Of a stretch of 64,000 nt of DNA, positions 1 through 64,000 are shown piece after piece. Positions within the stretch are counted from its first letter, which is position 1. The number at the start of each line of letters is the position of its first letter. Source of the stretch: Chthonomonadales bacterium (GTDB lineage Bacteria > Armatimonadota > Chthonomonadetes > Chthonomonadales > CAJBBX01); contig DAIDHP010000002.1 of assembly GCA_027459625.1 (NCBI GenBank), positions 62,001 through 126,000 of the forward strand, given 5' to 3'. Below the pieces are notes generated by a model. The model was given only the letters and a program-made list of their open reading frames with translations, ran no database searches and was not told the origin of the DNA. The position numbers and the translations under genes are program-made.

Positions 1-1
1 G

Positions 2-268
2 CATAATATAAAATATATAATTCTTTCCAGATCCGGAACCATATTTCCGTTATTCAAAAAAAATTATATTTTCATTGTCTCAAACATACTATTAAATAAA
101 TTATATTCCATTAAATACGTAAATGATAATACAATTTTACTTCAACGAAACGGTGATTATAATCATGGTCTCAAAGTATTCTCTTTTTTCATGGGATATA
201 AAGTAACTCATAATTATAAAAGTATAAAGAATGCTTTACAGTCATATTTTCACATGAGAAATAAATGA
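2..268 (+). CDS. 3' end of an unidentified gene
   Basis: A reading frame is open from base 2 to a TGA at 266-268 (88 codons) in very AT-rich DNA, where stop codons should be frequent, so it is probably the C-terminal part of a real gene that starts outside the window. The visible part is rich in Asn, Lys, Tyr and Ile and ends in HMRNK. It contains a stretch reading QRNGDYNHGLKVFSFFMGY. No family was recognised. The next ribosome-binding site lies about 30 bases downstream on the same strand, so it may share a transcript with the beta-propeller gene. Confidence 0.55.
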   Translation, partial: HNIKYIILSRSGTIFPLFKKNYIFIVSNILLNKLYSIKYVNDNTILLQRNGDYNHGLKVFSFFMGYKVTHNYKSIKNALQSYFHMRNK

Positions 269-311
269 TATCTTCAAATATTAAGCTAAATACTCAATCA
301 GGAGGAATAAA

Positions 312-437
312 ATGAGGCTTTTTATTAATGATAAGAAAAAGAAATTACTATTTCTCGCTACAGTAATATTTGTATTCTCTCTCTTATTCTTATTAAGAAA
401 CTGTTCTCATAAAAAAAATACATTGAGTATTGATTAG
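312..437 (+). CDS. Short signal-anchor peptide, probably the severed N-terminus of the propeller gene
   Basis: An ideal ribosome-binding site (AGGAGGA at 300-306) precedes an ATG at 312 and a 41-residue peptide. The peptide has a KKKK cluster, a hydrophobic core (LLFLATVIFVFSLLFLL) and a Cys at residue 31, so it looks like a Sec signal or lipoprotein leader. It stops at TAG 435-437. The same reading frame continues without another stop into the beta-propeller that starts at 471. The simplest reading is one exported protein interrupted by a nonsense codon or a sequencing error. A genuine small membrane peptide is the alternative. Confidence 0.5.
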   Translation: MRLFINDKKKKLLFLATVIFVFSLLFLLRNCSHKKNTLSID

Positions 438-470
438 GTATCTGTCAAAACTAATTTTCCATGTATTCAA

Positions 471-1247
471 TTGGAGAATGTAATCTGGGCGTCAAATAAA
501 TATGTTGTCGTGGGAGACAATGGAACGATCCTTACGAGTCTGAATGGTGTCAATTGGGAAAATGAATATTCGGGCATATCAACCAGATTGGATAAATCCA
601 TATGGGCGGATAATAGGTTCATCATTGTAGGACTTCATGGAACAATTCTTACAAGTCTCGACTCTGTTAATTGGATAAAACAAAGTTCCGGTACTTCTAA
701 CGAACTTAGAAGTGTAGCATGGGGCGATCATAAGTTTGTTGCCGTTGGTGATAACGGAAGTATATTAACTAGTACTGATGGAATTTCTTGGATCAGTCGT
801 AAATCCCATACAACAAGCTGGTTGAACGATGTCATATGGAACAAAAAATATTTTTTGACTATTGGTGGAAATGGTACCATCCTTTATAGTCCAAATGGAA
901 TAAACTTGAATCACTGTAACTCCGGAAATTATTATGATCTTCTTTCAATTGTATGGTCAGGAAAAAGATATGTTATAGTTGGAGGAAACGGGACAATACT
1001 TACAAGCAATAATGGTCTCAATTGGGAATCTATCCCATCCGGAACTCAACAATATCTTTTTGCACTCACTTGGACCGGCAAAATATTTATAACAGCCGGA
1101 GATTATGGAACTATTTACACAAGCACAAATGGATATAATTGGGTCAGAAGGTCTTCTCCGGTTTTAAGAGGATTTCAATCCGTCGCTTTCAATGGTCATC
1201 AATGTATTTTAGTGGGCACATGCGGTACTATTTTACGCTCTCCGTGA
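471..1247 (+). CDS. YCF48/BNR-like seven-bladed beta-propeller protein (likely lacks its own start)
   Basis: The protein is built from about 40-residue repeats of the form W-x(4)-[FY]-[VI]-x-V-G-x-N-G-T-I-L-T-S-x(2)-G-x-N-W. Six complete copies and a shorter seventh are visible, which fits a seven-bladed propeller. Such repeats occur in YCF48/HCF136-type and BNR-like proteins and are generally exported or surface-bound; the ligand cannot be predicted. The TTG at 471 has no ribosome-binding site and the frame is continuous with the signal peptide at 312-437 except for one TAG, so this ORF is probably the body of an interrupted gene. Base composition is far more AT-rich than in the genes from 1.3 kb onward. 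Confidence 0.6.
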   Translation: MENVIWASNKYVVVGDNGTILTSLNGVNWENEYSGISTRLDKSIWADNRFIIVGLHGTILTSLDSVNWIKQSSGTSNELRSVAWGDHKFVAVGDNGSILTSTDGISWISRKSHTTSWLNDVIWNKKYFLTIGGNGTILYSPNGINLNHCNSGNYYDLLSIVWSGKRYVIVGGNGTILTSNNGLNWESIPSGTQQYLFALTWTGKIFITAGDYGTIYTSTNGYNWVRRSSPVLRGFQSVAFNGHQCILVGTCGTILRSP

Positions 1248-1344
1248 GTGTCAAATTATCGGAATCAAAAATACAAGAAATGAGAGTTCTTAAAGAAAGT
1301 GTTTCTTTTCGGCCGGCACTCAATGTGAAAAAATTTGTCTTTTC

Positions 1345-2286
1345 CTATTTCGCAACCTGGCAGATAGCGTAGAGAGAGACATCTCCGGGCATGGCCGCCG
1401 CATCATACACGCCCCAGTAGACTTCTCCAGTTATATTGTCTATCTCTCCGTTCGTCGCTAGCACCTTTCCGGGCATTTTGATGGTGTAATACAAGGCGCA
1501 CAAGTTGCCGGAGGAGTTGTCGTTCTGAGGGGATTTAATCTGATTGGCGTTCGCGTCTCCTGTCTCCTTCGCCACTTTAAAAATGGAGCGGACCAACTGG
1601 ATACGTTGATCGGCTGTTAATTTTTTGCCGAAGGTCTCTTTCAGCGATTCGATCATCGCGTTTCCTATCCTTTGATTCAAGCGATGCTCTGCGAGTTGAG
1701 GTTGCATCAATAGCACGGGAAGCAACGGTTCGCCCGGGCCGAAGATCGCCTTCCATATGAGTTTGACGGTGTTATGCGTAAGTTTGCGCACGTTCTCGTC
1801 TGTCGCTAGATTCGCGGGAAGGAGAGCTTTTAACTCCTTTAAGGACTTTTGGTCCATCTCCATGAAATGAGCATCCTTGGGACCGACCCAATGCAACGTT
1901 TCAATGTATTTCAGTCGATTTCCGCTTAACCGCTCGATCTTCACGGTATTGGCAAGGTAGGGCGTGGTTTTCCCGGTTTTTGGATCCATATTTTGAAGAT
2001 GAATATCGTTTTCAATCGTTTCTCCGGGCTGAATCATGCGTGTCGCTGTGGTGATTTCCTGATTATTTTTAACGGATTTCTCTGTTTTCCATCCGTTTCC
2101 ACTGGGGAGGATAAAAGGGGTTGCGTTCGAGATTGTCGCATTTGGCATCATTTTGGGAAGTTCATATCGTATCTTCGTCAGGCATGCCCCATTCGGAAAG
2201 ATGGTATCGTTTATCTCCACACTGGCGCATCCTGCGGTAATCACCGGAAGTAAGGATGAGATTGCAAGAACTATTCTTTTCAACAT
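1345..2286 (-). CDS. Predicted lipoprotein of unknown function
   Basis: The 313-residue product starts with a Lys/Arg head, a hydrophobic stretch and a lipobox-like ITAGC at residues 17-21, so it is predicted to be a lipid-anchored envelope protein. The start is supported by GAGGAG a few bases upstream on the minus strand. The remainder is a soluble, probably beta-rich domain with no motif I can assign. It is the last minus-strand gene of the 1.3-5 kb block, 184 bases below glycerate kinase, and is AT-balanced like that block, unlike the AT-rich DNA to its left. Confidence 0.7.
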   Translation of the reverse strand: MLKRIVLAISSLLPVITAGCASVEINDTIFPNGACLTKIRYELPKMMPNATISNATPFILPSGNGWKTEKSVKNNQEITTATRMIQPGETIENDIHLQNMDPKTGKTTPYLANTVKIERLSGNRLKYIETLHWVGPKDAHFMEMDQKSLKELKALLPANLATDENVRKLTHNTVKLIWKAIFGPGEPLLPVLLMQPQLAEHRLNQRIGNAMIESLKETFGKKLTADQRIQLVRSIFKVAKETGDANANQIKSPQNDNSSGNLCALYYTIKMPGKVLATNGEIDNITGEVYWGVYDAAAMPGDVSLYAICQVAK

Positions 2287-2470
2287 GATTGTCTCCTCGG
2301 TCCATGCGGAGAATAGGGGCTGTGATTTAAAAGCAATGATAGCATTATAACATATCGTTTCAATTTACAGCGCCGAGCACACACATAGGGGATGCCAAGA
2401 GGGCCCAATTCCGACGTATTCTTTCACCACGTCTGAAGGCGTCAAAAACGGACGAATTGGAAATGGAGCA

Positions 2471-3784
2471 TTATATTTCTTCGCAAAGAACACAAATTAC
2501 CACATCCCCCACATTGCTATCGGTTGGGCCGGTGATCAGCAATGCATTCGCCTCTTGAAGGCATGAATAGGTGTCGTTCCGTACCAATGCATCACGAAAA
2601 TGTTGCGGGGTTGTTTTACGAACGGTGTCGCCGTCAACTAATCCGCCGGCTGCGTCAGTAGGACCGTCTGAACCATCGGTGCCGGCGGATAGCACAGCGA
2701 TATTCTCCACACCTTGAATTCCCAGTGCGGCTGCGCACGCCACCTCTTGCGACCTTCCTCCCTTGCCCGCCCCCCTTACCGTCACGGTCGTCTCGCCGCC
2801 TAAAATCAGGCAATCCATACCCGTTTGGGAGCGGATGTGCTGCAGATTTGACGCCATTCCTCCAATGTTCATGCCCAAGTCTTTTGCTTCGCCGCTGAAG
2901 GAGTATGTGAGGATCAAAGGATGCAATCCGTGTTTACGAGCGGATTCCGTCGCGGCATCCAGCGCCGTATGGATATCCCCTATGATCACATGAGGAACGA
3001 AGGGGGTCATGGCTGAGGACGAAACCTCTCGCAAAGCTTTGAATACTTGTGGGAATTCGCCTTCGAGCACATTGAAACGATCCAGAATTTGAAGCGGATG
3101 TTCCTCCGATATGGACGAAGTGAAAAATGGACCGGACCCGATCAAGGAGAGATCATTGCCCATCACATCGGAGATGCAGAGGCATATGACCTTGGCTTTA
3201 TGCGCCGCTCTCGCCAATCCTCCCGACTTGATGCGCGACAGCCCCCGGCGCACACTATTCAACTCAGCGATGTCAGCTCCCGATGCTAGAAGGCGCTGAG
3301 TGACACTCCTTAAATCCGTCAGTGACACTCCCTCCAAGGGAAGTTCCATCAACGCGGACGCACCACCGGAAAGGAGAAAGATTACAAGATCATCCTCGCT
3401 CGTGGATGAGAGAATGGTATGTATCTCCTCTCCCGCCTCGATAGAGCTTTCATCAGGGATGGGATGCGAGGTTTCCATTATCCGTAACGACGTTTGAGGG
3501 GTGGCGTACCCCTTTTTCGTAATGAGAAGACTTTCAAAAGCATAGCCCTGAAGGATTCCCCCCATCGCCGCTCCCATCCCCGTCGACGCTTTGCCCGCCC
3601 CTAGCAACAGTATCCTGCTAAAATGGTTTAAGTCGAAAGAATGCCGTTCTATTTTCAGGATGGATTCCTTAAGGCTTACGGTGCGTCGAATCAACTCTCC
3701 CGCTCGGATGGCGTGAAGGGCGTCCTCATATATTCCAAGAGCCTTTTTGGCGGCGGGCGGGAGATTTTCCTTGATGTGAATCAT
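2471..3784 (-). CDS. Glycerate 2-kinase (MOFRL family)
   Basis: This 437-residue protein matches the MOFRL/DUF4147 glycerate kinases (GckA/TtuD type), which phosphorylate D-glycerate to 2-phosphoglycerate with ATP in the cytoplasm. Family marks visible are the N-terminal LLLGAGKAS (about residue 60), HPIPDESS, FLLSGGASAL, the GGETTVTVRGAGKGGRSQE stretch (about residues 330-350) and the C-terminal SAGTDGSDGPTDAAGG followed by TDSNVGD. Length is normal for the family. It would feed glycerate from sugar-acid or serine catabolism into glycolysis. A terminator separates it from the FG-GAP gene upstream, so it probably has its own promoter. Confidence 0.92.
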   Translation of the reverse strand: MIHIKENLPPAAKKALGIYEDALHAIRAGELIRRTVSLKESILKIERHSFDLNHFSRILLLGAGKASTGMGAAMGGILQGYAFESLLITKKGYATPQTSLRIMETSHPIPDESSIEAGEEIHTILSSTSEDDLVIFLLSGGASALMELPLEGVSLTDLRSVTQRLLASGADIAELNSVRRGLSRIKSGGLARAAHKAKVICLCISDVMGNDLSLIGSGPFFTSSISEEHPLQILDRFNVLEGEFPQVFKALREVSSSAMTPFVPHVIIGDIHTALDAATESARKHGLHPLILTYSFSGEAKDLGMNIGGMASNLQHIRSQTGMDCLILGGETTVTVRGAGKGGRSQEVACAAALGIQGVENIAVLSAGTDGSDGPTDAAGGLVDGDTVRKTTPQHFRDALVRNDTYSCLQEANALLITGPTDSNVGDVVICVLCEEI

Positions 3785-3804
3785 ACTAAGTTTTTCCCAT
3801 GGAT

Positions 3805-3840
3805 AAAACCCCGGCGAGGCAATGCTTAACTGACCGGGGT
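3805..3840 (-). terminator. Intrinsic terminator after the FG-GAP gene
   Basis: Read on the minus strand, ACCCCGG (3840-3834) pairs with CCGGGGT (3814-3808) across a 19-base loop and is followed by TTTTAT. It lies between the stop of the FG-GAP gene (3880) and the start of glycerate kinase (3784). Confidence 0.55.
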
Positions 3841-3879
3841 CTCAATGTCATGATAATCCCGAAAAGGGAAGTTAAGCTT

Positions 3880-4962
3880 CTATAACCCCTCATTGAGAAA
3901 CAGATATAGTCCATCCTTCCCTGGCGCGACCACGTCAAGTCGCCCAGTGCCTCTTAGATCGGCAAGTTGGAAGAATATCCCGCATCCGGTTCCGGTGCGT
4001 ATGGGACCATAGTCGATGATCTGTTTGGAGAAGCTCTCTCCATTCCATTTAAAGTAGTAGATCCCAACATCGTCCCATTCCCCCGGATCGTTGCCGCAGT
4101 GGGCGCGATGGCGCTTGCCGGTTATCAATTCGGGTGCTCCGTCGCCATCGATATCCGCCCATTGCAGGTCGTGGTACTGAGCATTATAAGGATCGATGGG
4201 ATGCCGCTTCCATGAGCGTTTTCCCGATGAATCGATCTGTTGCTCGTACCAGTCCAATCCATAGTTGTGTCCGGCGCCAACGATCAAATCATTCACGCCG
4301 TCGCCGTTCACATCCACCACGAGGATCGGAACCGATGCCGCTCCGAAATTAAAATCCGGATGAAAAACCCACTCCCCCTCGTAAGGGTTATCCGGGGCTT
4401 CGAGCCATCCACTTGAAAGAATGATATCGCCCCTTCCGTTGCCGGTGACATCCCCGAAGCCTAGACCGTGTCCTTGGGCGTGAGGGAAGACAGTGTGAAC
4501 GGTGAACTCGCCGGTTCCCTTTCCCAATGCATCGGTGACTAGCTTGAATATCTTCACCGGACATCCGGGCGTATTTGGGATGATCTCCAAACGACCGTCG
4601 CCATCCACATCCCACGCGCGTGTCGTCTCCACGTTGCCCACATGCGCTATGATATGTTCCTGCCACTCCTTGTCGGGATCGCCCGGATTTTCCCGCCATC
4701 TAAGAGTGTCTCCCCACCAACCGCCGGTAACGTAATCCGTCCAGCCATCGCCGTTGATATCCATGGGGATATTGGAGAAGTCATCATAATACTCACCAGC
4801 GGATTGAACCGCGCCAATACGATGGCGTTTTTTGAAATCAGGCCCTTCGTACCACCACTCACCGGAGACGATATCGAGGATACCGTCGTTGTTTACGTCA
4901 AAAACTCCCGCGGATTCAAATCGCTCGTCCGCGAGGATCACTTTTCTGAATTTTAGCGGCAT
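3880..4962 (-). CDS. FG-GAP/VCBS repeat protein
   Basis: The 360-residue protein carries repeated calcium-loop motifs of the type D-x-[ND]-x-D-G-x-x-D (for example DVNNDGILDIV, DINGDGWTDYV, DVDGDGRLEII, DVNGDGVNDLI, DIDGDGAPELI), spaced about 50 residues apart. This is the pattern of FG-GAP/VCBS beta-propellers. No signal peptide is visible from the ATG at 4962, which has a GAGGAG site in front, although related proteins are usually exported. It ends near the terminator at 3805-3840. Such proteins accompany carbohydrate enzymes in several phyla, but no enzymatic activity can be assigned. Confidence 0.8.
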   Translation of the reverse strand: MPLKFRKVILADERFESAGVFDVNNDGILDIVSGEWWYEGPDFKKRHRIGAVQSAGEYYDDFSNIPMDINGDGWTDYVTGGWWGDTLRWRENPGDPDKEWQEHIIAHVGNVETTRAWDVDGDGRLEIIPNTPGCPVKIFKLVTDALGKGTGEFTVHTVFPHAQGHGLGFGDVTGNGRGDIILSSGWLEAPDNPYEGEWVFHPDFNFGAASVPILVVDVNGDGVNDLIVGAGHNYGLDWYEQQIDSSGKRSWKRHPIDPYNAQYHDLQWADIDGDGAPELITGKRHRAHCGNDPGEWDDVGIYYFKWNGESFSKQIIDYGPIRTGTGCGIFFQLADLRGTGRLDVVAPGKDGLYLFLNEGL

Positions 4963-5354
4963 GTTGATTTCTCCTCATGTAAGGTATAGGCAAAGGTGTT
5001 TTTCAAAGATGTTGCCAAGTGTAATTCTGCAATCATGGATAATGACAAAAAAAACGATTGAGTGCCACGCATAGAGCGATTCATTGGAATTGAAAAAAAC
5101 GTCTATTTTGCAACCAGTCGGGATGAACGCGAAATTCACGCGACTTGAGCGTTGGAGGATGCCGATGACTCGCCGATCACACCAACCAAACGATTTTACG
5201 CAGTGAAGAATATCATTTTTCGGGGCTGACCAATGACCTGCGATCCGTGCACGTATCCTCTTCTTCAGATTACCTGATTGATCGCCATTCTTATTTCAGA
5301 GTATCCTTAAGGAGGTTTTTTTCTTTTCGACGATTTGCGTGCGAAGGGACTATG
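4963..5354. other. Intergenic region between divergent FG-GAP and priA genes
   Basis: About 390 bases separate the two divergent genes and must hold both promoters. I see no convincing -35/-10 pair. A strong AGGAGG-like stretch at 5309-5314 has no in-frame start at proper spacing and may be coincidental. Confidence 0.5.
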
Positions 5355-7859
5355 ATGGCGGATAACACTTTGTTTTTCGGTGAAGAATTGATAGATGTGG
5401 CGGATGTGACGGTCGATATCGAGGCTCCGGACCTTTTGCCCTGCTACACTTATCGTATCCCAAAGTCGTTTTCGGGACGGCTTCATGTTGGAGCACGGGT
5501 TGTGATTCCCTTCGGACCCCATGAGCGCAGAGGGTACGTGATGGGTGTGAATCGCATACCCGCAACGGATGACATGGAGCATTATCTCAAGGACATTACC
5601 GACCTCGTGGAGGACGCACTCACTTTTAATCCGGAACAGGCGAGTATCGCGCGATGGATATCCGAGAGATGTCTGACCCCTTTGTCGCAGGTGATTCACT
5701 GCATCGCGCCGACCATGATGCTCTCAAAAGAGGTCGTTTATTCGCTATTGACAGATTCTGGTGAGAAGGCGGAACTGTCGCGGCTGCCGTCAATTCAAAG
5801 GATGATCATGGAGCGGTTGCAGGGTGAGGGCGGTAAGATGGAACTGGACAGACTTCGCGAGATGGTTGGCACTAGCACCTTTGGCGCTTCGTATGTGGCG
5901 CTTAGAAGGAACGGGTTGATTCAGGAGAAGCGAGTGGAGGTGGCTCCCCCCGCCCGTGAGTTACATGTCAGAGGCGTTCTGCCAGGGGATAACATTGATT
6001 TAACGGAAATTTCACCTTCGGCGAGAAAGGCTTTGGCTGCGTTTCATGCACTATATGACCCCGCAAGGCAACCCGTTCCGGCGAATTTGGTAAGCAAGAA
6101 AGCCGGGGTGTCCTCTTCCGTTTTGAAAACACTCATTTCAAAGAACGTTCTTCGAGAGACAGTGATCCACACACGACGGATGCCGGTTCCTATCCCCGCT
6201 GAGCGCACCTCACCCCCGACGTTCACACTTGGGCAGCGAGCGGCGTCGCTCTATCTTCGCCAGTCACTGCTTTTCCTGAACCGTCAAAACGCTGTAAAAA
6301 GCGTAGATAACAAAACCGATACGGTTTTGCTTTACGGTGTGACCGCGAGCGGAAAGACCGAAGTCTATCTGAACGCCATCGCAAACTGCATGGAAATGGG
6401 ACGAAACGCTATGGTGCTCGTGCCGGAAATCGCCTTAACCGCTCAGGTGGTGGATATATTCACGGGGCGATTCGGGGATGAGGTGGCGGTGTTGCACAGT
6501 AAGCTTTCGGAGGGGGAGCGGCATGATGAATGGAAGCGTCTGCAGCGGGGGCATGCACGGATAGTTGTTGGAGCGCGATCCGCAGTCTTTGCGCCATTGG
6601 AGAACATCGGGCTGATCGTGATGGACGAGGAGCATGAGCCCTCTTACAAGCAGGAGAGCTCTCCCCGTTATCATACGCGGGACGTGGTTACGGAACGAGC
6701 GCGGCGAAATGGTGCGTTGGCGCTTTTCGGAAGCGCCACTCCATCCATTGAGACCTATTTTGACGCCAAACAGGGGCGTATATCTCTGCTTGCCTTGCCG
6801 GAACGGATTGGGAACCGCCGCTTGCCGCAAGTGGAAGTGGTGGACATGCGTGAGGAGTGGAAACAGCAAAAAGGGATGTTCTGTACTCGATTGATTGAGG
6901 AAATGGGGGAGCGTCTGGGCAAGTGTCAGCAAACCATTCTCTTTCTTAATCGTCGGGGGTATTCGAACTTCGTGCTGTGCAGGGATTGCGGGTACGCCGC
7001 AAAATGCCCGAATTGCGACATCTCCCTTGCTCTCCACGTTTCCGACAACTCATTGCGGTGTCACCATTGCGACTATAGCGTGTGCGTTCCGAGCGTGTGC
7101 CCGGATTGCGGTGGGAAACGGCTGAAGGGGTTTGGCATAGGCACGGAAAAAGTGGAGGAGGAGGCGCTGAAATATTTCCCCCATGCGAGAGTTGAGAGAA
7201 TGGACAAGGATACAACTGTGCGCAAAGGGGCGCACGCGAATATTTTATCACGATTTCGAAAGGGGGAGGTTGACATCCTGATCGGTACGCAGATGGTGGC
7301 GAAAGGGTTGGATTTTCCCGAGGTGACGCTCGTGGGGGTGATCAATGCGGATACGGCGATCAATCTTCCGGATTTTCGTGCAGCCGAACGCGCCTTCCAA
7401 CTGCTGACACAAGTGGCGGGAAGAGCGGGGAGAGGGGACGAACCGGGAAGTGTCATTGTACAGACATTCAACCCGGACCATTACAGCATCAGGCACTCCG
7501 TGCTGCAGGATTATCATGCGTTCTATCAAGAGGAGATAGCTTATCGAGAAGAGTTGATGTATCCTCCCTTCAGACGCTTTGCAAACATGATATTCACTGA
7601 TGAAAACGAGCAAGCGGCGAAGGATCGATCCGTTGTGCTAGCCCAAACGTTGAAAGGGATGATACCTGAAAATGCGGAGGTGATAGGACCGGCTCCCGCG
7701 CCAATTCCAAAAATAAACAATCGGTACCGGCATCACCTGCTTCTCAGATGCGAAAGGGAGGAGGATGTGTCCGCGATATTACGCAGCGCCCTAGCACAAC
7801 TCTCATCCGCTGAGAAAGCCGGGTTAACGGTGGATATCGATCCCATCAACATGACATGA
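5355..7859 (+). CDS. priA: Primosomal protein N' (replication restart helicase PriA)
   Basis: This SF2 helicase restarts replication at stalled forks. The N-terminal DNA-binding part begins LLPCYTYRIP (family-typical). The helicase core shows GVTASGKTEVYL (Walker A, about residue 330), the DEEH box (MDEEHEPSYKQ) and the motif region GSATPS. Eight Cys arranged as CRDC, CPNC, CHHC and CPDC (about residues 535-590) form the two zinc sites. Motifs V-VI (GTQMVAKGLDFP, QVAGRAGRG) are intact. The start at 5355 (MADN) or the adjacent ATG at 5352 follows AAGGGA; an extension from 5247 adds unrelated residues. It lies directly upstream of a RecB-like nuclease and is probably cotranscribed with it. Confidence 0.95.
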   Translation: MADNTLFFGEELIDVADVTVDIEAPDLLPCYTYRIPKSFSGRLHVGARVVIPFGPHERRGYVMGVNRIPATDDMEHYLKDITDLVEDALTFNPEQASIARWISERCLTPLSQVIHCIAPTMMLSKEVVYSLLTDSGEKAELSRLPSIQRMIMERLQGEGGKMELDRLREMVGTSTFGASYVALRRNGLIQEKRVEVAPPARELHVRGVLPGDNIDLTEISPSARKALAAFHALYDPARQPVPANLVSKKAGVSSSVLKTLISKNVLRETVIHTRRMPVPIPAERTSPPTFTLGQRAASLYLRQSLLFLNRQNAVKSVDNKTDTVLLYGVTASGKTEVYLNAIANCMEMGRNAMVLVPEIALTAQVVDIFTGRFGDEVAVLHSKLSEGERHDEWKRLQRGHARIVVGARSAVFAPLENIGLIVMDEEHEPSYKQESSPRYHTRDVVTERARRNGALALFGSATPSIETYFDAKQGRISLLALPERIGNRRLPQVEVVDMREEWKQQKGMFCTRLIEEMGERLGKCQQTILFLNRRGYSNFVLCRDCGYAAKCPNCDISLALHVSDNSLRCHHCDYSVCVPSVCPDCGGKRLKGFGIGTEKVEEEALKYFPHARVERMDKDTTVRKGAHANILSRFRKGEVDILIGTQMVAKGLDFPEVTLVGVINADTAINLPDFRAAERAFQLLTQVAGRAGRGDEPGSVIVQTFNPDHYSIRHSVLQDYHAFYQEEIAYREELMYPPFRRFANMIFTDENEQAAKDRSVVLAQTLKGMIPENAEVIGPAPAPIPKINNRYRHHLLLRCEREEDVSAILRSALAQLSSAEKAGLTVDIDPINMT

Positions 7860-7883
7860 TAGGAACTGGATTTGGAATACAAA

Positions 7884-8954
7884 ATGGACAAACGATGGCC
7901 GGATTGGCCCCCTAAACCGAATATCTCCTACACCGGGCGCAAAAAGTTTTCAGAATGCATGAGAAGTTGGTTTTTCCAGTATTATAACTCGATGATAACC
8001 GATGAGGATTTGAAAGAGAGTATCTTCCGGCAATCCAAACTGATGCCCGCCGAGGCTTTGGCGGGGAAGGTGGTGGATGACGCCATCACCTTCGCTCTTT
8101 TTCATTTGAAACACAAAGGGATGCTGCCGGAGCGACTGGAAGATATCGCAATGAGGATCCTAACCGAATACGGGAAATTCACCCTTCGATGGAAACGAGC
8201 CATACTGGGCGGACAACGGATTTTCGACAACAATTTGCAGCCTGTGGACCGGTTGTTCTTCGATGATCCTTACTCAGCGGAGGAGAAAAGCGCTCTCAAG
8301 GATAAAATCAGGCTATGCATCGCGAATTTTGTGAATTCGGACGTTCTTGAGGAGATTCGATCCTATCCGGTGGAGTCATGGAAGATTCCACCGCAAAAGG
8401 AGTGCAAGCCCTTGCCTGATGCGCTTATGCGAGAGATTGATCCTCTTTTCGAAACGCCACGCGATTTTCCCGCTATTCCATGGTTTCAGATGCAAGATAT
8501 TCCGATCTACGCCAGTTATGACTTCATGGTGGTCACTCCGGATTTCGCCATGATAATCGATTGGAAAACAGGGGATAAAAATCGCGGCTGGACATTCGCC
8601 GTCGAACAGTTGCATTATTACGTAGCGTATGTGTTGGAGGAGTATCATGTTCCTTCGGAGAACATCAGTCTCCAAGCCGTGTGGCTCTCTCAAAATGCCG
8701 AGAAACAGATTATTTTTCTCAATTCCGAGCAGCTATCCCAAATGAAGCTGAGATGGGAACAAGATTACAAGCGTTTTAAGCAGTTGCTTAGTGACCTACG
8801 CTACGGAGGGGATTGGAGGAAGCAGTTCCCAATCACGGAGACGTTCTATGTATGTGTGCGATGTCCTTTTCGCGCATGTGAAGGCTACGGGCGTAAGTCC
8901 GATGTGAATTTGGATGAATCGCCTTCGAATGCGAACGCGGAAAGTCTGGAATAA
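7884..8954 (+). CDS. RecB-like PD-(D/E)XK nuclease with probable Fe-S cysteines
   Basis: The 356-residue protein opens with YTGRKKFSECMRSWFFQYY, the usual N-terminal helix of RecB/Cas4-like nucleases. The catalytic core is seen around residue 220: D in VVTPDFAMIIDWKTGD gives the D-(x)n-DWKTG (D-x-K) motif, followed by the QLHYYVAYV helix (motif QxxxY). Three Cys near the C-terminus (CVRCPFRAC) plus the N-terminal Cys in SECMR give the four-Cys set that holds a [4Fe-4S] cluster in AddB and Cas4. No helicase domain is attached. It starts 24 bases after priA (TTG at 7872 is an alternative), which suggests a DNA repair or replication-fork role. Confidence 0.8.
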   Translation: MDKRWPDWPPKPNISYTGRKKFSECMRSWFFQYYNSMITDEDLKESIFRQSKLMPAEALAGKVVDDAITFALFHLKHKGMLPERLEDIAMRILTEYGKFTLRWKRAILGGQRIFDNNLQPVDRLFFDDPYSAEEKSALKDKIRLCIANFVNSDVLEEIRSYPVESWKIPPQKECKPLPDALMREIDPLFETPRDFPAIPWFQMQDIPIYASYDFMVVTPDFAMIIDWKTGDKNRGWTFAVEQLHYYVAYVLEEYHVPSENISLQAVWLSQNAEKQIIFLNSEQLSQMKLRWEQDYKRFKQLLSDLRYGGDWRKQFPITETFYVCVRCPFRACEGYGRKSDVNLDESPSNANAESLE

Positions 8955-9068
8955 TCCAAATATGGGAAATTGCATAATAAGTTTACGGGCGTTTCTTCGA
9001 ATATAAAGATTCTATTTAAGCTTCTTATCCCTTTTTATGAAATCACCTGAACAGGATGTTATCACCAC

Positions 9069-9833
9069 ATGACATATGCTCACGCAGTTTTTTTGTTCAC
9101 CGCCGCGCTGCTATCCGGCGCGATCAATTCCGTTGCGGGAGGGGGGAGTTTTCTCTCCTTTCCAGCGTTGCTTTTCGTCGGAGTGCCCGCCATCCCTGCC
9201 AACGCGACCAACACGATCGCCGTGTGGCCAGGCTCGGTGGCAAGCATGGGGGCGTATCGAGAGGAGCTTGGCAAACGCAAGGATTTGATGTGGTTGTTAG
9301 GGGGGATAAGCGTTTTGGGAGGTTGGCTTGGGGCAATGCTTTTATTGCACACCCCTCCGCACGCCTTCCAACGCATGATTCCCTGGCTTTTATTGCTTGC
9401 GACGCTGCTATTTTCATTTGGGGGGATGTTAACCGCTCCGTTGAGACGTAAGATGGAACGCATGGAATCCCATGGCTGGATAACCTATCTTGGCGGTGCC
9501 GTGCTGCAAATGATAACCTCAATTTACGGGGGGTATTTCGGCGCGGGAATCGGGATATTGATGCTCGCCACTCTCGCACTCATGGGCGAGGAAAACATCC
9601 ATGAGATGAACGCCTTGAAGGTATTTCTTGCAACCGTCATCAACGGCATGGCTGTGATCACTTTCATAATTGCGAAGGCTGTTTGGTGGCGCGAGGGCGC
9701 TATCATGATCGTGGGAGCGGTGATAGGAGGGTATTGGGGGGCATGGGCGTCAAAACGGGTGCCATCACGATATGTGAGAGGTTTTGTGATGTTGCTCGGA
9801 TACTGCATGTCAGCCTATTTCTTTCTGAAGTGA
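9069..9833 (+). CDS. TauE/SafE family membrane transporter
   Basis: A 254-residue, very hydrophobic protein with about seven to eight predicted transmembrane segments. The first segment ends in SGAINSVAGGGSFLSFPALL, and the second half carries GGYFGAGIGILMLATL. Both are hallmarks of the two repeated halves of the TauE/SafE (sulfite/organosulfonate exporter-like) family. Substrate is unknown; sulfite, sulfoacetate or other organic anions are family precedents. It stands alone between the nuclease and the GH31 gene, with 110 bases on each side. Confidence 0.85.
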   Translation: MTYAHAVFLFTAALLSGAINSVAGGGSFLSFPALLFVGVPAIPANATNTIAVWPGSVASMGAYREELGKRKDLMWLLGGISVLGGWLGAMLLLHTPPHAFQRMIPWLLLLATLLFSFGGMLTAPLRRKMERMESHGWITYLGGAVLQMITSIYGGYFGAGIGILMLATLALMGEENIHEMNALKVFLATVINGMAVITFIIAKAVWWREGAIMIVGAVIGGYWGAWASKRVPSRYVRGFVMLLGYCMSAYFFLK

Positions 9834-9943
9834 GTACACTTATTTATATAAAAGGACGAATTTATGGTTTTTATTATGCATGGACGGCAAAAGAGACCGA
9901 GCCATGCGATAACTATCAGCCATTTCATTCAAGGAGTTTCCGT

Positions 9944-12118
9944 ATGCGCAGAATAAGGATTTTCAAAGGAATACTGGCGACGATTGTTTTCACATTGATT
10001 TCCGCCACGGGACGCGCTATAACATCCACGACAAAATCAAATATAAAGGAGTGGAACATGTTATCCAAACAACAGATGAGAGAGGGGATGAGCTTGAAGC
10101 TGATTGCTCCCGGCATATGGAGACTTCGTTTTGGCAAACCGGATAGGTTCACTCCAATGCGGCTAAGTCCCGCCAAGCCGAATGAAAAAGGGTTAGCTGA
10201 CGTTCCCCTTTGCTCCCAGCCACCGTTTCCGTTATCCGGCGTTCAGGCTTTCGTAAACGGACATGGATGCTGCGTGGAAATCCCCATGACGGATAAGGAG
10301 CGGATATTCGGTTTTGGAATCAACACGAAGTTGTTCAACATGAATAACCGTCATGTCTTCATAAGAGCCAGCGATTCTCCGGAAAACGATCTGAACGATT
10401 CTCATGCCTCCATACCGTTTTATCTATCCAATAACGGTTATGGGGTGTATGTGGACACCGCGCGTTACGCTACGTTCTACACGGGCGATGCATCTCCAAG
10501 AGGCAGAGAGGCGGAGGCGAAGGAGGGGTTTGCAAAGACCATGGTCGCCGATGTGCCGGAAGCCAAAGGCGTGGATATATATGTTATTGGCGGTCCGACA
10601 ATGATGGACGCCGTTCGCAGATACAATCTGCTTTCTGGGGGTGGCTGTCTCCCCCCACTATGGGGGTTGGGGGTCGAATATCGATGCTCGGCTGATTTTG
10701 ACGCGGAGCAGGCGTTAGCCTTGGCGAAATCCTTTCGCGATCAGAAAATTCCTTGTGACGTATGGGGCTTGGAGCCGGGCTGGCAATCTCACGCCTATTC
10801 TTGCAGCTTTATGTGGAACAAGGAAAAATATCCCGATCCCCGGAGCTTCATAAAAAGCCTGCACTCCATGGGATATCATCTCAGTCTGTGGGAGCACGCC
10901 TTTACCGATCCCAGTTCCCCTCTCTATCCAAAATTAGAAAACCATTCCGCTAACTTTAGAGTGTGGGGAGGCTTGGTTCCCGATTTCGCTTCAAAGGAAA
11001 CCCGCACCATATTCGGCGACTATCATCGGAAAACGTTTGTCAATGAGGGCGTGGACACCTTTAAGCTGGACGAGTGCGACAATCAACCAGACAGCTACAA
11101 GCCTTGGTCGTTTCCGGAGTGCAGTTCCTTTCCGTCCGGGATCGACGGCGAAGCGATGCACAATCTCTTCGGAGAACTCTATCAAAGGGCTATCCTCTAC
11201 GCATTTAAGAAAAATGACCTGAGGACATTCGGTTTGGTTCGATCCTCGGGGGCATTGGCTTCCTCGCTACCCTTCGCCATCTATAGTGATTCGTACAATC
11301 ATCAGGATTATGTTCGAGCCTTGGCGAAATGCGGATTTGGAGGGTTGCTCTGGACCCCCGAAGTGAGAGACGCCTCCTCGGTGGAGGACCTGTATCGCCG
11401 TATTGAAACGGTTATCCTGTCACCCCAAGCTTTGATCAACTGCTGGTATATGAAAAATCCCCCTTGGCTGCAGATAAACCGCGAGAAGAGCAATCAAAAC
11501 ATACTCATGTCCGATCATGAGGAGGTGACGGCTGGTATTCGGAGACTCCTTCAATTGCGCATGAGTTTGATTCCTTATCTTTACTCGGCTTTCGCGGCGT
11601 ATCATTACGAAGGGATACCGCCGTTCCGAGCCGTGGTTATGGACTACCCGAACGATCCTAACACTTGGGAACTGGACAATCAGTTCATGGTGGGTCCTTC
11701 GCTGATGGCTGCGCCGCTATTCACAGGTGAGAAAAGCAGGCAGGTATATCTCCCGAAGGGGGTCTGGTACGATTTCTGGACCCATGAGAGATACGAGGGG
11801 GGTGAATCCATAGAGGTTACGGAGGGACTGGATAGGATTCCGCTTTTCGTGAAAAACGATTCACTTCTACCGATGGCGGAGCCAGTGGAGAACGTCCAAC
11901 AAGACACCTGCTTCCAAATATCGGTGAGTGTGTTTGGGAATCATCCTTCCGCGTTTATCCTGTACGAGGATGATGGTGTTACAAACGACTATCTTAAGGG
12001 CGATCAAAATAAAATCATATTGAGATGGGAGAATGGAAACGGCTCATTCACTCGAACCGGAGATTACAAAGGTCCGACGAGATATGCTCTTGGGAAATGG
12101 GTCGAGGCGGGAAACTGA
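9944..12118 (+). CDS. Exported GH31 family alpha-glycosidase
   Basis: The 724-residue product resembles GH31 retaining alpha-glucosidases/alpha-xylosidases. The N-terminal beta-sandwich contains FGFGINTKLFNMNNR. The TIM barrel shows the nucleophile region GVDTFKLDECD (about residue 375) and a likely acid/base in IYSDSYNHQ (about residue 450). The C-terminal part has the LFTGEKSRQVYLPKGVWYDFW motif, typical of the proximal beta-domain. The ATG at 9944 follows AAGGAG and gives a Sec signal (Arg-rich head, FKGILATIVFTLISATGRA). A second site, AAAGGAG before ATG 10058, could make a cytoplasmic form. The frame extends to 9683 over the transporter, but that part is not coding. Substrate is probably an alpha-linked glucoside, xyloside or galactoside. 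Confidence 0.85.
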   Translation: MRRIRIFKGILATIVFTLISATGRAITSTTKSNIKEWNMLSKQQMREGMSLKLIAPGIWRLRFGKPDRFTPMRLSPAKPNEKGLADVPLCSQPPFPLSGVQAFVNGHGCCVEIPMTDKERIFGFGINTKLFNMNNRHVFIRASDSPENDLNDSHASIPFYLSNNGYGVYVDTARYATFYTGDASPRGREAEAKEGFAKTMVADVPEAKGVDIYVIGGPTMMDAVRRYNLLSGGGCLPPLWGLGVEYRCSADFDAEQALALAKSFRDQKIPCDVWGLEPGWQSHAYSCSFMWNKEKYPDPRSFIKSLHSMGYHLSLWEHAFTDPSSPLYPKLENHSANFRVWGGLVPDFASKETRTIFGDYHRKTFVNEGVDTFKLDECDNQPDSYKPWSFPECSSFPSGIDGEAMHNLFGELYQRAILYAFKKNDLRTFGLVRSSGALASSLPFAIYSDSYNHQDYVRALAKCGFGGLLWTPEVRDASSVEDLYRRIETVILSPQALINCWYMKNPPWLQINREKSNQNILMSDHEEVTAGIRRLLQLRMSLIPYLYSAFAAYHYEGIPPFRAVVMDYPNDPNTWELDNQFMVGPSLMAAPLFTGEKSRQVYLPKGVWYDFWTHERYEGGESIEVTEGLDRIPLFVKNDSLLPMAEPVENVQQDTCFQISVSVFGNHPSAFILYEDDGVTNDYLKGDQNKIILRWENGNGSFTRTGDYKGPTRYALGKWVEAGN

Positions 12119-12121
12119 GGG

Positions 12122-12883
12122 ATGGGATTTACAAACGATCATGGCTCTAATGGAAAGGATCGTTATCGCGCATTCATCCTCTCCGCCAGCACTATCGCAG
12201 GGAATCTTGAAATTGATTCCCATCTCCTTAAGCGCGCGCGGGCGGAAAGATACAAAATCATACGGTTTTGGCGAGGCGGAACGCCTCCAAGCGTGGTTAT
12301 CTCACATGGGGAGAAGGAGGATATCGCCGTAAACGCCGAGGCATGCCGAAGATTTGGAGTTGATATCATCCGCAGGATGAGCGGAGGAGGGGCTGTTTTG
12401 CAGTCGAACGATGTGCTGAACTATTCCCTGATCACCCCCGATTCCGGGCTGATGGACATTCATCGCGCCTTTGGAATGGGGATGGACCTTGTCAAAGGGA
12501 TATTGCATCAGCTTGGGATTGATGGCGTTTCACAGGGGATATCCGATGTATCCGTTCAAAACCGCAAAATATCGGGCAATTCGCAGGCTAGGAAAGGAGG
12601 AGGGATGCTTGTTCACGGCACCATCTTGATTGATTTCGATTACGATATGGCGGAACAGGTATTGCCTCATCCACCCCGCGAACCCGAATATCGAGGGAGG
12701 AGAAAACACAGGGATTTTCTAGTAACATTGAGAGAGCTTCACGCTCCCATGGATACTGAGCGATTGGAGTCCGCTTGCAGACGTGCTGCGGAAACCGCTT
12801 TCGACGCAATGTGGCTCGATGACGACGCTTTGAGTTGGCTAAGCGATGGCTCATTCGTTTTCAACGGTAGCTGCCGTCTGTAA
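12122..12883 (+). CDS. Lipoate/octanoate-protein ligase A family protein
   Basis: A 253-residue member of the LplA/LipB/LipM fold. Family marks are RRMSGGGAVLQ (about residue 83), the substrate-pocket RRxxGGGxV motif, and the lysine motif ISDVSVQNRKISGNSQ (about residues 140-155), in which Lys makes the acyl-AMP contact. HGTILIDFD follows. It attaches or transfers lipoate/octanoate to E2 or GcvH domains, but ligase versus octanoyltransferase cannot be decided. It starts three bases after the GH31 stop, so the two genes are probably cotranscribed, and its 3' end overlaps the convergent padR gene by 33 bases. Confidence 0.82.
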   Translation: MGFTNDHGSNGKDRYRAFILSASTIAGNLEIDSHLLKRARAERYKIIRFWRGGTPPSVVISHGEKEDIAVNAEACRRFGVDIIRRMSGGGAVLQSNDVLNYSLITPDSGLMDIHRAFGMGMDLVKGILHQLGIDGVSQGISDVSVQNRKISGNSQARKGGGMLVHGTILIDFDYDMAEQVLPHPPREPEYRGRRKHRDFLVTLRELHAPMDTERLESACRRAAETAFDAMWLDDDALSWLSDGSFVFNGSCRL

Positions 12884-13285
12884 ATCCTTCGTATCACTCA
12901 CTATTAACTTATCGGCGTCATCCACAAATCTGTTCATCGCACCAGCCATCTGTCGCAAGACGACAAGCCATTCCGCCAGATGATCCACTCCCGCCTGGGT
13001 AAGCGCATAAAGGCGTCTGGCGGGGCCTCCACCTCCGATATCCCATTCCGATGTGACGAATCCGTTTGTCTCCAATTGGCGCAAGGTGCGATATAGCGCC
13101 GCACGATCCACTTCGGAATCCGTCAATGCATGTTCTCGGAGATAATTGCCAAGTTCATACCCATACGCTCGCCCCTTTAACTTCAACAAATAAAGAGTAA
13201 CCGGCTCGACATAACGATAGATATTGCCCATGGAGCAAGAGCAAGGCCGTTCGTTACCGTGTCGGTGGCAAAATCCTCGTGCCAT
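12851..13285 (-). CDS. PadR-like transcriptional regulator with N-terminal Cys/His cluster
   Basis: The 144-residue protein has the PadR winged-helix pattern: VTLYLLKLKGRAYGYEL, then ALYRTLRQLETNGFVTSEW (recognition helix and wing) and PARRLYALTQAG. The C-terminal helices would make the dimer. The first 20 residues add FCHRHGNERPCSCS, three Cys and two His that could bind metal or sense redox; classic PadR proteins lack this. The ATG at 13285 is preceded by AGAGGA on the minus strand. It is divergent from the DUF5320-like and NifX-like genes, whose promoter carries palindromes, so it probably represses them and perhaps itself. Confidence 0.8.
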   Translation of the reverse strand: MARGFCHRHGNERPCSCSMGNIYRYVEPVTLYLLKLKGRAYGYELGNYLREHALTDSEVDRAALYRTLRQLETNGFVTSEWDIGGGGPARRLYALTQAGVDHLAEWLVVLRQMAGAMNRFVDDADKLIVSDTKDLQTAATVENE

Positions 13286-13480
13286 AATCAAATCCTCTTT
13301 CTATGGGTGATTGCAACGCTGATGAAAACTCGCTGACACTTTTGGTCGAGCATCATGCGTAAATCCATTTATCGTCACTTGCGTAATCGGCGAAGTGTAG
13401 CGAATATCGCATGTTTCACGCTTGGTAATAATCCGAAAGCGAATGTTGCAATCGTCTGACCTATTGAAATCATTTTTCTA

Positions 13481-13509
13481 TTGACATATTATATCCCATA
13501 TGTGATAAT
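13481..13509 (+). promoter_or_regulatory. Sigma70-type promoter of the DUF5320-like/NifX-like genes
   Basis: TTGACA at 13481-13486 and GATAAT at 13504-13509 are 17 bases apart, very near consensus. Transcription would start near 13516, giving a leader of about 90 bases before the ATG at 13606. Confidence 0.7.
13492..13507. promoter_or_regulatory. Operator-like palindrome overlapping the -10 box
   Basis: TATCCCATATGTGATA is a 16-base palindrome with 14 symmetric positions, centred on CATATG. It fills the promoter spacer and enters the -10 box, a position where a bound dimer would block RNA polymerase. The divergent PadR-like protein is the obvious candidate. Overlap with the flanking ATATTAT (13486-13492) and ATAATAT (13505-13511) adds symmetry. 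Confidence 0.5.
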
Positions 13510-13511
13510 AT

Positions 13512-13541
13512 ATGCAAATAACATCTACATAGTATTTGCAT
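13512..13541. repeat. Perfect 9-base inverted repeat at the transcription start
   Basis: ATGCAAATA (13512-13520) and TATTTGCAT (13533-13541) form a perfect inverted repeat across 12 bases, just downstream of the -10 box. It may be a second operator or a hairpin at the start of the leader RNA. Confidence 0.55.
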
Positions 13542-13605
13542 CTAAGATAATAATCACTCTATTTTGACCTATCCATGGTCGATATGAAATGGAAAGGAGC
13601 AGCGA

Positions 13606-13839
13606 ATGCGGGGGAGAAATTCATCCAATGCGGTCATGGATGGCAATTCCGTCAATCGTGGTTGTTGCGGTAAAAGGCATCAACAAGCCATTAGCTTTGA
13701 CGGAGGCGGACGGTGTCGCAAAGGGGTCTGTGGAAGAAACTCGAGTAATGAGGATGCATTGCTCTCAGAGAAAAACTGGCTCGAACAAAGACTGATTGAT
13801 GTAAATGAAAGGCTTGACGCGTTCAAGTCAAATAAATGA
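13606..13839 (+). CDS. Small DUF5320-like protein
   Basis: The 77-residue product has a Gly/Cys/Arg-rich first half (GCCGK, GGGRCRKGVCGR) and a charged helix at the end (SEKNWLEQRLIDVNERLDAFK), which looks like a short coiled coil. That layout and its place before a NifX-like gene fit the DUF5320 family, small proteins found beside Mrp/NBP35 and NifX/NifB-like genes. The match is by pattern only. An AAAGGAG site precedes the ATG, and the stop is 20 bases before the nifX-like start, so the two are cotranscribed. The Cys could bind metal or an iron-sulfur cluster. Confidence 0.6.
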   Translation: MRGRNSSNAVMDGNSVNRGCCGKRHQQAISFDGGGRCRKGVCGRNSSNEDALLSEKNWLEQRLIDVNERLDAFKSNK

Positions 13840-13859
13840 AGAGCGGAGGAGAATAAAGC

Positions 13860-14228
13860 ATGAGAATTGCAATACCAGTTGCGGATGGACAATTATGTTC
13901 GCATTTCGGGCATTGCGAGCAGTTTACCATAGTGGACTGCGACACCGCATCCCGTACAGTCCAGGAGGTTCACAACATAGCCCCCCCTGCACACGCCACC
14001 GGAGTGTTTCCCAAGTGGCTGCGGGATCAAGGCGCCAACATGGTTATCGTAGGCGGAATTGGGGAAAAGGCTCGCCTGATGTTCGAAGGTTATGGGATTA
14101 AAATCCTTCAAGGAATCGCTCCGGATAATCCCGAGGTGGTGGTGAAAGCTTACTTGGAAGGCTCTCTGGAAGCCGGAGAAAACGGATGCGACCATTCAGG
14201 ACACGGTTCGCACGGCTGTAATCACTAG
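13860..14228 (+). CDS. NifX/NifB-type dinitrogenase iron-molybdenum cofactor domain protein
   Basis: A 122-residue, single-domain protein with the family start MRIAIPVADGQLCSHFGHCEQF, then GVFPKWLRDQGANMVIVGGIGEKA and an FEGYGIKI strand. Members bind FeMo-cofactor precursors, but many, as probably here, are found outside nitrogen fixation and may handle iron-sulfur or molybdenum clusters. No nif structural gene is present in the window. The tail DHSGHGSHGCNH is His/Cys-rich and could bind metal. GGAGGAG precedes the ATG. It follows the DUF5320-like gene and is probably controlled by the divergent PadR-like regulator. Confidence 0.88.
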   Translation: MRIAIPVADGQLCSHFGHCEQFTIVDCDTASRTVQEVHNIAPPAHATGVFPKWLRDQGANMVIVGGIGEKARLMFEGYGIKILQGIAPDNPEVVVKAYLEGSLEAGENGCDHSGHGSHGCNH

Positions 14229-14331
14229 ACAGGGGTTCACGCGAATGCAGTCAATGGCGCGCAAAGTGGGTTTATCATCCATCCTTTGCAGATTTGTGCG
14301 ACGAGGCGCCTTATACATTCGCGATATCTCA

Positions 14332-14416
14332 AAGTAAGTGCGAAATTCGATTTTCGTTGCTTTATCAACTGTAAGACGCGTGATAACAACCGCCTTTTTC
14401 GAATTTCACACTTACC
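14332..14416. repeat. Nested inverted-repeat element, copy 1
   Basis: The outer arms GTAAGTGCGAAATTCGA (14334-14350) and TCGAATTTCACACTTAC (14399-14415) pair at 16 of 17 positions. Inside, GTTG plus TTATCA (14356-14367) pairs with TGATAA plus CAAC (14381-14390), leaving a two-base bulge. The left end and right flank (ACCTCT) match the copy at 61044-61130; over the 24 bases from 14332, 20 match. A CTCTCTTTTTTT run follows here, so this copy may also terminate the nifX-like transcript. Confidence 0.65.
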
Positions 14417-14525
14417 TCTCTTTTTTTGATACCGGCGCTTAGGCGATAACTCTCTTCATACAGCCCCGATAAGTGGTAGAATAACGCAAAATCACAACGG
14501 AACTTGTTTGCGGTACGGGGGGAGT

Positions 14526-15710
14526 ATGAGAGTGAAAATCCCATTAATCGCGTGTGCGCTCGCGCTTACAACGATAGCGTGTGCGGCGAAAAACGTGAAA
14601 GACGCAAAGCCAACGCCTAAGAAAACGTTAAAGTCCACGGCTCCGATGCCATTTTATGTGCCCGGTATCGGTTCTATTTTTCCCGAACAGGCATCCTCCT
14701 CTCCTCTCATAGGGAATATTGCCGTTCCCACCAACCTAAATCCTCTACCTGTGGCGCCAGGTATGAACCCGGTCAATGGCGGCAATCCCTCCGTCTCACT
14801 CGCTCCCGCCTCCACGACTCCCACCTTGACTCTTAACAGAGGTCTGGCGGATATCCTATTGCCAAAGGGTGTGGGCGCACCTGCTGAAGCTGTCGCCCAA
14901 TTCATGGCTACGGTCGCAAATCCAACGATGAAAGAGTTGCGAGTGGGATTGGTGGGAGGAAAAACATCCGAGTTAATCCATCTGGGTCCGATGAAGTCGC
15001 TCACCTTGCCGGTGATGGCTCCGCCGCCTTCAAAGTCACCTGGAATATACCCCTTGCAGATTCATCTTATGTTGAATAACCGGATTATCTCCAATTCGGC
15101 GGTGCAGTTGTGCGTGCCTCTCTATTGCAAAAAGGCGAAGCTTCCAGTGCGGGTAAACGGCATGTTGAACGAATGGGATTCAGCGTCATCATTGAACTTA
15201 AATCCCGCAATGGGCTCCGTTCCTAAAATCACCGCGCGTACGTTGATGGAATGGAACGGCAATTACCTCTATCTGGCGATTACAGAGACGGATTCGAAAC
15301 TCTCCGCAGGTTTTTTGCCGGAAAATGTACTGCAAGGTGATAATGTGGAGTTCGCCGTTGATCCTTACAGAGACAATATTAAGAAGGAGGAGACTGTCAC
15401 TGTCTATCATTTCGCCATGGCGAAGGGCTTGTTGCATGGGTTTTTATATCAGTTCGGGAATGGAGGAGCGGGTAAAGTGGCGGATTCGGCGAAGGTGGCA
15501 GTTCGGCGCGTGGATGATCGCACAATCTACGAGGCGGAGATTCCATGGTCTTTGATGCCAGGAATCAAACCTACGCCTGGCGCCAGCTTTGGATTCTCAT
15601 TGCGTGTTAACGATCCCGATGGTAACCCCCCCGGAGCTTTGGAGTGGGGGGAGGGGATTCAACCCCTCCTTGATCCCACTCAATTCTATTGCGTGGAACT
15701 GACGCCATGA
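14526..15710 (+). CDS. Exported protein with C-terminal CBM9-like domain
   Basis: The product (394 residues) has a signal peptide (VKIPLIACALALTTIACAAK), possibly a lipoprotein with Cys in TIAC. A Pro/Ser/Asn-rich linker follows, then a beta-rich middle, then a domain from about residue 200 with VRVNGMLNEWD, LMEWNGNYLYLAITETD, GDNVEFAVDPYRDN and FGFSLRVNDPDG. This is the pattern of CBM9-like/DOMON sugar-binding domains. A similar domain ends the protein at 25920. The start is uncertain: ATG 14526, GTG 14532 (better spacing from GGGGAG) or TTG 14508. It probably binds polysaccharide at the cell surface. Confidence 0.72.
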   Translation: MRVKIPLIACALALTTIACAAKNVKDAKPTPKKTLKSTAPMPFYVPGIGSIFPEQASSSPLIGNIAVPTNLNPLPVAPGMNPVNGGNPSVSLAPASTTPTLTLNRGLADILLPKGVGAPAEAVAQFMATVANPTMKELRVGLVGGKTSELIHLGPMKSLTLPVMAPPPSKSPGIYPLQIHLMLNNRIISNSAVQLCVPLYCKKAKLPVRVNGMLNEWDSASSLNLNPAMGSVPKITARTLMEWNGNYLYLAITETDSKLSAGFLPENVLQGDNVEFAVDPYRDNIKKEETVTVYHFAMAKGLLHGFLYQFGNGGAGKVADSAKVAVRRVDDRTIYEAEIPWSLMPGIKPTPGASFGFSLRVNDPDGNPPGALEWGEGIQPLLDPTQFYCVELTP

Positions 15711-15728
15711 TGACAAATCCACGGGATA

Positions 15729-16673
15729 TTACTGGCCGTCAATTTTCTTTCTGAAATAGTCGATCGTCCGCTTTAAACCTTCCTCCAGCGTGACAGTTGG
15801 TTCCCATCCGAGAAGGGTTTTCGCCTTGGTGATATCGGGTTTCCTCTTTTTAGGATCGTCGGCGGTCAAAAGAGGCTTGAAAACTATTTCGCTGGAACTG
15901 TTAGTGATTCGTTTGATCTCCTTGGCGAACTCAAGCATGGAGCGTTCCGTGGGATTGCCGATGTTGATCGGCCCTGTTTGATCGGACATCATGAGCTTCC
16001 AAAAGCCATCGATAAGATCCGTGCAGTAGCAGAAGGATCGTGTTTGGGCGCCATCCCCATACACCGTGATGGGTTCCCCTCTCAGAGCCTGACCGATGAA
16101 ATTCGGCACCACCCGCCCGTCATCCAGGCGCATCCGTGGTCCGTATGTGTTGAATATCCTAACGATTCGCACAGGTACGTTATGGTACCGATGATACGCC
16201 ATGGTGATAGCCTCGGCGTATCGCTTCGCTTCGTCATAAACGCCTCTCACTCCCACGGTGTTTACATTTCCAAGATACTCCTCCGTTTGCGGGTGTACTA
16301 GGGGATCACCATAAACCTCCGAGGTGGAGGCTAGGAAAAATCTCGCACCCTTGGATTTGGCTAACCCTAGCGACTTGTGAGTACCCAGTGCGTTAACCTT
16401 GAGTATTTGTATGGGTTTGGTGGGGAAATCGATTGGGCTTGCAGGGGAAGCGAGATGAAAAATGTAATCCAGCGGGCCGTCAATATAGAGGTATTCGGTG
16501 ACATCATAAAATACGAATCTAAACTTTTTATTGTCCAAATGATGCGCAATGTTATCCGTGTTGCCGGTAATGAGGTTATCCATGGCAATGACTTCCATCC
16601 CCTCGGCGAGTAATCTATCGCACAAATGCGAACCGAGAAATCCCGCTCCTCCGGTCACCAAAGCTCTAGGCAT
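15729..16673 (-). CDS. UDP-glucuronate decarboxylase (UDP-xylose synthase) type epimerase
   Basis: A 314-residue extended short-chain dehydrogenase. The NAD site is [14 protein letters not shown]; the substrate-family marks are [33 protein letters not shown] (the Y-x3-K catalytic pair) and [18 protein letters not shown]. Together these are diagnostic of UXS enzymes, which turn UDP-glucuronate into UDP-xylose; close dTDP-glucose dehydratase-like paralogues are the alternative. Length is normal for the bacterial form without the N-terminal membrane part. AAGGAG lies in front of the start. UDP-xylose would serve envelope or exopolysaccharide synthesis. Confidence 0.88.
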
Positions 16674-16751
16674 ATGTGTTCTCCTTTATCCAAATAAGGG
16701 TGTTGTATCTTCCTTCTTTTCCTATCCATACGGTAATTGGCGAGACGCAAA

Positions 16752-17288
16752 TCAATATGTGGTGGTAGGTCCCGCTGCAAGAATGGAGTAAATTTTCGAT
16801 TTCTCCAGTACGATTCTCCATCCGTCGGGTTGTTTGATCAGGAAATACTGATCGGTGTATGGGGTCGTCTTGTCTTGATAAAGTTTTTGATTTAGCTTCA
16901 TTATCCCCACTGACACGTCCGCTTCGGCCTTCTCCGTTCCTTGAGCGGATTTGTAGGGGGAAGTGGTGATTTTGATGATATGGTAGCTGCTTATTCGATC
17001 CGCCAATCCGCGTGCGAGAGGAAATTTGCTTTTGTAAACTTGTTCCGTTGGAAAATAGAATTTACTGCTTTTGGCAATCCAAACATACTGTTTCGATGGA
17101 TTACCATCGTTCACAGCGCCAATGAAAGACTTGAGGGCGTATCCGGGCGTATCTGGATAAACATAAAACCACCAGTGGATCCCCCACGCTATGGCTGCGA
17201 TGATGACAATCCATATCAGCAGTTCCGCAAGCTTCTCACCTAACCCGCCTCTTATTCTGAAGTGATGTCGTTTGTAGTTTGACTTCAT
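16752..17288 (-). CDS. Single-pass membrane protein of unknown function
   Basis: A basic N-terminus ([14 protein letters not shown]) is followed by one transmembrane helix ([19 protein letters not shown], about residues 22-40) and a soluble outer domain of about 135 residues. The domain has the size and strand pattern of NTF2-like/DUF4878 accessory domains ([13 protein letters not shown], then [16 protein letters not shown] near the end). The match is weak. The start at 17288 is preferred because an extension to 17354 would overlap the formiminotransferase. It follows that gene by 31 bases on the same strand. Confidence 0.65.
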
Positions 17289-17319
17289 CTTGAAACATCC
17301 ATTTCCGGAATTCACGATT

Positions 17320-18240
17320 TCATCGGATCCAATTATCGATGATTTGCCGCTCATTAAATTTGGTCCACGCTATCTGGGAAGGCGATTCGCCTCTTAGGCA
17401 ACTTAATGGAATCAGTCCGATGATCTCGGATTCTCCAACCTCCGCCCCTAACATATTCGCCTGCCGTTGAATGTATCGAAATATCCATGGCATTGAGTTC
17501 CGCTCCGGACGGGTGAGATTCATGGATACCTGGGTAAGTGATTTGGTTGTAAGCTGCAAGCCCAATGATCGCACGCCTTCCAGTTCGGGAACGGTGTCTC
17601 GATTGCGACGGATCTTTTTTGCGATCCTCTTAGCCATGGATAAGTCATTCGACAGCAAAGTGACATTCCAAGCCACCAGCGGTTCTCGCGCACCCAATAC
17701 AACGCATCCTGCGGTTGGGTGTGGGAGGGACGGCCCGTAGTCTGGGTGCAGAGTCTCGTTCCTGTCGAGGGAGCGTAAAACCTCCGCCCGTATCTCCGGC
17801 AGGCTTTTGAGACAGTTCCTCTTGGCGTTCTTTTCATAGAAAAAAACGGGGATGTTGAATTCCGCGGCGAGTTGCGATCCTATATCTTCCGCGAGGGATA
17901 TGCATGTCTCCAAGGGGAAATTAGCTATAGGGGTGAGCGGAATCACATCCACGGCGCCTAGGCGCGGATGCACTCCGATATGTCTTCTCAAATCTATCTC
18001 TTCGACAGCGGCTCGCGCCCCGGAAAGTATGGCTTTGGAAATCCCGTTTGGCAGTCCGAGATAGGTGACCACCATTCTATTGTGATCGGCATCGGCGGAA
18101 TAATCGGCTACGACAATTTCGGGGATGCCCTCAGAAGCGCGCAAGATGCCATCGATGACATCCGAGCGACATCCCTCGCTGTAATTAACGGCGGATTGAA
18201 TGAAACCGATTTCACAGGGGAACGTTCTCTCTACGGGCAT
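17320..18240 (-). CDS. Glutamate formiminotransferase (FtcD N-terminal type)
   Basis: The product matches the formiminotransferase N- and C-subdomains: AVNYSEGCRSDVID, DYSADADHNRMVVTYLG, IDLRRHIGVHPRLGAVDVIPLTP. The His and Arg in the HPRLGA region lie in the folate/formimino site. The enzyme moves the formimino group from formiminoglutamate to tetrahydrofolate in histidine breakdown. Only the transferase is present (306 residues); the cyclodeaminase domain of the bifunctional enzyme is missing, as in many bacteria. A GTG/ATG start at 18288 is possible, but MPVERTF at 18240 fits the family. No other hut gene is near. It is divergent from rimO. Confidence 0.88.
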   Translation of the reverse strand: MPVERTFPCEIGFIQSAVNYSEGCRSDVIDGILRASEGIPEIVVADYSADADHNRMVVTYLGLPNGISKAILSGARAAVEEIDLRRHIGVHPRLGAVDVIPLTPIANFPLETCISLAEDIGSQLAAEFNIPVFFYEKNAKRNCLKSLPEIRAEVLRSLDRNETLHPDYGPSLPHPTAGCVVLGAREPLVAWNVTLLSNDLSMAKRIAKKIRRNRDTVPELEGVRSLGLQLTTKSLTQVSMNLTRPERNSMPWIFRYIQRQANMLGAEVGESEIIGLIPLSCLRGESPSQIAWTKFNERQIIDNWIR

Positions 18241-18348
18241 TACCGACGGTTTTCCTTTTTGATATTGCAAGATTCTACCCCAATTCATGTATTAATTTCG
18301 TTTGTATCGGGTAAACTATTAGGACGTATCGGAATAAATTCTTAAGTT

Positions 18349-19767
18349 ATGATTTCAAATCAACCAAACCAAAAGCGATTGGAAGAGGACGCAAGAGTAC
18401 GTCTGGTTAACCTCGGATGTCCGAAGAACGAAGTGGACTCGGAGGAGATGCTAGGGGTTCTTGTGCGATCCGGATTTCAGATCGATGCTACGTCCAAAGA
18501 TGTGGATGTGGTGGTGGTGAACACCTGCGGCTTCATCGAATCCGCGCGTGAAGAGAGTATTGATGTTATTCTCGACGCAATCGAGAGTAAGAAAAACGGT
18601 AAGGTCCGCAAGGTTGTTGTTGCTGGATGCATGGCGCAAAGATACGCTTCCGAGTTGAAGCGAGAGTTGCCGGAAGTGGATGTTTTTCTCGGCGCCGGTC
18701 GCATGTCGGATATTGGGATTGCGGTGCGTAATGCGTTATCCACGGATACCTCTGGAATCATTGATGTCGGGAAACCGCGGCACCGATGGGTGGACACTCC
18801 GACCAGAGTTCGGACGGGATGCAAATGGAGCGCCTACTTAAAAATCAGCGAAGGCTGCGATCATAAATGCACCTTTTGCGCTATTCCTTCGATGCGAGGC
18901 GGGCATGTAAGCAAGCCCTTGGAGAGAGTGATATCCGAGGCTGAGGAACTTGCTGCAGTTGGGGCGAAAGAGATCAATCTCATCGCTCAGGATTCCACCC
19001 AATATGGCTATGATCTTTATAAACGCCCGATGCTTCCCGAATTGTTACGGAGTCTCGCGAAAATCGAAGGGGTTCAGTGGCTGCGTCTTTTCTACTGTTA
19101 TCCGTCCCGGGTGAACGATGACATTATTAATGTGATCTCATCCACTCCCAAAGTTTGTCAATATATCGATATGCCGCTGCAACATGCGGACGAGGAAATC
19201 CTCATGCGCATGAAGCGTCTCGGCGGCGCCAAGAGTTATTTAAACCTCATTGAGCGTTTTCGTCAGGCGTCACCTGATATCTGTTTCCGTACCACGTTTA
19301 TCGTCGGCTTTCCTGGAGAACAGGAGCAGCATTTCCGGAATCTCCTCGAATTCGTGAAGGAGGCGATGTTTGACCATGTTGGCGTGTTCGAATACTCTCA
19401 GGAGGAGGGAACTCCATCCGCTCAAATGTCCGGACGCGTCCCATTAAGGGTGCGTCGGCAACGCAAGAACGATCTTTTGAAGGTTCAGCGAGAGATCAGT
19501 TTGAGTATAAATAAAAGCTGGATCGGACGAGAGATTGAGGCTCTGGTCGAGGAAGTCGGTAATAACGTCGCGATTGGAAGGTCATTCCGTGACGCACCGG
19601 AAATCGACGGGAAAATCATCATTCGATCCGCGAATGTCCAACCCGGAGAGATGATATCCGTACGAATCATCGATGCGAAACATTATGATTTGATTGCTGA
19701 ACCGGCATTTCCGAGGGATCCGAAGAATAATCATGAGGACACCCGTCTTTTAGCGTCTTTGGCGTAG
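18349..19767 (+). CDS. rimO: Ribosomal protein S12 methylthiotransferase RimO
   Basis: Radical-SAM methylthiotransferase that modifies the conserved Asp of ribosomal protein S12 (Asp88 in E. coli). The N-terminal UPF0004 domain has LVNLGCPKNEVDSEEMLG, NTCGFI and VAGCMAQRY (three cluster Cys). The radical-SAM core has SEGCDHKCTFCAIPSMRG. A TRAM domain (EALVEEVGNNVAIGRS...) ends the protein. The LGCPKN and DSEEM pattern and the single TRAM domain favour RimO over MiaB. It has 472 residues, slightly longer than usual by a charged tail. The following gene starts 23 bases downstream. Confidence 0.95.
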   Translation: MISNQPNQKRLEEDARVRLVNLGCPKNEVDSEEMLGVLVRSGFQIDATSKDVDVVVVNTCGFIESAREESIDVILDAIESKKNGKVRKVVVAGCMAQRYASELKRELPEVDVFLGAGRMSDIGIAVRNALSTDTSGIIDVGKPRHRWVDTPTRVRTGCKWSAYLKISEGCDHKCTFCAIPSMRGGHVSKPLERVISEAEELAAVGAKEINLIAQDSTQYGYDLYKRPMLPELLRSLAKIEGVQWLRLFYCYPSRVNDDIINVISSTPKVCQYIDMPLQHADEEILMRMKRLGGAKSYLNLIERFRQASPDICFRTTFIVGFPGEQEQHFRNLLEFVKEAMFDHVGVFEYSQEEGTPSAQMSGRVPLRVRRQRKNDLLKVQREISLSINKSWIGREIEALVEEVGNNVAIGRSFRDAPEIDGKIIIRSANVQPGEMISVRIIDAKHYDLIAEPAFPRDPKNNHEDTRLLASLA

Positions 19768-19790
19768 ACGTTTTTCTATGGAGGAAAATT

Positions 19791-21602
19791 GTGGATATCG
19801 CAATTGAAGCGAAATTGGATGAGGATTTGGCGATGCATCACGCCATGGACCTCTTTCACAGGTCTCTGCTGGAAAGCGGAGAACCGAAGAAGGCGTCCGA
19901 ATTGGTGAAGATAATAGGCAAGGATGACGTGAATGTCAAGTTGGCGCGGGTGGTTCTTGCATCCCACCCAAACCGGTTCACACACGTGGACCGGAAGTGG
20001 ACATTGGTAAGCCGTTTCGCCAATCCCACGCACACATTGGAGCGGAATCTCATAGACGATTTTGAAACATACGGATTACCCTCCACATTGAGGGCTATGG
20101 TGCAGGAGATGTCCGCAATCTTCCATCAATCCGTTGACCACTTGGAACCGATTTTGACAAGAGTGCTTTCCATGTCGGATCAATTCGTTTCATTGGGTTC
20201 CGGCAGATATGGTTTGCGCAAATGGTTGCTGAACATATCCTCCGAAGATGAAGATGATGTGTTATTCGATAATTTCCTCAAACGCATTGATGTGATGGCT
20301 TTTGATGAGCAGGAACACATGCTAGAGCCTGGTAATATCGATTCCGTTTACGCATTCCTGAATCAGGTGGCGAAGCCGGTGAACAGCCTTGTGCTGCAAT
20401 TTCTGTTATGGAGAAAAGCCCCCCATAAGTTCAATGCTCGGAAGATAATGATGACTATGCTGGACGGAAATGGTGCCACCCTTCTTTCGGGGGGATGGTG
20501 GATAGGTTCCGACGTGGAGCATCGTCTGATTGAATACTTCCCTTCGATTTCCCAACGCGAGGTGGATGAGAAAATGGAAGGGGTTGTGCAGGATGATGCC
20601 CAACTTCTTGTCGTCGGGGATGAGGATAGGGAGAGACTCATACAAGCCGTTCTCATTGCGGAAACCTCCTCTCACGCCAATAACCTTTTGGAAGCCTTTT
20701 TCGAGGTGGCGGTTGAGGATAGCACCTACTCTCAGGATTTGGAGACAGTCATTAACATTCTGAAGCACGACGAAAGGGTCTTGTGGGTGGGATCGGATAG
20801 ATTTTTCGTTAAGGAAGCCATTCCCGCTTACGTTTTCACCGTGCCTGAAAGCCTTCATTTCCCTGTGAACCGATACACCGATTCTGAAGGGAACGAAGTT
20901 GATTTGTTGTTGGAGGATGACGGTTTTGACGGCGGCTTGCAGCGAGATATCCTTTCTCCGCTGGCTCAGGATGTGTTGGACGAGGAGTTGGCGTACACTC
21001 CGGATACCAATCCCCCAGCCACCGCCAGGTGCGTACTGAAATATCATCACAAGGAGATTGGCACCTTTCCGCTGTGTCAGCTTCCCCCCGGATTCTTTGC
21101 ATATGATGTGGAGGTGATGCAAGGCGATCTTATCCTTCCGAACGGGCAAAAAACGGAAATATGGGTGAATAACTCCACAAGACTGGTTTACGGTCTTTTC
21201 GATTGGTATTCGACCCTGCCGGTGGATTCCGGAGCCGTCTTCTATCTGGAACGCCAGGAGCCGGATCGTTTTGTATTGACTTACGGCGAGGAGACTGAAC
21301 CGGCGATGTTCATCAGTCGAAACAGGGTCAACGAGCTCCTTGAACTCGGTCATCATGCGGAAGAGGAGGAGATGCCCACATTCGATATACTTCGCGCCAT
21401 AATGGAGCATTATCGCAAAGGTATCGACTTCATCACGCTACTCACCGAGACAAATATCGTGCGAAGGACCACTCGGCGGATGGTTGCATCGCTGCTGTCA
21501 AGCCACCATTGCTTCTTCCAGCGCGGCGGCGCTTGGGTGTTCGACCAAAAGAAACTGAGTCAGGGCTTCGACAAGAGCAAACGCAAATATCTAAAAAAAT
21601 AG
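19791..21602 (+). CDS. Protein with repeated winged-helix (HARE-HTH-like) modules
   Basis: No named family was recognised over its 603 residues. Four short segments look like the ends of winged-helix modules of the HARE-HTH type, in which a helix is followed by a beta-hairpin: HPNRFTHVDRKWTLVSRF (about 60-77), SDQFVSLGSGRYGLRKW, DERVLWVGSDRFFVKEA and HHCFFQRGGAWVFDQKK (near the end). Each has a charged residue, an aromatic and a Gly/Asp turn. The middle is acidic. The C-terminus is Lys-rich (KSKRKYLKK). A GGAGGAAAATT site supports the GTG start. It is cotranscribed between rimO and gltX, hinting at a role in translation or transcription, but that is only context. Confidence 0.62.
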   Translation: MDIAIEAKLDEDLAMHHAMDLFHRSLLESGEPKKASELVKIIGKDDVNVKLARVVLASHPNRFTHVDRKWTLVSRFANPTHTLERNLIDDFETYGLPSTLRAMVQEMSAIFHQSVDHLEPILTRVLSMSDQFVSLGSGRYGLRKWLLNISSEDEDDVLFDNFLKRIDVMAFDEQEHMLEPGNIDSVYAFLNQVAKPVNSLVLQFLLWRKAPHKFNARKIMMTMLDGNGATLLSGGWWIGSDVEHRLIEYFPSISQREVDEKMEGVVQDDAQLLVVGDEDRERLIQAVLIAETSSHANNLLEAFFEVAVEDSTYSQDLETVINILKHDERVLWVGSDRFFVKEAIPAYVFTVPESLHFPVNRYTDSEGNEVDLLLEDDGFDGGLQRDILSPLAQDVLDEELAYTPDTNPPATARCVLKYHHKEIGTFPLCQLPPGFFAYDVEVMQGDLILPNGQKTEIWVNNSTRLVYGLFDWYSTLPVDSGAVFYLERQEPDRFVLTYGEETEPAMFISRNRVNELLELGHHAEEEEMPTFDILRAIMEHYRKGIDFITLLTETNIVRRTTRRMVASLLSSHHCFFQRGGAWVFDQKKLSQGFDKSKRKYLKK

Positions 21603-21652
21603 ATTGTTAGGCGATGGATGTGTCTTTCGCCAATCACCATATTGGAGCAAAT

Positions 21653-23128
21653 ATGTCGGTTCGTGTGCGTTACGCTCCCAGTCCCACTGGGTCTCCCCAT
21701 GTGGGCAATCTGAGGACGGCTATTTACGACTGGCTTTTCGCCAGAAAAGAGGGCGGTAAGTTCATCACCCGCTTGGAGGATACCGATCGAGACCCTGCTC
21801 GATACAAACCTGAGTATATTCAGGATATAGAGAACAGCCTGCACTATTTGGGGATCACCCCGGATGAATGGTGGGTGAGCGGTGGTCCTTGCGCACCGTA
21901 TGTTCAGTCGGAGAGGCTGGAGTTATATCAGCATGCCGCCGAAGAGTTGATCGAAAAGGGGTTGGCATACCGTTGTTACTGCACCGAGGAACGTCTTAAG
22001 GAGATGCGGGACAGGCAGCAACGGCAAGGGTTACCGACAGGTTACGATCGGCGTTGTCGGTATCTATCCAAGGAGGATCACGAAAAATACCATCGGGAGG
22101 GGTTGTCCAGCGTGGTGCGGCTCGCCGTGCCGACGGAGGGGCAAACCACCTACCATGATCTCGTATACGGCGATATCACTTTTGAAAACAAGCTGATAGA
22201 TGATCAGGTGCTCTTGAAATCCAATGGATGGCCGACCTATCATCTTGCGGTGGTTGTTGATGACCATCACATGGGAATAACACATGTGATTCGCGGGGAG
22301 GACTGGATGCCTAGCACCCCGAAACAAATATTGCTTTATAATGCGTTGGGGTGGGAAACGCCGTTGTGGGTGCATGTGCCATTGATCGTGGGCAATGATA
22401 AAAAGAAACTATCCAAACGACATGGCTCCACGCAGTTTATCGAGTTCATCAGGGAGGGGTATCTTCCCGAGGCGTTATTCAATTTTCTCGTATTACTTGG
22501 CTGGTCTGCGGGCGAAGAAAACGTGGAGATCTTGCGTAAAGAGGAGATTTTACAACGCTTCAGCCTAAATGGCATAACGAATCATCCCGCAGTGTTCGAT
22601 TATGACAAGCTCAAGTGGATGAACGGAGAGTATATTCGCTCCGCCTCCACGGAAAGATTGACCGAACTTTGCATTCCCTACATGGCTGAAGCCAGGTTGA
22701 TAAGCGGTCTTTCTCCGACTCAGGAGGAGAGGAGTTTTCTGCAATCCATCATGCCCTTGCTTGTGGAGCGCATGAAAGTACTATCGGAAGTCGCCTCGCT
22801 TGCCGATTATTTCTATAAGCCTCCTGCGGAATACGATGAGAAGGGCGGAAGGAAATGGCTTACGGGACAGAGCGCCAGGGAAATAGTTTCGACGATCCTC
22901 GCGGCTATAACCGAACATAATAGGGAATGGACGGTGCAAGCAGCCGAAGAAATTGTAAACAACCTCGCCGAAGCCATGGGTTGTTCTCGGGGTCCGATCA
23001 TCCATACCATACGGATTAGCGTCACCGGCAGAACTGTGGGACCCGGTCTGTTTGACATTCTCGCGGTGATCGGTCGTGAGGAGACGATGAGAAGACTGAA
23101 CACGGCTTTGAACGGAATCCAGGATTAA
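21653..23128 (+). CDS. gltX: Glutamyl-tRNA synthetase
   Basis: Class I aminoacyl-tRNA synthetase that charges tRNA-Glu (and in some bacteria tRNA-Gln). The family start VRVRYAPSPTGSPHVGNLRTA contains the HIGH-type motif, and the KMSKS-type motif is KKLSKRHG (about residue 250). Cys-rich CYCTEE and the GEDWMPSTPKQ segment fit. Length (491 residues) is normal. The start at 21653 follows TTGGAG; an upstream in-frame start at 21614 would add 13 residues. It sits 50 bases below the winged-helix gene and shares its strand with rimO. Confidence 0.96.
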   Translation: MSVRVRYAPSPTGSPHVGNLRTAIYDWLFARKEGGKFITRLEDTDRDPARYKPEYIQDIENSLHYLGITPDEWWVSGGPCAPYVQSERLELYQHAAEELIEKGLAYRCYCTEERLKEMRDRQQRQGLPTGYDRRCRYLSKEDHEKYHREGLSSVVRLAVPTEGQTTYHDLVYGDITFENKLIDDQVLLKSNGWPTYHLAVVVDDHHMGITHVIRGEDWMPSTPKQILLYNALGWETPLWVHVPLIVGNDKKKLSKRHGSTQFIEFIREGYLPEALFNFLVLLGWSAGEENVEILRKEEILQRFSLNGITNHPAVFDYDKLKWMNGEYIRSASTERLTELCIPYMAEARLISGLSPTQEERSFLQSIMPLLVERMKVLSEVASLADYFYKPPAEYDEKGGRKWLTGQSAREIVSTILAAITEHNREWTVQAAEEIVNNLAEAMGCSRGPIIHTIRISVTGRTVGPGLFDILAVIGREETMRRLNTALNGIQD

Positions 23129-23179
23129 CTCACCAAGGGAGGGCGATCCTTCCTCCCAATACAATCATAAGAGGTGGAT

Positions 23180-23902
23180 ATGGCGGATATTATCGATATC
23201 AACACCCTTTTCGGCCCTAGGCCCAAAGAGGCTTCGGATCTATCATTGGACGATCTGCTTGCTCTTCGAGAGAACTATTCCGTTACCACAAGTTTCACAC
23301 TCTCAACCATCGGGATATTGTTGGATTTTCGCGCCGGCAACTCCGCCACCATAGCGGCATGCTCCGATAATCCAGGGCTGCAACCGACGGCAACCCTTAA
23401 TCCTCAGAGATGTTTTGATATTCCCAAGGCGATAGACGAAATCATGCAAAAGGGTTTCAAGCTGTTGAGGATTTTTCCGGAGATGCAGGATTGGGAGCCC
23501 GATTACGCACCGTTTATCTCACTGGTGCGCTCGTTAAATAACAAACCCCTTCCCTTAATGGCGGATGTCTCCAAGTCAGGCGTTGCCTCCCGCATTATGA
23601 AGGCGTGCGAAAATTCGAGTGTTTCCGTTATTCTTTCCGGGGTGGATGAGACATGCCTTACCGAAGCGGTTTCATTGATGCAAGGGAATTCAAACCTATA
23701 TATGGAAACCTCCCATCTGCTTGGGGAGGGTGTGATTGCACACGTGGCGAGGCTCACCGATGATTCCAAACTGCTCTTCGGATCTGGTTCTCCGGCTAGT
23801 CCGGTGCTCTCGTCTTTGACGGCGATTGAGATAGCCGACATCTCGGAATCTGCTCGATGTAATATTCTTGCAGGAAACGCTCGACGATTGCTTAATCTCT
23901 AA
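23180..23902 (+). CDS. Amidohydrolase-like TIM-barrel protein, metal ligands degenerate
   Basis: The 240-residue product has the strand-helix order of amidohydrolase-2 TIM barrels. It begins DIIDINTLFG, where the family has D-x-H-x-H, and ends LLFGSGSPASP followed by the ARCNILAGNARRLLNL helix, where active members have an Asp. The metal-binding His and Asp are therefore missing or replaced, so it may be a non-catalytic paralogue. AGAGGTGG precedes the ATG. The next gene is a related protein 52 bases away. Function is unknown. Confidence 0.68.
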   Translation: MADIIDINTLFGPRPKEASDLSLDDLLALRENYSVTTSFTLSTIGILLDFRAGNSATIAACSDNPGLQPTATLNPQRCFDIPKAIDEIMQKGFKLLRIFPEMQDWEPDYAPFISLVRSLNNKPLPLMADVSKSGVASRIMKACENSSVSVILSGVDETCLTEAVSLMQGNSNLYMETSHLLGEGVIAHVARLTDDSKLLFGSGSPASPVLSSLTAIEIADISESARCNILAGNARRLLNL

Positions 23903-23954
23903 ATCTCCCATTCATAGCATATCAACGATATGCAGGAAACAGAGAGGTGATGGA

Positions 23955-24701
23955 ATGCCCGTTTTCGATATTCACACATGGTTGGGGGGTGGCGTGGTTC
24001 CCGGCGTGGCCGGCAACGCCTCCCAGATCGTTAATTCAATGGCGACGAGGGATGTGGAGGGGGCTATCGTTTTTTCCGCTCACGCCATGTTGGCGGATGC
24101 GACCGCTGGAAACCGCATCTTGAAATCCTCCATAGATCCGCATCCAAACTTATATGGCGGATTAGTCACCAATACCAACAGAATCCCGCAGTCGATCGCC
24201 ATAATGCGCGAACTAATGTTAGGTAAGAAGTTCCTAGGCATGCTTATCACCAGCCCTCATCCGGAGCAACCCCTTTCCCGCTACGTCGCGGATGAGTTGA
24301 TTAACGCATACAGACGCTATTCCAAACCGCTCTTTCTTCCAACTCCCACTGCGGCTCATGTTCATGTGGCTCTTGATATAGCCAGGGAATACCCAATGCT
24401 CAAGGTTATATGTCTCGGCATGGGGGGGAGTGAGTGGAGAGCCGCTATTAATGCTGCGCACTATTGCCCCAATTTGCTTCTGGAAACATCCGGGGAATTG
24501 AATCGCACGAAACTATCAGTCACCCTGGAGGTGATCGGATTCCATCGAATTCTTTTCGGCACCGGCTCGCCTCATGTGGATAGCGCTGCGTCCAAAGGGG
24601 TCGTGACTGAGGCTGAATTGCCCTCGACGGTGAAAGAGGCGATATTATACGGGAATGCGGATAAAGTGTTCCGGCTGCACGAAGAGGAATATCGAATGTA
24701 G
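23955..24701 (+). CDS. Second amidohydrolase-like TIM-barrel protein
   Basis: This 248-residue protein shares the layout of its upstream neighbour (FDIHTWLGGG at the start, ILFGTGSPHVDS near the end, then an EAILYGNADKVFRL helix). It keeps one His of the D-x-H-x-H motif but has Trp for the second, and Gly for the usual Asp in the strand-8 motif. Activity is doubtful. The ATG at 23955 follows GAGAGGTGATGGA. The two proteins may form a heterodimer, since they are encoded side by side. An SMP-30 gene follows within 40 bases. Confidence 0.7.
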   Translation: MPVFDIHTWLGGGVVPGVAGNASQIVNSMATRDVEGAIVFSAHAMLADATAGNRILKSSIDPHPNLYGGLVTNTNRIPQSIAIMRELMLGKKFLGMLITSPHPEQPLSRYVADELINAYRRYSKPLFLPTPTAAHVHVALDIAREYPMLKVICLGMGGSEWRAAINAAHYCPNLLLETSGELNRTKLSVTLEVIGFHRILFGTGSPHVDSAASKGVVTEAELPSTVKEAILYGNADKVFRLHEEEYRM

Positions 24702-24740
24702 TTTCTATCGTTATCGGATGAGAAATATTTGTTGGAGGCA

Positions 24741-25610
24741 TGGATGGACCCCTTGCTGGTGGCGGATTATGGTTGCATGGTCGGGGAGAACCCTTTATGG
24801 CATCCAATTGAGAAAAAACTCTATTGGGTGGATATCCCCGCCGGTCGAATGTATCGCTTCGACCCAATTACAGGGAGAAGCGAGGTATTCTTCTCCGCTC
24901 CCGTTACTGGCGGTTTCACATTTCAAAAGGATGGCTCTCTTCTCCTCTTCATGGAGAAGGGAGCCATTGGCATATTGCGGGATAATCGTCTGGATTTGAT
25001 TTATGAATCCCTGCCGGGAGAGGAGGATTCCCGTTTTAACGATGTAATCGCCGATCCGCTAGGCGGTGTCTATTGCGGAACCATGCCGTCCAAGGACCAC
25101 TTGGCAAGTCTATATCACCTTGGAAAAGACGGGAAGATTTCCAAGGTGGTGCAAAATGTTCATCTTTCCAACGGAATCGCGTTTTCGCGGGATCAAAAAA
25201 CGATGTACTACGTCGATTCTCCAATTCGAACCGTTTATCGTTTTGACTATGACAAGGATATGGGGAAGCTTTCGAACCAAAGTGTATTTACAGTCACTCC
25301 GGAGGATGAAGGAGTGCCGGATGGTATGACTGTGGACGCGATGGGGTACGTTTGGGTCGCGAAATGGGACGGGGGATGCGTGGTGCGTTACACGCCTGAA
25401 GGCGCGGAGGAGAGAAGGATAGAGTTTTCCGCCGCGCGTTGCGCAAGCCTGTCGTTTGGAGGCGAGGATTACGGGGATATTTACATGACGGCGGCGGGCG
25501 GAGAGAATAAAGAGATATACGGCGCCGGCGCCGGGGGGCTTTTCAAAGTTGACATGCGTGGATGTGAGATATACGGTGTACCGGAGTATATGTCGGATGT
25601 TCGCCCTTGA
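24741..25610 (+). CDS. SMP-30/gluconolactonase family protein
   Basis: The 289-residue protein matches SMP-30/gluconolactonases. Visible marks are the N-terminal GENPLWHPIEKKLYWVDIPAGRMYRFDP (metal-binding Glu), NDVIADPLGGVYCGTM, SNGIAFSRDQKTMYYVDS and PDGMTVDAMGYVWVAKWDGG with the catalytic Asp and Asn. It would hydrolyse a sugar lactone, which fits sugar-acid catabolism together with glycerate kinase. TTGGAGG before the ATG at 24741 decides the start. It ends the rimO-gltX-amidohydrolase strand run. Confidence 0.88.
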   Translation, partial: WMDPLLVADYGCMVGENPLWHPIEKKLYWVDIPAGRMYRFDPITGRSEVFFSAPVTGGFTFQKDGSLLLFMEKGAIGILRDNRLDLIYESLPGEEDSRFNDVIADPLGGVYCGTMPSKDHLASLYHLGKDGKISKVVQNVHLSNGIAFSRDQKTMYYVDSPIRTVYRFDYDKDMGKLSNQSVFTVTPEDEGVPDGMTVDAMGYVWVAKWDGGCVVRYTPEGAEERRIEFSAARCASLSFGGEDYGDIYMTAAGGENKEIYGAGAGGLFKVDMRGCEIYGVPEYMSDVRP

Positions 25611-25616
25611 ACGCAC

Positions 25617-25648
25617 AAACGGCGAGGAGTATATTCTCCTCACCGTTT
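25617..25648. terminator. Hairpin between the SMP-30 gene and tRNA-Pro
   Basis: AAACGG-c-GAGGAG (25617-25629) pairs with CTCCTC-a-CCGTTT (25636-25648) with one internal mismatch and a six-base loop. There is no T run on either side, so it may be a weak bidirectional terminator for the convergent genes. Confidence 0.45.
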
Positions 25649-25654
25649 GACGTA

Positions 25655-25728
25655 TCGGGGTGAGAGGATTTGAACCTCCGACCTCGCAGTCCCGAACCGC
25701 GCGCTCTACCAAGCTGAGCCACACCCCG
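25655..25728 (-). tRNA. tRNA-Pro (anticodon CGG)
   Basis: Read on the minus strand, the acceptor arms CGGGGTG and CACCCCG pair. The D arm is GCTC...GAGC. The anticodon stem CGCGG/CTGCG encloses the loop TTCGGGA (anticodon CGG), and the T arm GGAGG-TTCAAAT-CCTCT is intact. The discriminator is A and CCA is not encoded. It decodes CCG proline codons. Confidence 0.93.
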
Positions 25729-25919
25729 TTGAGTCCTTCTATTATAGCCCTCATCCCTTTGAAGTGTCAAGAATAATGCTTGCATGATCGTAAAAGGGGG
25801 ATGTCTGTTCGTTAAACCACGACAATATCGATTGAAAGCAAATGGAAAGTTTCAGATGTTCGTTCGAATTTCAACCTGCTTCCTCGTTTTTGCACGCGAA
25901 TCAAAAAAAGGATAATGGA

Positions 25920-28214
25920 ATGCTCCAGCGTAAACATGCATTAATTGGATGGTTTTTCACCTTAGCGTTGTATGGGATAATTCTAATGCATCCGAGAATG
26001 TCAATGGCGCAAAACGCCCCGGTATCCAAAAAAGAGGGGGTTCGTGATCTTTACTCCGACACATGGGTGGGCGTGGATGGTTTGGGCAGACCGTTGCCCA
26101 CGTATAAGAATGTTGGACCTCCTCGCAAGGATCGCACCGTCGGGATGTTTTACTTCCTCACATTCGCTTCCGGAGGTGATGGACCGTATGACAACACCAA
26201 GATTCTTGCCGCACATCCTGGCGCAATGAAGGATATCAACAATCCCGCATGGGGACCGCTCAACATGGCACATTACTGGGGCGAGCCTCTCTTTGGATAC
26301 TATGTTAGCGATGATAAATCCGTTTTGAGAAAGCACGCGCAAATGCTGGAAAACGCGGGGGTGGATACGGTCATTTTCGATAACTCGAACGCAGTCACTT
26401 ATGACCAGGCGCGTAACACTTTGTGCAAGGTGTGGGAAAGCATGCGGCAGGTAGGGGATGAAACGCCTCGGGTTGCGTTTTTATGCCCGTTTGGAAATCC
26501 CGGGGGCATTGGCACGCGAACTCTCAGAGAGCTTTACGACACCCTCTACTCGCCGGATTTATATCCTGATTTGTGGTTCAAATGGAAGGGGAAGCCTTTG
26601 GTGATGGCTGACCCCAGCTACGCCGAGGGAAGTTACGCTCCGCTCCATGAACCCGCGCAATTAGTGCAAGGGAATCCCCTCGGTCAATCCTTTACCGCGG
26701 ACAAACCGTTTACAGAAATCGGCGGAGAGTTTCCCACATGGAACACCACGAATTCCGGCTTAACATTGGTCTTGCGAGCGCAAGGACCAACAGGAAAAAT
26801 ACTGGCGATTAAAAAGGCGGGGAATGTTCTAGATAACTCGACTGTTTACATTACTTCAAAGGAACCCTTCCCCGCTGGAAAGTACTACCTTGAGATAACC
26901 GATCCGGTGGGGCAAATCGGATGGTGGAGTTATAGCGGCAATGTGTATGACGGCGGAACGGCGTATGAGGGTGGGAACGCTACAGTTGGAGACAGAACGC
27001 TTTGGATATGTTTCTTGGATGAGGCGCAACCCGTGCAGCTTTCACCGGGAGTGGTGAACACCACCCCCGAACAGGCAACGGCAGTATCAAGGAAAATCGC
27101 CGATTTTTTCACTTTTCGCACCCCTATCGCCCCCTATAACATTACAAACCCGCCTCCGGATCATTGGGCGTGGCTGCAGATTTATCCTCAGGCTCCTCAA
27201 AGGGATTCAAAGGGGAATATCGAGCAGGTGACGGTTGGCGTGGCGCAGAATTATAACGCCACCGTGAACAACACGGCTCCGATGAGCGTGCCGGGGGCTT
27301 TCGGTCGAAGTTACCATGACGGCCAGGAGGACACTCGTCCGGGGGCCGTGGACTGGGGTTACAATGTGGCGGAGCAATGGAAACAGGCTTTGAAACTCGA
27401 TCCCCCGTTCATCTTTATCACGGGATGGAACGAGTGGACGGCGGGATTTATGGATCATTGGGTTAGTTGGACCGCGCCTCCGCCTATATTCGTGGATGAG
27501 TTTAACGAAGAGTATAGCAGGGATATCGAGCCGATGCGCGGGGGGCACGGGGATGATTACTACTACCAACTGGTGAGTTTTATTCGAAGGTACAAGGGGG
27601 TGCGTCCGCTACCTCCCGTGACACCGATGCCCATCACCATGAACGGGAATTTCAGTGAATGGGACAAAGTGATGCCGGAATATCGTGACGCGATAGGGGA
27701 CCCGGTTCATCGAGACGCGCCGGGCGTGGGCAAAGCGGGACCATACGTGAACAATACCGGGCGTAACGATATCGTGGCGGCGAAGGTGAGCTATGATAAA
27801 AAATACATCTACTTCTATGTGAGAACCTACAAAAAGATGACGCCTCACACCGATCCCGATTGGATGCTCCTCTATATCAATAGTGACGCCAACTACAAAA
27901 CCGGTTGGCTTGGGTACGATTATGTGGTTAATCGGCATGTTGGTGAAAACGTCACCAGTCTGGAGAGGAATGTAGGCGGCAAGTATCAATGGACACTGCG
28001 GACGAATGTGGAATACGTTGTTCGCGGAAATCAGATGGAGATCGCCATTCCGAGAAAGGCGATTGGGATAGACACTCTTCCCGCTACAATCGATTTCAAA
28101 TGGGCGGATCATTGTTACGCCAAAGGGGATTGGACGGATTTCACATTGAACGGTGACGCCGCGCCGGATGATCGGTTCAACTACCGAGCGAAATTGATTC
28201 GCGAATTTCCGTAA
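25920..28214 (+). CDS. Exported GH99/GH71-like glycosidase with C-terminal CBM9-like domain
   Basis: The 764-residue protein starts with a signal peptide (LIGWFFTLALYGIILMHPRMSMAQNA). The main part has the pattern of GH71/GH99-like TIM-barrels: VGMFYFLTFA near the start, MLENAGVDTVIFDNSN, WFKWKGKPLVMADP and FITGWNEWTAG near the barrel end, with Glu in GWNEWTAG a probable catalytic residue. A beta-sandwich insert (26700-27000) carries FPAGKYYLEITDP. The C-terminal part (about residue 570 on) has ITMNGNFSEWDKVMPEYRD and YIYFYVRTYKK, a CBM9-like domain as in the gene at 14526. The ATG at 25920 follows AAGGATAATGGA. Substrate is unknown. Confidence 0.72.
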   Translation: MLQRKHALIGWFFTLALYGIILMHPRMSMAQNAPVSKKEGVRDLYSDTWVGVDGLGRPLPTYKNVGPPRKDRTVGMFYFLTFASGGDGPYDNTKILAAHPGAMKDINNPAWGPLNMAHYWGEPLFGYYVSDDKSVLRKHAQMLENAGVDTVIFDNSNAVTYDQARNTLCKVWESMRQVGDETPRVAFLCPFGNPGGIGTRTLRELYDTLYSPDLYPDLWFKWKGKPLVMADPSYAEGSYAPLHEPAQLVQGNPLGQSFTADKPFTEIGGEFPTWNTTNSGLTLVLRAQGPTGKILAIKKAGNVLDNSTVYITSKEPFPAGKYYLEITDPVGQIGWWSYSGNVYDGGTAYEGGNATVGDRTLWICFLDEAQPVQLSPGVVNTTPEQATAVSRKIADFFTFRTPIAPYNITNPPPDHWAWLQIYPQAPQRDSKGNIEQVTVGVAQNYNATVNNTAPMSVPGAFGRSYHDGQEDTRPGAVDWGYNVAEQWKQALKLDPPFIFITGWNEWTAGFMDHWVSWTAPPPIFVDEFNEEYSRDIEPMRGGHGDDYYYQLVSFIRRYKGVRPLPPVTPMPITMNGNFSEWDKVMPEYRDAIGDPVHRDAPGVGKAGPYVNNTGRNDIVAAKVSYDKKYIYFYVRTYKKMTPHTDPDWMLLYINSDANYKTGWLGYDYVVNRHVGENVTSLERNVGGKYQWTLRTNVEYVVRGNQMEIAIPRKAIGIDTLPATIDFKWADHCYAKGDWTDFTLNGDAAPDDRFNYRAKLIREFP

Positions 28215-28287
28215 TTGCTCATCCAAAATGAGTTTAATGATATGCCAAAGTAAATATCGATTTTGAGATGGCAAATGGGAGAAGAAC

Positions 28288-29529
28288 ATGGGGTTTCAAT
28301 TTATTCACACCGCCGATTTGCATCTGGATTGCCCTTTTTCGGGAATTGGGGATTCAAGTATTGCGTTAAAACTGATAGAATCCACCTTTAAGGCGTTTGA
28401 TCGAATCATCGATCTCGCTATTGAAAACAGAGTTGCGTTTCTTCTCATCGCGGGGGATATTTACGACGCGAAGGATAAAAGCTTGAAGGCGCAGTTGCGT
28501 TTTCAAAAGGGCATGCAGCGTTTGGAGGCAGCCAAGGTTGACGTTTACGTGGTTTACGGCAATCACGATCCCGCCAACGGATGGACCGCCGGATTGGATA
28601 TCCCTTCGAATGTGCATCTGTTTGGTCACGGCAAACCGAAATCGCTTACAATCCTCAAAGATGGCGTTCACATCGCCTCGATATGCGGATGGAGCTATCC
28701 GAAGGAGGAGGTGCAAGAGAACGTGGCGTCTCAGTTTGCTCCCGATCCCAAAGCCCCATATAACATCGCTCTTCTGCATTGCAATTGCGGGTCCTCGGTG
28801 GAATACGAAAACTACGCCCCCTGCACCCCGACCGAGCTTCTTGGGGCAGGCTTTGATTATTGGGCTTTGGGGCATATTCACAAACGAAGCGTCATCAGCG
28901 ACAAGAATCCATGGATCGTTTACCCAGGGAATCCACAGGGGATAAATCCCAAGGAAACTGGCACCAAAGGGGGCTATCTGGTGGATGTCGGAGATGATGG
29001 CGCAACCAGGCTCGAATTCCTTGAGACCGATTATGTTCGCTGGCATGCGGAGGATATCCCAATGGCGAACATTTCGCGAACCGAGGAGTTCATGGGGCTG
29101 ATACATTCCAGAATCGACGCTTTGCGTCTGAGAAACGACAAATCCACCGTTGTACGCTTTACGTTGGTGGATCACACGCCGCTGCATTCGGAGTTGGCGA
29201 GGGAGGGAAGTCTTCAAGGAATCATCGAGGATTTAAGGAGCGAAGAGCGCGGGGAGCCAAATATTGTCTGGGTGGAAGCTATCATCGATAAAACAAAGCC
29301 CGTGATCGATTTGGAGGAGAGACGCAAGGCCAATGATATAACAGGGGATTTCCTTCGCCTATTGGATGAATACCGGAACTCGACGTCCAAAAGAGAGGAT
29401 TTGATGAAAGACTTGAATGCTTTGTTCTTGGATCGTCGCGGTAAACGGTGGATTGATCCGCTGGGTGACGCCACTCTTTTAGAATGGTTGGAACAAGTCG
29501 AAACCGTTGGTATGGATTATCTGATATGA
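28288..29529 (+). CDS. DNA repair exonuclease, YhaO/SbcD-like
   Basis: The 413-residue calcineurin-like nuclease begins FIHTADLHLDCPFSGIG, carries AGDIYDAKD, YGNHDPANG and ALGHIHKRS, the five metallophosphoesterase motifs of the SbcD/Mre11 fold. The D-x-H, GD, GNHD and GHIH metal ligands are all present. The start and gene order (YhaN follows) make it YhaO-like, not canonical SbcD. With YhaN it would form a DNA end-processing complex. GGGAGAAGAAC precedes the ATG. The stop is directly followed by the yhaN-like start. Confidence 0.9.
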   Translation: MGFQFIHTADLHLDCPFSGIGDSSIALKLIESTFKAFDRIIDLAIENRVAFLLIAGDIYDAKDKSLKAQLRFQKGMQRLEAAKVDVYVVYGNHDPANGWTAGLDIPSNVHLFGHGKPKSLTILKDGVHIASICGWSYPKEEVQENVASQFAPDPKAPYNIALLHCNCGSSVEYENYAPCTPTELLGAGFDYWALGHIHKRSVISDKNPWIVYPGNPQGINPKETGTKGGYLVDVGDDGATRLEFLETDYVRWHAEDIPMANISRTEEFMGLIHSRIDALRLRNDKSTVVRFTLVDHTPLHSELAREGSLQGIIEDLRSEERGEPNIVWVEAIIDKTKPVIDLEERRKANDITGDFLRLLDEYRNSTSKREDLMKDLNALFLDRRGKRWIDPLGDATLLEWLEQVETVGMDYLI

Positions 29530-32500
29530 ATGGGGGAAATGAGGATGAGGATTCGAGACTTCTTTATAAAGGGATTTGGTATTTATGAAAAAGTTATAAT
29601 GGACTCACTTTCCCCGGAAATAAACCTGTTTCTTGGGGATAACGAGGCTGGGAAAAGCACTCTGTTGGCGTTCTTCAGGGATATTCTGTTTGGTTTCGAA
29701 TCCGGACGAGGGGCGAATTCCAACACCTACAGACCTAACGATGGGGCTTCTCATGGCGGACGAATTACATTGTTGAGGGACGTGGATCAAAAACCTTATG
29801 TTATCGAGAGGACACCAGGCAAGGGGACGGGCACCGCTATAGTGACGATGGGGGATGGTTCTCAAAAAGGCGAGGATGCCCTGCGAGATGTGCTTCATGG
29901 TGTCGATAAGGAGGTTTATCGCAATATCTACGGGTTCAGTCTTGAAGAGTTGCAAAATTTCGGCACTCTCAGCGCGGAGAGCGTGAAAGGAAAGATATAC
30001 AGCGCCGGGGCGGGCACCGGTCAGAAAGACATCATGAAGATCGACGAAACGCTTGGCTCGCAAATGGAAAAGCTGTTCAAACCGCGTGGGAGCACATCGT
30101 CAATCAACAAACTGTTTTCCGATATGGAGAAGGCGGAAGACGCAATCAAAGAGTTTTCCACTCAATCAGACAAGTATTCCGATGCGTTACAGAAAATCCC
30201 CGAATTACAGCTGCAGATTCGTGATTTGGACGTGGAGATTAGCGAAATCAATGATCAATTAGCTCTCCATAGTAAAATCATGGAGGCGCGGGATCAATGG
30301 GAGGAGATAAACAGGGCTCAAAGTGAATTGAAAGCCATCCCGTTGGTGGAGAGTTTTCCGGAAAAAGGGTTGGACAGGTATCAGGTCTGCAAGGAGAATC
30401 TTGCGAAGACGCGGGAGGAGTTGGATCGGCTAACCCTCGATATTGAATCGAAGCGCAAGGAACTATCGGAACTGCGGGTGGATATGCGTTTGCTATCTGA
30501 AAAAGTGCACATCGATGAAGTATTGCAGGGAAAAGATCAATATCAAAGCGCGATACGCGATCTCCCGGAAATAAAATCGCAGGAAGAGAGAATTAACGCT
30601 GAAATAGCGAAAATGATTAACGATTGCGGTAGGGATTGGACGGAAACCAAGGTGATGGCTTTTGATATCTCCATGCCGATGCGCGATCAAGTGAGTCGAA
30701 TGGAGTCGGATATCAACAATGCGGACAAGGAGCTGGAAGCGTTAAAAAACCGTCTTCAAGCATTGAAATTCACTTATGACAAGGAGGAGGCGACGCTTCT
30801 TAGCAAGAAAAGATCCCTTGAAGAGATCAAGCCAGCGAAAACCGACGAGCAATCCTTGGCAAATAAGGAGAACGCCGTGCGTCAGGCGCGGCAAAGTTTT
30901 TCAAACATTGATCGCCTCAAAGCGACGAAAGAGGTGCGCAGCAGTGATGTTCAAAAAAAACAGGAGGATAAAACAAGGAAGGAGCAATCCTCAGGCAAGA
31001 GCGATCATACTGTGATCTTTGATTTTGTCATCGGATTGGTTCTTCTTGCGGTAGCAGTTTATTTCTATAAAAGTTCGGCTGTTACTTCTATAGCTTTGGG
31101 AGTGGTTGGAGTTCTAATCTTGATGGCGGGCTACGCATCCGCACGGAAAGCAAAGAAAGAACTAGATGATTTGAAATATGAGATCGACTCGCTAAAATCT
31201 CAGATAGAGATAGGCGAAAATGAGTTGAAGGGTTTGGATTCGAGTATTCAAGGAGAGTGGGGAAATCTTCAAAACTACTCCCGGATCCTCGCAAAGGAGT
31301 TGAAAACCGCACAGGATGTGGATGAGGCGGATAACGCGATACGCAAGCTTAGAGAGAATAATGCACTGTTGAATGCGGAGGATAAGGGATACAATGATTT
31401 TTGTCAAACATTTGAATTGACAAAGAAAGAGTTTCAAACCTTGTTGATAGCGCAGGATGAAAAAACTCATGTTTATGATGCCGCGAAAGAAAAATGGGTG
31501 AATTGGCTCAGACAAAACGACCTGCCCTCTTATTACACACCGGATACTGTAAGAGATCTCTTCCGAAAAATTGAAACGATACGCGATAAGCGAAACGAGG
31601 CGAATGGGTATCATCTCCGCGTTGAGAAAATGTCGGAAACCATTGAGGGATATGAAGCTCAGATCAAAGACATCCTAAACAGATGCGAAAAGCAAGTCCC
31701 TGATCAATCCCTGCTGGTCTCGGCGTTATTGCAATTGCGGGAGGACCTGAATACATCGCAAACTAACCATCAAAAGAGGGAAAACTTGGAAGCGGTATTG
31801 GTGGAAAAGACAAATGATCAAAAAATACGATCCAATGAGTTGTTACGTTATCAGCAAGAAGAGGCGGATCTCTTGCATGCCGCGGACGCTCAAAATGAGA
31901 ACGATTTTTTGGAGAGATCCAAGTGGTATTCCGCTCGTGAGGAGCTTAAGAAAGGAATCCGGGAATTCAATAATCAGATTCTGCGCATCGCCGGAGACCT
32001 CGGGGTTGATGGATTAAATGAGATTCTTCGCAATACGGATTTTGACAAGGTGGAAAAAGAAAAGCGGGAATTGGAAGAGGAGAGAGGGAACAAGCAGGAT
32101 AATCGTGATAGCATTAACATGGAGATAGGAAAGTATAAAAAGACGAAAGACGACTTGGAAAGAAGCAACGAACTGTCCAATGAGATCGTTAAAAGAGAAT
32201 CGCAACGGACCGAGTTAAATCGGATCGCATCGGAATGGGCGATACTGGCGATGTGCAAAAAGATATTGAAAGAGACAAGAGATCGGTATGAGAGGGAAAA
32301 GCAACCAGATGTGATCAAATCCGCATCGGAAGTGGCCAGAAAAATGACAAATGGAGCCTACTATAGCGTATTCACGCCATTGGGAGAAAATAAGTTTGAG
32401 TTGTTAACGCCTACAGGTGAGCGCAAGGATATCGGCATACTCTCCCGAGGCACGCGAGAGCAGTTGTATCTGGCAATTCGGTTTGGGTTTATCAAGGAAT

Positions 32501-32715
32501 ACGCGGGTGAGCCTCTGCCGGTGATAATGGATGACATATTGGTGAACTTTGATCCGAAAAGAGCCAAGGCGGCGGCGGAGTGCATCCTGGATCTCTCCCG
32601 ATCTCATCAGGTTTTATTCTTTACCTGTCATCCTCAAATCAAAGAGCTGTTTCTTGAAATGAAACCGGATATCGCTCGATTCGGTATCAGCGGCGGGCAG
32701 ATCTCAAGGAATTGA
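29530..32715 (+). CDS. YhaN-like SMC/Rad50-type ATPase with membrane hairpin
   Basis: A 1061-residue partner of the YhaO-like nuclease. Walker A (GDNEAGKST) lies near residue 40, the FGF motif beyond it. Long coiled coils follow. Two hydrophobic segments (FVIGLVLLAVAVYFY and IALGVVGVLILMAGYA, about residues 495-540) interrupt the first coil and mark the YhaN family, so the complex may be membrane-tethered. The signature ILSRGTREQLYLAIRFGF and Walker B LPVIMDDILVNFD are near the end. The ATG at 29530 abuts the upstream stop; MRIRDFF at 29545 is an alternative start. An ABC-type ATPase head and a role in DNA end repair are inferred from the family. Confidence 0.88.
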   Translation: MGEMRMRIRDFFIKGFGIYEKVIMDSLSPEINLFLGDNEAGKSTLLAFFRDILFGFESGRGANSNTYRPNDGASHGGRITLLRDVDQKPYVIERTPGKGTGTAIVTMGDGSQKGEDALRDVLHGVDKEVYRNIYGFSLEELQNFGTLSAESVKGKIYSAGAGTGQKDIMKIDETLGSQMEKLFKPRGSTSSINKLFSDMEKAEDAIKEFSTQSDKYSDALQKIPELQLQIRDLDVEISEINDQLALHSKIMEARDQWEEINRAQSELKAIPLVESFPEKGLDRYQVCKENLAKTREELDRLTLDIESKRKELSELRVDMRLLSEKVHIDEVLQGKDQYQSAIRDLPEIKSQEERINAEIAKMINDCGRDWTETKVMAFDISMPMRDQVSRMESDINNADKELEALKNRLQALKFTYDKEEATLLSKKRSLEEIKPAKTDEQSLANKENAVRQARQSFSNIDRLKATKEVRSSDVQKKQEDKTRKEQSSGKSDHTVIFDFVIGLVLLAVAVYFYKSSAVTSIALGVVGVLILMAGYASARKAKKELDDLKYEIDSLKSQIEIGENELKGLDSSIQGEWGNLQNYSRILAKELKTAQDVDEADNAIRKLRENNALLNAEDKGYNDFCQTFELTKKEFQTLLIAQDEKTHVYDAAKEKWVNWLRQNDLPSYYTPDTVRDLFRKIETIRDKRNEANGYHLRVEKMSETIEGYEAQIKDILNRCEKQVPDQSLLVSALLQLREDLNTSQTNHQKRENLEAVLVEKTNDQKIRSNELLRYQQEEADLLHAADAQNENDFLERSKWYSAREELKKGIREFNNQILRIAGDLGVDGLNEILRNTDFDKVEKEKRELEEERGNKQDNRDSINMEIGKYKKTKDDLERSNELSNEIVKRESQRTELNRIASEWAILAMCKKILKETRDRYEREKQPDVIKSASEVARKMTNGAYYSVFTPLGENKFELLTPTGERKDIGILSRGTREQLYLAIRFGFIKEYAGEPLPVIMDDILVNFDPKRAKAAAECILDLSRSHQVLFFTCHPQIKELFLEMKPDIARFGISGGQISRN

Positions 32716-32796
32716 AATCGCGACCCGATATACGATTGATCCGGAGCGTGCAATTTTAATCCATCGAACACAACGGAAGTTGAAAGGATACCAGGT

Positions 32797-33870
32797 ATGA
32801 ACGACAGAGAGCGATTCATAGCCGTAATGGAATACCAATCCGTGGATCGTGTTCCCCTTTGGGATTTCGGTGTGTGGCCGGAGACGATTGAAAGATGGAA
32901 AGGGGAGAGGTATGATCCCGCCAATCCCCCTGTTTTTACCGACAGAAGGGATTGGCAATCGGGCTGGTTTTTCCCCAACCCCCCGTTCGAGCGAACGACC
33001 GTGGAGGAGGATGATCGCACGGTTCTCTACGTAAACCACGAAGGCATTCTCATGCGAGAACGCAAGGATAATCCGATGTCGTCCATGCCGCAATTTGTGA
33101 AATTTCCGGTGGAGACAAGAGAGGAATTTCGACGATTCTGGAAGGAGAGAATGCAACCGAACCTTTCGAAACGGCTCGGCGAGAACTGGCGGGAACGTTT
33201 GGGCGCTTACCGCAATCGGGATTACCCGCTTATCGTCATCGCGGATCGGTGGGGTGGATTTTTCGGACCTTTGCGGAATCTGCTCGGTGTCGAAAAGCTT
33301 TGCATGCTCTTTCATGATGATCCCGCTTTCATCGAAGAGATGATGGAGGCGAACGCAGATTTCATCATAGCCATCATGGATCAGGTTCTGGAAGCCACGG
33401 ATATCGATGTTTTCGGATTCTGGGAGGATATGGCTTATAAGGCAGGTCCCTTGGTTGGTCCTACGCTCTATAGAAAATACGCCTTGCCTCGATATCGACG
33501 CGTGGTGGATTTTCTGCACTCTCGCGGGGTGCCATACATTTCCTTGGATAGCGATGGCGATATCACACGGCTCATTCCCATTTGGGTGGATGCGGGAATC
33601 AATGTTCTGTATCCCTTTGAGGTTCAGTGCGGTATGGATGTGTTTAAGGTTCGCAGGGAGTATGGCAAGGATCTTCGTCTATGGTACGGGGTCAATAAGC
33701 GAGCTGCGGCGGAAGGTTTGGGCTCCATTATTACGGAGATTAATCGCGTTAAGCCTTTGATAACGGATGGCGGTTACATTCCAGGTCCGGATCACTCTTT
33801 CCCGCCGGATGTCTCTTTCGATAATTATCGCCTCTTCATGTCAAAATTACGGGAGGCGTGTGGAGGCTAA
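32797..33870 (+). CDS. Uroporphyrinogen decarboxylase-family protein (methyltransferase-like)
   Basis: A 357-residue TIM-barrel of the UroD/MtaA superfamily: MNDRERFIAVMEYQSVDRVPLWDFG at the start, FWEDMAYKAGPLVGPTLYRKYALP, and a metal-site pattern with YISLDSDGDITRLIPIWVDAGINVLYPFEVQ and ITDGGYIPGPDHSFPPD near the end. It lacks the heme-type Arg pattern of real UroD, so it is more likely a corrinoid methyltransferase or unknown enzyme. GAAAGGATACCAGGT is in front of the ATG. A second member is at 48175. It stands near a fused esterase and a glycosidase. Confidence 0.85.
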   Translation: MNDRERFIAVMEYQSVDRVPLWDFGVWPETIERWKGERYDPANPPVFTDRRDWQSGWFFPNPPFERTTVEEDDRTVLYVNHEGILMRERKDNPMSSMPQFVKFPVETREEFRRFWKERMQPNLSKRLGENWRERLGAYRNRDYPLIVIADRWGGFFGPLRNLLGVEKLCMLFHDDPAFIEEMMEANADFIIAIMDQVLEATDIDVFGFWEDMAYKAGPLVGPTLYRKYALPRYRRVVDFLHSRGVPYISLDSDGDITRLIPIWVDAGINVLYPFEVQCGMDVFKVRREYGKDLRLWYGVNKRAAAEGLGSIITEINRVKPLITDGGYIPGPDHSFPPDVSFDNYRLFMSKLREACGG

Positions 33871-33917
33871 TCTAATTCCCGCAGCGAAAATGAGCGTAAT
33901 CTTAGGAGACTGTCCAT

Positions 33918-36119
33918 ATGAATCACCTCTTTCCAAGCGTCATTCGATCAGGTTTCATATGCTGCCTGCTGATTCTTCCTTTGTTGGCTACATGCGAAAG
34001 TCTGCATGCATTGCCTCTCGGTCAAACGCCCGATGATATCCGTTTGGGCCCTCTGAAAGACCTTAACGGCTACTTTCCCTTCACCCCGCCGAAAACCCTG
34101 GCGGAATGGCGACATCGCGTCAAGTATCTAAGGGAGCGAATGTTGGTTGCGTTGGGTTTGGCTCCGATGCCGACGAAAACACCTTTGCATGCGGTTATCC
34201 ATGGGAAACTGGATTTCGGAGATTACACGGTTGAAAAAGTCTTTTTTGAAAGCATGCCTGGATTTTATGTGACGGGCAGTTTGTATCGGCCGAAGACGAA
34301 TGGAAAGCATCCTGCGGTTCTCTCTCCTCACGGGCATTGGCCTGGCGGAAGATTCATGGATGCCGGCGCGGATGCAGTGAAGGCGAATATCGAATCTGGT
34401 GCGGAGCGGTTTAAGGAGGGGGGGCGAAGCCCATTGCAAGCTCGTTGCGTGGAGCTTGCGCGAATGGGTTGTGTGGTTTTTCTATATGATATGATCGGCT
34501 ACGCAGATAGCATGCAAATTCCGTATGAGATTGCGCATGGTTTTAATAAACAGCGATCGGAGATGAACACATTAAAAAATTGGGGGTTGTTCAGCCCGCA
34601 AGCGGATGCGCATCTACAAAGCGTCATGGGACTGCAGACTTGGGATTCAATCCGCTCATTGGATTTTCTGGAAAGTCTTCCTGATGTGGATTCCAAGCGT
34701 ATCGCTGTGACGGGAGCGAGCGGTGGAGGAACGCAAACCTTCATTCTCTGCGCAATCGATCCTCGTCCTTCAGTGGCATTCCCAGCAGTGATGGTTTCGA
34801 CCGCGATGCAAGGGGGATGCACCTGTGAGAACGCATGCGATTTGCGCATAGGCACGAGTAATGTGGAGTTTGCGGCGCTCTTCGCCCCGAAGCCGCTGGG
34901 AATGACCGCCGCAAACGATTGGACCAAGGAGATGCCGACAAAAGGTTATCCCGAACTCAAGCAGTTGTATGTGATGTACGGCATGCCTGTGAACGTACAG
35001 TTATGGCCTTTCCTGCAATTCGGGCACAACTATAATATGGTAAGCCGTGAGGCGATGTATTCATGGTTGAACGAACATTTGCATCTCAACATCAATAAGC
35101 CGATCGAAGAGAAAGATTACCACCTGTTATCCCCACAGGAGTTGACCGTTTGGGACGTGCGGCATCCCTCCCCTAATGGTGGAGAGGAGTTTGAAAGACG
35201 TTTGCTTACATGGTGGAATGCGGATTGCAAGAAGACTTTGAACCGCTCTGTAAGCGACGAAGAGTCATTTCGGAGGGAGTATGGCGGACCTATACGCGCT
35301 ATCATCGGTCGAACAATGGATGATGCTGGAAGCGTTGAGTGGATCCCCAATAGTCGAGAGAGGAATGATTCGTATGCAATGACTGCGGGCTTGATCCGCA
35401 ACGTTACATATCACGAAGAGTTGCCGACATTGCTTTTGATTCCGGATATTGTGAAACGTACTCCCGTCATCTGGGTGGATTCATTCGGGAAGTCTGGTGT
35501 TTTGAGCAAGAATGGAAATCCGAGCGATTCCTCTCAAAAATTGCTAAATGCGGGGGTTCCGGTCATCGGCGTTGATTTAATGTATCAGGGTGAGTTCCTG
35601 AAGGACGGTGAACAGGTTACGAAACAACGCGTTGTAAGCAACGACCGTGATGACGCTGCTTATACTTATGGATACAATGATTCTCTGTTCGCTCAACGCG
35701 TCCATGATATACTCACTACAATACGATTTGTTCAAAACGAGTTCCACGTAAGTAGGGTGGACATGGCGGGGTTGAATGGCGGAGGATTATGGGTTGGTGC
35801 GGCGTGCGCAGTGGCAAATGGCTCCATTGACGCTGCGGCGGTGGATACAGGCGGTTTTCGGTTCGATCATTTACTGGATTTTCGTGACCCTAATTTTCTC
35901 CCCGGTGGTGCAAAATATGGTGATCTACCCGGCATGATAGCTCTCCACTCCCCTTATCCTTTATGGCTTGGAGGGGAGAATTCGGATGGAGTGGCATTTA
36001 TTCAGAGGCAATACATTCACCACAATTCCAAGCGATTCACCGTATATCAGGGTGAAATGGAGCGAATGAATGAATCGGCCGTGAACTGGCTGAATGAGAA
36101 TGATCAAAAAAGCAGATGA
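33918..36119 (+). CDS. Exported tandem alpha/beta-hydrolase (acetylxylan-esterase-like)
   Basis: The 733-residue protein has a signal peptide (ICCLLILPLLATCESLHA). The first hydrolase domain is of the acetylxylan esterase/dienelactone hydrolase type: SPHGHWPGG, then the nucleophile elbow GASGGGTQT (Ser, about residue 270) and a likely His in FLQFGHNY. A second fold follows, with VIGVDLMYQGEF and DMAGLNGGGLWVGA. In that elbow (G-L-N-G-G) Asn replaces Ser, so the second half is probably inactive. It may bind ester substrates or form a dimer-like tandem. The location near glycosidases suggests deacetylation of polysaccharide. Confidence 0.75.
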   Translation: MNHLFPSVIRSGFICCLLILPLLATCESLHALPLGQTPDDIRLGPLKDLNGYFPFTPPKTLAEWRHRVKYLRERMLVALGLAPMPTKTPLHAVIHGKLDFGDYTVEKVFFESMPGFYVTGSLYRPKTNGKHPAVLSPHGHWPGGRFMDAGADAVKANIESGAERFKEGGRSPLQARCVELARMGCVVFLYDMIGYADSMQIPYEIAHGFNKQRSEMNTLKNWGLFSPQADAHLQSVMGLQTWDSIRSLDFLESLPDVDSKRIAVTGASGGGTQTFILCAIDPRPSVAFPAVMVSTAMQGGCTCENACDLRIGTSNVEFAALFAPKPLGMTAANDWTKEMPTKGYPELKQLYVMYGMPVNVQLWPFLQFGHNYNMVSREAMYSWLNEHLHLNINKPIEEKDYHLLSPQELTVWDVRHPSPNGGEEFERRLLTWWNADCKKTLNRSVSDEESFRREYGGPIRAIIGRTMDDAGSVEWIPNSRERNDSYAMTAGLIRNVTYHEELPTLLLIPDIVKRTPVIWVDSFGKSGVLSKNGNPSDSSQKLLNAGVPVIGVDLMYQGEFLKDGEQVTKQRVVSNDRDDAAYTYGYNDSLFAQRVHDILTTIRFVQNEFHVSRVDMAGLNGGGLWVGAACAVANGSIDAAAVDTGGFRFDHLLDFRDPNFLPGGAKYGDLPGMIALHSPYPLWLGGENSDGVAFIQRQYIHHNSKRFTVYQGEMERMNESAVNWLNENDQKSR

Positions 36120-36170
36120 AAAAGCATCTGACATTATGATCGTGAAATCGTGATATGGAGAGTAGTCGGT

Positions 36171-37466
36171 ATGTCAATATCCCGTCGTGAGTTTGTGACT
36201 AAGGTTGCCGAAATGGCTGTTGGAGCGTCGCTGTGCGAAACTCTACAGCAACAAACGAGTGCCGCTCTAAATGCCTCACTTTGGTCGTTACAGAATCCGC
36301 AGTATGTCTTTCTGAATAGAACCCCTGGATATAACTGGGATCAAAGTCGTCCTGAAACGATCACGGAATCCGTATTCTTGGAGCCGATAAATGCCGTTGG
36401 AACGTCTCATTCCTCCACGCGTCGTCTTGGCTTATCCTTCATACTCTCCTATAACAATGCAAAAATAGCCAATTTGGAACAAACGCTGGATGCCATTCTC
36501 GCGGGGTCTCTGAAGAACGATGTCCCAGTACTGATTGTATTGGATGGTGAAAACTGGTGGAATGGAACGCCTGAACTGTGGAACTGGTGGGATCGGAGCA
36601 AGCCAGGATATGATCCGCAAAATGCCGAGAATGTGGAATGGACGGACTGGGGGCCTGAAAATGCCATTAAGATCTCTTGGAGGAATTGGGGCAATCAGAT
36701 ACGCGTGCTTCCGCAGCCGAACCTTGGTTCCCCGCGTTTCCGTCAAGTGAGTAAATCCAAGCTAATGAGACTTGCCAAGAAACTGAAACAATGGAACGAC
36801 TCTCTCCCCGCTGATCGTCGTTATCTGTTTCCGGGGGTGAAGATTGGATGGGAGGCGTGCGTGGGAATCAACGCTTATTACTATCCTGATGGCAATTCGT
36901 ATTTGGAGAAATATCCCAACGATCCCTCTCACGATCCCCAACAAGGGATGAACATGGCGAAGGATTTCGCCGGTGGCTTGGCGCCGCTGGGCTACGCGGC
37001 TTTGACATCATTGGGGTTGAGGCACGGCGGTCCGGTGACCCTTGAGGATCAGGAGCGTGTTACCCGGAATTACTTGGAGTTTCTGGCATCCTGTTGCCAC
37101 CAAACGGGTTTGCCTCGAAATCGGGTATTCACACACGCAGGCGGACAATATCCTCCGTGGAACCTCCATTACTCCCATGATGTGGCGATAAACGAGAATT
37201 CATATCCAGGATGGAGCCTCTATTTCAGATCACCGAGGGATGCCGGCGACTTGGGGGAATCGCTTAGGAAAGCGAAGATGGTCGATTGGTGTGCTGCCGA
37301 GTGGCTTCCCGCAGCGAACACTGCGGAGGAATGGCTTAACGCCATTGATGATACGCTGGGGTTTCTACGATGCCATTTTATATCGGTTTACAACTGGGAG
37401 GGGATATGGCAAAAACCCGGTGCGGTTAAGGGAATTGGCATGGCGATAGCCGAGAATGCAAATTAA
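36171..37466 (+). CDS. Tat-exported unclassified glycosidase-like protein
   Basis: The 431-residue protein has a twin-arginine signal (SRREFVTK) at the start. The rest looks like a (beta/alpha)8 barrel: LGLSFILSYNNAKIANLEQTL, VPVLIVLDGENWW (possible catalytic Glu), PGVKIGWEACVGINAYYYPDG, HAGGQYPPWNLHY, INENSYPGWSLYF and FISVYNWEGIWQ, a run of WxG/WE segments where a second catalytic Glu could lie. I could not assign it to a known GH family. It stands 51 bases below the tandem hydrolase. A long in-frame upstream start at 36150 is possible, but ATG 36171 gives the Tat signal. Confidence 0.62.
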   Translation: MSISRREFVTKVAEMAVGASLCETLQQQTSAALNASLWSLQNPQYVFLNRTPGYNWDQSRPETITESVFLEPINAVGTSHSSTRRLGLSFILSYNNAKIANLEQTLDAILAGSLKNDVPVLIVLDGENWWNGTPELWNWWDRSKPGYDPQNAENVEWTDWGPENAIKISWRNWGNQIRVLPQPNLGSPRFRQVSKSKLMRLAKKLKQWNDSLPADRRYLFPGVKIGWEACVGINAYYYPDGNSYLEKYPNDPSHDPQQGMNMAKDFAGGLAPLGYAALTSLGLRHGGPVTLEDQERVTRNYLEFLASCCHQTGLPRNRVFTHAGGQYPPWNLHYSHDVAINENSYPGWSLYFRSPRDAGDLGESLRKAKMVDWCAAEWLPAANTAEEWLNAIDDTLGFLRCHFISVYNWEGIWQKPGAVKGIGMAIAENAN

Positions 37467-37492
37467 TGTTCGGTTTTAAGAAGAGGTGAAAT

Positions 37493-37521
37493 AAAAAGGA
37501 GGGGATGACCCCCTCCTTTTT
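37493..37521. terminator. Bidirectional intrinsic terminator
   Basis: AAAAAGGAGGGG (37493-37504) pairs perfectly with CCCCTCCTTTTT (37510-37521) across five bases, with T runs on both strands. It serves the convergent glycosidase and ctpA-like genes and overlaps the stop codon of the latter. Confidence 0.88.
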
Positions 37522-38872
37522 ATTGTGCGGTTGACAGTTGCTTTTGGCCCGCCAGTTCCTTTCGGAGATAAGCTAATGCGGCGTGAAGCTGTGTATCGTC
37601 CTTCTTATCGTTGAAATCACCGGCAATCCAATTCGGATTCTGTTTCACGACAATATTTGGCTTGATACCTCCCGTTCCGAATATGGGTCGGTGCTCCTCA
37701 TCATATTTATTGCTGATATCCGTGCCATTTGGCGTGAAGTATTTGGCGGTTGTGAGCCTGAGCGCAGAGCCTCCCGGCAACTCAAACAGAGTTTGAACCA
37801 AGCCTTTGCCAAAGGTGTGCGTTCCCATGATTACTCCGGTATGATTGTCTTTTATAGCGCCGGTTACGATTTCCGCCGCGCTTGCGGTGTCTTCATTCAC
37901 GAGAACCACCATAGGCAACAGTTTGTGATTGTGCTGACTTGGCTCCATCATAAGCCCCTGGCGTACGCCGCCTCTGCCTTCCTGAATGATAACCACAGGC
38001 CCCTTGCGTATAAATTTGCTACCGATATCCACCGCCACGTTGAGCAGTCCGCCGGGGTTCTCTCTCAAATCGAAAATAAGCGCCCGCATTCCCTGCCTTT
38101 GCAGGACATTCCAAGCGTGATCCAGTTGCTCAACGCTCTGCTCATTGAATTCGGCAAGCACGATATGGCCGATTTTGTCTTTCTTATCCTCCATCCAATA
38201 TTGCACGATTGGCGGAGTGATATGCGCTCTGCGAATAACGAAGGATAGCGGTTTCGGAACCCCTTTTCGAATAACCGTGACAGTTACAGGGGTTCCTCGG
38301 GGCCCTTTGATCAACTTTACGACATCATCTATCGATTTGCCCAGAACGTTAACCGTTTTAATCAGCTTTCCGGTCACCGGATTATGAATACCCACGCTCA
38401 TGATGATGTCGTTGGATTTCAAACCGGCTTTGGCTGCAGGCGTTCCAGGTAACGGGTTTTTAATTCTCACATCCTTGCCGTAGGGTTCCAACACGGCGCC
38501 TATGCCGTCAAACTCGCCGCTGGTGGTTTGGCGCATCTGCTGCCATTCCTCAGGATCGAGAAAGCTCGTGAACGGATCGTTTAAGGTGTAGAGCATGCCG
38601 CTAATTGCGGCGTAAGTTAAATCTGTGTCTGTTTTGGCGTTGAATGTTTTACCGTAATAATCGGATTTCAGGATATTCAACGCCTGATGATAAGTTGCAT
38701 AGGGATCGTTATCGGTTTGCGCCGATGCATTGCCGAGTAAAGTGTGTCCGATAGCAGAGGCAACCTCGTCAAATCGTTGAAACAGAGAGGTTGGGGTTAG
38801 AAATCCCAGTGTGGCAGGAACAAGAAGGAGGATTAATGAACCTGCTTTGATCCATTGTTTTGTAGGGTTCAT
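37520..38872 (-). CDS. C-terminal processing peptidase (S41 family, CtpA-like)
   Basis: A 450-residue serine protease with an N-terminal membrane anchor or signal (SLILLLVPATLGFL). A PDZ domain (FDGIGAVLEPYGK, AAKAGLKSNDIIMSVG) is followed by the S41 core. The catalytic Ser is in ASAAEIVTGAI and the Lys in GTHTFGKGLVQ, so the enzyme is complete. It would trim periplasmic proteins. It lies 9 bases below a paralogue that lacks the Lys, and both are transcribed together from a strong promoter at 40317-40346. Confidence 0.92.
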   Translation of the reverse strand: MNPTKQWIKAGSLILLLVPATLGFLTPTSLFQRFDEVASAIGHTLLGNASAQTDNDPYATYHQALNILKSDYYGKTFNAKTDTDLTYAAISGMLYTLNDPFTSFLDPEEWQQMRQTTSGEFDGIGAVLEPYGKDVRIKNPLPGTPAAKAGLKSNDIIMSVGIHNPVTGKLIKTVNVLGKSIDDVVKLIKGPRGTPVTVTVIRKGVPKPLSFVIRRAHITPPIVQYWMEDKKDKIGHIVLAEFNEQSVEQLDHAWNVLQRQGMRALIFDLRENPGGLLNVAVDIGSKFIRKGPVVIIQEGRGGVRQGLMMEPSQHNHKLLPMVVLVNEDTASAAEIVTGAIKDNHTGVIMGTHTFGKGLVQTLFELPGGSALRLTTAKYFTPNGTDISNKYDEEHRPIFGTGGIKPNIVVKQNPNWIAGDFNDKKDDTQLHAALAYLRKELAGQKQLSTAQ

Positions 38873-38881
38873 TTTTATCTC

Positions 38882-40246
38882 CTATGCCTTTTCCAGCGTG
38901 GTCAGAGCGCGTCTAACCGCCTCATCCCTTGAATTCAATATGCCCGCCATTTCCATGGGAATATCCGGTTTAATTCCTTTATCCGTGAAGTCGTAATCGT
39001 CGATTGCCAAGAGTTTCCCTGCGGTTAGCGTCATCGCCGCACCATCTCGCAAGGGCTTAAGTATCTGGTAACATGAATCTCCGCACGTGGCGGAACCCAG
39101 CAGTTTGGCGCCATCCTTCTCCTTCAAGGCGTCCGCAGCTAACTCTGCTAAATTGGATGTTCCCTTGTTGATCAATACAACCAACTTGAACTTTTTCCCA
39201 TTCCCGGGTGGAATATCAAGAGGATCGTGAACATTCCCTTTACGTATGACGGTTCCCACTTGCCCTTCCACGCCGAGTTCGCTCAATAGCTGCCTGAAGG
39301 AAGCCAGCGCTCCGTCTGTGTTTCCGGTGATGACCCCGCCTGTGTTATCGCGAAGATCCAATACTAACTGCTTCTGCGTCATCTTCTGAATATCGGGAAC
39401 GAACTGGCTTGTCGCCGCGTCGTCGAACGCAGTAACGCGAAGGTATGCCACGTTTTCGGTTAAAGGAACGAACTCCACTTGTTTCACCTGAGTTGTAGCC
39501 GGATCTATGGTAACCTTGAAGGGTTTGGAGACGCCTGCTCTCTCGATAGTCAATGTGACAGGCGTTCCATCCTTTATGGTAAGAGTGTCCAAAGCCTTTG
39601 GGAGACTCATGCCATCTGTAAGTCGTTTGGTTGCTTCATTCCATGCGTTACGGTACGTTTTGCTTTCCAAACTCAAATTGGACAGCTTCATCAAGTCCAG
39701 TCGCGGATCGTATGCAATAACCCAGCGGTTGTTGATGTAAGTGATGATATCTCCCGGTTGCAAACCCGCCTTTTCCGCCGGGCCTCCCGGTTCAGGAGCC
39801 ACAATCGCCAGTCTGCGCTCATCTATTCCGCCTGCTTTGCGCTTAACCACGGTAAGAACCGCGCCAATGCCGTTGTAGACTCCGTTCATCTGCTCCTGAA
39901 GGGATTTATATTGATCCGGATCGAGAAATCTCGTTTTGGGATCATCAAGCGAGAGGAGCATGTTCTTCACAGCCCCAAACCCTAGTTTGGTTTCATCCTT
40001 GATTGGATCTACGTAATCGTCATTCACATATTGCAGCACTTCCTGAAATGTCTCAGAAGGGCTGGTCGCGTTGGCATCCGGGGAATCCATCGCGAATAGG
40101 GAGGTTGATTTGAGAAATGAGGATGGTAGAACATGCAATGTGCGCTGTACCACCATCTTACGCATCTGTTGACCGCCGGCGAATGACGCCCATGCGAGAA
40201 AAATCGCCAAAACGGTGAACAGTAAAATTTTAATGGGACGAATCAA
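38882..40246 (-). CDS. S41-family paralogue, probably inactive
   Basis: A 454-residue protein of the same layout (signal or anchor KILLFTVLAIFLAWA, PDZ with GGPAEKAGLQPGDII, S41 fold). At the active site NKGTSNLAELAADAL keeps the Ser, but the segment corresponding to TFGKGSVQ reads TCGDSCYQ: the catalytic Lys is Asp, with two Cys nearby. It is therefore likely a pseudoprotease that may bind substrate or regulate the active CtpA-like enzyme encoded 9 bases downstream. It is the first gene of the minus-strand pair. Confidence 0.85.
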   Translation of the reverse strand: MIRPIKILLFTVLAIFLAWASFAGGQQMRKMVVQRTLHVLPSSFLKSTSLFAMDSPDANATSPSETFQEVLQYVNDDYVDPIKDETKLGFGAVKNMLLSLDDPKTRFLDPDQYKSLQEQMNGVYNGIGAVLTVVKRKAGGIDERRLAIVAPEPGGPAEKAGLQPGDIITYINNRWVIAYDPRLDLMKLSNLSLESKTYRNAWNEATKRLTDGMSLPKALDTLTIKDGTPVTLTIERAGVSKPFKVTIDPATTQVKQVEFVPLTENVAYLRVTAFDDAATSQFVPDIQKMTQKQLVLDLRDNTGGVITGNTDGALASFRQLLSELGVEGQVGTVIRKGNVHDPLDIPPGNGKKFKLVVLINKGTSNLAELAADALKEKDGAKLLGSATCGDSCYQILKPLRDGAAMTLTAGKLLAIDDYDFTDKGIKPDIPMEMAGILNSRDEAVRRALTTLEKA

Positions 40247-40316
40247 TTTACGCCTCCAATGGGTGTCGCGTGGATCCCATATTGCTGAACTATAAGTAAA
40301 TTTAACCTTAATCGTG

Positions 40317-40346
40317 ATTATACCACTGGTGAATCCAGAGTGTCAA
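40317..40346 (-). promoter_or_regulatory. Sigma70-type promoter of the two S41 genes
   Basis: On the minus strand, TTGACA (40346-40341) and TATAAT (40322-40317) are exact consensus boxes 18 bases apart, about 70 bases before the first S41 start. Confidence 0.8.
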
Positions 40347-40634
40347 ATAAGGATATGTCGGCTCGTGTGTTGAAAACCACATAACAATTCCCTACCCTTT
40401 AACAATCCGTAAATGCGTCTCTAACATTACGCCAGTGAGGTCATGATGAATTATATACGGAAGCCTCATCATCCATATTCCATACGTACCATATCAACAT
40501 GATAGTTGTATGAAAATACAGGTATTTGCAAAACCTTTGGCGGCTAATTGATTGTAAGAAGCATACATTCGTCATTTAGGTGAATGCCATGAATTTGGAG
40601 GCGATTTTAATCTTCAGGCGCTCTCATTCACCCA
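40347..40634. other. Intergenic region without a recognised feature
   Basis: The 388 bases between the S41 pair and the aldo/keto reductase hold the promoter at 40317-40346. In the rest I see no gene, RNA or terminator. A short quasi-palindrome (GGTATTTGCAAAACC at 40521-40535) is present but unsupported. Confidence 0.45.
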
Positions 40635-41645
40635 TCAAGCTACCATTTCCCTCATGTATCCGCAACGATGGAGACGAGTGACGTTATCAACCTCCTCTTG
40701 GCTCAACTGGGGAACGTCACATGCTTCGGCGAATTCAATCAATTGCTTTTCATCATAAATGTTAGGAAGCACAGCCGCGATGGATTGTTCCGCCAAAATG
40801 TATTGAATGGCCGCCTGACCAAGTGTTCTCACCCCATCGGCGTGTAAAAACGATAGCTTTTCCACCTTCTTCAAGCCCTCCACCAGCCATTCCTGGCGGC
40901 CCTCGGAGGTGGCGATACGATGGTAACGATGGTCATTGGGCGAGAAAGTGGTCTCCTGCGTGTAATATCCCTCCAACAGACCGGATGCATGCGGAACGCG
41001 AGTTATAACGGGGATATTTGCCTCTCGTGCCACGGGGAAAATCGCGTCACCAAGTGGTTGCTCCAGAATATTGAATATGATCTGCGGAATGGCTCCTCTC
41101 TCTCTTATCGTCGCGACGCCCTCCTCGCATTGTCTTTCAGGTTTGAGTGCGGGTCCCAGCGCCGCGCCGGTAAGACGAATCTTGCCTTCTGATTTCAAAT
41201 CCTCCAATTCCGCCCACAGGTCATCCTTGCGGATGGCGTCCAGACGGGGATTGTGCAATTGGTAGAGATCAATGCGATCGGTCCGAAGTCTTTTCAGACT
41301 CTCCTCGCACGCTTTGCGGACGAACGACGGAGTCCAATCCTGCGGACGCTCCCTTTGTCCTGGCTGCACGCCTGGGTGGTTGTAAAAATCATAGCCGAAT
41401 TTCGTGGCTATGAAGAGTTCATCGCGATGGTTGCCCAGTGTTTCCGCAAGAAGCGTCTCCCCAAGTCCGTCCCCATAGACGTCTGCTGTGTCGTAAAAAG
41501 TAATGCCTAGGTCGTACGCTTTATTCAGCAGATTTGCCCCCACGTTCTTATCATGGATACCCCACATGGTCGTGGCGACGGTCCATAATCCAAACCCGAC
41601 TTTGGAAACTCGCGTACCTCCTTCGATGAGCGTGCTGTAATTCAA
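40635..41645 (-). CDS. Aldo/keto reductase
   Basis: A 336-residue NAD(P)H-dependent oxidoreductase with the family order: WTVATTMWG, ITFYDTADVYGDGLGETLLAE (catalytic Asp-Tyr), LFIATKFGYDF (Lys), LYQLHNPRLDAI (His) and RVPHASGLLEGYY. The tetrad Asp/Tyr/Lys/His is complete. The start is a TTG with AAAAGGAG upstream. It is divergent from a YecD-like hydrolase; substrate unknown, possibly a sugar aldehyde. Confidence 0.9.
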   Translation of the reverse strand: MNYSTLIEGGTRVSKVGFGLWTVATTMWGIHDKNVGANLLNKAYDLGITFYDTADVYGDGLGETLLAETLGNHRDELFIATKFGYDFYNHPGVQPGQRERPQDWTPSFVRKACEESLKRLRTDRIDLYQLHNPRLDAIRKDDLWAELEDLKSEGKIRLTGAALGPALKPERQCEEGVATIRERGAIPQIIFNILEQPLGDAIFPVAREANIPVITRVPHASGLLEGYYTQETTFSPNDHRYHRIATSEGRQEWLVEGLKKVEKLSFLHADGVRTLGQAAIQYILAEQSIAAVLPNIYDEKQLIEFAEACDVPQLSQEEVDNVTRLHRCGYMREMVA

Positions 41646-41852
41646 GATGATTTTCTCCTTTTCGCATAATGACGATGTTACGGAACTCTATACGAAAGCC
41701 TCTCGTGTTGGATTCCATTAAAGCGCGATAGTCCGTTTTGAAGGGGGTGATTGATCTTGGTATGCGAGTTCCGAAATAATGGATCACCCGTGCATTTTTG
41801 AGAGCATAATAATACGTTTAACGACCTATTGATATGTGAAAAGGAGAGTTCC

Positions 41853-42437
41853 ATGCCTGCAGATGTGATTGTATTAGACGTGAAGAAAACCGCTTTGGTG
41901 TTGGTTGACTTGCAAAAGGGAATCACATCCTCGCAGACGTCCCCCCATGCAAGTGATGTGATCGTCGGGAACGCCGTGAGGATCGTCAATCGATTTCGGG
42001 AGTTAAAAGCCCCCGTGGTTTTGGTGCGCGTCGCTTTTGCAAAAGACGGTGGAGACAGACTCGCCCCTAAGGTGGATTCACCGATGACTTTCTCTGGTGC
42101 GCGACCCGAGGGATGGGATGAGATAGACCCGAGAATTGGCGTCTGCGAAGAGGATATTGTGATCACTAAAAAGCAATGGGGCGCGTTTTACGGGACGGAA
42201 CTGGATTTGCAATTGCGCCGCAGAGGCATTACGACTATCGTCCTCGGCGGGATCGCCACGAATTTCGGAGTGGAATCCACCGCCAGAGATGCATACGAGA
42301 GAGGATATCAATTGATATTCGCTGAGGATGCTATGGGAAGCATGAAAATGGAGTTGCATCAATTCGCAATAACGCACATATTCCCTCGCATTGGTCTAAT
42401 TCGCACCATGGAGGATGTCCTGAAGGCGATATCATGA
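41853..42437 (+). CDS. Isochorismatase-family hydrolase, YecD-like
   Basis: The 194-residue protein has the fold marks ALVLVDLQKGI (catalytic Asp) and ITKKQWGAFYGTELD (Lys). The third segment is GGIATNFGVESTARDAYERGY, where the usual nucleophilic Cys is Gly. This is the pattern of E. coli YecD and of true isochorismatases, which also lack the Cys. The ATG at 41853 follows AAAAGGAG. Whether it acts on isochorismate or a different substrate is unknown. Confidence 0.85.
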   Translation: MPADVIVLDVKKTALVLVDLQKGITSSQTSPHASDVIVGNAVRIVNRFRELKAPVVLVRVAFAKDGGDRLAPKVDSPMTFSGARPEGWDEIDPRIGVCEEDIVITKKQWGAFYGTELDLQLRRRGITTIVLGGIATNFGVESTARDAYERGYQLIFAEDAMGSMKMELHQFAITHIFPRIGLIRTMEDVLKAIS

Positions 42438-42578
42438 GAGAGATATGAGCAATTCGTTAAATCTGAAATCCATGACGGATCAATTTTATTTCGAAGGTTG
42501 GCGTAATGGTTGCAATGTCCGTTTGCATTTGCCAGCATACTTTATGGGAGGTCAATTCAGTGGGAACGGAGGCGTTCG

Positions 42579-45500
42579 ATGCATGAAAAAAACCATCTAA
42601 CACGGCGCGAATTCCTGGCGGAAACCGCTTTGACAGCGGCGATAACGTTAACGGATGGCATAGCTTCAAAAGCGTACACTGCTCCAAAAGTCTTGGGGAG
42701 GGAGCGGGCATCATTGAACGGCGTTTGGAACTTCACGCCTGCGGTTGCCGGTGAAAACGCACCGCCCGGGAACGGATATGGACGAATAAAGGTGCCGGGG
42801 AGTTGGGCGAATCTTGGGGTAACCCGGGATTCCCCGGATTTGGTGGCTCGCGGGACGGGGACACGATGGAATGATTTTAAAGGTGAACGCGTGTTTCGCG
42901 CATGGTATTTGTATCAAGCCTCCATTCCGGTTGAATGGAAAGGACGCGCGATCAGTTTGAATTTCGACCGAATATGCACGGATGCAGTGGTTTTCGCAAA
43001 TGGTGTGGAATGCGGACGAGTTCCTTGGCCATGGGGCTCTGTCGACATCACTAAAGCCGTAACTCCCGGACGCACGGCGGAGATACAAGTGTTGGTGGCG
43101 GCAATCCCCAACGTGGAACTGGCGGGGAGTTTTTGGCAGAACGCCTTTATGGCTGTGACCTATTCCAAAGCGCAATTGGCGACACGCGGGCTTACCGGAA
43201 ACGTTTATTTGGAAAGCCGCGCATCCAATGCGTATATCACCGATGTTTTCATCCACACCTCCACTCGAAAGAAAGAGATACGGTTAGACATTGACCTCGC
43301 CAATATCAAGCAAACCGGTGACATACGGGTTGAGGCGGAGATGCTGAACGAAAAAGGGGCGATGGAGAAGAGCTTTTCCGCAGTTGCTCCCGTCGTGAGC
43401 ATACCCTCCCAAACCGTCACGGTTTTCTGGGATTGGAACAACCCTCGAATTTGGGATGTGGGACGTCCCAACCTATATATGCTGCAATTAACCGTTACCG
43501 GTGCAGGTGTGTATGATCGTATACAGGAACGGTTCGGTTTCAGGGAACTCTGGACGGAGGGGCGCAATTTCTATCTAAACGGATCCATAATTCGATTAAG
43601 ACAGCCGTGTTTTCTCAACGGACCGGTGGGATCAATTGGGGATATCTTTTCGGAGTTCGGCACTTGGACCCCTGATACGCGAGGAGACACATCCGACGCC
43701 AGTCAAGATCTGGACCACTGCGATCAAATTGGTTATCTCGCGGCGGTGTATGCGCTTGATGCGAATCGATACATGAGGGATTCGCATGGCAATCTCATAT
43801 GGGATCAATCCCGCACTCGAGCTTTGGAGCGAGCGGACGTCTGGATGAGGCATTATCGCAATCATCCCTCCGTGGTTATGTGGGTGGCCGGCGCGAATTT
43901 TTTCAATAACGCGGTGGTTCAAGACCCGCGTCATATCGGACGCCATGGTTGGATTGGCAGGGATTCCGGATGGCGTGCGCTTATGGATGACGCCGAGGAT
44001 ATGTTCGCGAGATTGAAGCAGCTTGATCCCACCCGCGTTTATTACAGTCATGAAGGGGCGGACACCGGCGACGTACACTCCATGAACTGCTATTTGGACT
44101 TCCTACCGTTGCAGGAGCGCGAAGAGTGGTTGAGCGCTTGGGCGGATAGCGGCGAAATGCCGGTTACCATGACTGAGTTTGGTACGCCCATGGAGTGTAC
44201 CTTCCGTCGCGGACACGATGGATTTGGAAGCAATGTGCTGAGCGAACCGTTGCTGACCGAATACGCGGCGATATACTTTGGAACGGAGGCGTATGTCTTG
44301 GAAGGATCGGAGTATCGGCAATGGCTGCACGATCAGTTTGTCGGAGGAGTGGAATACAAATCGAGTCAGGACAAACTAGAGCAATTTCCCGTCATGCATC
44401 GGATACAATCGCTGTTTCGCAGTCATACGTGGAAGAGTTGGCGCACGGCGGGCTTGTCGGGCGGAATGAAGAGTTGGTCGTGGTTGCAGGATGAACTGAA
44501 GGAGGTGAACTATCCGACATTGGCATGGATCGCCGGTCCTCCGGAGGAATACACCGCTAAGGATCATCATTTCATCGCCGACGGGAAGTTTCGAAAGCAG
44601 ATCGTATTGATCAATGATTCGCGCCGTCGACAAAATTTCTCCATGCAGTGGCTCGCCACGGTGGGAGATCGAACTGCCGGACGTGGGAATTTGAGCGGAT
44701 TCTTGGCGATTTCGGAGATTCGAAAGCTGCAGATTGAGATCACCACACCTCATGTGTCGCTCGGAAAGAGCGTTGAGGGACGGATAACGCTTAACGCTAC
44801 CATAGGCGATGCGACGCATCAAGACTCTTTCACATTTCGCGTCTATGGAAAACATCGATCCATGGGAGGTACCGTCGCCATAGTCGGTTCGAAAAATGTA
44901 ACCGGAAAGATGTTGGAGAGCCTTGGAATGCGATGTCAAGAATGGCGCGGCAAGGATGCGAAACTGGTGGTTGTCGGAAGGAACGTTTTAAAGGCGAACC
45001 CGGAAAAACTGGTTGATTTGGAACCATATGTGCGCGATGGAGGGCGACTGCTGATTTTTGGCCATGATCCGGAATGGATGACGGAGGCGCTTGGGTGGCG
45101 TGTATGCCCGAAAGTGGCTCGGTATGTTAGCCCGATCCCCAATACACCCTTCGCTTCAGGCATTGGGGAGGACGACCTGCGAAATTGGACGGGAGAGAGC
45201 GCCTTAATTCCCGCATATCCCGAATACACAGGGGATTTCCTGAGAGGAAACGAAGGGGAGCAACCTTATGCGGGATGGCATTGGGGGAATCGCGGAGGGG
45301 TCAGCAGTGCGGCTGTGGAGAAGCCGCATCGAAGCGGATGGACTCCGCTCTTGGAATGCGAGTTTGACTTGGCTTACACCCCGCTAATGGAATTGAATTA
45401 CGGCAAAGGGCGGGTGATCGTTTGCACGTTGGATTTGGAGGACCATGCGGAAATTGACCCCGCTGCGAGAATGATTGCGATGAAGTTGATGGATTACTCC

Positions 45501-46289
45501 CTCCATTCGTCTCCGGAGCCCCGAATTGGCAAGACGGTTTATTTGGGAAGCGATACCGGAGCGAAATGGCTGGATGATATCGGCGTCAATTATGAGAGGG
45601 CTGAGAGCATTGACGAGGATGCCGGGTTAACGCTTGTCGGTTCGGATGCGAAGTTGGACTCAGACAATCTGAGGCTCTATTTGGATCATGGAGGGCGGGC
45701 GTTTTTCCTGCCTCAGTCCAAGTCCGTCGGGTGGCTGGGTGTCACATTGGAGCGATCCGCGCAGGGATTTGCAGGCTCGGTGAATCCACCAGATTGGAGC
45801 GAGACGAAAGGATTAAGCCCATCGGACCTTCGCTGGCGAACTTTCTTGGATGATTCAACCTGGCTGATACGCTCGGGAGCGGAGATTGGAGCCGATGGAC
45901 TTCTCGGACGTAAACTCTCGGGCAAAGGGGTGGCGATCTTTTGTCAAGTGGATCCAACACGTTTTGAAGCCGATAAATACACCTATTTTCGGTTCACCAG
46001 GTGGCGCGCCACTCGCGCGGTTGCACAGACGCTAGCCAACCTTGGCGCGAGTTTCGCAATGGATGATCGGTTATTTCATCCTCGTAAACCGATTGAAAAC
46101 TCGAATGCCAAATGGTTAGGACCGAATGGGGATCGATCGGGGCATGATTGCCATCCGCCTATCCCGAGTCGTCTGTTGGATATGCCGCCGAATTGGGCTC
46201 CGGATTGGACATTGAGCGGTTATTATCATCCCGATTATCTCACTGATTTTCCGATGGGAGACAATCCCTATCGCTATTATCGATGGTAG
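42579..46289 (+). CDS. Large Tat-exported GH2-like protein
   Basis: A 1236-residue protein with a twin-arginine signal (LTRREFLAE). The first part is GH2-like: LNGVWNFTP, the sugar-binding beta-domain with FDRICTDAVVFANG, the immunoglobulin-like domain, then the barrel. The nucleophile region VTMTEFGTP is present (about residue 530). At the expected acid/base place the sequence reads MWVAGANFFNN (about residue 433), so the usual Asn-Glu is not evident and activity may be altered. Further C-terminal beta-domains (from about residue 760) include a glutamine-amidotransferase-like segment (LVDLEPYVRDGGRLLIF). A CGGAGG site precedes the ATG. It begins the run to GH16 and UroD-like genes. Confidence 0.75.
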   Translation: MHEKNHLTRREFLAETALTAAITLTDGIASKAYTAPKVLGRERASLNGVWNFTPAVAGENAPPGNGYGRIKVPGSWANLGVTRDSPDLVARGTGTRWNDFKGERVFRAWYLYQASIPVEWKGRAISLNFDRICTDAVVFANGVECGRVPWPWGSVDITKAVTPGRTAEIQVLVAAIPNVELAGSFWQNAFMAVTYSKAQLATRGLTGNVYLESRASNAYITDVFIHTSTRKKEIRLDIDLANIKQTGDIRVEAEMLNEKGAMEKSFSAVAPVVSIPSQTVTVFWDWNNPRIWDVGRPNLYMLQLTVTGAGVYDRIQERFGFRELWTEGRNFYLNGSIIRLRQPCFLNGPVGSIGDIFSEFGTWTPDTRGDTSDASQDLDHCDQIGYLAAVYALDANRYMRDSHGNLIWDQSRTRALERADVWMRHYRNHPSVVMWVAGANFFNNAVVQDPRHIGRHGWIGRDSGWRALMDDAEDMFARLKQLDPTRVYYSHEGADTGDVHSMNCYLDFLPLQEREEWLSAWADSGEMPVTMTEFGTPMECTFRRGHDGFGSNVLSEPLLTEYAAIYFGTEAYVLEGSEYRQWLHDQFVGGVEYKSSQDKLEQFPVMHRIQSLFRSHTWKSWRTAGLSGGMKSWSWLQDELKEVNYPTLAWIAGPPEEYTAKDHHFIADGKFRKQIVLINDSRRRQNFSMQWLATVGDRTAGRGNLSGFLAISEIRKLQIEITTPHVSLGKSVEGRITLNATIGDATHQDSFTFRVYGKHRSMGGTVAIVGSKNVTGKMLESLGMRCQEWRGKDAKLVVVGRNVLKANPEKLVDLEPYVRDGGRLLIFGHDPEWMTEALGWRVCPKVARYVSPIPNTPFASGIGEDDLRNWTGESALIPAYPEYTGDFLRGNEGEQPYAGWHWGNRGGVSSAAVEKPHRSGWTPLLECEFDLAYTPLMELNYGKGRVIVCTLDLEDHAEIDPAARMIAMKLMDYSLHSSPEPRIGKTVYLGSDTGAKWLDDIGVNYERAESIDEDAGLTLVGSDAKLDSDNLRLYLDHGGRAFFLPQSKSVGWLGVTLERSAQGFAGSVNPPDWSETKGLSPSDLRWRTFLDDSTWLIRSGAEIGADGLLGRKLSGKGVAIFCQVDPTRFEADKYTYFRFTRWRATRAVAQTLANLGASFAMDDRLFHPRKPIENSNAKWLGPNGDRSGHDCHPPIPSRLLDMPPNWAPDWTLSGYYHPDYLTDFPMGDNPYRYYRW

Positions 46290-46446
46290 GGATTTCGTTC
46301 ATTGGGAGTGAGATATATGAAAACAACATTCTTAGCCGATGTCTGCGCTTATTTCGATTCGATAGTGTAAACTGTTTTCAATGTAACGCTATTGTATCAA
46401 ATATATTCCATTGTATCGATGGTTCCTTGGGTTCTGGGAGGATAAT

Positions 46447-48165
46447 GTGAAATCGCTTCTTTTCGCCTTATGTTTGTCTCTATTGGGCGGCAACGCCTAT
46501 GCTTTATTTCCGGTTATGGTGAGGGGGTTCGAGAATCCCAAGGATTTGCCGACAGTCTGGGTGGTGAACATTCCCAACCAAAACGCCTCCGTTTCTCTTT
46601 CAAAAGATCACCCCCAATCCGGGGACTACTGTCTTAAACTGCATTATCGATTTCTGTCCGAGGGGAGTTTTCAGTATCTTGGTATCCCCATGAAAGTGGA
46701 CATTAAGGCTCCGGTTCACACCCTTCAGTTTTACCTCTACGGAGACGATTCCAAATGCGCCTACGGAGTGCAAGTGACGGATGCGGACGGAGAGACTCAT
46801 CAATACAGCCCAAACACCGATCAGGGCGGATACATCGATTTCAATGGCTGGAAAAAAGTTGACATCGATTTGGACAGCCACCACGACACTTGGGGAGGAG
46901 ACAATAACGGAAAAATCGACTATCCCATCACTGGCGTGACATTTATCATCAGGCAGCCGAGAGACGGTGACAAGCTTGTAGCGGCGGAGGGTGATATCTA
47001 CTTTGACAGCCTGAGCGTTGAATCCGAACAGCCTGCGGACGTAACCCTGGGAAGCCGCATTTCAGTCTTGTCCCCCCCGTATTGCTCCGATATTCGTGGG
47101 AATATGCGTATTCAAATATCCGCCCCGGGGTTTAAGACCGTTACCGTGAAGTGCTGGAAGCAAGGCAATGGGTTCGGGGAGGACTCCACAGTGGCGACTG
47201 ACACTTTGGATGCGCATGGCGATGGCTCCTTTGTGTTTCCTGCGAACAATTATCCGCATGGTCCAATCACCGTGAGAATCTCCGGAACAAACCAGGTGAC
47301 AAGTGATAACTGTTATCTTCAATTGTTTAACGAGGGTGGGGTGCATTGGGATGAGGGGATACCAAAGGATCCTCCGCCTGCGGCGAAGGGGATGAAATTG
47401 ATCTTTGAGGACGATTTCAATGGTCCCCTTTCCATCGGGGATAGCCCCAAGGAGACCTTTTACGATCACAAACCGCCGAATGGTTCTCAAGACTTCAGTT
47501 CCATACCGTTCACAAGTTACGACAAGCCCAACAACCCCTTCAAGCAGGTGGATAGTTATCTGCGAATACGGGCGGACGCCAACAAGAACAGCGCGGGATT
47601 GATCAGTTCCCTTCATAATGATGGCTCAGGCATCATCGCGCACGCCCCCTGTTACTTCGAATGTCGATTCATCGCCCCCAACGCGATTGGCACATGGCCC
47701 GCGTTCTGGTTATTAACGGCGGACAAGACGACACCGGGAGGGGATGAGTTGGACATAATTGAAGCGTATGGCGGCGAAGGTCCGCATGAACCAAACTCGC
47801 ACGATGCTTACATGATAACCCCGCATTGCTGGAATCAGGGCAAGGAGGGCGCCGAAATTGCGGATCAAGCCTTCAAGGACTTGCATAATCCCTGTCATAT
47901 GAGGAAATTCGGAATCCCCTCCACGTGGTATGAGGCGTTCCACACTTACGGATGCAAGATTACGCCTACTGAGACGATCTATTACTGTGATAACATCGAA
48001 GTGGGACGCCACCCCACGCTGCCAATTTCCAAGACGTACCCTTTATATTTCCTGGTGAATCTCGCCACAGGGGGTGGATGGCCCGTGGATTTGTCTCGTT
48101 ACAACGGTCGGGCGGATATGTATGTGGATTATATTCGAGTATACAGCGGTTATGCCGCGAAATAA
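46447..48165 (+). CDS. Exported GH16 beta-glucanase-like protein
   Basis: A 572-residue protein with a Sec signal (LLFALCLSLLGGNAYA). The N-terminal part (about residues 25-190) is a CBM-like beta-sandwich with DVDGETHQY- and DIDLDSHHD-like segments. The GH16 domain starts near residue 320 and holds the catalytic ELDIIE motif (GDELDIIEAYGG), in which both Glu are intact. Laminarinase or lichenase-type activity on beta-1,3(4)-glucans is likely. The GTG at 46447 with GGGAGG is the best start. It is followed after 9 bases by a UroD-like gene. Confidence 0.88.
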   Translation: MKSLLFALCLSLLGGNAYALFPVMVRGFENPKDLPTVWVVNIPNQNASVSLSKDHPQSGDYCLKLHYRFLSEGSFQYLGIPMKVDIKAPVHTLQFYLYGDDSKCAYGVQVTDADGETHQYSPNTDQGGYIDFNGWKKVDIDLDSHHDTWGGDNNGKIDYPITGVTFIIRQPRDGDKLVAAEGDIYFDSLSVESEQPADVTLGSRISVLSPPYCSDIRGNMRIQISAPGFKTVTVKCWKQGNGFGEDSTVATDTLDAHGDGSFVFPANNYPHGPITVRISGTNQVTSDNCYLQLFNEGGVHWDEGIPKDPPPAAKGMKLIFEDDFNGPLSIGDSPKETFYDHKPPNGSQDFSSIPFTSYDKPNNPFKQVDSYLRIRADANKNSAGLISSLHNDGSGIIAHAPCYFECRFIAPNAIGTWPAFWLLTADKTTPGGDELDIIEAYGGEGPHEPNSHDAYMITPHCWNQGKEGAEIADQAFKDLHNPCHMRKFGIPSTWYEAFHTYGCKITPTETIYYCDNIEVGRHPTLPISKTYPLYFLVNLATGGGWPVDLSRYNGRADMYVDYIRVYSGYAAK

Positions 48166-48174
48166 GGAGATCCC

Positions 48175-49254
48175 ATGACAAGCAGAGAACGCGTGATGAA
48201 AGCGATGCGACGTGAAACACCTGACCGCATCCCATTTGATTTCCCGAACGGCTTCGCTCCCGCCGTGATGGAGGTGTTTCGTCAACATACGGGGCTTGAG
48301 GATCCCTACGACTATTTCGGAGCGGATGTGCGATATGTGGGCGGTGGGGGGACGAAATGTCCCATTGACTTCTCGAAGTACCATCCTAATCTTCCTCCAC
48401 ATGCTTGGATTGATGAGTGGGGAATTGGGCATCAACCCACGAAAAGCACCGAGGAGGGGCATTCTCATCTTGAAGGGTTTTTATATCCCATGCTTGAGCT
48501 TCACGCCAAGGAGGATATACTCAACTATCCATTGCCTGATGTGGAGGCGGAATATCGTTACGAACATCTTCCCGCGCAGGTGCGAGCTCTGCATGATAAA
48601 GGCGTGTGCGTAACGGGATGCATGGCATGCACCTTTTATGAGATCGCCTGGTATATGCGAAGCATGGAACTGTTACTAATGGATTTCGTGGACAATCAGG
48701 AGTTTGCGGAAATCCTCCTTGACAGATTGCTGGAGAAGCGCATCATTCAGGCGAAGTTTCTTGTGGAATCGGGGATAGACATCCTTCAGTTGGGCGATGA
48801 CATAGCCTCTCAACGAGGGATGATGATGAGGATGAGCATGTGGCGAAAATGGTTTAAATCCAGAATGGAAACCGTTATCCAAACGGCGCGGAAGGTGAAC
48901 CCGGATATCCTTGTCTTCTATCATTCCGACGGGGACTGCACCGAGGCGATACCTGATTTGATTGAAATCGGCGTGGATATTCTCAATCCTGTGCAAGCGG
49001 AGTGCATGGACGGACCTATGCTGAAAAAGATTTTCGGGGATAGACTCTCCTTTTGGGGAACGATCGGCACCCAGACAACTCTTCCTTTCGGAACTCCGGA
49101 GGGCGTACGCCAGGAAGTGAAGGTGCGAATGGAGACGATGGGGCAGGGAGGCGGGCTGTGTTTGGGACCGACTCATATGGTTGAGCCGGATGTGACATGG
49201 GAGAACCTGACGGCGTTTGTGGATGCGGTGAATGAGTTCGGGAGATATTGGTGA
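48175..49254 (+). CDS. Uroporphyrinogen decarboxylase-family protein, second copy
   Basis: A 359-residue UroD-superfamily protein beginning TSRERVMKAMRRETPDRIPFDF, with GDDIASQRGMMMRMSMWRKWFKS, FYHSDGDCTEAIPDLIEIGVDILNPVQAECMDG and GLCLGPTHMVEPDV near the end. The Asp-containing metal-site pattern resembles corrinoid/thiol methyltransferases of the MtaA/CmuA type. AAGGAG lies between the GH16 stop and this ATG, so it is cotranscribed with the glucanase, a pairing also hinted by the other copy at 32797. The link with polysaccharide use is unexplained. Confidence 0.85.
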   Translation: MTSRERVMKAMRRETPDRIPFDFPNGFAPAVMEVFRQHTGLEDPYDYFGADVRYVGGGGTKCPIDFSKYHPNLPPHAWIDEWGIGHQPTKSTEEGHSHLEGFLYPMLELHAKEDILNYPLPDVEAEYRYEHLPAQVRALHDKGVCVTGCMACTFYEIAWYMRSMELLLMDFVDNQEFAEILLDRLLEKRIIQAKFLVESGIDILQLGDDIASQRGMMMRMSMWRKWFKSRMETVIQTARKVNPDILVFYHSDGDCTEAIPDLIEIGVDILNPVQAECMDGPMLKKIFGDRLSFWGTIGTQTTLPFGTPEGVRQEVKVRMETMGQGGGLCLGPTHMVEPDVTWENLTAFVDAVNEFGRYW

Positions 49255-49289
49255 ACGTTCACGCTTGCGAGGATTGAGGAGGGTATTGG

Positions 49290-50294
49290 ATGCCGGTTCG
49301 GGTGGAGAAATTAAATCCGGAATGGAAAACGATTGATGCTGTCTCTTATGACGTGAGACCCGGAATCGTCTTGATTTTTTCCATGGTCATTTTTCTGGGG
49401 GCGCTTCTGATTGCGGCGTTGATATTATCCGGAGTTTGGCGTACGATATGGGCTATTCTCGTCATGATAGGGATTGCGGGGTTCGCAATCTCCAATTTTG
49501 CCTGGTCAGTCAGGCATATGGGGAAAACCATGGGAATGGCAATGCTTTATGAAGATATCGTAAAAGAGCCTCCACTGCAGGATTACAAGCTGAACTCGGG
49601 AAAATACCGCAAACTGAACCTGAACTACCCTGTGAAATACAACCATATACTGATTTATGTCTTATACAATGTGGTGTATACGATCGTAACGTACGAAGTC
49701 TGTCGAGATTTTATTGCACGTATGAGTACTTTTTTAATACTCATTTCGCTTGCATGCTGCACCGTATTGGTGTACTTATATTATAAAAATCAAAAGATAT
49801 TCCAATATCTCTTCGCTCTTCCATTCTTGCGAGAAATGTTCATATTTGTATACACTCCATACGGGATAATGGAAAATATGTTTATCGAATGGTATCGAAG
49901 GTTTATAAGGTTGGAAATAGATCGCGCTTTTTTTCATCCTGATGACAATGTGAACATCTTTTTTAACATCCCGAGAAAATTAAATCCGACAAGGTTCTCC
50001 TTAACAATAGAGTGCGATGAGATTTCTGGGGATAGCGCCTATAATATTTTCAGCGAGCGACTGTTCGATATGGATAATCAGGATGATAATTTCGGATACT
50101 TGAGTGAAAAAGAAATGAGCTTTATCATTCCAAGCGATGCGATAGTATCGTTTGAATCGAATCATAACTTCATCGTTTGGTATTTAAGTTATAAGCTGTG
50201 TTTTAAATACGTGAAATGGGTGGAATGGGGGTTTCCGGTGAGCGTTGTGCCGCGAGGAGTGACAAATGAGACATTTCAATTGCATCGTTGCTGA
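49290..50294 (+). CDS. Membrane protein with C-terminal arrestin-like domain
   Basis: The 334-residue protein has two N-terminal transmembrane helices (GIVLIFSMVIFLGALLIAALIL and IWAILVMIGIAGFAIS) and two more around residues 120-165, as in DUF3592-like proteins. From about residue 205 the sequence follows the arrestin-like beta-sandwich: FFHPDDNVNIFFNIP, FSLTIECDEIS, FIIPSDAIVSFESNHN, IVWYLSYKL and WGFPVSVVP. GAGGAGGG precedes the ATG. It is the first of three clustered genes and lies 35 bases after the UroD-like gene. DNA is more AT-rich than its neighbours. Function unknown; arrestin folds usually bind membranes or proteins. Confidence 0.72.
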   Translation: MPVRVEKLNPEWKTIDAVSYDVRPGIVLIFSMVIFLGALLIAALILSGVWRTIWAILVMIGIAGFAISNFAWSVRHMGKTMGMAMLYEDIVKEPPLQDYKLNSGKYRKLNLNYPVKYNHILIYVLYNVVYTIVTYEVCRDFIARMSTFLILISLACCTVLVYLYYKNQKIFQYLFALPFLREMFIFVYTPYGIMENMFIEWYRRFIRLEIDRAFFHPDDNVNIFFNIPRKLNPTRFSLTIECDEISGDSAYNIFSERLFDMDNQDDNFGYLSEKEMSFIIPSDAIVSFESNHNFIVWYLSYKLCFKYVKWVEWGFPVSVVPRGVTNETFQLHRC

Positions 50295-50324
50295 ATCCAA
50301 CCAGATTTGAATACGGAGGCTATT

Positions 50325-51359
50325 GTGAGCATCGAGGCGAAGACAAGCTCAATATTGAAGAAGGTGTCGAGCGATTTCGAACACAAGGTGGTGTGGCATA
50401 CGATTGATAGTATGTCGAACTCTGCGCCTGGATGGTCTATCGTCGTATCCATAATAATATTCTTTGCGGCGGGATTGTTTGCATTGATGGGCTTCTCCGG
50501 TTCTTCCGGGACCAATCTGATTCTCTTCATTTCGGCTTTGCTCATCTTAGGAGGGGGGCTGTTGATATGGGGTGTTCGAAATGTTGGCAAATCCTATGCG
50601 AATATGAGACTCTATGCAAAAATTCAAAAATCGACGCCTTTGCCGGATACTTTTCGTAATGGTAAAATTAAAGGGTATTCCGCAGTCGAGAATTTGATAA
50701 AATACATATCGAAGATTTTTAGCAGTCTCATACTTGTAATTATCGCTTTTCACGTCTTACAACCATGGAAATATCCGATATTCACAGCGATATTGGTAAT
50801 CGGTTACATGTGCGTCGTGTTTCTGACATTAGGCAATGAGAAATATGTTAACGTATTGATGAAAATCCCCCTAAGCCGCGAACTTTATATGTTAACAAGT
50901 AGTATTATACACTCCTTTAAATACTTAATCGCAACGTGGTATGAGAGATATTTGAGAATCGAAATCGGAAGCCAATATTTGCATCCAGGCGACCGAACCT
51001 ATTTGATAGGCAATCTGCCGAGGGTTTTCAATCCCTCTCGAATAATGATCTCCATGACATGCCAGGAAATTTTGTCAGCAACCCATATGAACAATAACTC
51101 CAAAGTCATTTTCCATAAGGAATTAAAGGATGTTGACATAAGGGATAATCCTCTCATGTATCATTTTCAGCAAATTATCGATCTGAAGATTCCTAAAAAT
51201 GCCATAAGCTCTTTTAAGTCAGACAATAATGAGGTGGATTGGCTTATATCTTATAAGCTCTACTTTAAATATATCCATTGGGTGGAATGGAGGATTCCGT
51301 TGATTGTGACGCCTTCAAATGTTAGGGAGGAGATGCTTTGGACACAGTCGGTGAAATAG
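50325..51359 (+). CDS. Paralogous membrane protein with arrestin-like domain
   Basis: A 344-residue paralogue of the preceding protein: two N-terminal helices (SIVVSIIIFFAAGLFALMGFSG and NLILFISALLILGGGLLIWGV), a second membrane pair, then the arrestin-like part with YLHPGDRTYLIGNLP, RIMISMTCQEIL, KIPKNAISSFKSDNNEVDWLISYKL and WRIPLIVTP. The GTG at 50325 with GGAGG is preferred over TTG 50307. The stop overlaps the start of the third gene by 22 bases, implying translational coupling. Confidence 0.72.
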   Translation: MSIEAKTSSILKKVSSDFEHKVVWHTIDSMSNSAPGWSIVVSIIIFFAAGLFALMGFSGSSGTNLILFISALLILGGGLLIWGVRNVGKSYANMRLYAKIQKSTPLPDTFRNGKIKGYSAVENLIKYISKIFSSLILVIIAFHVLQPWKYPIFTAILVIGYMCVVFLTLGNEKYVNVLMKIPLSRELYMLTSSIIHSFKYLIATWYERYLRIEIGSQYLHPGDRTYLIGNLPRVFNPSRIMISMTCQEILSATHMNNNSKVIFHKELKDVDIRDNPLMYHFQQIIDLKIPKNAISSFKSDNNEVDWLISYKLYFKYIHWVEWRIPLIVTPSNVREEMLWTQSVK

Positions 51360-51721
51360 TCTTAACTCCGGATAAAAACACATGGTATCCCACTGAAACG
51401 CTCTCGGGTTACGTTACACTCTCCGAGGATATGATGAAATCGGGGAAATCATGCGATATGTTTGTGTTCTGGACGGTGGATAGCATAGGAACTCCGGACG
51501 TTGGCGTGGTTTACCGCAGCAGACTGAATATCAAAACGATGAATACGCATCATTTTTCCGTGAGGCTGCCGGCTTTGCCGTTGAGTTATCAAGGCGAGCT
51601 TTTCAGAATTCGATGGATGGTTCGTCTTCGCCTGTTCAAGCGAGGCGCCGAAGATATCCTAGTTGACAGGGAGTTCGTGGTTGAGGAACCGGGAAGCAAG
51701 GAAACGCTAGTTTTTTCATGA
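51338..51721 (+). CDS. Stand-alone arrestin-like beta-sandwich protein
   Basis: The 127-residue cytoplasmic protein reads as the N-terminal arrestin sandwich: GEIVLTPDKNTWYPTETLSGYVTL (the P-G/T-x-x-x-G turn), a WTVDSIGTPDVGVV strand, then FSVRLPALPLSYQGELFRIRWMVRLRL. The last element is typical of bacterial arrestin-like sequences. The start is a TTG; GGGAGGAG upstream is well placed and the gene overlaps the previous one by 22 bases. With the two membrane proteins it gives both halves of an arrestin-type scaffold. Confidence 0.68.
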   Translation: MDTVGEIVLTPDKNTWYPTETLSGYVTLSEDMMKSGKSCDMFVFWTVDSIGTPDVGVVYRSRLNIKTMNTHHFSVRLPALPLSYQGELFRIRWMVRLRLFKRGAEDILVDREFVVEEPGSKETLVFS

Positions 51722-51812
51722 TATTGTTGCATATTATCTTTTTCCATGCTTCTCTCAGTTGTTTTTCCCGTCGACTAGCGGGTACGATTCGTAAAATTCG
51801 AAAGGTAGCCAC

Positions 51813-52379
51813 ATGAAATTACCCTTGCGCACCATCAATATCCCGCTCTCTCTTCTTTTCCTTATCATCTTCAGTTCCGGTTCCGCATTGGCAACCCCGT
51901 TTGACAGGGACGCCTCAAATTTTCTCTCCAATATCGGCATCTATGTTTTTCTCGCAGCCGGCCCGGTTAGGGAATGGACCGGAGGAGGACCGGGAGCCCA
52001 CACAAAAGCCTTTCGAGACTTGGACGCAGAGTTAGCGAGCGGACTAGTGGCGGAGGGATTAAAGCAGTTTGTGAGAGAGGAGCGTCCGGATGGCTCCGGC
52101 AATGATAGCTTCCCCTCCGGTCACGCCACCGTCTCCTTCGCGCTCGCCGCAACGGAGAGCGCCTTTCATCCCAGCGAGGCGCCGTATTGGTATGGCGGCG
52201 CGGCATTGATTTCAGCCTCCCGCGTACGGCTTGGGAAGCACTATTGGAAGGATGTTCTCGCCGGCACTGTGATTGGCTTGGGAATGGCGCAACTATCGAT
52301 CTCTCAACCGCACGGATTGATCCTCACCCCGTTCATCCGTTCGGACGGCGGCGGAGTGGAGGTTCATTCGATTTTTTAA
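51813..52379 (+). CDS. Exported PAP2-type phosphatase
   Basis: The 188-residue protein has a signal peptide (IPLSLLFLIIFSSGSALA). The three motifs of PAP2 phosphatases are complete: KQFVREERP, SFPSGHA (catalytic His) and SASRVRLGKHYWKDV (second His and Asp). It would dephosphorylate a lipid or polyprenyl phosphate, or other phosphate, at the outer face of the membrane. GAAAGGTAGCC lies before the ATG. It is short and without the usual six transmembrane helices, so a soluble class-A phosphatase type is likely. Confidence 0.82.
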   Translation: MKLPLRTINIPLSLLFLIIFSSGSALATPFDRDASNFLSNIGIYVFLAAGPVREWTGGGPGAHTKAFRDLDAELASGLVAEGLKQFVREERPDGSGNDSFPSGHATVSFALAATESAFHPSEAPYWYGGAALISASRVRLGKHYWKDVLAGTVIGLGMAQLSISQPHGLILTPFIRSDGGGVEVHSIF

Positions 52380-52403
52380 ATATATTCGGTCAAGGAGCGG
52401 CGC

Positions 52404-54590
52404 ATGGATCGGAGAGATTTCATCAAATATGGTATGACCGCACTCGCGGCAGGGGCGATAATGCCTGAAACGAGGGAGGCGAACGCGCGAATGTCTGAGA
52501 AGACGCTGAATCCCACAGGGGAGATAGACCGGATCGCGCTAGTCCGTCGGCACAATCCATCCTTCACCAAGGCGGATGTAATGAACGTGCTGACAGTTGG
52601 CAACGGAAACTTCGCCTTTGGCATGGATATCACCGGGCTGCAAACTTTCGAGGCTGAGTATAATTCCGGAATCCCCCTCTCCACAATGTCGCATTGGGGG
52701 TGGCACGATCAACTCAACCCCAAAGGATATGTCCCTGCGGATTATCCCTATACGATGATCAAAGACTGCCAAGGCAGGGAAGTTCCCTATCTGATGGTCA
52801 AAAACACACCGGAGCTTGAAGCTGAGGCTAATTTTCTCTACGCCCTCACCACGCGCATCGACCTTGGCAAGGTGGCTCTCATGCTCACACACGCGGATGG
52901 TAAACCTGCGTCGTTAACGGATATTGAGAATCCCCTCCAAACGCTGGATTTATGGACCGGAATAGCGGATAACCGCTTCACTTTCGATGGAAAACCGATA
53001 CGGGTTGTCACCTGCTGCCATGGAGAGAGGGACCAGATTGGAGTGCGCATTGAATCTCCGCTTATCTCCTCCGGAAATCTCAAGGTTTTAATCGGTTATC
53101 CCTACGCCTCCAGCGCATGGAACGGCAATGGCGCGGATTGGAGTCAGCCGAACGCCTATGATACCCAAATGAGCCGCAATGGCAAAAACCGAGTGGATTT
53201 CCATTGCATTCTGGACGTCACCCATTACAACAGCGCCGTGGTTTGGAAAGGAGAAGCGGAACTAACTCCCTCGCAACCCCACCAATACACGCTTGCATCA
53301 GGTTCCTCGATCATGGAGTTTGTCGTGGCTTTCTCGCCTGTAAAGATGGAAAGGGATATCCCCGATTTTTCCAAGACACTTGCATCTTCCGAGAATCATT
53401 GGCGTCATTACTGGACCAAGGGCGGAGTGGTGGATCTCTCTGAAAGCGGTGACGAGCGATGGAAAGAGTTGGAGCGGAGAATCATCCTTTCTCAGTATCT
53501 TATCCACATCAACTCCTCCGGTGAATTGCCCCCGCAGGAGACAGGACTGACCTGCAACTCCTGGTTTGGCAAGTTTCATTTGGAGATGCATTGGTGGCAC
53601 GAGGCGCATTTCGCGTTATGGGGCAGACCGGAACTGCTGGAGCGGTCGCTGCCGTTTTACGAACGTATTTTCCGTGCAGCCGAGGCTAGGGCATCATTCC
53701 AGGGGTTCAAGGGCGCACGGTGGCCGAAAAGCTGCGGTCCTTCGGGGTATCAGGCCCCGCAAGATATCGAAGCGTGCCTGGTCTGGCAGCAGCCCCACCA
53801 GATGATGTATGCGGAACTCGCTTATCAGGCGCACCCCAATCGCCAAACATTGGAGTTGTACAAGGAACGGGTGTTCCAAACGGCTGAATTTCTATCGTCC
53901 TTCGCTAAGAGACCTCCGAACTCTCGGTATTATCAACTGGGACCACCCATTATGGGGGCTGGCGAAGTGTATTCGGATTATCCACATCAGTGGAATCCCA
54001 CATTCGAACTCGCCTATTTTCACTGGGCGTTGAATATTGCTCAATTATGGCGCGAAAGGCTCGGGCTTCCTGCGGAGCCTCATTGGGAGGGTGTAAAGAA
54101 TCATCTCTCTCCGCTTACAGTGAGGGACGGACTCTATGTTGAATCCGAAACCGACCCCCATACCTTCGACAAACCTGGCCAGGCGGTTTCTCACCCCTGC
54201 CTCGTGGCGCCGTTCGGAATTCTGGATGGCGCGATGACGAACAGGGAAACAATGCGCAGCACGATCGACAAGATAAAGAACGTGTGGAATTGGGACACCA
54301 CGTGGGGATGGGACTATCCCATGCTCGCCATGACCGCCGCGCGGCTGGGCGACCCGAAACTCGCGCTGGAATTTCTTCTGTTGAACGTAACCAAGAACAC
54401 CTACCTGCCCAATGGGCACAACTTCCAAGGAGGTCCGCTTCCTCTTTATCTTCCAGGCAATGGCGGATTGCTCTACGCCGTCGCATTGATGGCTGCGGGC
54501 TGGCGGGGAGGTCCGAAAAAACACGCTCCCGGTTTTCCCGACGATGGAAGCTGGGTGGTGAAGCACGAGGGGTTGCTGCCGGCGCTCTGA
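52404..54590 (+). CDS. Tat-exported six-hairpin glycosidase-like protein
   Basis: A 728-residue protein with a Tat-type start (MDRRDFIKYGMTALAAGA). The N-terminal beta-domain holds LTVGNGNFAFGMDITGLQTFE. The larger part has WFGKFHLEMHWWHEAHFALWGRPELLE, then RWPKSCGPSGYQAPQDIEACLVWQQPHQ and a C-terminal (alpha/alpha)6-type region (EVYSDYPHQWNPTFELAYFHWAL, NGHNFQGGPLPLYLPGNG). This is the layout of GH95/GH65-like six-hairpin enzymes. The catalytic Glu or Asp was not pinned down. AAGGAG precedes the ATG. It is convergent with the RecD-like gene. Confidence 0.7.
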   Translation: MDRRDFIKYGMTALAAGAIMPETREANARMSEKTLNPTGEIDRIALVRRHNPSFTKADVMNVLTVGNGNFAFGMDITGLQTFEAEYNSGIPLSTMSHWGWHDQLNPKGYVPADYPYTMIKDCQGREVPYLMVKNTPELEAEANFLYALTTRIDLGKVALMLTHADGKPASLTDIENPLQTLDLWTGIADNRFTFDGKPIRVVTCCHGERDQIGVRIESPLISSGNLKVLIGYPYASSAWNGNGADWSQPNAYDTQMSRNGKNRVDFHCILDVTHYNSAVVWKGEAELTPSQPHQYTLASGSSIMEFVVAFSPVKMERDIPDFSKTLASSENHWRHYWTKGGVVDLSESGDERWKELERRIILSQYLIHINSSGELPPQETGLTCNSWFGKFHLEMHWWHEAHFALWGRPELLERSLPFYERIFRAAEARASFQGFKGARWPKSCGPSGYQAPQDIEACLVWQQPHQMMYAELAYQAHPNRQTLELYKERVFQTAEFLSSFAKRPPNSRYYQLGPPIMGAGEVYSDYPHQWNPTFELAYFHWALNIAQLWRERLGLPAEPHWEGVKNHLSPLTVRDGLYVESETDPHTFDKPGQAVSHPCLVAPFGILDGAMTNRETMRSTIDKIKNVWNWDTTWGWDYPMLAMTAARLGDPKLALEFLLLNVTKNTYLPNGHNFQGGPLPLYLPGNGGLLYAVALMAAGWRGGPKKHAPGFPDDGSWVVKHEGLLPAL

Positions 54591-54601
54591 CAGCGAATGC
54601 T

Positions 54602-56482
54602 TTACGTTTGCAGGAAATCCCAAAGGTCCTCGCCTGATTCCCTCCGAATCCCCCTGGCGCACGCGGCGTGGAATATCTCCTTGGTGGCGTGGATCACGGC
54701 GCGATCCTTGGCGCGGGTCAGCCCCGTGTAGATGATTTCGCGGGTCAGGAGCCTTCCGGTTCTCGGCGTCAACTCCGATGGAAGGGCTAGTAGGATATTC
54801 TGATATTCGGAGCCTTGGCTCTTGTGAATGGTGATAGCGAAGGCGAGTTCAAAGGGTGGGAGGAACGAAAGGGGAAACCCTTCCACCCCATTCTCACGCT
54901 GGAAATAGGCGCGAAGTCCGCTTTCTCCGTTCAGAATTACCCCCGTGTCTCCGTTGAATAGTTGCATGCCGTAATCATTTTGGGTGATGAGAATGGGCAA
55001 TCCGGGAAAAAGCTCCGCTTTCGATCGCGTGACAAAGGGGCGAAGCATCTCCTTGAGATGGCGATTTATTTGCACGCACCCCTGCCCCCCCTCCCTTACA
55101 ACCGTGAGTATCTGGGCGTTCGAAAGCAACCCAATGACCTCTTGCGCCAGTTCCGCATCCCAATTTCTCTCCAAAAGTCGCACCTTTTCAATCCATCCGC
55201 TCGCTTTGTATTGGGTCGTGAACCATTTCGCCAGGACCTTTTCAAACCTATCTTTGTTTCCTTGCTCTGCATCCACCCATTCGCATTTGGCTTGGGAGGT
55301 GAGAATGCGATCCTCACCCGAAATTCGAAATCTTTCCAACAAATCGTCCTGACTTTCGGGGTCGTAATGGTTTACGTGCTTGGTGAGATTCATCAACTCC
55401 TGGTTTGCCCGATGGCAGATCGAAAGCCGCGCCACATGGTTCCCAAGCACACCTCCCATTCGGGATGACGGCAGCAAATCAGTCAATACCGCCCCCGCTC
55501 CCACGGAAGGGAGTTGGTCCGGGTCGCCAAGGAAAATCACTCGGCAGTTGCGGGGGATCGCCTCCAGAAATTCCGACATCAGCGCCACGTCAATCATTGA
55601 AACTTCGTCCAGGATAACCAGTTTGCACTTCAGAGGAGATGCGGCGTTGCGGCGGTAGATACCGAGGCTTGGAATGTATTCCAGCAGGCGATGAATGGTC
55701 TTGCCCTCCAACTTCGATAGCGTATCGCTTTTTTCGGGGAAGGCATTGTTCATCCCCCGGATGATATCCGTCATTCTCTGAGCGGCTTTGCCTGTGGGCG
55801 CGGCGAGGGCGATATCCCTCCAGGAAAGCCCGCGAGATTCCAGATGCCTCAGGAGGGTGAAGAGAATGCTGGTTTTGCCGGTCCCAGGCCCGCCTGTGAT
55901 GATCAGGAAACGGTTGCGTAACCCCTTCTCCAATGCCTCGATTTGACCGGAATCTAGCTCGAATGGAAGGGAGTGAAGGATGTTCGAATCGATAGGCTCC
56001 GCCTCGATATGTGGCGTTTCGGGGGCTGCGAGAGTTTCAAGAGCCCGCTTGACTTTTGTCACGGCGACGCGGTACTTGTGAAAATAGAGGAAATCGCCCT
56101 TTCTAATCAAGGGAAGGTAGGGAATGTCTCCTTCACGCTCCTCTCCGACGAGGGCGGAGTATCTCCCCGCTAAAAGATTGGAGTGAAACTCCGTAAAATG
56201 GCGCGACATGAAATCCTCATGCCCGGGAAAGAGTCGAACTATGCTGTTTTCATCAAGCTTCAGACACAAGCTTCCCTCTCGCAGGGCTGCGAACAGCGCG
56301 AGGAGGATCATCTCAAGCGATACATCCTCTCGAATTCCGCTTAGCAGGGTGAGGTCCCGCACGGTGAGATAGTCGCTTACCGTGAGGTCGAACAATTCCG
56401 CGCACATCTCGTACGCTCGTCGCCGCTCCTCGCATTCGCTATGTTGCAGTACGCCTATTTGATACAACTCCTCCGTCTCCAT
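54602..56482 (-). CDS. recD: RecD-like SF1B helicase (exodeoxyribonuclease V alpha-type)
   Basis: A 626-residue SF1B helicase. The N-terminal RecD-type domain (LYQIGVLQHSECEERRRAYEMCAELFDL) is followed by Walker A (ITGGPGTGKTSILF), motif Ia (APTGKAAQRM), Walker B (LVILDEVSMID), motif III (GDPDQLPSVGAGAVL) and motifs V-VI (ITIHKSQGSEYQNILLALP). The short N-terminus suggests RecD of RecBCD-type enzymes rather than long RecD2. No recB or recC gene is in the window. The start at 56482 fits the family; a GTG at 56554 would add 24 residues. Confidence 0.88.
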   Translation of the reverse strand: METEELYQIGVLQHSECEERRRAYEMCAELFDLTVSDYLTVRDLTLLSGIREDVSLEMILLALFAALREGSLCLKLDENSIVRLFPGHEDFMSRHFTEFHSNLLAGRYSALVGEEREGDIPYLPLIRKGDFLYFHKYRVAVTKVKRALETLAAPETPHIEAEPIDSNILHSLPFELDSGQIEALEKGLRNRFLIITGGPGTGKTSILFTLLRHLESRGLSWRDIALAAPTGKAAQRMTDIIRGMNNAFPEKSDTLSKLEGKTIHRLLEYIPSLGIYRRNAASPLKCKLVILDEVSMIDVALMSEFLEAIPRNCRVIFLGDPDQLPSVGAGAVLTDLLPSSRMGGVLGNHVARLSICHRANQELMNLTKHVNHYDPESQDDLLERFRISGEDRILTSQAKCEWVDAEQGNKDRFEKVLAKWFTTQYKASGWIEKVRLLERNWDAELAQEVIGLLSNAQILTVVREGGQGCVQINRHLKEMLRPFVTRSKAELFPGLPILITQNDYGMQLFNGDTGVILNGESGLRAYFQRENGVEGFPLSFLPPFELAFAITIHKSQGSEYQNILLALPSELTPRTGRLLTREIIYTGLTRAKDRAVIHATKEIFHAACARGIRRESGEDLWDFLQT

Positions 56483-56647
56483 TCCCTGTGTTTCCGTAAT
56501 CCTTTCATGGTGGTGTCCAGTTATTGCTATAGAGTCCGTCAATCCGTAACGCACGCCTTCAAACCATCTTCAGATGTCGTCTTGCCGGTCTGACGCAGAG
56601 ATTTCGCTCATGAATTGGGCTCACCGGCACGAAACGAACGGTTCAGG

Positions 56648-57817
56648 CTATTTCAAAGTCCGTCCGGCTTTCCACTCCTTTATCAGCCTCTCAGTCTTCT
56701 CGCCGGAGGGTGTGAGCTTTCCATCCTCGGAGATGAGGTTTTCGAGGGTTCCAACGAAAAAGCCGTCGCATCCCAGCCCCTTCGCAGTCAGAGCGTCCTG
56801 AAGCTGCTCTTCGGGAGTGGGTGCGATGGATATCTCCCCGATCACTCTCACTCCAACTTTTTGTAACCGATGAATCTGTCCTTTGGTCTCCCATCCCGGA
56901 ACGGAGGATGTCTCCACGATATCCGCCATTCCCAAATCTTTCAAATGGCGCATATATAATCTCGGGTATCTCGCCGCGTAGTGACGTTCGGGGTATTTGA
57001 TATAGTGCGACACCCAGAACCAGATACGAGGGTGGAAATACCGGCGCACAACCTTCGCGTAGTCGAGAGCTGCGTCTAGGATGCCGGATTCGTAAAACCT
57101 CTCGAAGGAATGGCACTCCATGGTATCCTCCCACTGCGGCGGAGGAAGAATGGCGTCGAAGGATGCGTAATTGGTTCCCCAGTCCCGATTAAGCTGGGTA
57201 AGATCGCCATCGTAGTTTGTTTCTATATACTGACGCCACGCTTTCAGCGCATAGGGATCGGATGCGCGATATTCGTCCCAGAGATAGGAGAGTTGCCCCT
57301 CCATTCCAACTCCGATATCAACGCCATCAACCCATTTTAGGAGGTGCGTTTTCCTTAGATGCTTCAGGATGACGGACATGTTGTGTTCGATGGCTGCGCG
57401 CACGTAAGGGTTCCATGGTGATGGGTAAGCCTGCGTCGTCTCACCTGCGGAGTCGCGAGGTGCGGTGTTAGGATGTTTTTTCCAGAACCATTGCGGAACG
57501 CCGTGATTGAAGAAGTGGACGATCACCTTGATGTGCGCTTCGTGCAAGGCTCGAAGCATGCTGTCAAAACCGCGAAAGTCGTAATGCCCGTTCTCGTCCG
57601 GCCAGCCGATGGGAAGGCGATGGAGGTTCACGCCTATTTTCGCCGCCTCCTTCACCCGAGCCACCGAGCCGATCCCCCCCCAGGAGACAAAGAGGGGGCC
57701 CTGCGGCTCGCTTTTGGCGTTCGCAACTCCTTCCGCAACGAGTGCGACGAGGATGGCAACGGTGAGCAGCCATCGAATTTTGGGGAGACCCAATTCGCCA
57801 TTTGCAATGATACGCAT
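56648..57817 (-). CDS. Exported GH42-like barrel glycosidase
   Basis: A 389-residue protein with a Sec signal (WLLTVAILVALVAEGVANA). The barrel shows IGVNLHRLPIGWPDENGHYDFRGFD, HEAHIKVIVHFFNHGVPQWFWKKHP, VDGVDIGVGMEGQLSYLW (a likely catalytic Glu in GMEG) and IVETSSVPGWET, all typical of GH42/GH14-like clan A enzymes. Family assignment is approximate. It lies 9 bases after the pectate lyase-like gene on the same strand, so it forms a two-gene operon. Confidence 0.72.
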   Translation of the reverse strand: MRIIANGELGLPKIRWLLTVAILVALVAEGVANAKSEPQGPLFVSWGGIGSVARVKEAAKIGVNLHRLPIGWPDENGHYDFRGFDSMLRALHEAHIKVIVHFFNHGVPQWFWKKHPNTAPRDSAGETTQAYPSPWNPYVRAAIEHNMSVILKHLRKTHLLKWVDGVDIGVGMEGQLSYLWDEYRASDPYALKAWRQYIETNYDGDLTQLNRDWGTNYASFDAILPPPQWEDTMECHSFERFYESGILDAALDYAKVVRRYFHPRIWFWVSHYIKYPERHYAARYPRLYMRHLKDLGMADIVETSSVPGWETKGQIHRLQKVGVRVIGEISIAPTPEEQLQDALTAKGLGCDGFFVGTLENLISEDGKLTPSGEKTERLIKEWKAGRTLK

Positions 57818-57826
57818 GGGAGCCTC

Positions 57827-59092
57827 CTAGCTTCCGTCCTCCGAGACATTTTGCGCGATGACTTTTTTGGTCGCCGCAGTGGTGTTGTCCGTCAAGTGAG
57901 GGAAAGTGGCTTCGAAAATGTTATTGGTGATGACTGCTCTTTGCACGCCGGCGTCCAACTGGATTCCTGGGCTGTCGGTCGGAAACTGGCATCCGTTAAC
58001 CGTAAGGCTGCCGCATTTTTCCGCGTGGATGAAGTGATGCGCAGGCACTTGAAAGGAGCGAAGGAACCGGCAGTTGGAGACGGAGAAGCTGGCGCAGTTG
58101 ACGAGATGCACTGTGGCGGCGCCGTTCGTCTGCAATACCGAATCCCCGATGCGCACGCTCGCGTTCTCTCCATCGATCTCCATGGAGGTGAAATGGTCCA
58201 CAAGATCGCTTGCGGCGATGTTCAATTGGTGATCGCCATGAATCACGTATCCTTGGGAGCAGGCGTCCGAGGAGCAGTTGGAGAGGGAGCCGTAGAACCT
58301 GCCCCCGCCCTTGTCGGTGTCGGTTTCAAAGAGGTAGGCTGTTTGGCATTGGAACGCGAAGAGGTCCGTGAGTGCGCAATCGTCGTTTCTCCCAAAATGG
58401 AATCCCGGACCGGTGGAAAATCCGATATTGCACCAGACCTCGATGTTGCGCAACTGGCTGACGTCGTAGCACTTGGTCAAATAGAGGCCCGAATGCTTCG
58501 GGGAAACGATGAAGATGTCGCTCATGCGTGATCTTCCGGGTGTTCCCTCCGGTGCGGTCATGATGCCGTCATACGGGTATTGGATTCGCACGCTGGAGAT
58601 GGAGGGACCGTTGCCATTGAGGGAGATTGCAGGCGGCGCGTTCTCGGACGGGAACTTGGCGTTGATATCATATTCGATGGCGATTCCGTGAATCGACGCA
58701 CCGGCACCCACCACTATGCCGGGGCCGGTGAGATGATCAATCATCAGGGTTGGCATCGGCATGGTGTCGGCGGGCCAGCCCCCGGCGAACTGCCCCATCA
58801 GCAGTTGATTTGCGATGCTCAGGGTACGGGTGAGTCGGTATATGGCGCGAGGGACGTAGACGGGCTGATTGGTTTTGGCGCTCTCCCTTATGGCTTTTTC
58901 AAAGGCGTCCGTATCGTCGTGCACGCCATTTCCGATCGCCCCCAGCTTGGACACATCCACGTATCCGCTCGCGATCGCCGCAGGTGTCCCCGTTTTCCCG
59001 GCGGGTGCTGCAAGAGCGTCGGGAGCCTCCGCAACCGCTAGGGTTCCAGCGATCAGCGCGGCGTTTTGAATCAATTTGCGTCGTGATAACAT
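57827..59092 (-). CDS. Tat-exported pectate lyase-3-like protein
   Basis: The 421-residue protein begins LSRRKLIQNAALIAGTLAVAEA, a Tat signal, and then GYVDVSKLGAIGNGVHDDTDAFEKAI, the hallmark of the Pectate_lyase_3 domain (GDGxxDDTxA). A right-handed parallel beta-helix follows with repeated short strands (IRYPYDGI-like, LRNIEVWCN). It could be a pectate or rhamnogalacturonan lyase or a phage-type depolymerase. The upstream gene start is at 59092 with GGAGAAGACAGG in front. The second gene of the pair is the GH42-like protein. Confidence 0.78.
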   Translation of the reverse strand: MLSRRKLIQNAALIAGTLAVAEAPDALAAPAGKTGTPAAIASGYVDVSKLGAIGNGVHDDTDAFEKAIRESAKTNQPVYVPRAIYRLTRTLSIANQLLMGQFAGGWPADTMPMPTLMIDHLTGPGIVVGAGASIHGIAIEYDINAKFPSENAPPAISLNGNGPSISSVRIQYPYDGIMTAPEGTPGRSRMSDIFIVSPKHSGLYLTKCYDVSQLRNIEVWCNIGFSTGPGFHFGRNDDCALTDLFAFQCQTAYLFETDTDKGGGRFYGSLSNCSSDACSQGYVIHGDHQLNIAASDLVDHFTSMEIDGENASVRIGDSVLQTNGAATVHLVNCASFSVSNCRFLRSFQVPAHHFIHAEKCGSLTVNGCQFPTDSPGIQLDAGVQRAVITNNIFEATFPHLTDNTTAATKKVIAQNVSEDGS

Positions 59093-59531
59093 CCTGTCTT
59101 CTCCATTCCGAAAGGGAAATCCGCCAACGGTGCGGAATGACTCTATTCTACCCAACCGTTTTCCCAAACCCCAATTCGTCTGTTTGCGCATCAAAGCAAG
59201 CGGTGGGTGGGGGAGAGGATATTTGGATCGGATTGGCTCATGTGATTTGTGGGGGATGGGGAGGAGGAAAGATCATCCTGTCATCTATTATGCACCCCCT
59301 ATAACCTAACTCACGATCAATTGAACTTCCTCTTTGTCCCTTTCCACAATATTCACTGGATATGTCGTGTTCCTTGAATAGGGAGTCGGGATGCGTCGCA
59401 GCGAAGAAACATGGGTTGCGTATTCAGGAATGTCATGAATGAAGCGCGAAGGATGTGTGATGAATAAGTGGCTAGGGGGAGAGTGACCGAGAGGGCAAAT
59501 GGTATGCTTGAGGAGGCTATTCATGAGGGGG
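59093..59531. other. Intergenic region between divergent pectate lyase-like and GHL15-like genes
   Basis: About 440 bases without a recognised gene. Both promoters should lie here, but no convincing -35/-10 pair was found. Confidence 0.4.
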
Positions 59532-59609
59532 ACCTGTATGCGTGGGGGGGAACCCGTATGCGTGGGGGAAACCCGTATGCGTGGGGGAAACCCGTATGCG
59601 TGGGGGGGG
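59532..59609. repeat. G-rich tandem repeat of 19-20 bases
   Basis: Four units of acccgtatgcgtgggggaa (19-20 bases, with G tracts of 5 to 8 bases) stand in a row, followed by a partial fifth and a short palindrome (GCTCGCTTCGCTCGC, 59614-59628). The repeat is upstream of the GHL15-like start at 59696. Slippage and G-quadruplex formation are plausible. Confidence 0.8.
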
Positions 59610-59695
59610 ACCCGCTCGCTTCGCTCGCGGCTCGGATTTGGATGGTGGTATTATTTCATGAGAACGACATATACGCTTCGGGGAGGGGTGAGTTT

Positions 59696-60985
59696 ATGAA
59701 TGCTAGACCGGCAAGGGTTTGGGGGAATGCGCTTCTCCTTTTATGCTTTTCGATTGGCGCCGCCTCTTTTGCCGCAACGCCCGTGAATACCTTCGGTTTT
59801 CCGGAGACATGGCATCGGATCGCCATTTTCGCCGATTCCCTTCCCTACGATATGACCGACGCGCAAATTCGTTTCGCCGCCACCCATTACGTCGGCACTC
59901 AAAAGCTTCCTCTCAGCCTGACTCGGAAGCTGAGGGTGGTTAATCCGAAGTTTATCGTGATCCACTATCATCTGGCGATATGGCAATCCAATCCGAAGGT
60001 CTCTTTCATTATCGACGGGGAGCATTGGGGAAACGATTATTCGTTTGTCAGCAAGCATCGGGATTGGTTCTGGCTGAATGTGCAAGGGCATCGGGTGAAA
60101 TCATCCGATGATGGCAAATATCTGATGAATATTTCGAACCCGGATTTTCAAAAGTATTGGATCAGTTCTCTTATTCAACAGATGAAGGATGGCAGGTATC
60201 AGGGTGTGTTTCTCGATTCAGCGTCCGTCGACCTGTTGCAGGGATGGTGCGGAAAGGCTGATCCACGGCTTGCCGGCACCGCAGCCTATAATCATCCATT
60301 CAAGGAACTTGGCGGTAAAACCTGGAGTCAGGCGTATGAAGCCTTTATGAGCCATGTCTCGGATAGTTTGGAGAAAGCGGGTTACGTGGCGATCCCGAAT
60401 CTCGGCAATCTTTACACGGGTTGGGACAAGACGGATTACTACGACACCTCCTCGGGCGCTTTTCTTGAATCAGCATTCATGACGCACAGCCCGTCGGATT
60501 GGAGAATGGGTGCGGACAGGTTGCTTCGCATCACCTCGCAAAATAAAATCACGCTTCTCCAGCCCTATCTGAATCGGGAGGATGATGCAAAACAACGGAT
60601 TTACTATATCGCCTGTTACCTCCTATTCAAAGGGAGACACACTTATATCGACTATTTCGGGGGAGGTCATCGACAGGAGATCCTAAGCTGGTATCCCGAA
60701 TACGATCTGGATTTGGGTGCGCCATTGGGGACGATAAGCAACCTATCTCAACTTTCAACCCCGGAAGGCATCTACATAAGGCGATATGATAAAGGTTTGG
60801 CGATAGTCAATCCAACGGATGATCCGGTGAATGTGTCGTTTCCGACAACATACTGGAACGCCACTCCCTCTGGCGGAGGCCCGGTTCCAGCCAATGGAGA
60901 GCCATCGGGAAGCATGCTGTATCAGCCGGTGTCTCATCTGACGCTTCCTCCTTGGAGCGGTGCGGTATTGAAGTATAAAAAATAA
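59696..60985 (+). CDS. Exported GHL15-like putative glycosidase
   Basis: The 429-residue protein has a signal peptide (ALLLLCFSIGAASFA). It resembles the hypothetical glycosyl hydrolase 15 type barrel: FIVIHYHLAIWQ, WFWLNVQGHRV, YLMNISNPDFQKYWISSLI, GVFLDSASVD (a likely catalytic Asp), AIPNLGNLYTGWD and ESAFMTHSP. A short beta-domain ends the protein. GGGAGGGG before ATG 59696 fixes the start; the frame extends upstream through the tandem repeat but is probably not translated there. Confidence 0.7.
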   Translation: MNARPARVWGNALLLLCFSIGAASFAATPVNTFGFPETWHRIAIFADSLPYDMTDAQIRFAATHYVGTQKLPLSLTRKLRVVNPKFIVIHYHLAIWQSNPKVSFIIDGEHWGNDYSFVSKHRDWFWLNVQGHRVKSSDDGKYLMNISNPDFQKYWISSLIQQMKDGRYQGVFLDSASVDLLQGWCGKADPRLAGTAAYNHPFKELGGKTWSQAYEAFMSHVSDSLEKAGYVAIPNLGNLYTGWDKTDYYDTSSGAFLESAFMTHSPSDWRMGADRLLRITSQNKITLLQPYLNREDDAKQRIYYIACYLLFKGRHTYIDYFGGGHRQEILSWYPEYDLDLGAPLGTISNLSQLSTPEGIYIRRYDKGLAIVNPTDDPVNVSFPTTYWNATPSGGGPVPANGEPSGSMLYQPVSHLTLPPWSGAVLKYKK

Positions 60986-61043
60986 GCCGATAAGTCGGAT
61001 TGGGTGCGCTTTCATCCTTGAAAACTTTTTGATCTGGATGGTC

Positions 61044-61130
61044 AGGTAATTGCAAAATTCGCTTTTCAGGTATTTCGCCGAGCATGAAATGAGCGATATT
61101 AGCCTCATTTTCTGAATTTTGCAATTACCT
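61044..61130. repeat. Nested inverted-repeat element, copy 2
   Basis: AGGTAATTGCAAAATTC (61044-61060) and its exact complement GAATTTTGCAATTACCT (61114-61130) are outer arms of 17 bases without a mismatch. Inside, AAATGAG (61087-61093) pairs with CTCATTT (61104-61110) over a 10-base loop. The left end (then G-[CA]-TTTTC) and the right flank (ACCTCT) match copy 1 at 14332-14416, though the inner sequences differ. Confidence 0.7.
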
Positions 61131-61303
61131 CTGGTGAATATTTGTGAACAACAACGCTGGAATATAGTCAAAAAAGACAGTATGTTCGATCGCGTTTTCC
61201 ATTTCCACCCCTGAAATGGTGTCACTGGATATCCTTTATCGAATGCAAAAGGTGATCTCGCCCCATATTTAATCGTAGTGTATGGATCGGATAATATATA
61301 AAC

Positions 61304-62149
61304 ATGCCAATTAAACACACTTTTTTAGTCGGATGTCCGCGTTCCGGAACCACATTGCTCCAATGCTTGCTTGGTGCTCACTCCCATATCCATACGTTCC
61401 CCGAAACGGCGCTCTTTTATAAAACCGTGCCCTCCCAGAGCAAGGCGATGAAAAATCTCGGGATTGCGTCTCGCGCCGCAAAAGACAGATTCCGTGAGTT
61501 TCTTGATGAGATCGAACGCCCTGAGCTTTTCGAGCACTACTTCCATACGCCCATAACGATCAAGCAGTATGTGACCATGTGGGTGCAGCTGCTGGATGAC
61601 CTGACTATGGAAGAGGGAAAGATGGTTTGGTTGGAAAAAACACCTCATCATGTGGATTATCTGTCCTATATCCATCGCTATATTCCCGATGCCAAAATAG
61701 TTCACATCATCCGCAATGGCCCCGACAACATCGCCTCCATGTGGGAGCAGGTTCAAAAAGCGCGCAATCGAAACGGGGAGGGATGGAGCCTCGACGAGAC
61801 CGTAAACCGATGGATAACCGCAGTGAGAGCCAGTGCGTCCCGCATAGGGGATGACGGGCACTTTTTTATTTTGTACGAAGATGTGGCTGAGAATCCGGAA
61901 GTCGCGCTGAAAGAGATACTTTCTTTCATGGATATGCCCTATGAACACGCCATCCTGGAACGCTATCCTGAAGTCGCCAGGAGTATTGTGCTGCCGCAGG
62001 AGGAATGGAAAGCGGGGGTTTCCGGTCCCGTGAAAAATGCAAACGGAATGAAATTCACCAAACTTTTCACCGAGAAGGAGCGGGAATACATTTTAGAAAA
62101 GATAAAACAGGTTCAGTTGGAGGAAATCCCGAGGTTCGCGAAGAGATGA
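61304..62149 (+). CDS. Sulfotransferase family protein
   Basis: The 281-residue protein shows the PAPS-binding 5' motif FLVGCPRSGTTLLQCLLGAHS at residues 7-27 and the 3' region IPDAKIVHIIRNGPDNIASMW (Arg-x(6)-Ser type). These are the marks of the sulfotransferase 3 superfamily, which moves a sulfate from PAPS to a hydroxyl group of a sugar, lipid or peptide. It lies alone between copy 2 of the inverted-repeat element and the pyrimidine leader. No PAPS synthesis gene is in the window. Confidence 0.85.
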   Translation: MPIKHTFLVGCPRSGTTLLQCLLGAHSHIHTFPETALFYKTVPSQSKAMKNLGIASRAAKDRFREFLDEIERPELFEHYFHTPITIKQYVTMWVQLLDDLTMEEGKMVWLEKTPHHVDYLSYIHRYIPDAKIVHIIRNGPDNIASMWEQVQKARNRNGEGWSLDETVNRWITAVRASASRIGDDGHFFILYEDVAENPEVALKEILSFMDMPYEHAILERYPEVARSIVLPQEEWKAGVSGPVKNANGMKFTKLFTEKEREYILEKIKQVQLEEIPRFAKR

Positions 62150-62210
62150 GGGACTGCAGCGTAGCTTACCGCCCAGCCCTTGAACAGGAGCCATTTCGTC
62201 ATCCTTTCTA

Positions 62211-62239
62211 TTGACAATCACGCACTTCGATGATATAAT
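62211..62239 (+). promoter_or_regulatory. Sigma70-type promoter of pyrR-pyrB
   Basis: TTGACA (62211-62216) and TATAAT (62234-62239) are exact consensus boxes with 17 bases between them. Transcription would start near 62246, about 150 bases before pyrR. Confidence 0.85.
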
Positions 62240-62252
62240 AACTCAAATTTGA

Positions 62253-62939
<687 letters not shown>

Positions 62940-62975
62940 CTCTGTCGTTTGATGAAACCTATTGGGAGCGCCAAA

Positions 62976-64000
62976 ATGCGCGATTTAACGGGATTGGAAC
63001 ATACGGATGCGGAGGACATCCGCGGAATTCTCCGTACCGCTCATTCCTTCAAGGATATTCTTTCTCGTCCGGTCAAAAAGGTCCCAGCACTTCGGGGCAA
63101 GTCCGTCATTCTTCTGTTTTATGAAGCCTCCACCCGCACACGAACCAGTTTCGAAACCGCAGCGAAGATATTGAGCGCGGATGCAATGAATATCTCCGTG
63201 GCGCAATCCTCCGTTGTGAAGGGGGAATCGCTAAAGGACACCCTTCTCACTCTTCAGTCCCTCGCCGCCGATTGCATCGTGATGCGTCACTCCTCCTCGG
63301 GGGCGGCGGAATTCGCGGCCAAGGTGGTGGATATTCCCATCGTCAACGCGGGGGACGGCAGGCACGAACACCCCACTCAAGGATTGCTGGACTTATACAC
63401 CATTTGGGAAAAGAGGCTTAAGGCATCTGAACTCACGGAGCCAACTGATACCGGCGCTGCGGGTAATGTCGCATCCCCCCGATTTGACTTTTCCGGAGTA
63501 ACCGTCAGTATCGTGGGGGATTTGGCGCACAGCCGTGTGGCGCGCTCGGATGTGTGGGGGATGGTGAAACTTGGCGCGAAGGTGCGATGGGTTGGTCCTA
63601 AAACCCTGCTGCCAGTCGAGGCTGAAAGGCTGCCGATCGAGGTTCACACGGATTTGCATGAAGGGCTGAAAAACGCGGATGTGGTGATCGTTTTGAGATT
63701 GCAAACCGAACGGCAGGAGAAGGGGTTGTTGCCCAGTTTGCGGGAATACTCGCGTGTTTGGGGAATCAATGAGAATAGTCTGCGCGATGCGAAGTCCGGG
63801 GTTTTAGTGATGCATCCCGGACCCATGAACCGAGGCGTGGAGATATCCTCTCGCGTGGCGGATGGTGTTCCCGGCGCGGAGACGGTGATCGAACGGCAAG
63901 TGACGAATGGAGTAGCAGTACGGATGGCGGTTCTATACAAGTTGATAGGGGATAACCCCGTCGATCAGCTTAGTTCCGAAGTCGATGACAAAAGGATCGG
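62976..64000 (+). CDS. pyrB: Aspartate carbamoyltransferase catalytic subunit (3' part outside the window)
   Basis: The frame is open from ATG 62976 to the window end. The carbamoyl-phosphate site YEASTRTRTSFETAA is intact, as are the DGRHEHPTQGLLD segment, the SIVGDLAHSRVARS segment and the MHPGPMNRGVEI stretch. The first step of pyrimidine synthesis is the transfer of a carbamoyl group to aspartate. It is about 340 residues so far, longer than the usual ~310 because of an insert (KASELTEPTDTGAAGN...). GGGAG precedes the start; ATG 62952 is an alternative. It is cotranscribed with pyrR. Confidence 0.93.
   Translation, partial: MRDLTGLEHTDAEDIRGILRTAHSFKDILSRPVKKVPALRGKSVILLFYEASTRTRTSFETAAKILSADAMNISVAQSSVVKGESLKDTLLTLQSLAADCIVMRHSSSGAAEFAAKVVDIPIVNAGDGRHEHPTQGLLDLYTIWEKRLKASELTEPTDTGAAGNVASPRFDFSGVTVSIVGDLAHSRVARSDVWGMVKLGAKVRWVGPKTLLPVEAERLPIEVHTDLHEGLKNADVVIVLRLQTERQEKGLLPSLREYSRVWGINENSLRDAKSGVLVMHPGPMNRGVEISSRVADGVPGAETVIERQVTNGVAVRMAVLYKLIGDNPVDQLSSEVDDKRI

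Follow-up and report, generated by a model that had tools for sequence, protein, structure and literature searches.

A high-copy palindrome in a Chthonomonadales genome is very probably a miniature inverted-repeat transposable element with an IS1182-like partner

Introduction

REP/BIME palindromes are associated with a Y1 transposase, and REPs are not known to make a target-site duplication (TSD). Miniature inverted-repeat transposable elements (MITEs) of ISMac2, a member of the IS1182 family, were described in Methanosarcina acetivorans with lengths of 160-169 bp and 7-14 copies (PMC3852290, Table 4); one of these families, present in 14 copies, combines long inverted repeats with direct repeats of 4 bp (PMC3852290). 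IS5-group ends of the GAG...TTGCA type are carried by MITEPgRS/MITE464 and BrickBuilt of Porphyromonas gingivalis, and in Neisseria the ATR MITEs have the ISNme1 ends GAGACCTTTGCAAAA (PMC4596501).

The palindrome analysed here lies near the end of the window, by which the whole 64,000-nucleotide stretch of DNA is meant. It is read as a non-autonomous MITE moved by an IS1182-like DDE transposase, with a probability of about 95%. A sequence-only reading had offered a short MITE, a REP-like palindrome or a structured RNA with a terminator or processing role as its possible nature; TSDs, transposase-bearing elements with the ends of the MITE, and empty sites favour the first. The palindrome illustrates well a type of element that is already known, and is neither a new RNA nor a new class of repeat.

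The element in the window

The 17-base arms AGGTAATTGCAAAATTC were located at 61044-61060 on the plus strand and at 61114-61130 on the minus strand with no mismatch, in agreement with the perfect arms described from the sequence alone. The element extends one base further on each side than the 61044-61130 originally noted, occupying 61043-61131 on the minus strand, where C-87-C of the plus strand reads G-AGGTAATTG...CAATTACCT-G. It is thus a short element of 89 bp with 17-bp terminal inverted repeats and no coding capacity, as in a MITE. The suggested search for flanking duplications revealed a perfect 4-bp repeat, TGGT, at 61039-61042 and, as an exact right copy whose offset agrees with that seen in other copies, at 61132-61135. 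The central 87 bp are identical in five other full-length copies. The element sits between a GHL15 glycosyl-hydrolase gene (end 60985) and a sulfotransferase gene (start 61304). A short tandem repeat, TATGCGTGGGGGAAACCCG, with a unit of about 19-20 bp, was observed at 59518-59614, where the GHL15 glycosyl-hydrolase ORF begins; its true start is probably downstream of this repeat.

Allowing three mismatches, five arm matches were found in the window as compared with 0.28 expected. An older copy (copy 1) is located at 14332-14417 on the minus strand, with arms AAGTAAGTGCGAAATTC and AGGTAAGTGTGAAATTC that differ from one another by two mismatches and from the consensus by six in all; its TSD is not recognisable. 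The ends of the two copies are related, but the statement that they are shared was generous in view of the six mismatches. The T-run CTCTCTTTTTTTG directly follows copy 1 on the plus strand (14418-14430), so that the place where this copy happened to insert could allow its hairpin to serve as a terminator. A possible third copy, weak and heavily decayed, was found at 13393-13457 on the plus strand, where a profile match extends to 13452 (13393-13452, E 1.4e-5 in 1.25 Mb) and a remnant of the right arm ends at 13457.

Copy number and genomic placement

The genome to which the window belongs (G000) comprises 4.55 Mb in 114 contigs. With up to three mismatches, 338 arm-like sites were identified in it, compared with eight for a reversed-pattern control. 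A DNA search with the 87-bp consensus gave 40 places at E <= 0.01, six of which, including the window copy, were identical over the full 87 bp. Paired copies numbered 129 against none in the reversed control, in a survey of 1.8 Mb (about 40% of the genome) made up of stretches selected partly for holding arms; their commonest length was 87 bp. The palindrome had been described as a dispersed element, and multiple dispersed copies, as in a MITE family, are indeed present. A scan of viral contigs for paired arms gave none.

Based on crude, ORF-based gene calls, 117 of the 129 copies fall outside long ORFs, as against 13% of random positions. The simplest reading is that the intergenic survival of copies results mainly from selection removing insertions into genes. 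The family identified here is the repeat that fills many intergenic gaps of this lineage, and it accounts for the recurring palindromes.

Target-site duplications and empty sites

When the copies were oriented alike, one extra base was seen on each side (usually G...G), with a direct repeat of 4 bp beyond it. In the first young set, an exact 4-bp TSD at that offset and length was present in 12 of 22 copies (22/256 expected). Ranking the 129 paired copies by rising arm divergence gave exact duplications in 9/16, 12/20, 6/20, 1/30 and 2/43, and overall in 21 of 36 young copies versus three of 73 old ones, with a chance level of 1/256. The duplications, fixed at 4 bp across the family, fade with the age of the copy.

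A sister genome of the same genus, the bin MAS4.bin79 (JAJZOL01; G001), was compared with G000; their syntenic DNA is about 90% identical, with most stretches at about 84-94%. Among 35 copies of the sister genome, 23 carry the exact 4-bp repeat. At least four orthologous loci have the element and its TSD in the sister genome versus an uninterrupted site in G000: L195 (TSD TATA), L202 (CTTA), L206 (AATA) and L183 (TTTC). At these four loci the two genomes differ by the element together with a single TSD copy, allowing for one-base differences in the flanking DNA. Locus L197 has an imperfect duplication, and L184 and a second site in L202 are strongly diverged between the two genomes. The window locus is not among the precise empty sites: a counterpart was sought in the sister genome in searches run without a positive control and none was found, so the empty site of the window copy itself was not seen.

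The partner insertion sequence

Potential partners were sought among arms without a nearby partner arm. As had been proposed for a MITE, full-length transposons with the same ends exist. Two elements bounded by AGGTAATTGCAAAAT were identified in G000: one of 1425 bp with a decayed DDE transposase (C7:66967-68391), and an internally deleted relative, 983 bp long (C27:53169-54151). Both carry DDE transposase fragments with stops and frame changes, and a third transposase fragment is present on contig C3. In the sister genome a nearly intact 1396-bp insertion sequence (IS) was found (C211:39-1434), with a nearly open frame of approximately 370 codons that contains a single in-frame TAG. G000 yielded no intact transposase, and no clear TSD was found for the IS copies themselves. 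The MITE family looks stranded in G000, since all partner copies found there are broken.

The transposase proteins of the sister genome and of G055 matched Pfam DDE_Tnp_1 and DUF772 above cut-off. With the NCBIfam models the transposase scored 76-90 bits for IS1182 (cut-off 270) and 64-77 bits for IS5_4 (cut-off 140), below both cut-offs. Annotated IS1182-family transposases of plasmids share 40-44% identity with the G055 homolog, and two such plasmid elements have the ends GAGCCTCTTGCAAAA and GAGGCTCTTGC with 4-bp TSDs, ATGA and TGGT. The homology of its transposase, together with GAGG...TTGCAAAA ends and a TSD of 4 bp, places the partner among the IS1182-like elements of the IS5/IS1182 group; the GAGGTAATTGCAAAA ends together with the 4-bp duplication fit the plasmid IS1182-family group.

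Among 61 genomes, the window's own and 60 relatives, the arms are abundant in only three (G000, G001 and G017). The transposase is present in all three and in just four of the other 58. One of the three, G017, has its own elements of 176-262 bp with the ends of this MITE family, one of them with an exact TATA duplication.

In the proposed mechanism, the 1.4-kb IS with GAGGTAATTGCAAAA ends encodes a DDE transposase that belongs to the IS1182-like branch of the IS5/IS1182 group; this enzyme would recognise the terminal repeats of the MITE in trans, and the 89-bp element would move into new sites with 4 bp of target duplicated each time. The IS1182-like partner transposase is probably the one that moved the MITE. 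An origin of the MITE by internal deletion of the IS was considered and is unsupported, because beyond the terminal 15-17 bp its interior showed marginal similarity to the IS (best p of about 0.007 among ten comparisons). A second DUF772 transposase of G000 (C19:9106-9312, locus L243) was rejected as the partner because its frame is broken and its ends differ (candidate GAGCCTGTCCG). Recoding in the transposase relatives was likewise discarded; the apparently shared in-frame stops were at different sites or had been counted from an X in the query.

Related ends were also observed outside the genus. A genome bin labelled Chlamydiae contains an 80-bp near-perfect hairpin (L198:2827-2906, JABDFI010000019.1) with identical 17-base ends, an unrelated, GC-richer interior and flanks GCTA/ACTA that almost form a 4-bp duplication. 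Single elements with the related ends AGGTAATTGCAAAAGTC, different interiors and 4-bp duplications (ACTA and ATAT) were found in further genera of the order to which G000 belongs (G026 L139 and G025 L157, from 1501). A broader and rather doubtful reading is that the family belongs to a hyper-amplified lineage of IS1182-type MITEs with ends common across phyla, the Chlamydiae bin included; this would suggest that the ends or their transposase cross phyla and that, on the same ends, MITEs with new interiors arise again and again.

Hairpin formation and alternative explanations

A structured RNA or terminator element, with the hairpin under selection, was considered as a rival reading. Folding was compared with shuffled sequence, as the sequence-only reading had recommended, and both copies beat the shuffles on both strands (z -3.6 / -4.6 for the window copy and -4.4 / -5.8 for copy 1); this is expected for any long inverted repeat. 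The inner AAATGAG/CTCATTT stem described earlier appears in the minimum-energy fold of the plus strand, but on the minus strand the predicted interior differs. The intergenic placement of the copies and the T-run that happens to come after copy 1 also agree with an RNA; no T-run follows the window copy, and an Rfam scan of the window at the gathering threshold gave no match at the element, only a tRNA elsewhere. If an RNA hairpin were under selection, a change in one arm would be expected to have its counterpart in the opposite arm. Arm-to-arm mismatches averaged 1.60 within the same copy versus 1.52 between unrelated copies in young copies, and 3.25 versus 3.16 in middle-aged ones. In these two groups pairing is not maintained, as a copy's own arms differ as much as unrelated arms do. 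Selection on an RNA hairpin is therefore not supported, given the independent decay of the arms, the missing T-run and the missing Rfam match, and the single-strand fold is taken to be a mere by-product of the inverted repeats. Since the TSDs and empty sites show transposition, and the ends are those of a DDE transposase element, the structured terminator or processing RNA is very improbable.

The oldest copies had 5.93 arm-to-arm mismatches versus 6.80 for shuffled partners (sd 0.18). This slight deficit, along with the retention of old copies between genes, might indicate a MITE that at some loci has a putative secondary role towards adjacent genes, as an insulator or a weak terminator. Such a role seems improbable, if less so than an RNA under selection; the modest excess of pairing in the older groups can be explained by subfamilies of greater age that carry distinct arms, such as AGGTGATTGC. 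A REP/BIME palindrome, dispersed by a Y1 transposase (RAYT, IS200/IS605-like), would likewise be intergenic and of high copy number, but this reading is refuted by the exact 4-bp TSDs and disfavoured by partner elements in which true terminal inverted repeats accompany a DDE transposase; its probability is negligible. The reading as a MITE with an IS1182-like partner is retained. It represents an unusually clean bacterial case, with young and old copies, decay of the TSDs, empty sites and a dying helper within one genus.

Comparison with known systems

Like the ISMac2 MITEs of Methanosarcina, the present family is short, non-coding and tied to an IS1182-type IS, and, like one family among them, it is flanked by 4-bp repeats; it differs in its length of 89 bp, its well over 100 copies and its host, and the two are likened by description, not by sequence. 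The partner resembles the plasmid element ISUnCu17 and its IS1182-like relatives in its GAG....TTGCAAAA ends and 4-bp TSD, and in the 40-44% identity of the G055 homolog. Unlike the partner in G000, ISUnCu17 and its relatives are full insertion sequences with an intact gene, and between GAG and TTGC their bases are not those of GAGGTAATTGCAAAA. The MITEs of P. gingivalis and Neisseria also have IS5-group ends of the GAG...TTGCA type, and BrickBuilt is likewise intergenic, but BrickBuilt and MITE464 are longer, with internal tandem repeats and a different interior, and the TSD lengths of BrickBuilt vary whereas that of the present MITE is 4 bp. REP/BIME palindromes are, like this family, intergenic and of high copy number; a DDE-transposase partner and a TSD set the present family apart. 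A full-text literature search for the end sequence returned unrelated papers only. MITEs that are linked to IS1182 elements and bear 4-bp repeats had been described before, and the present family is an addition to this kind that is notable for its copy number.
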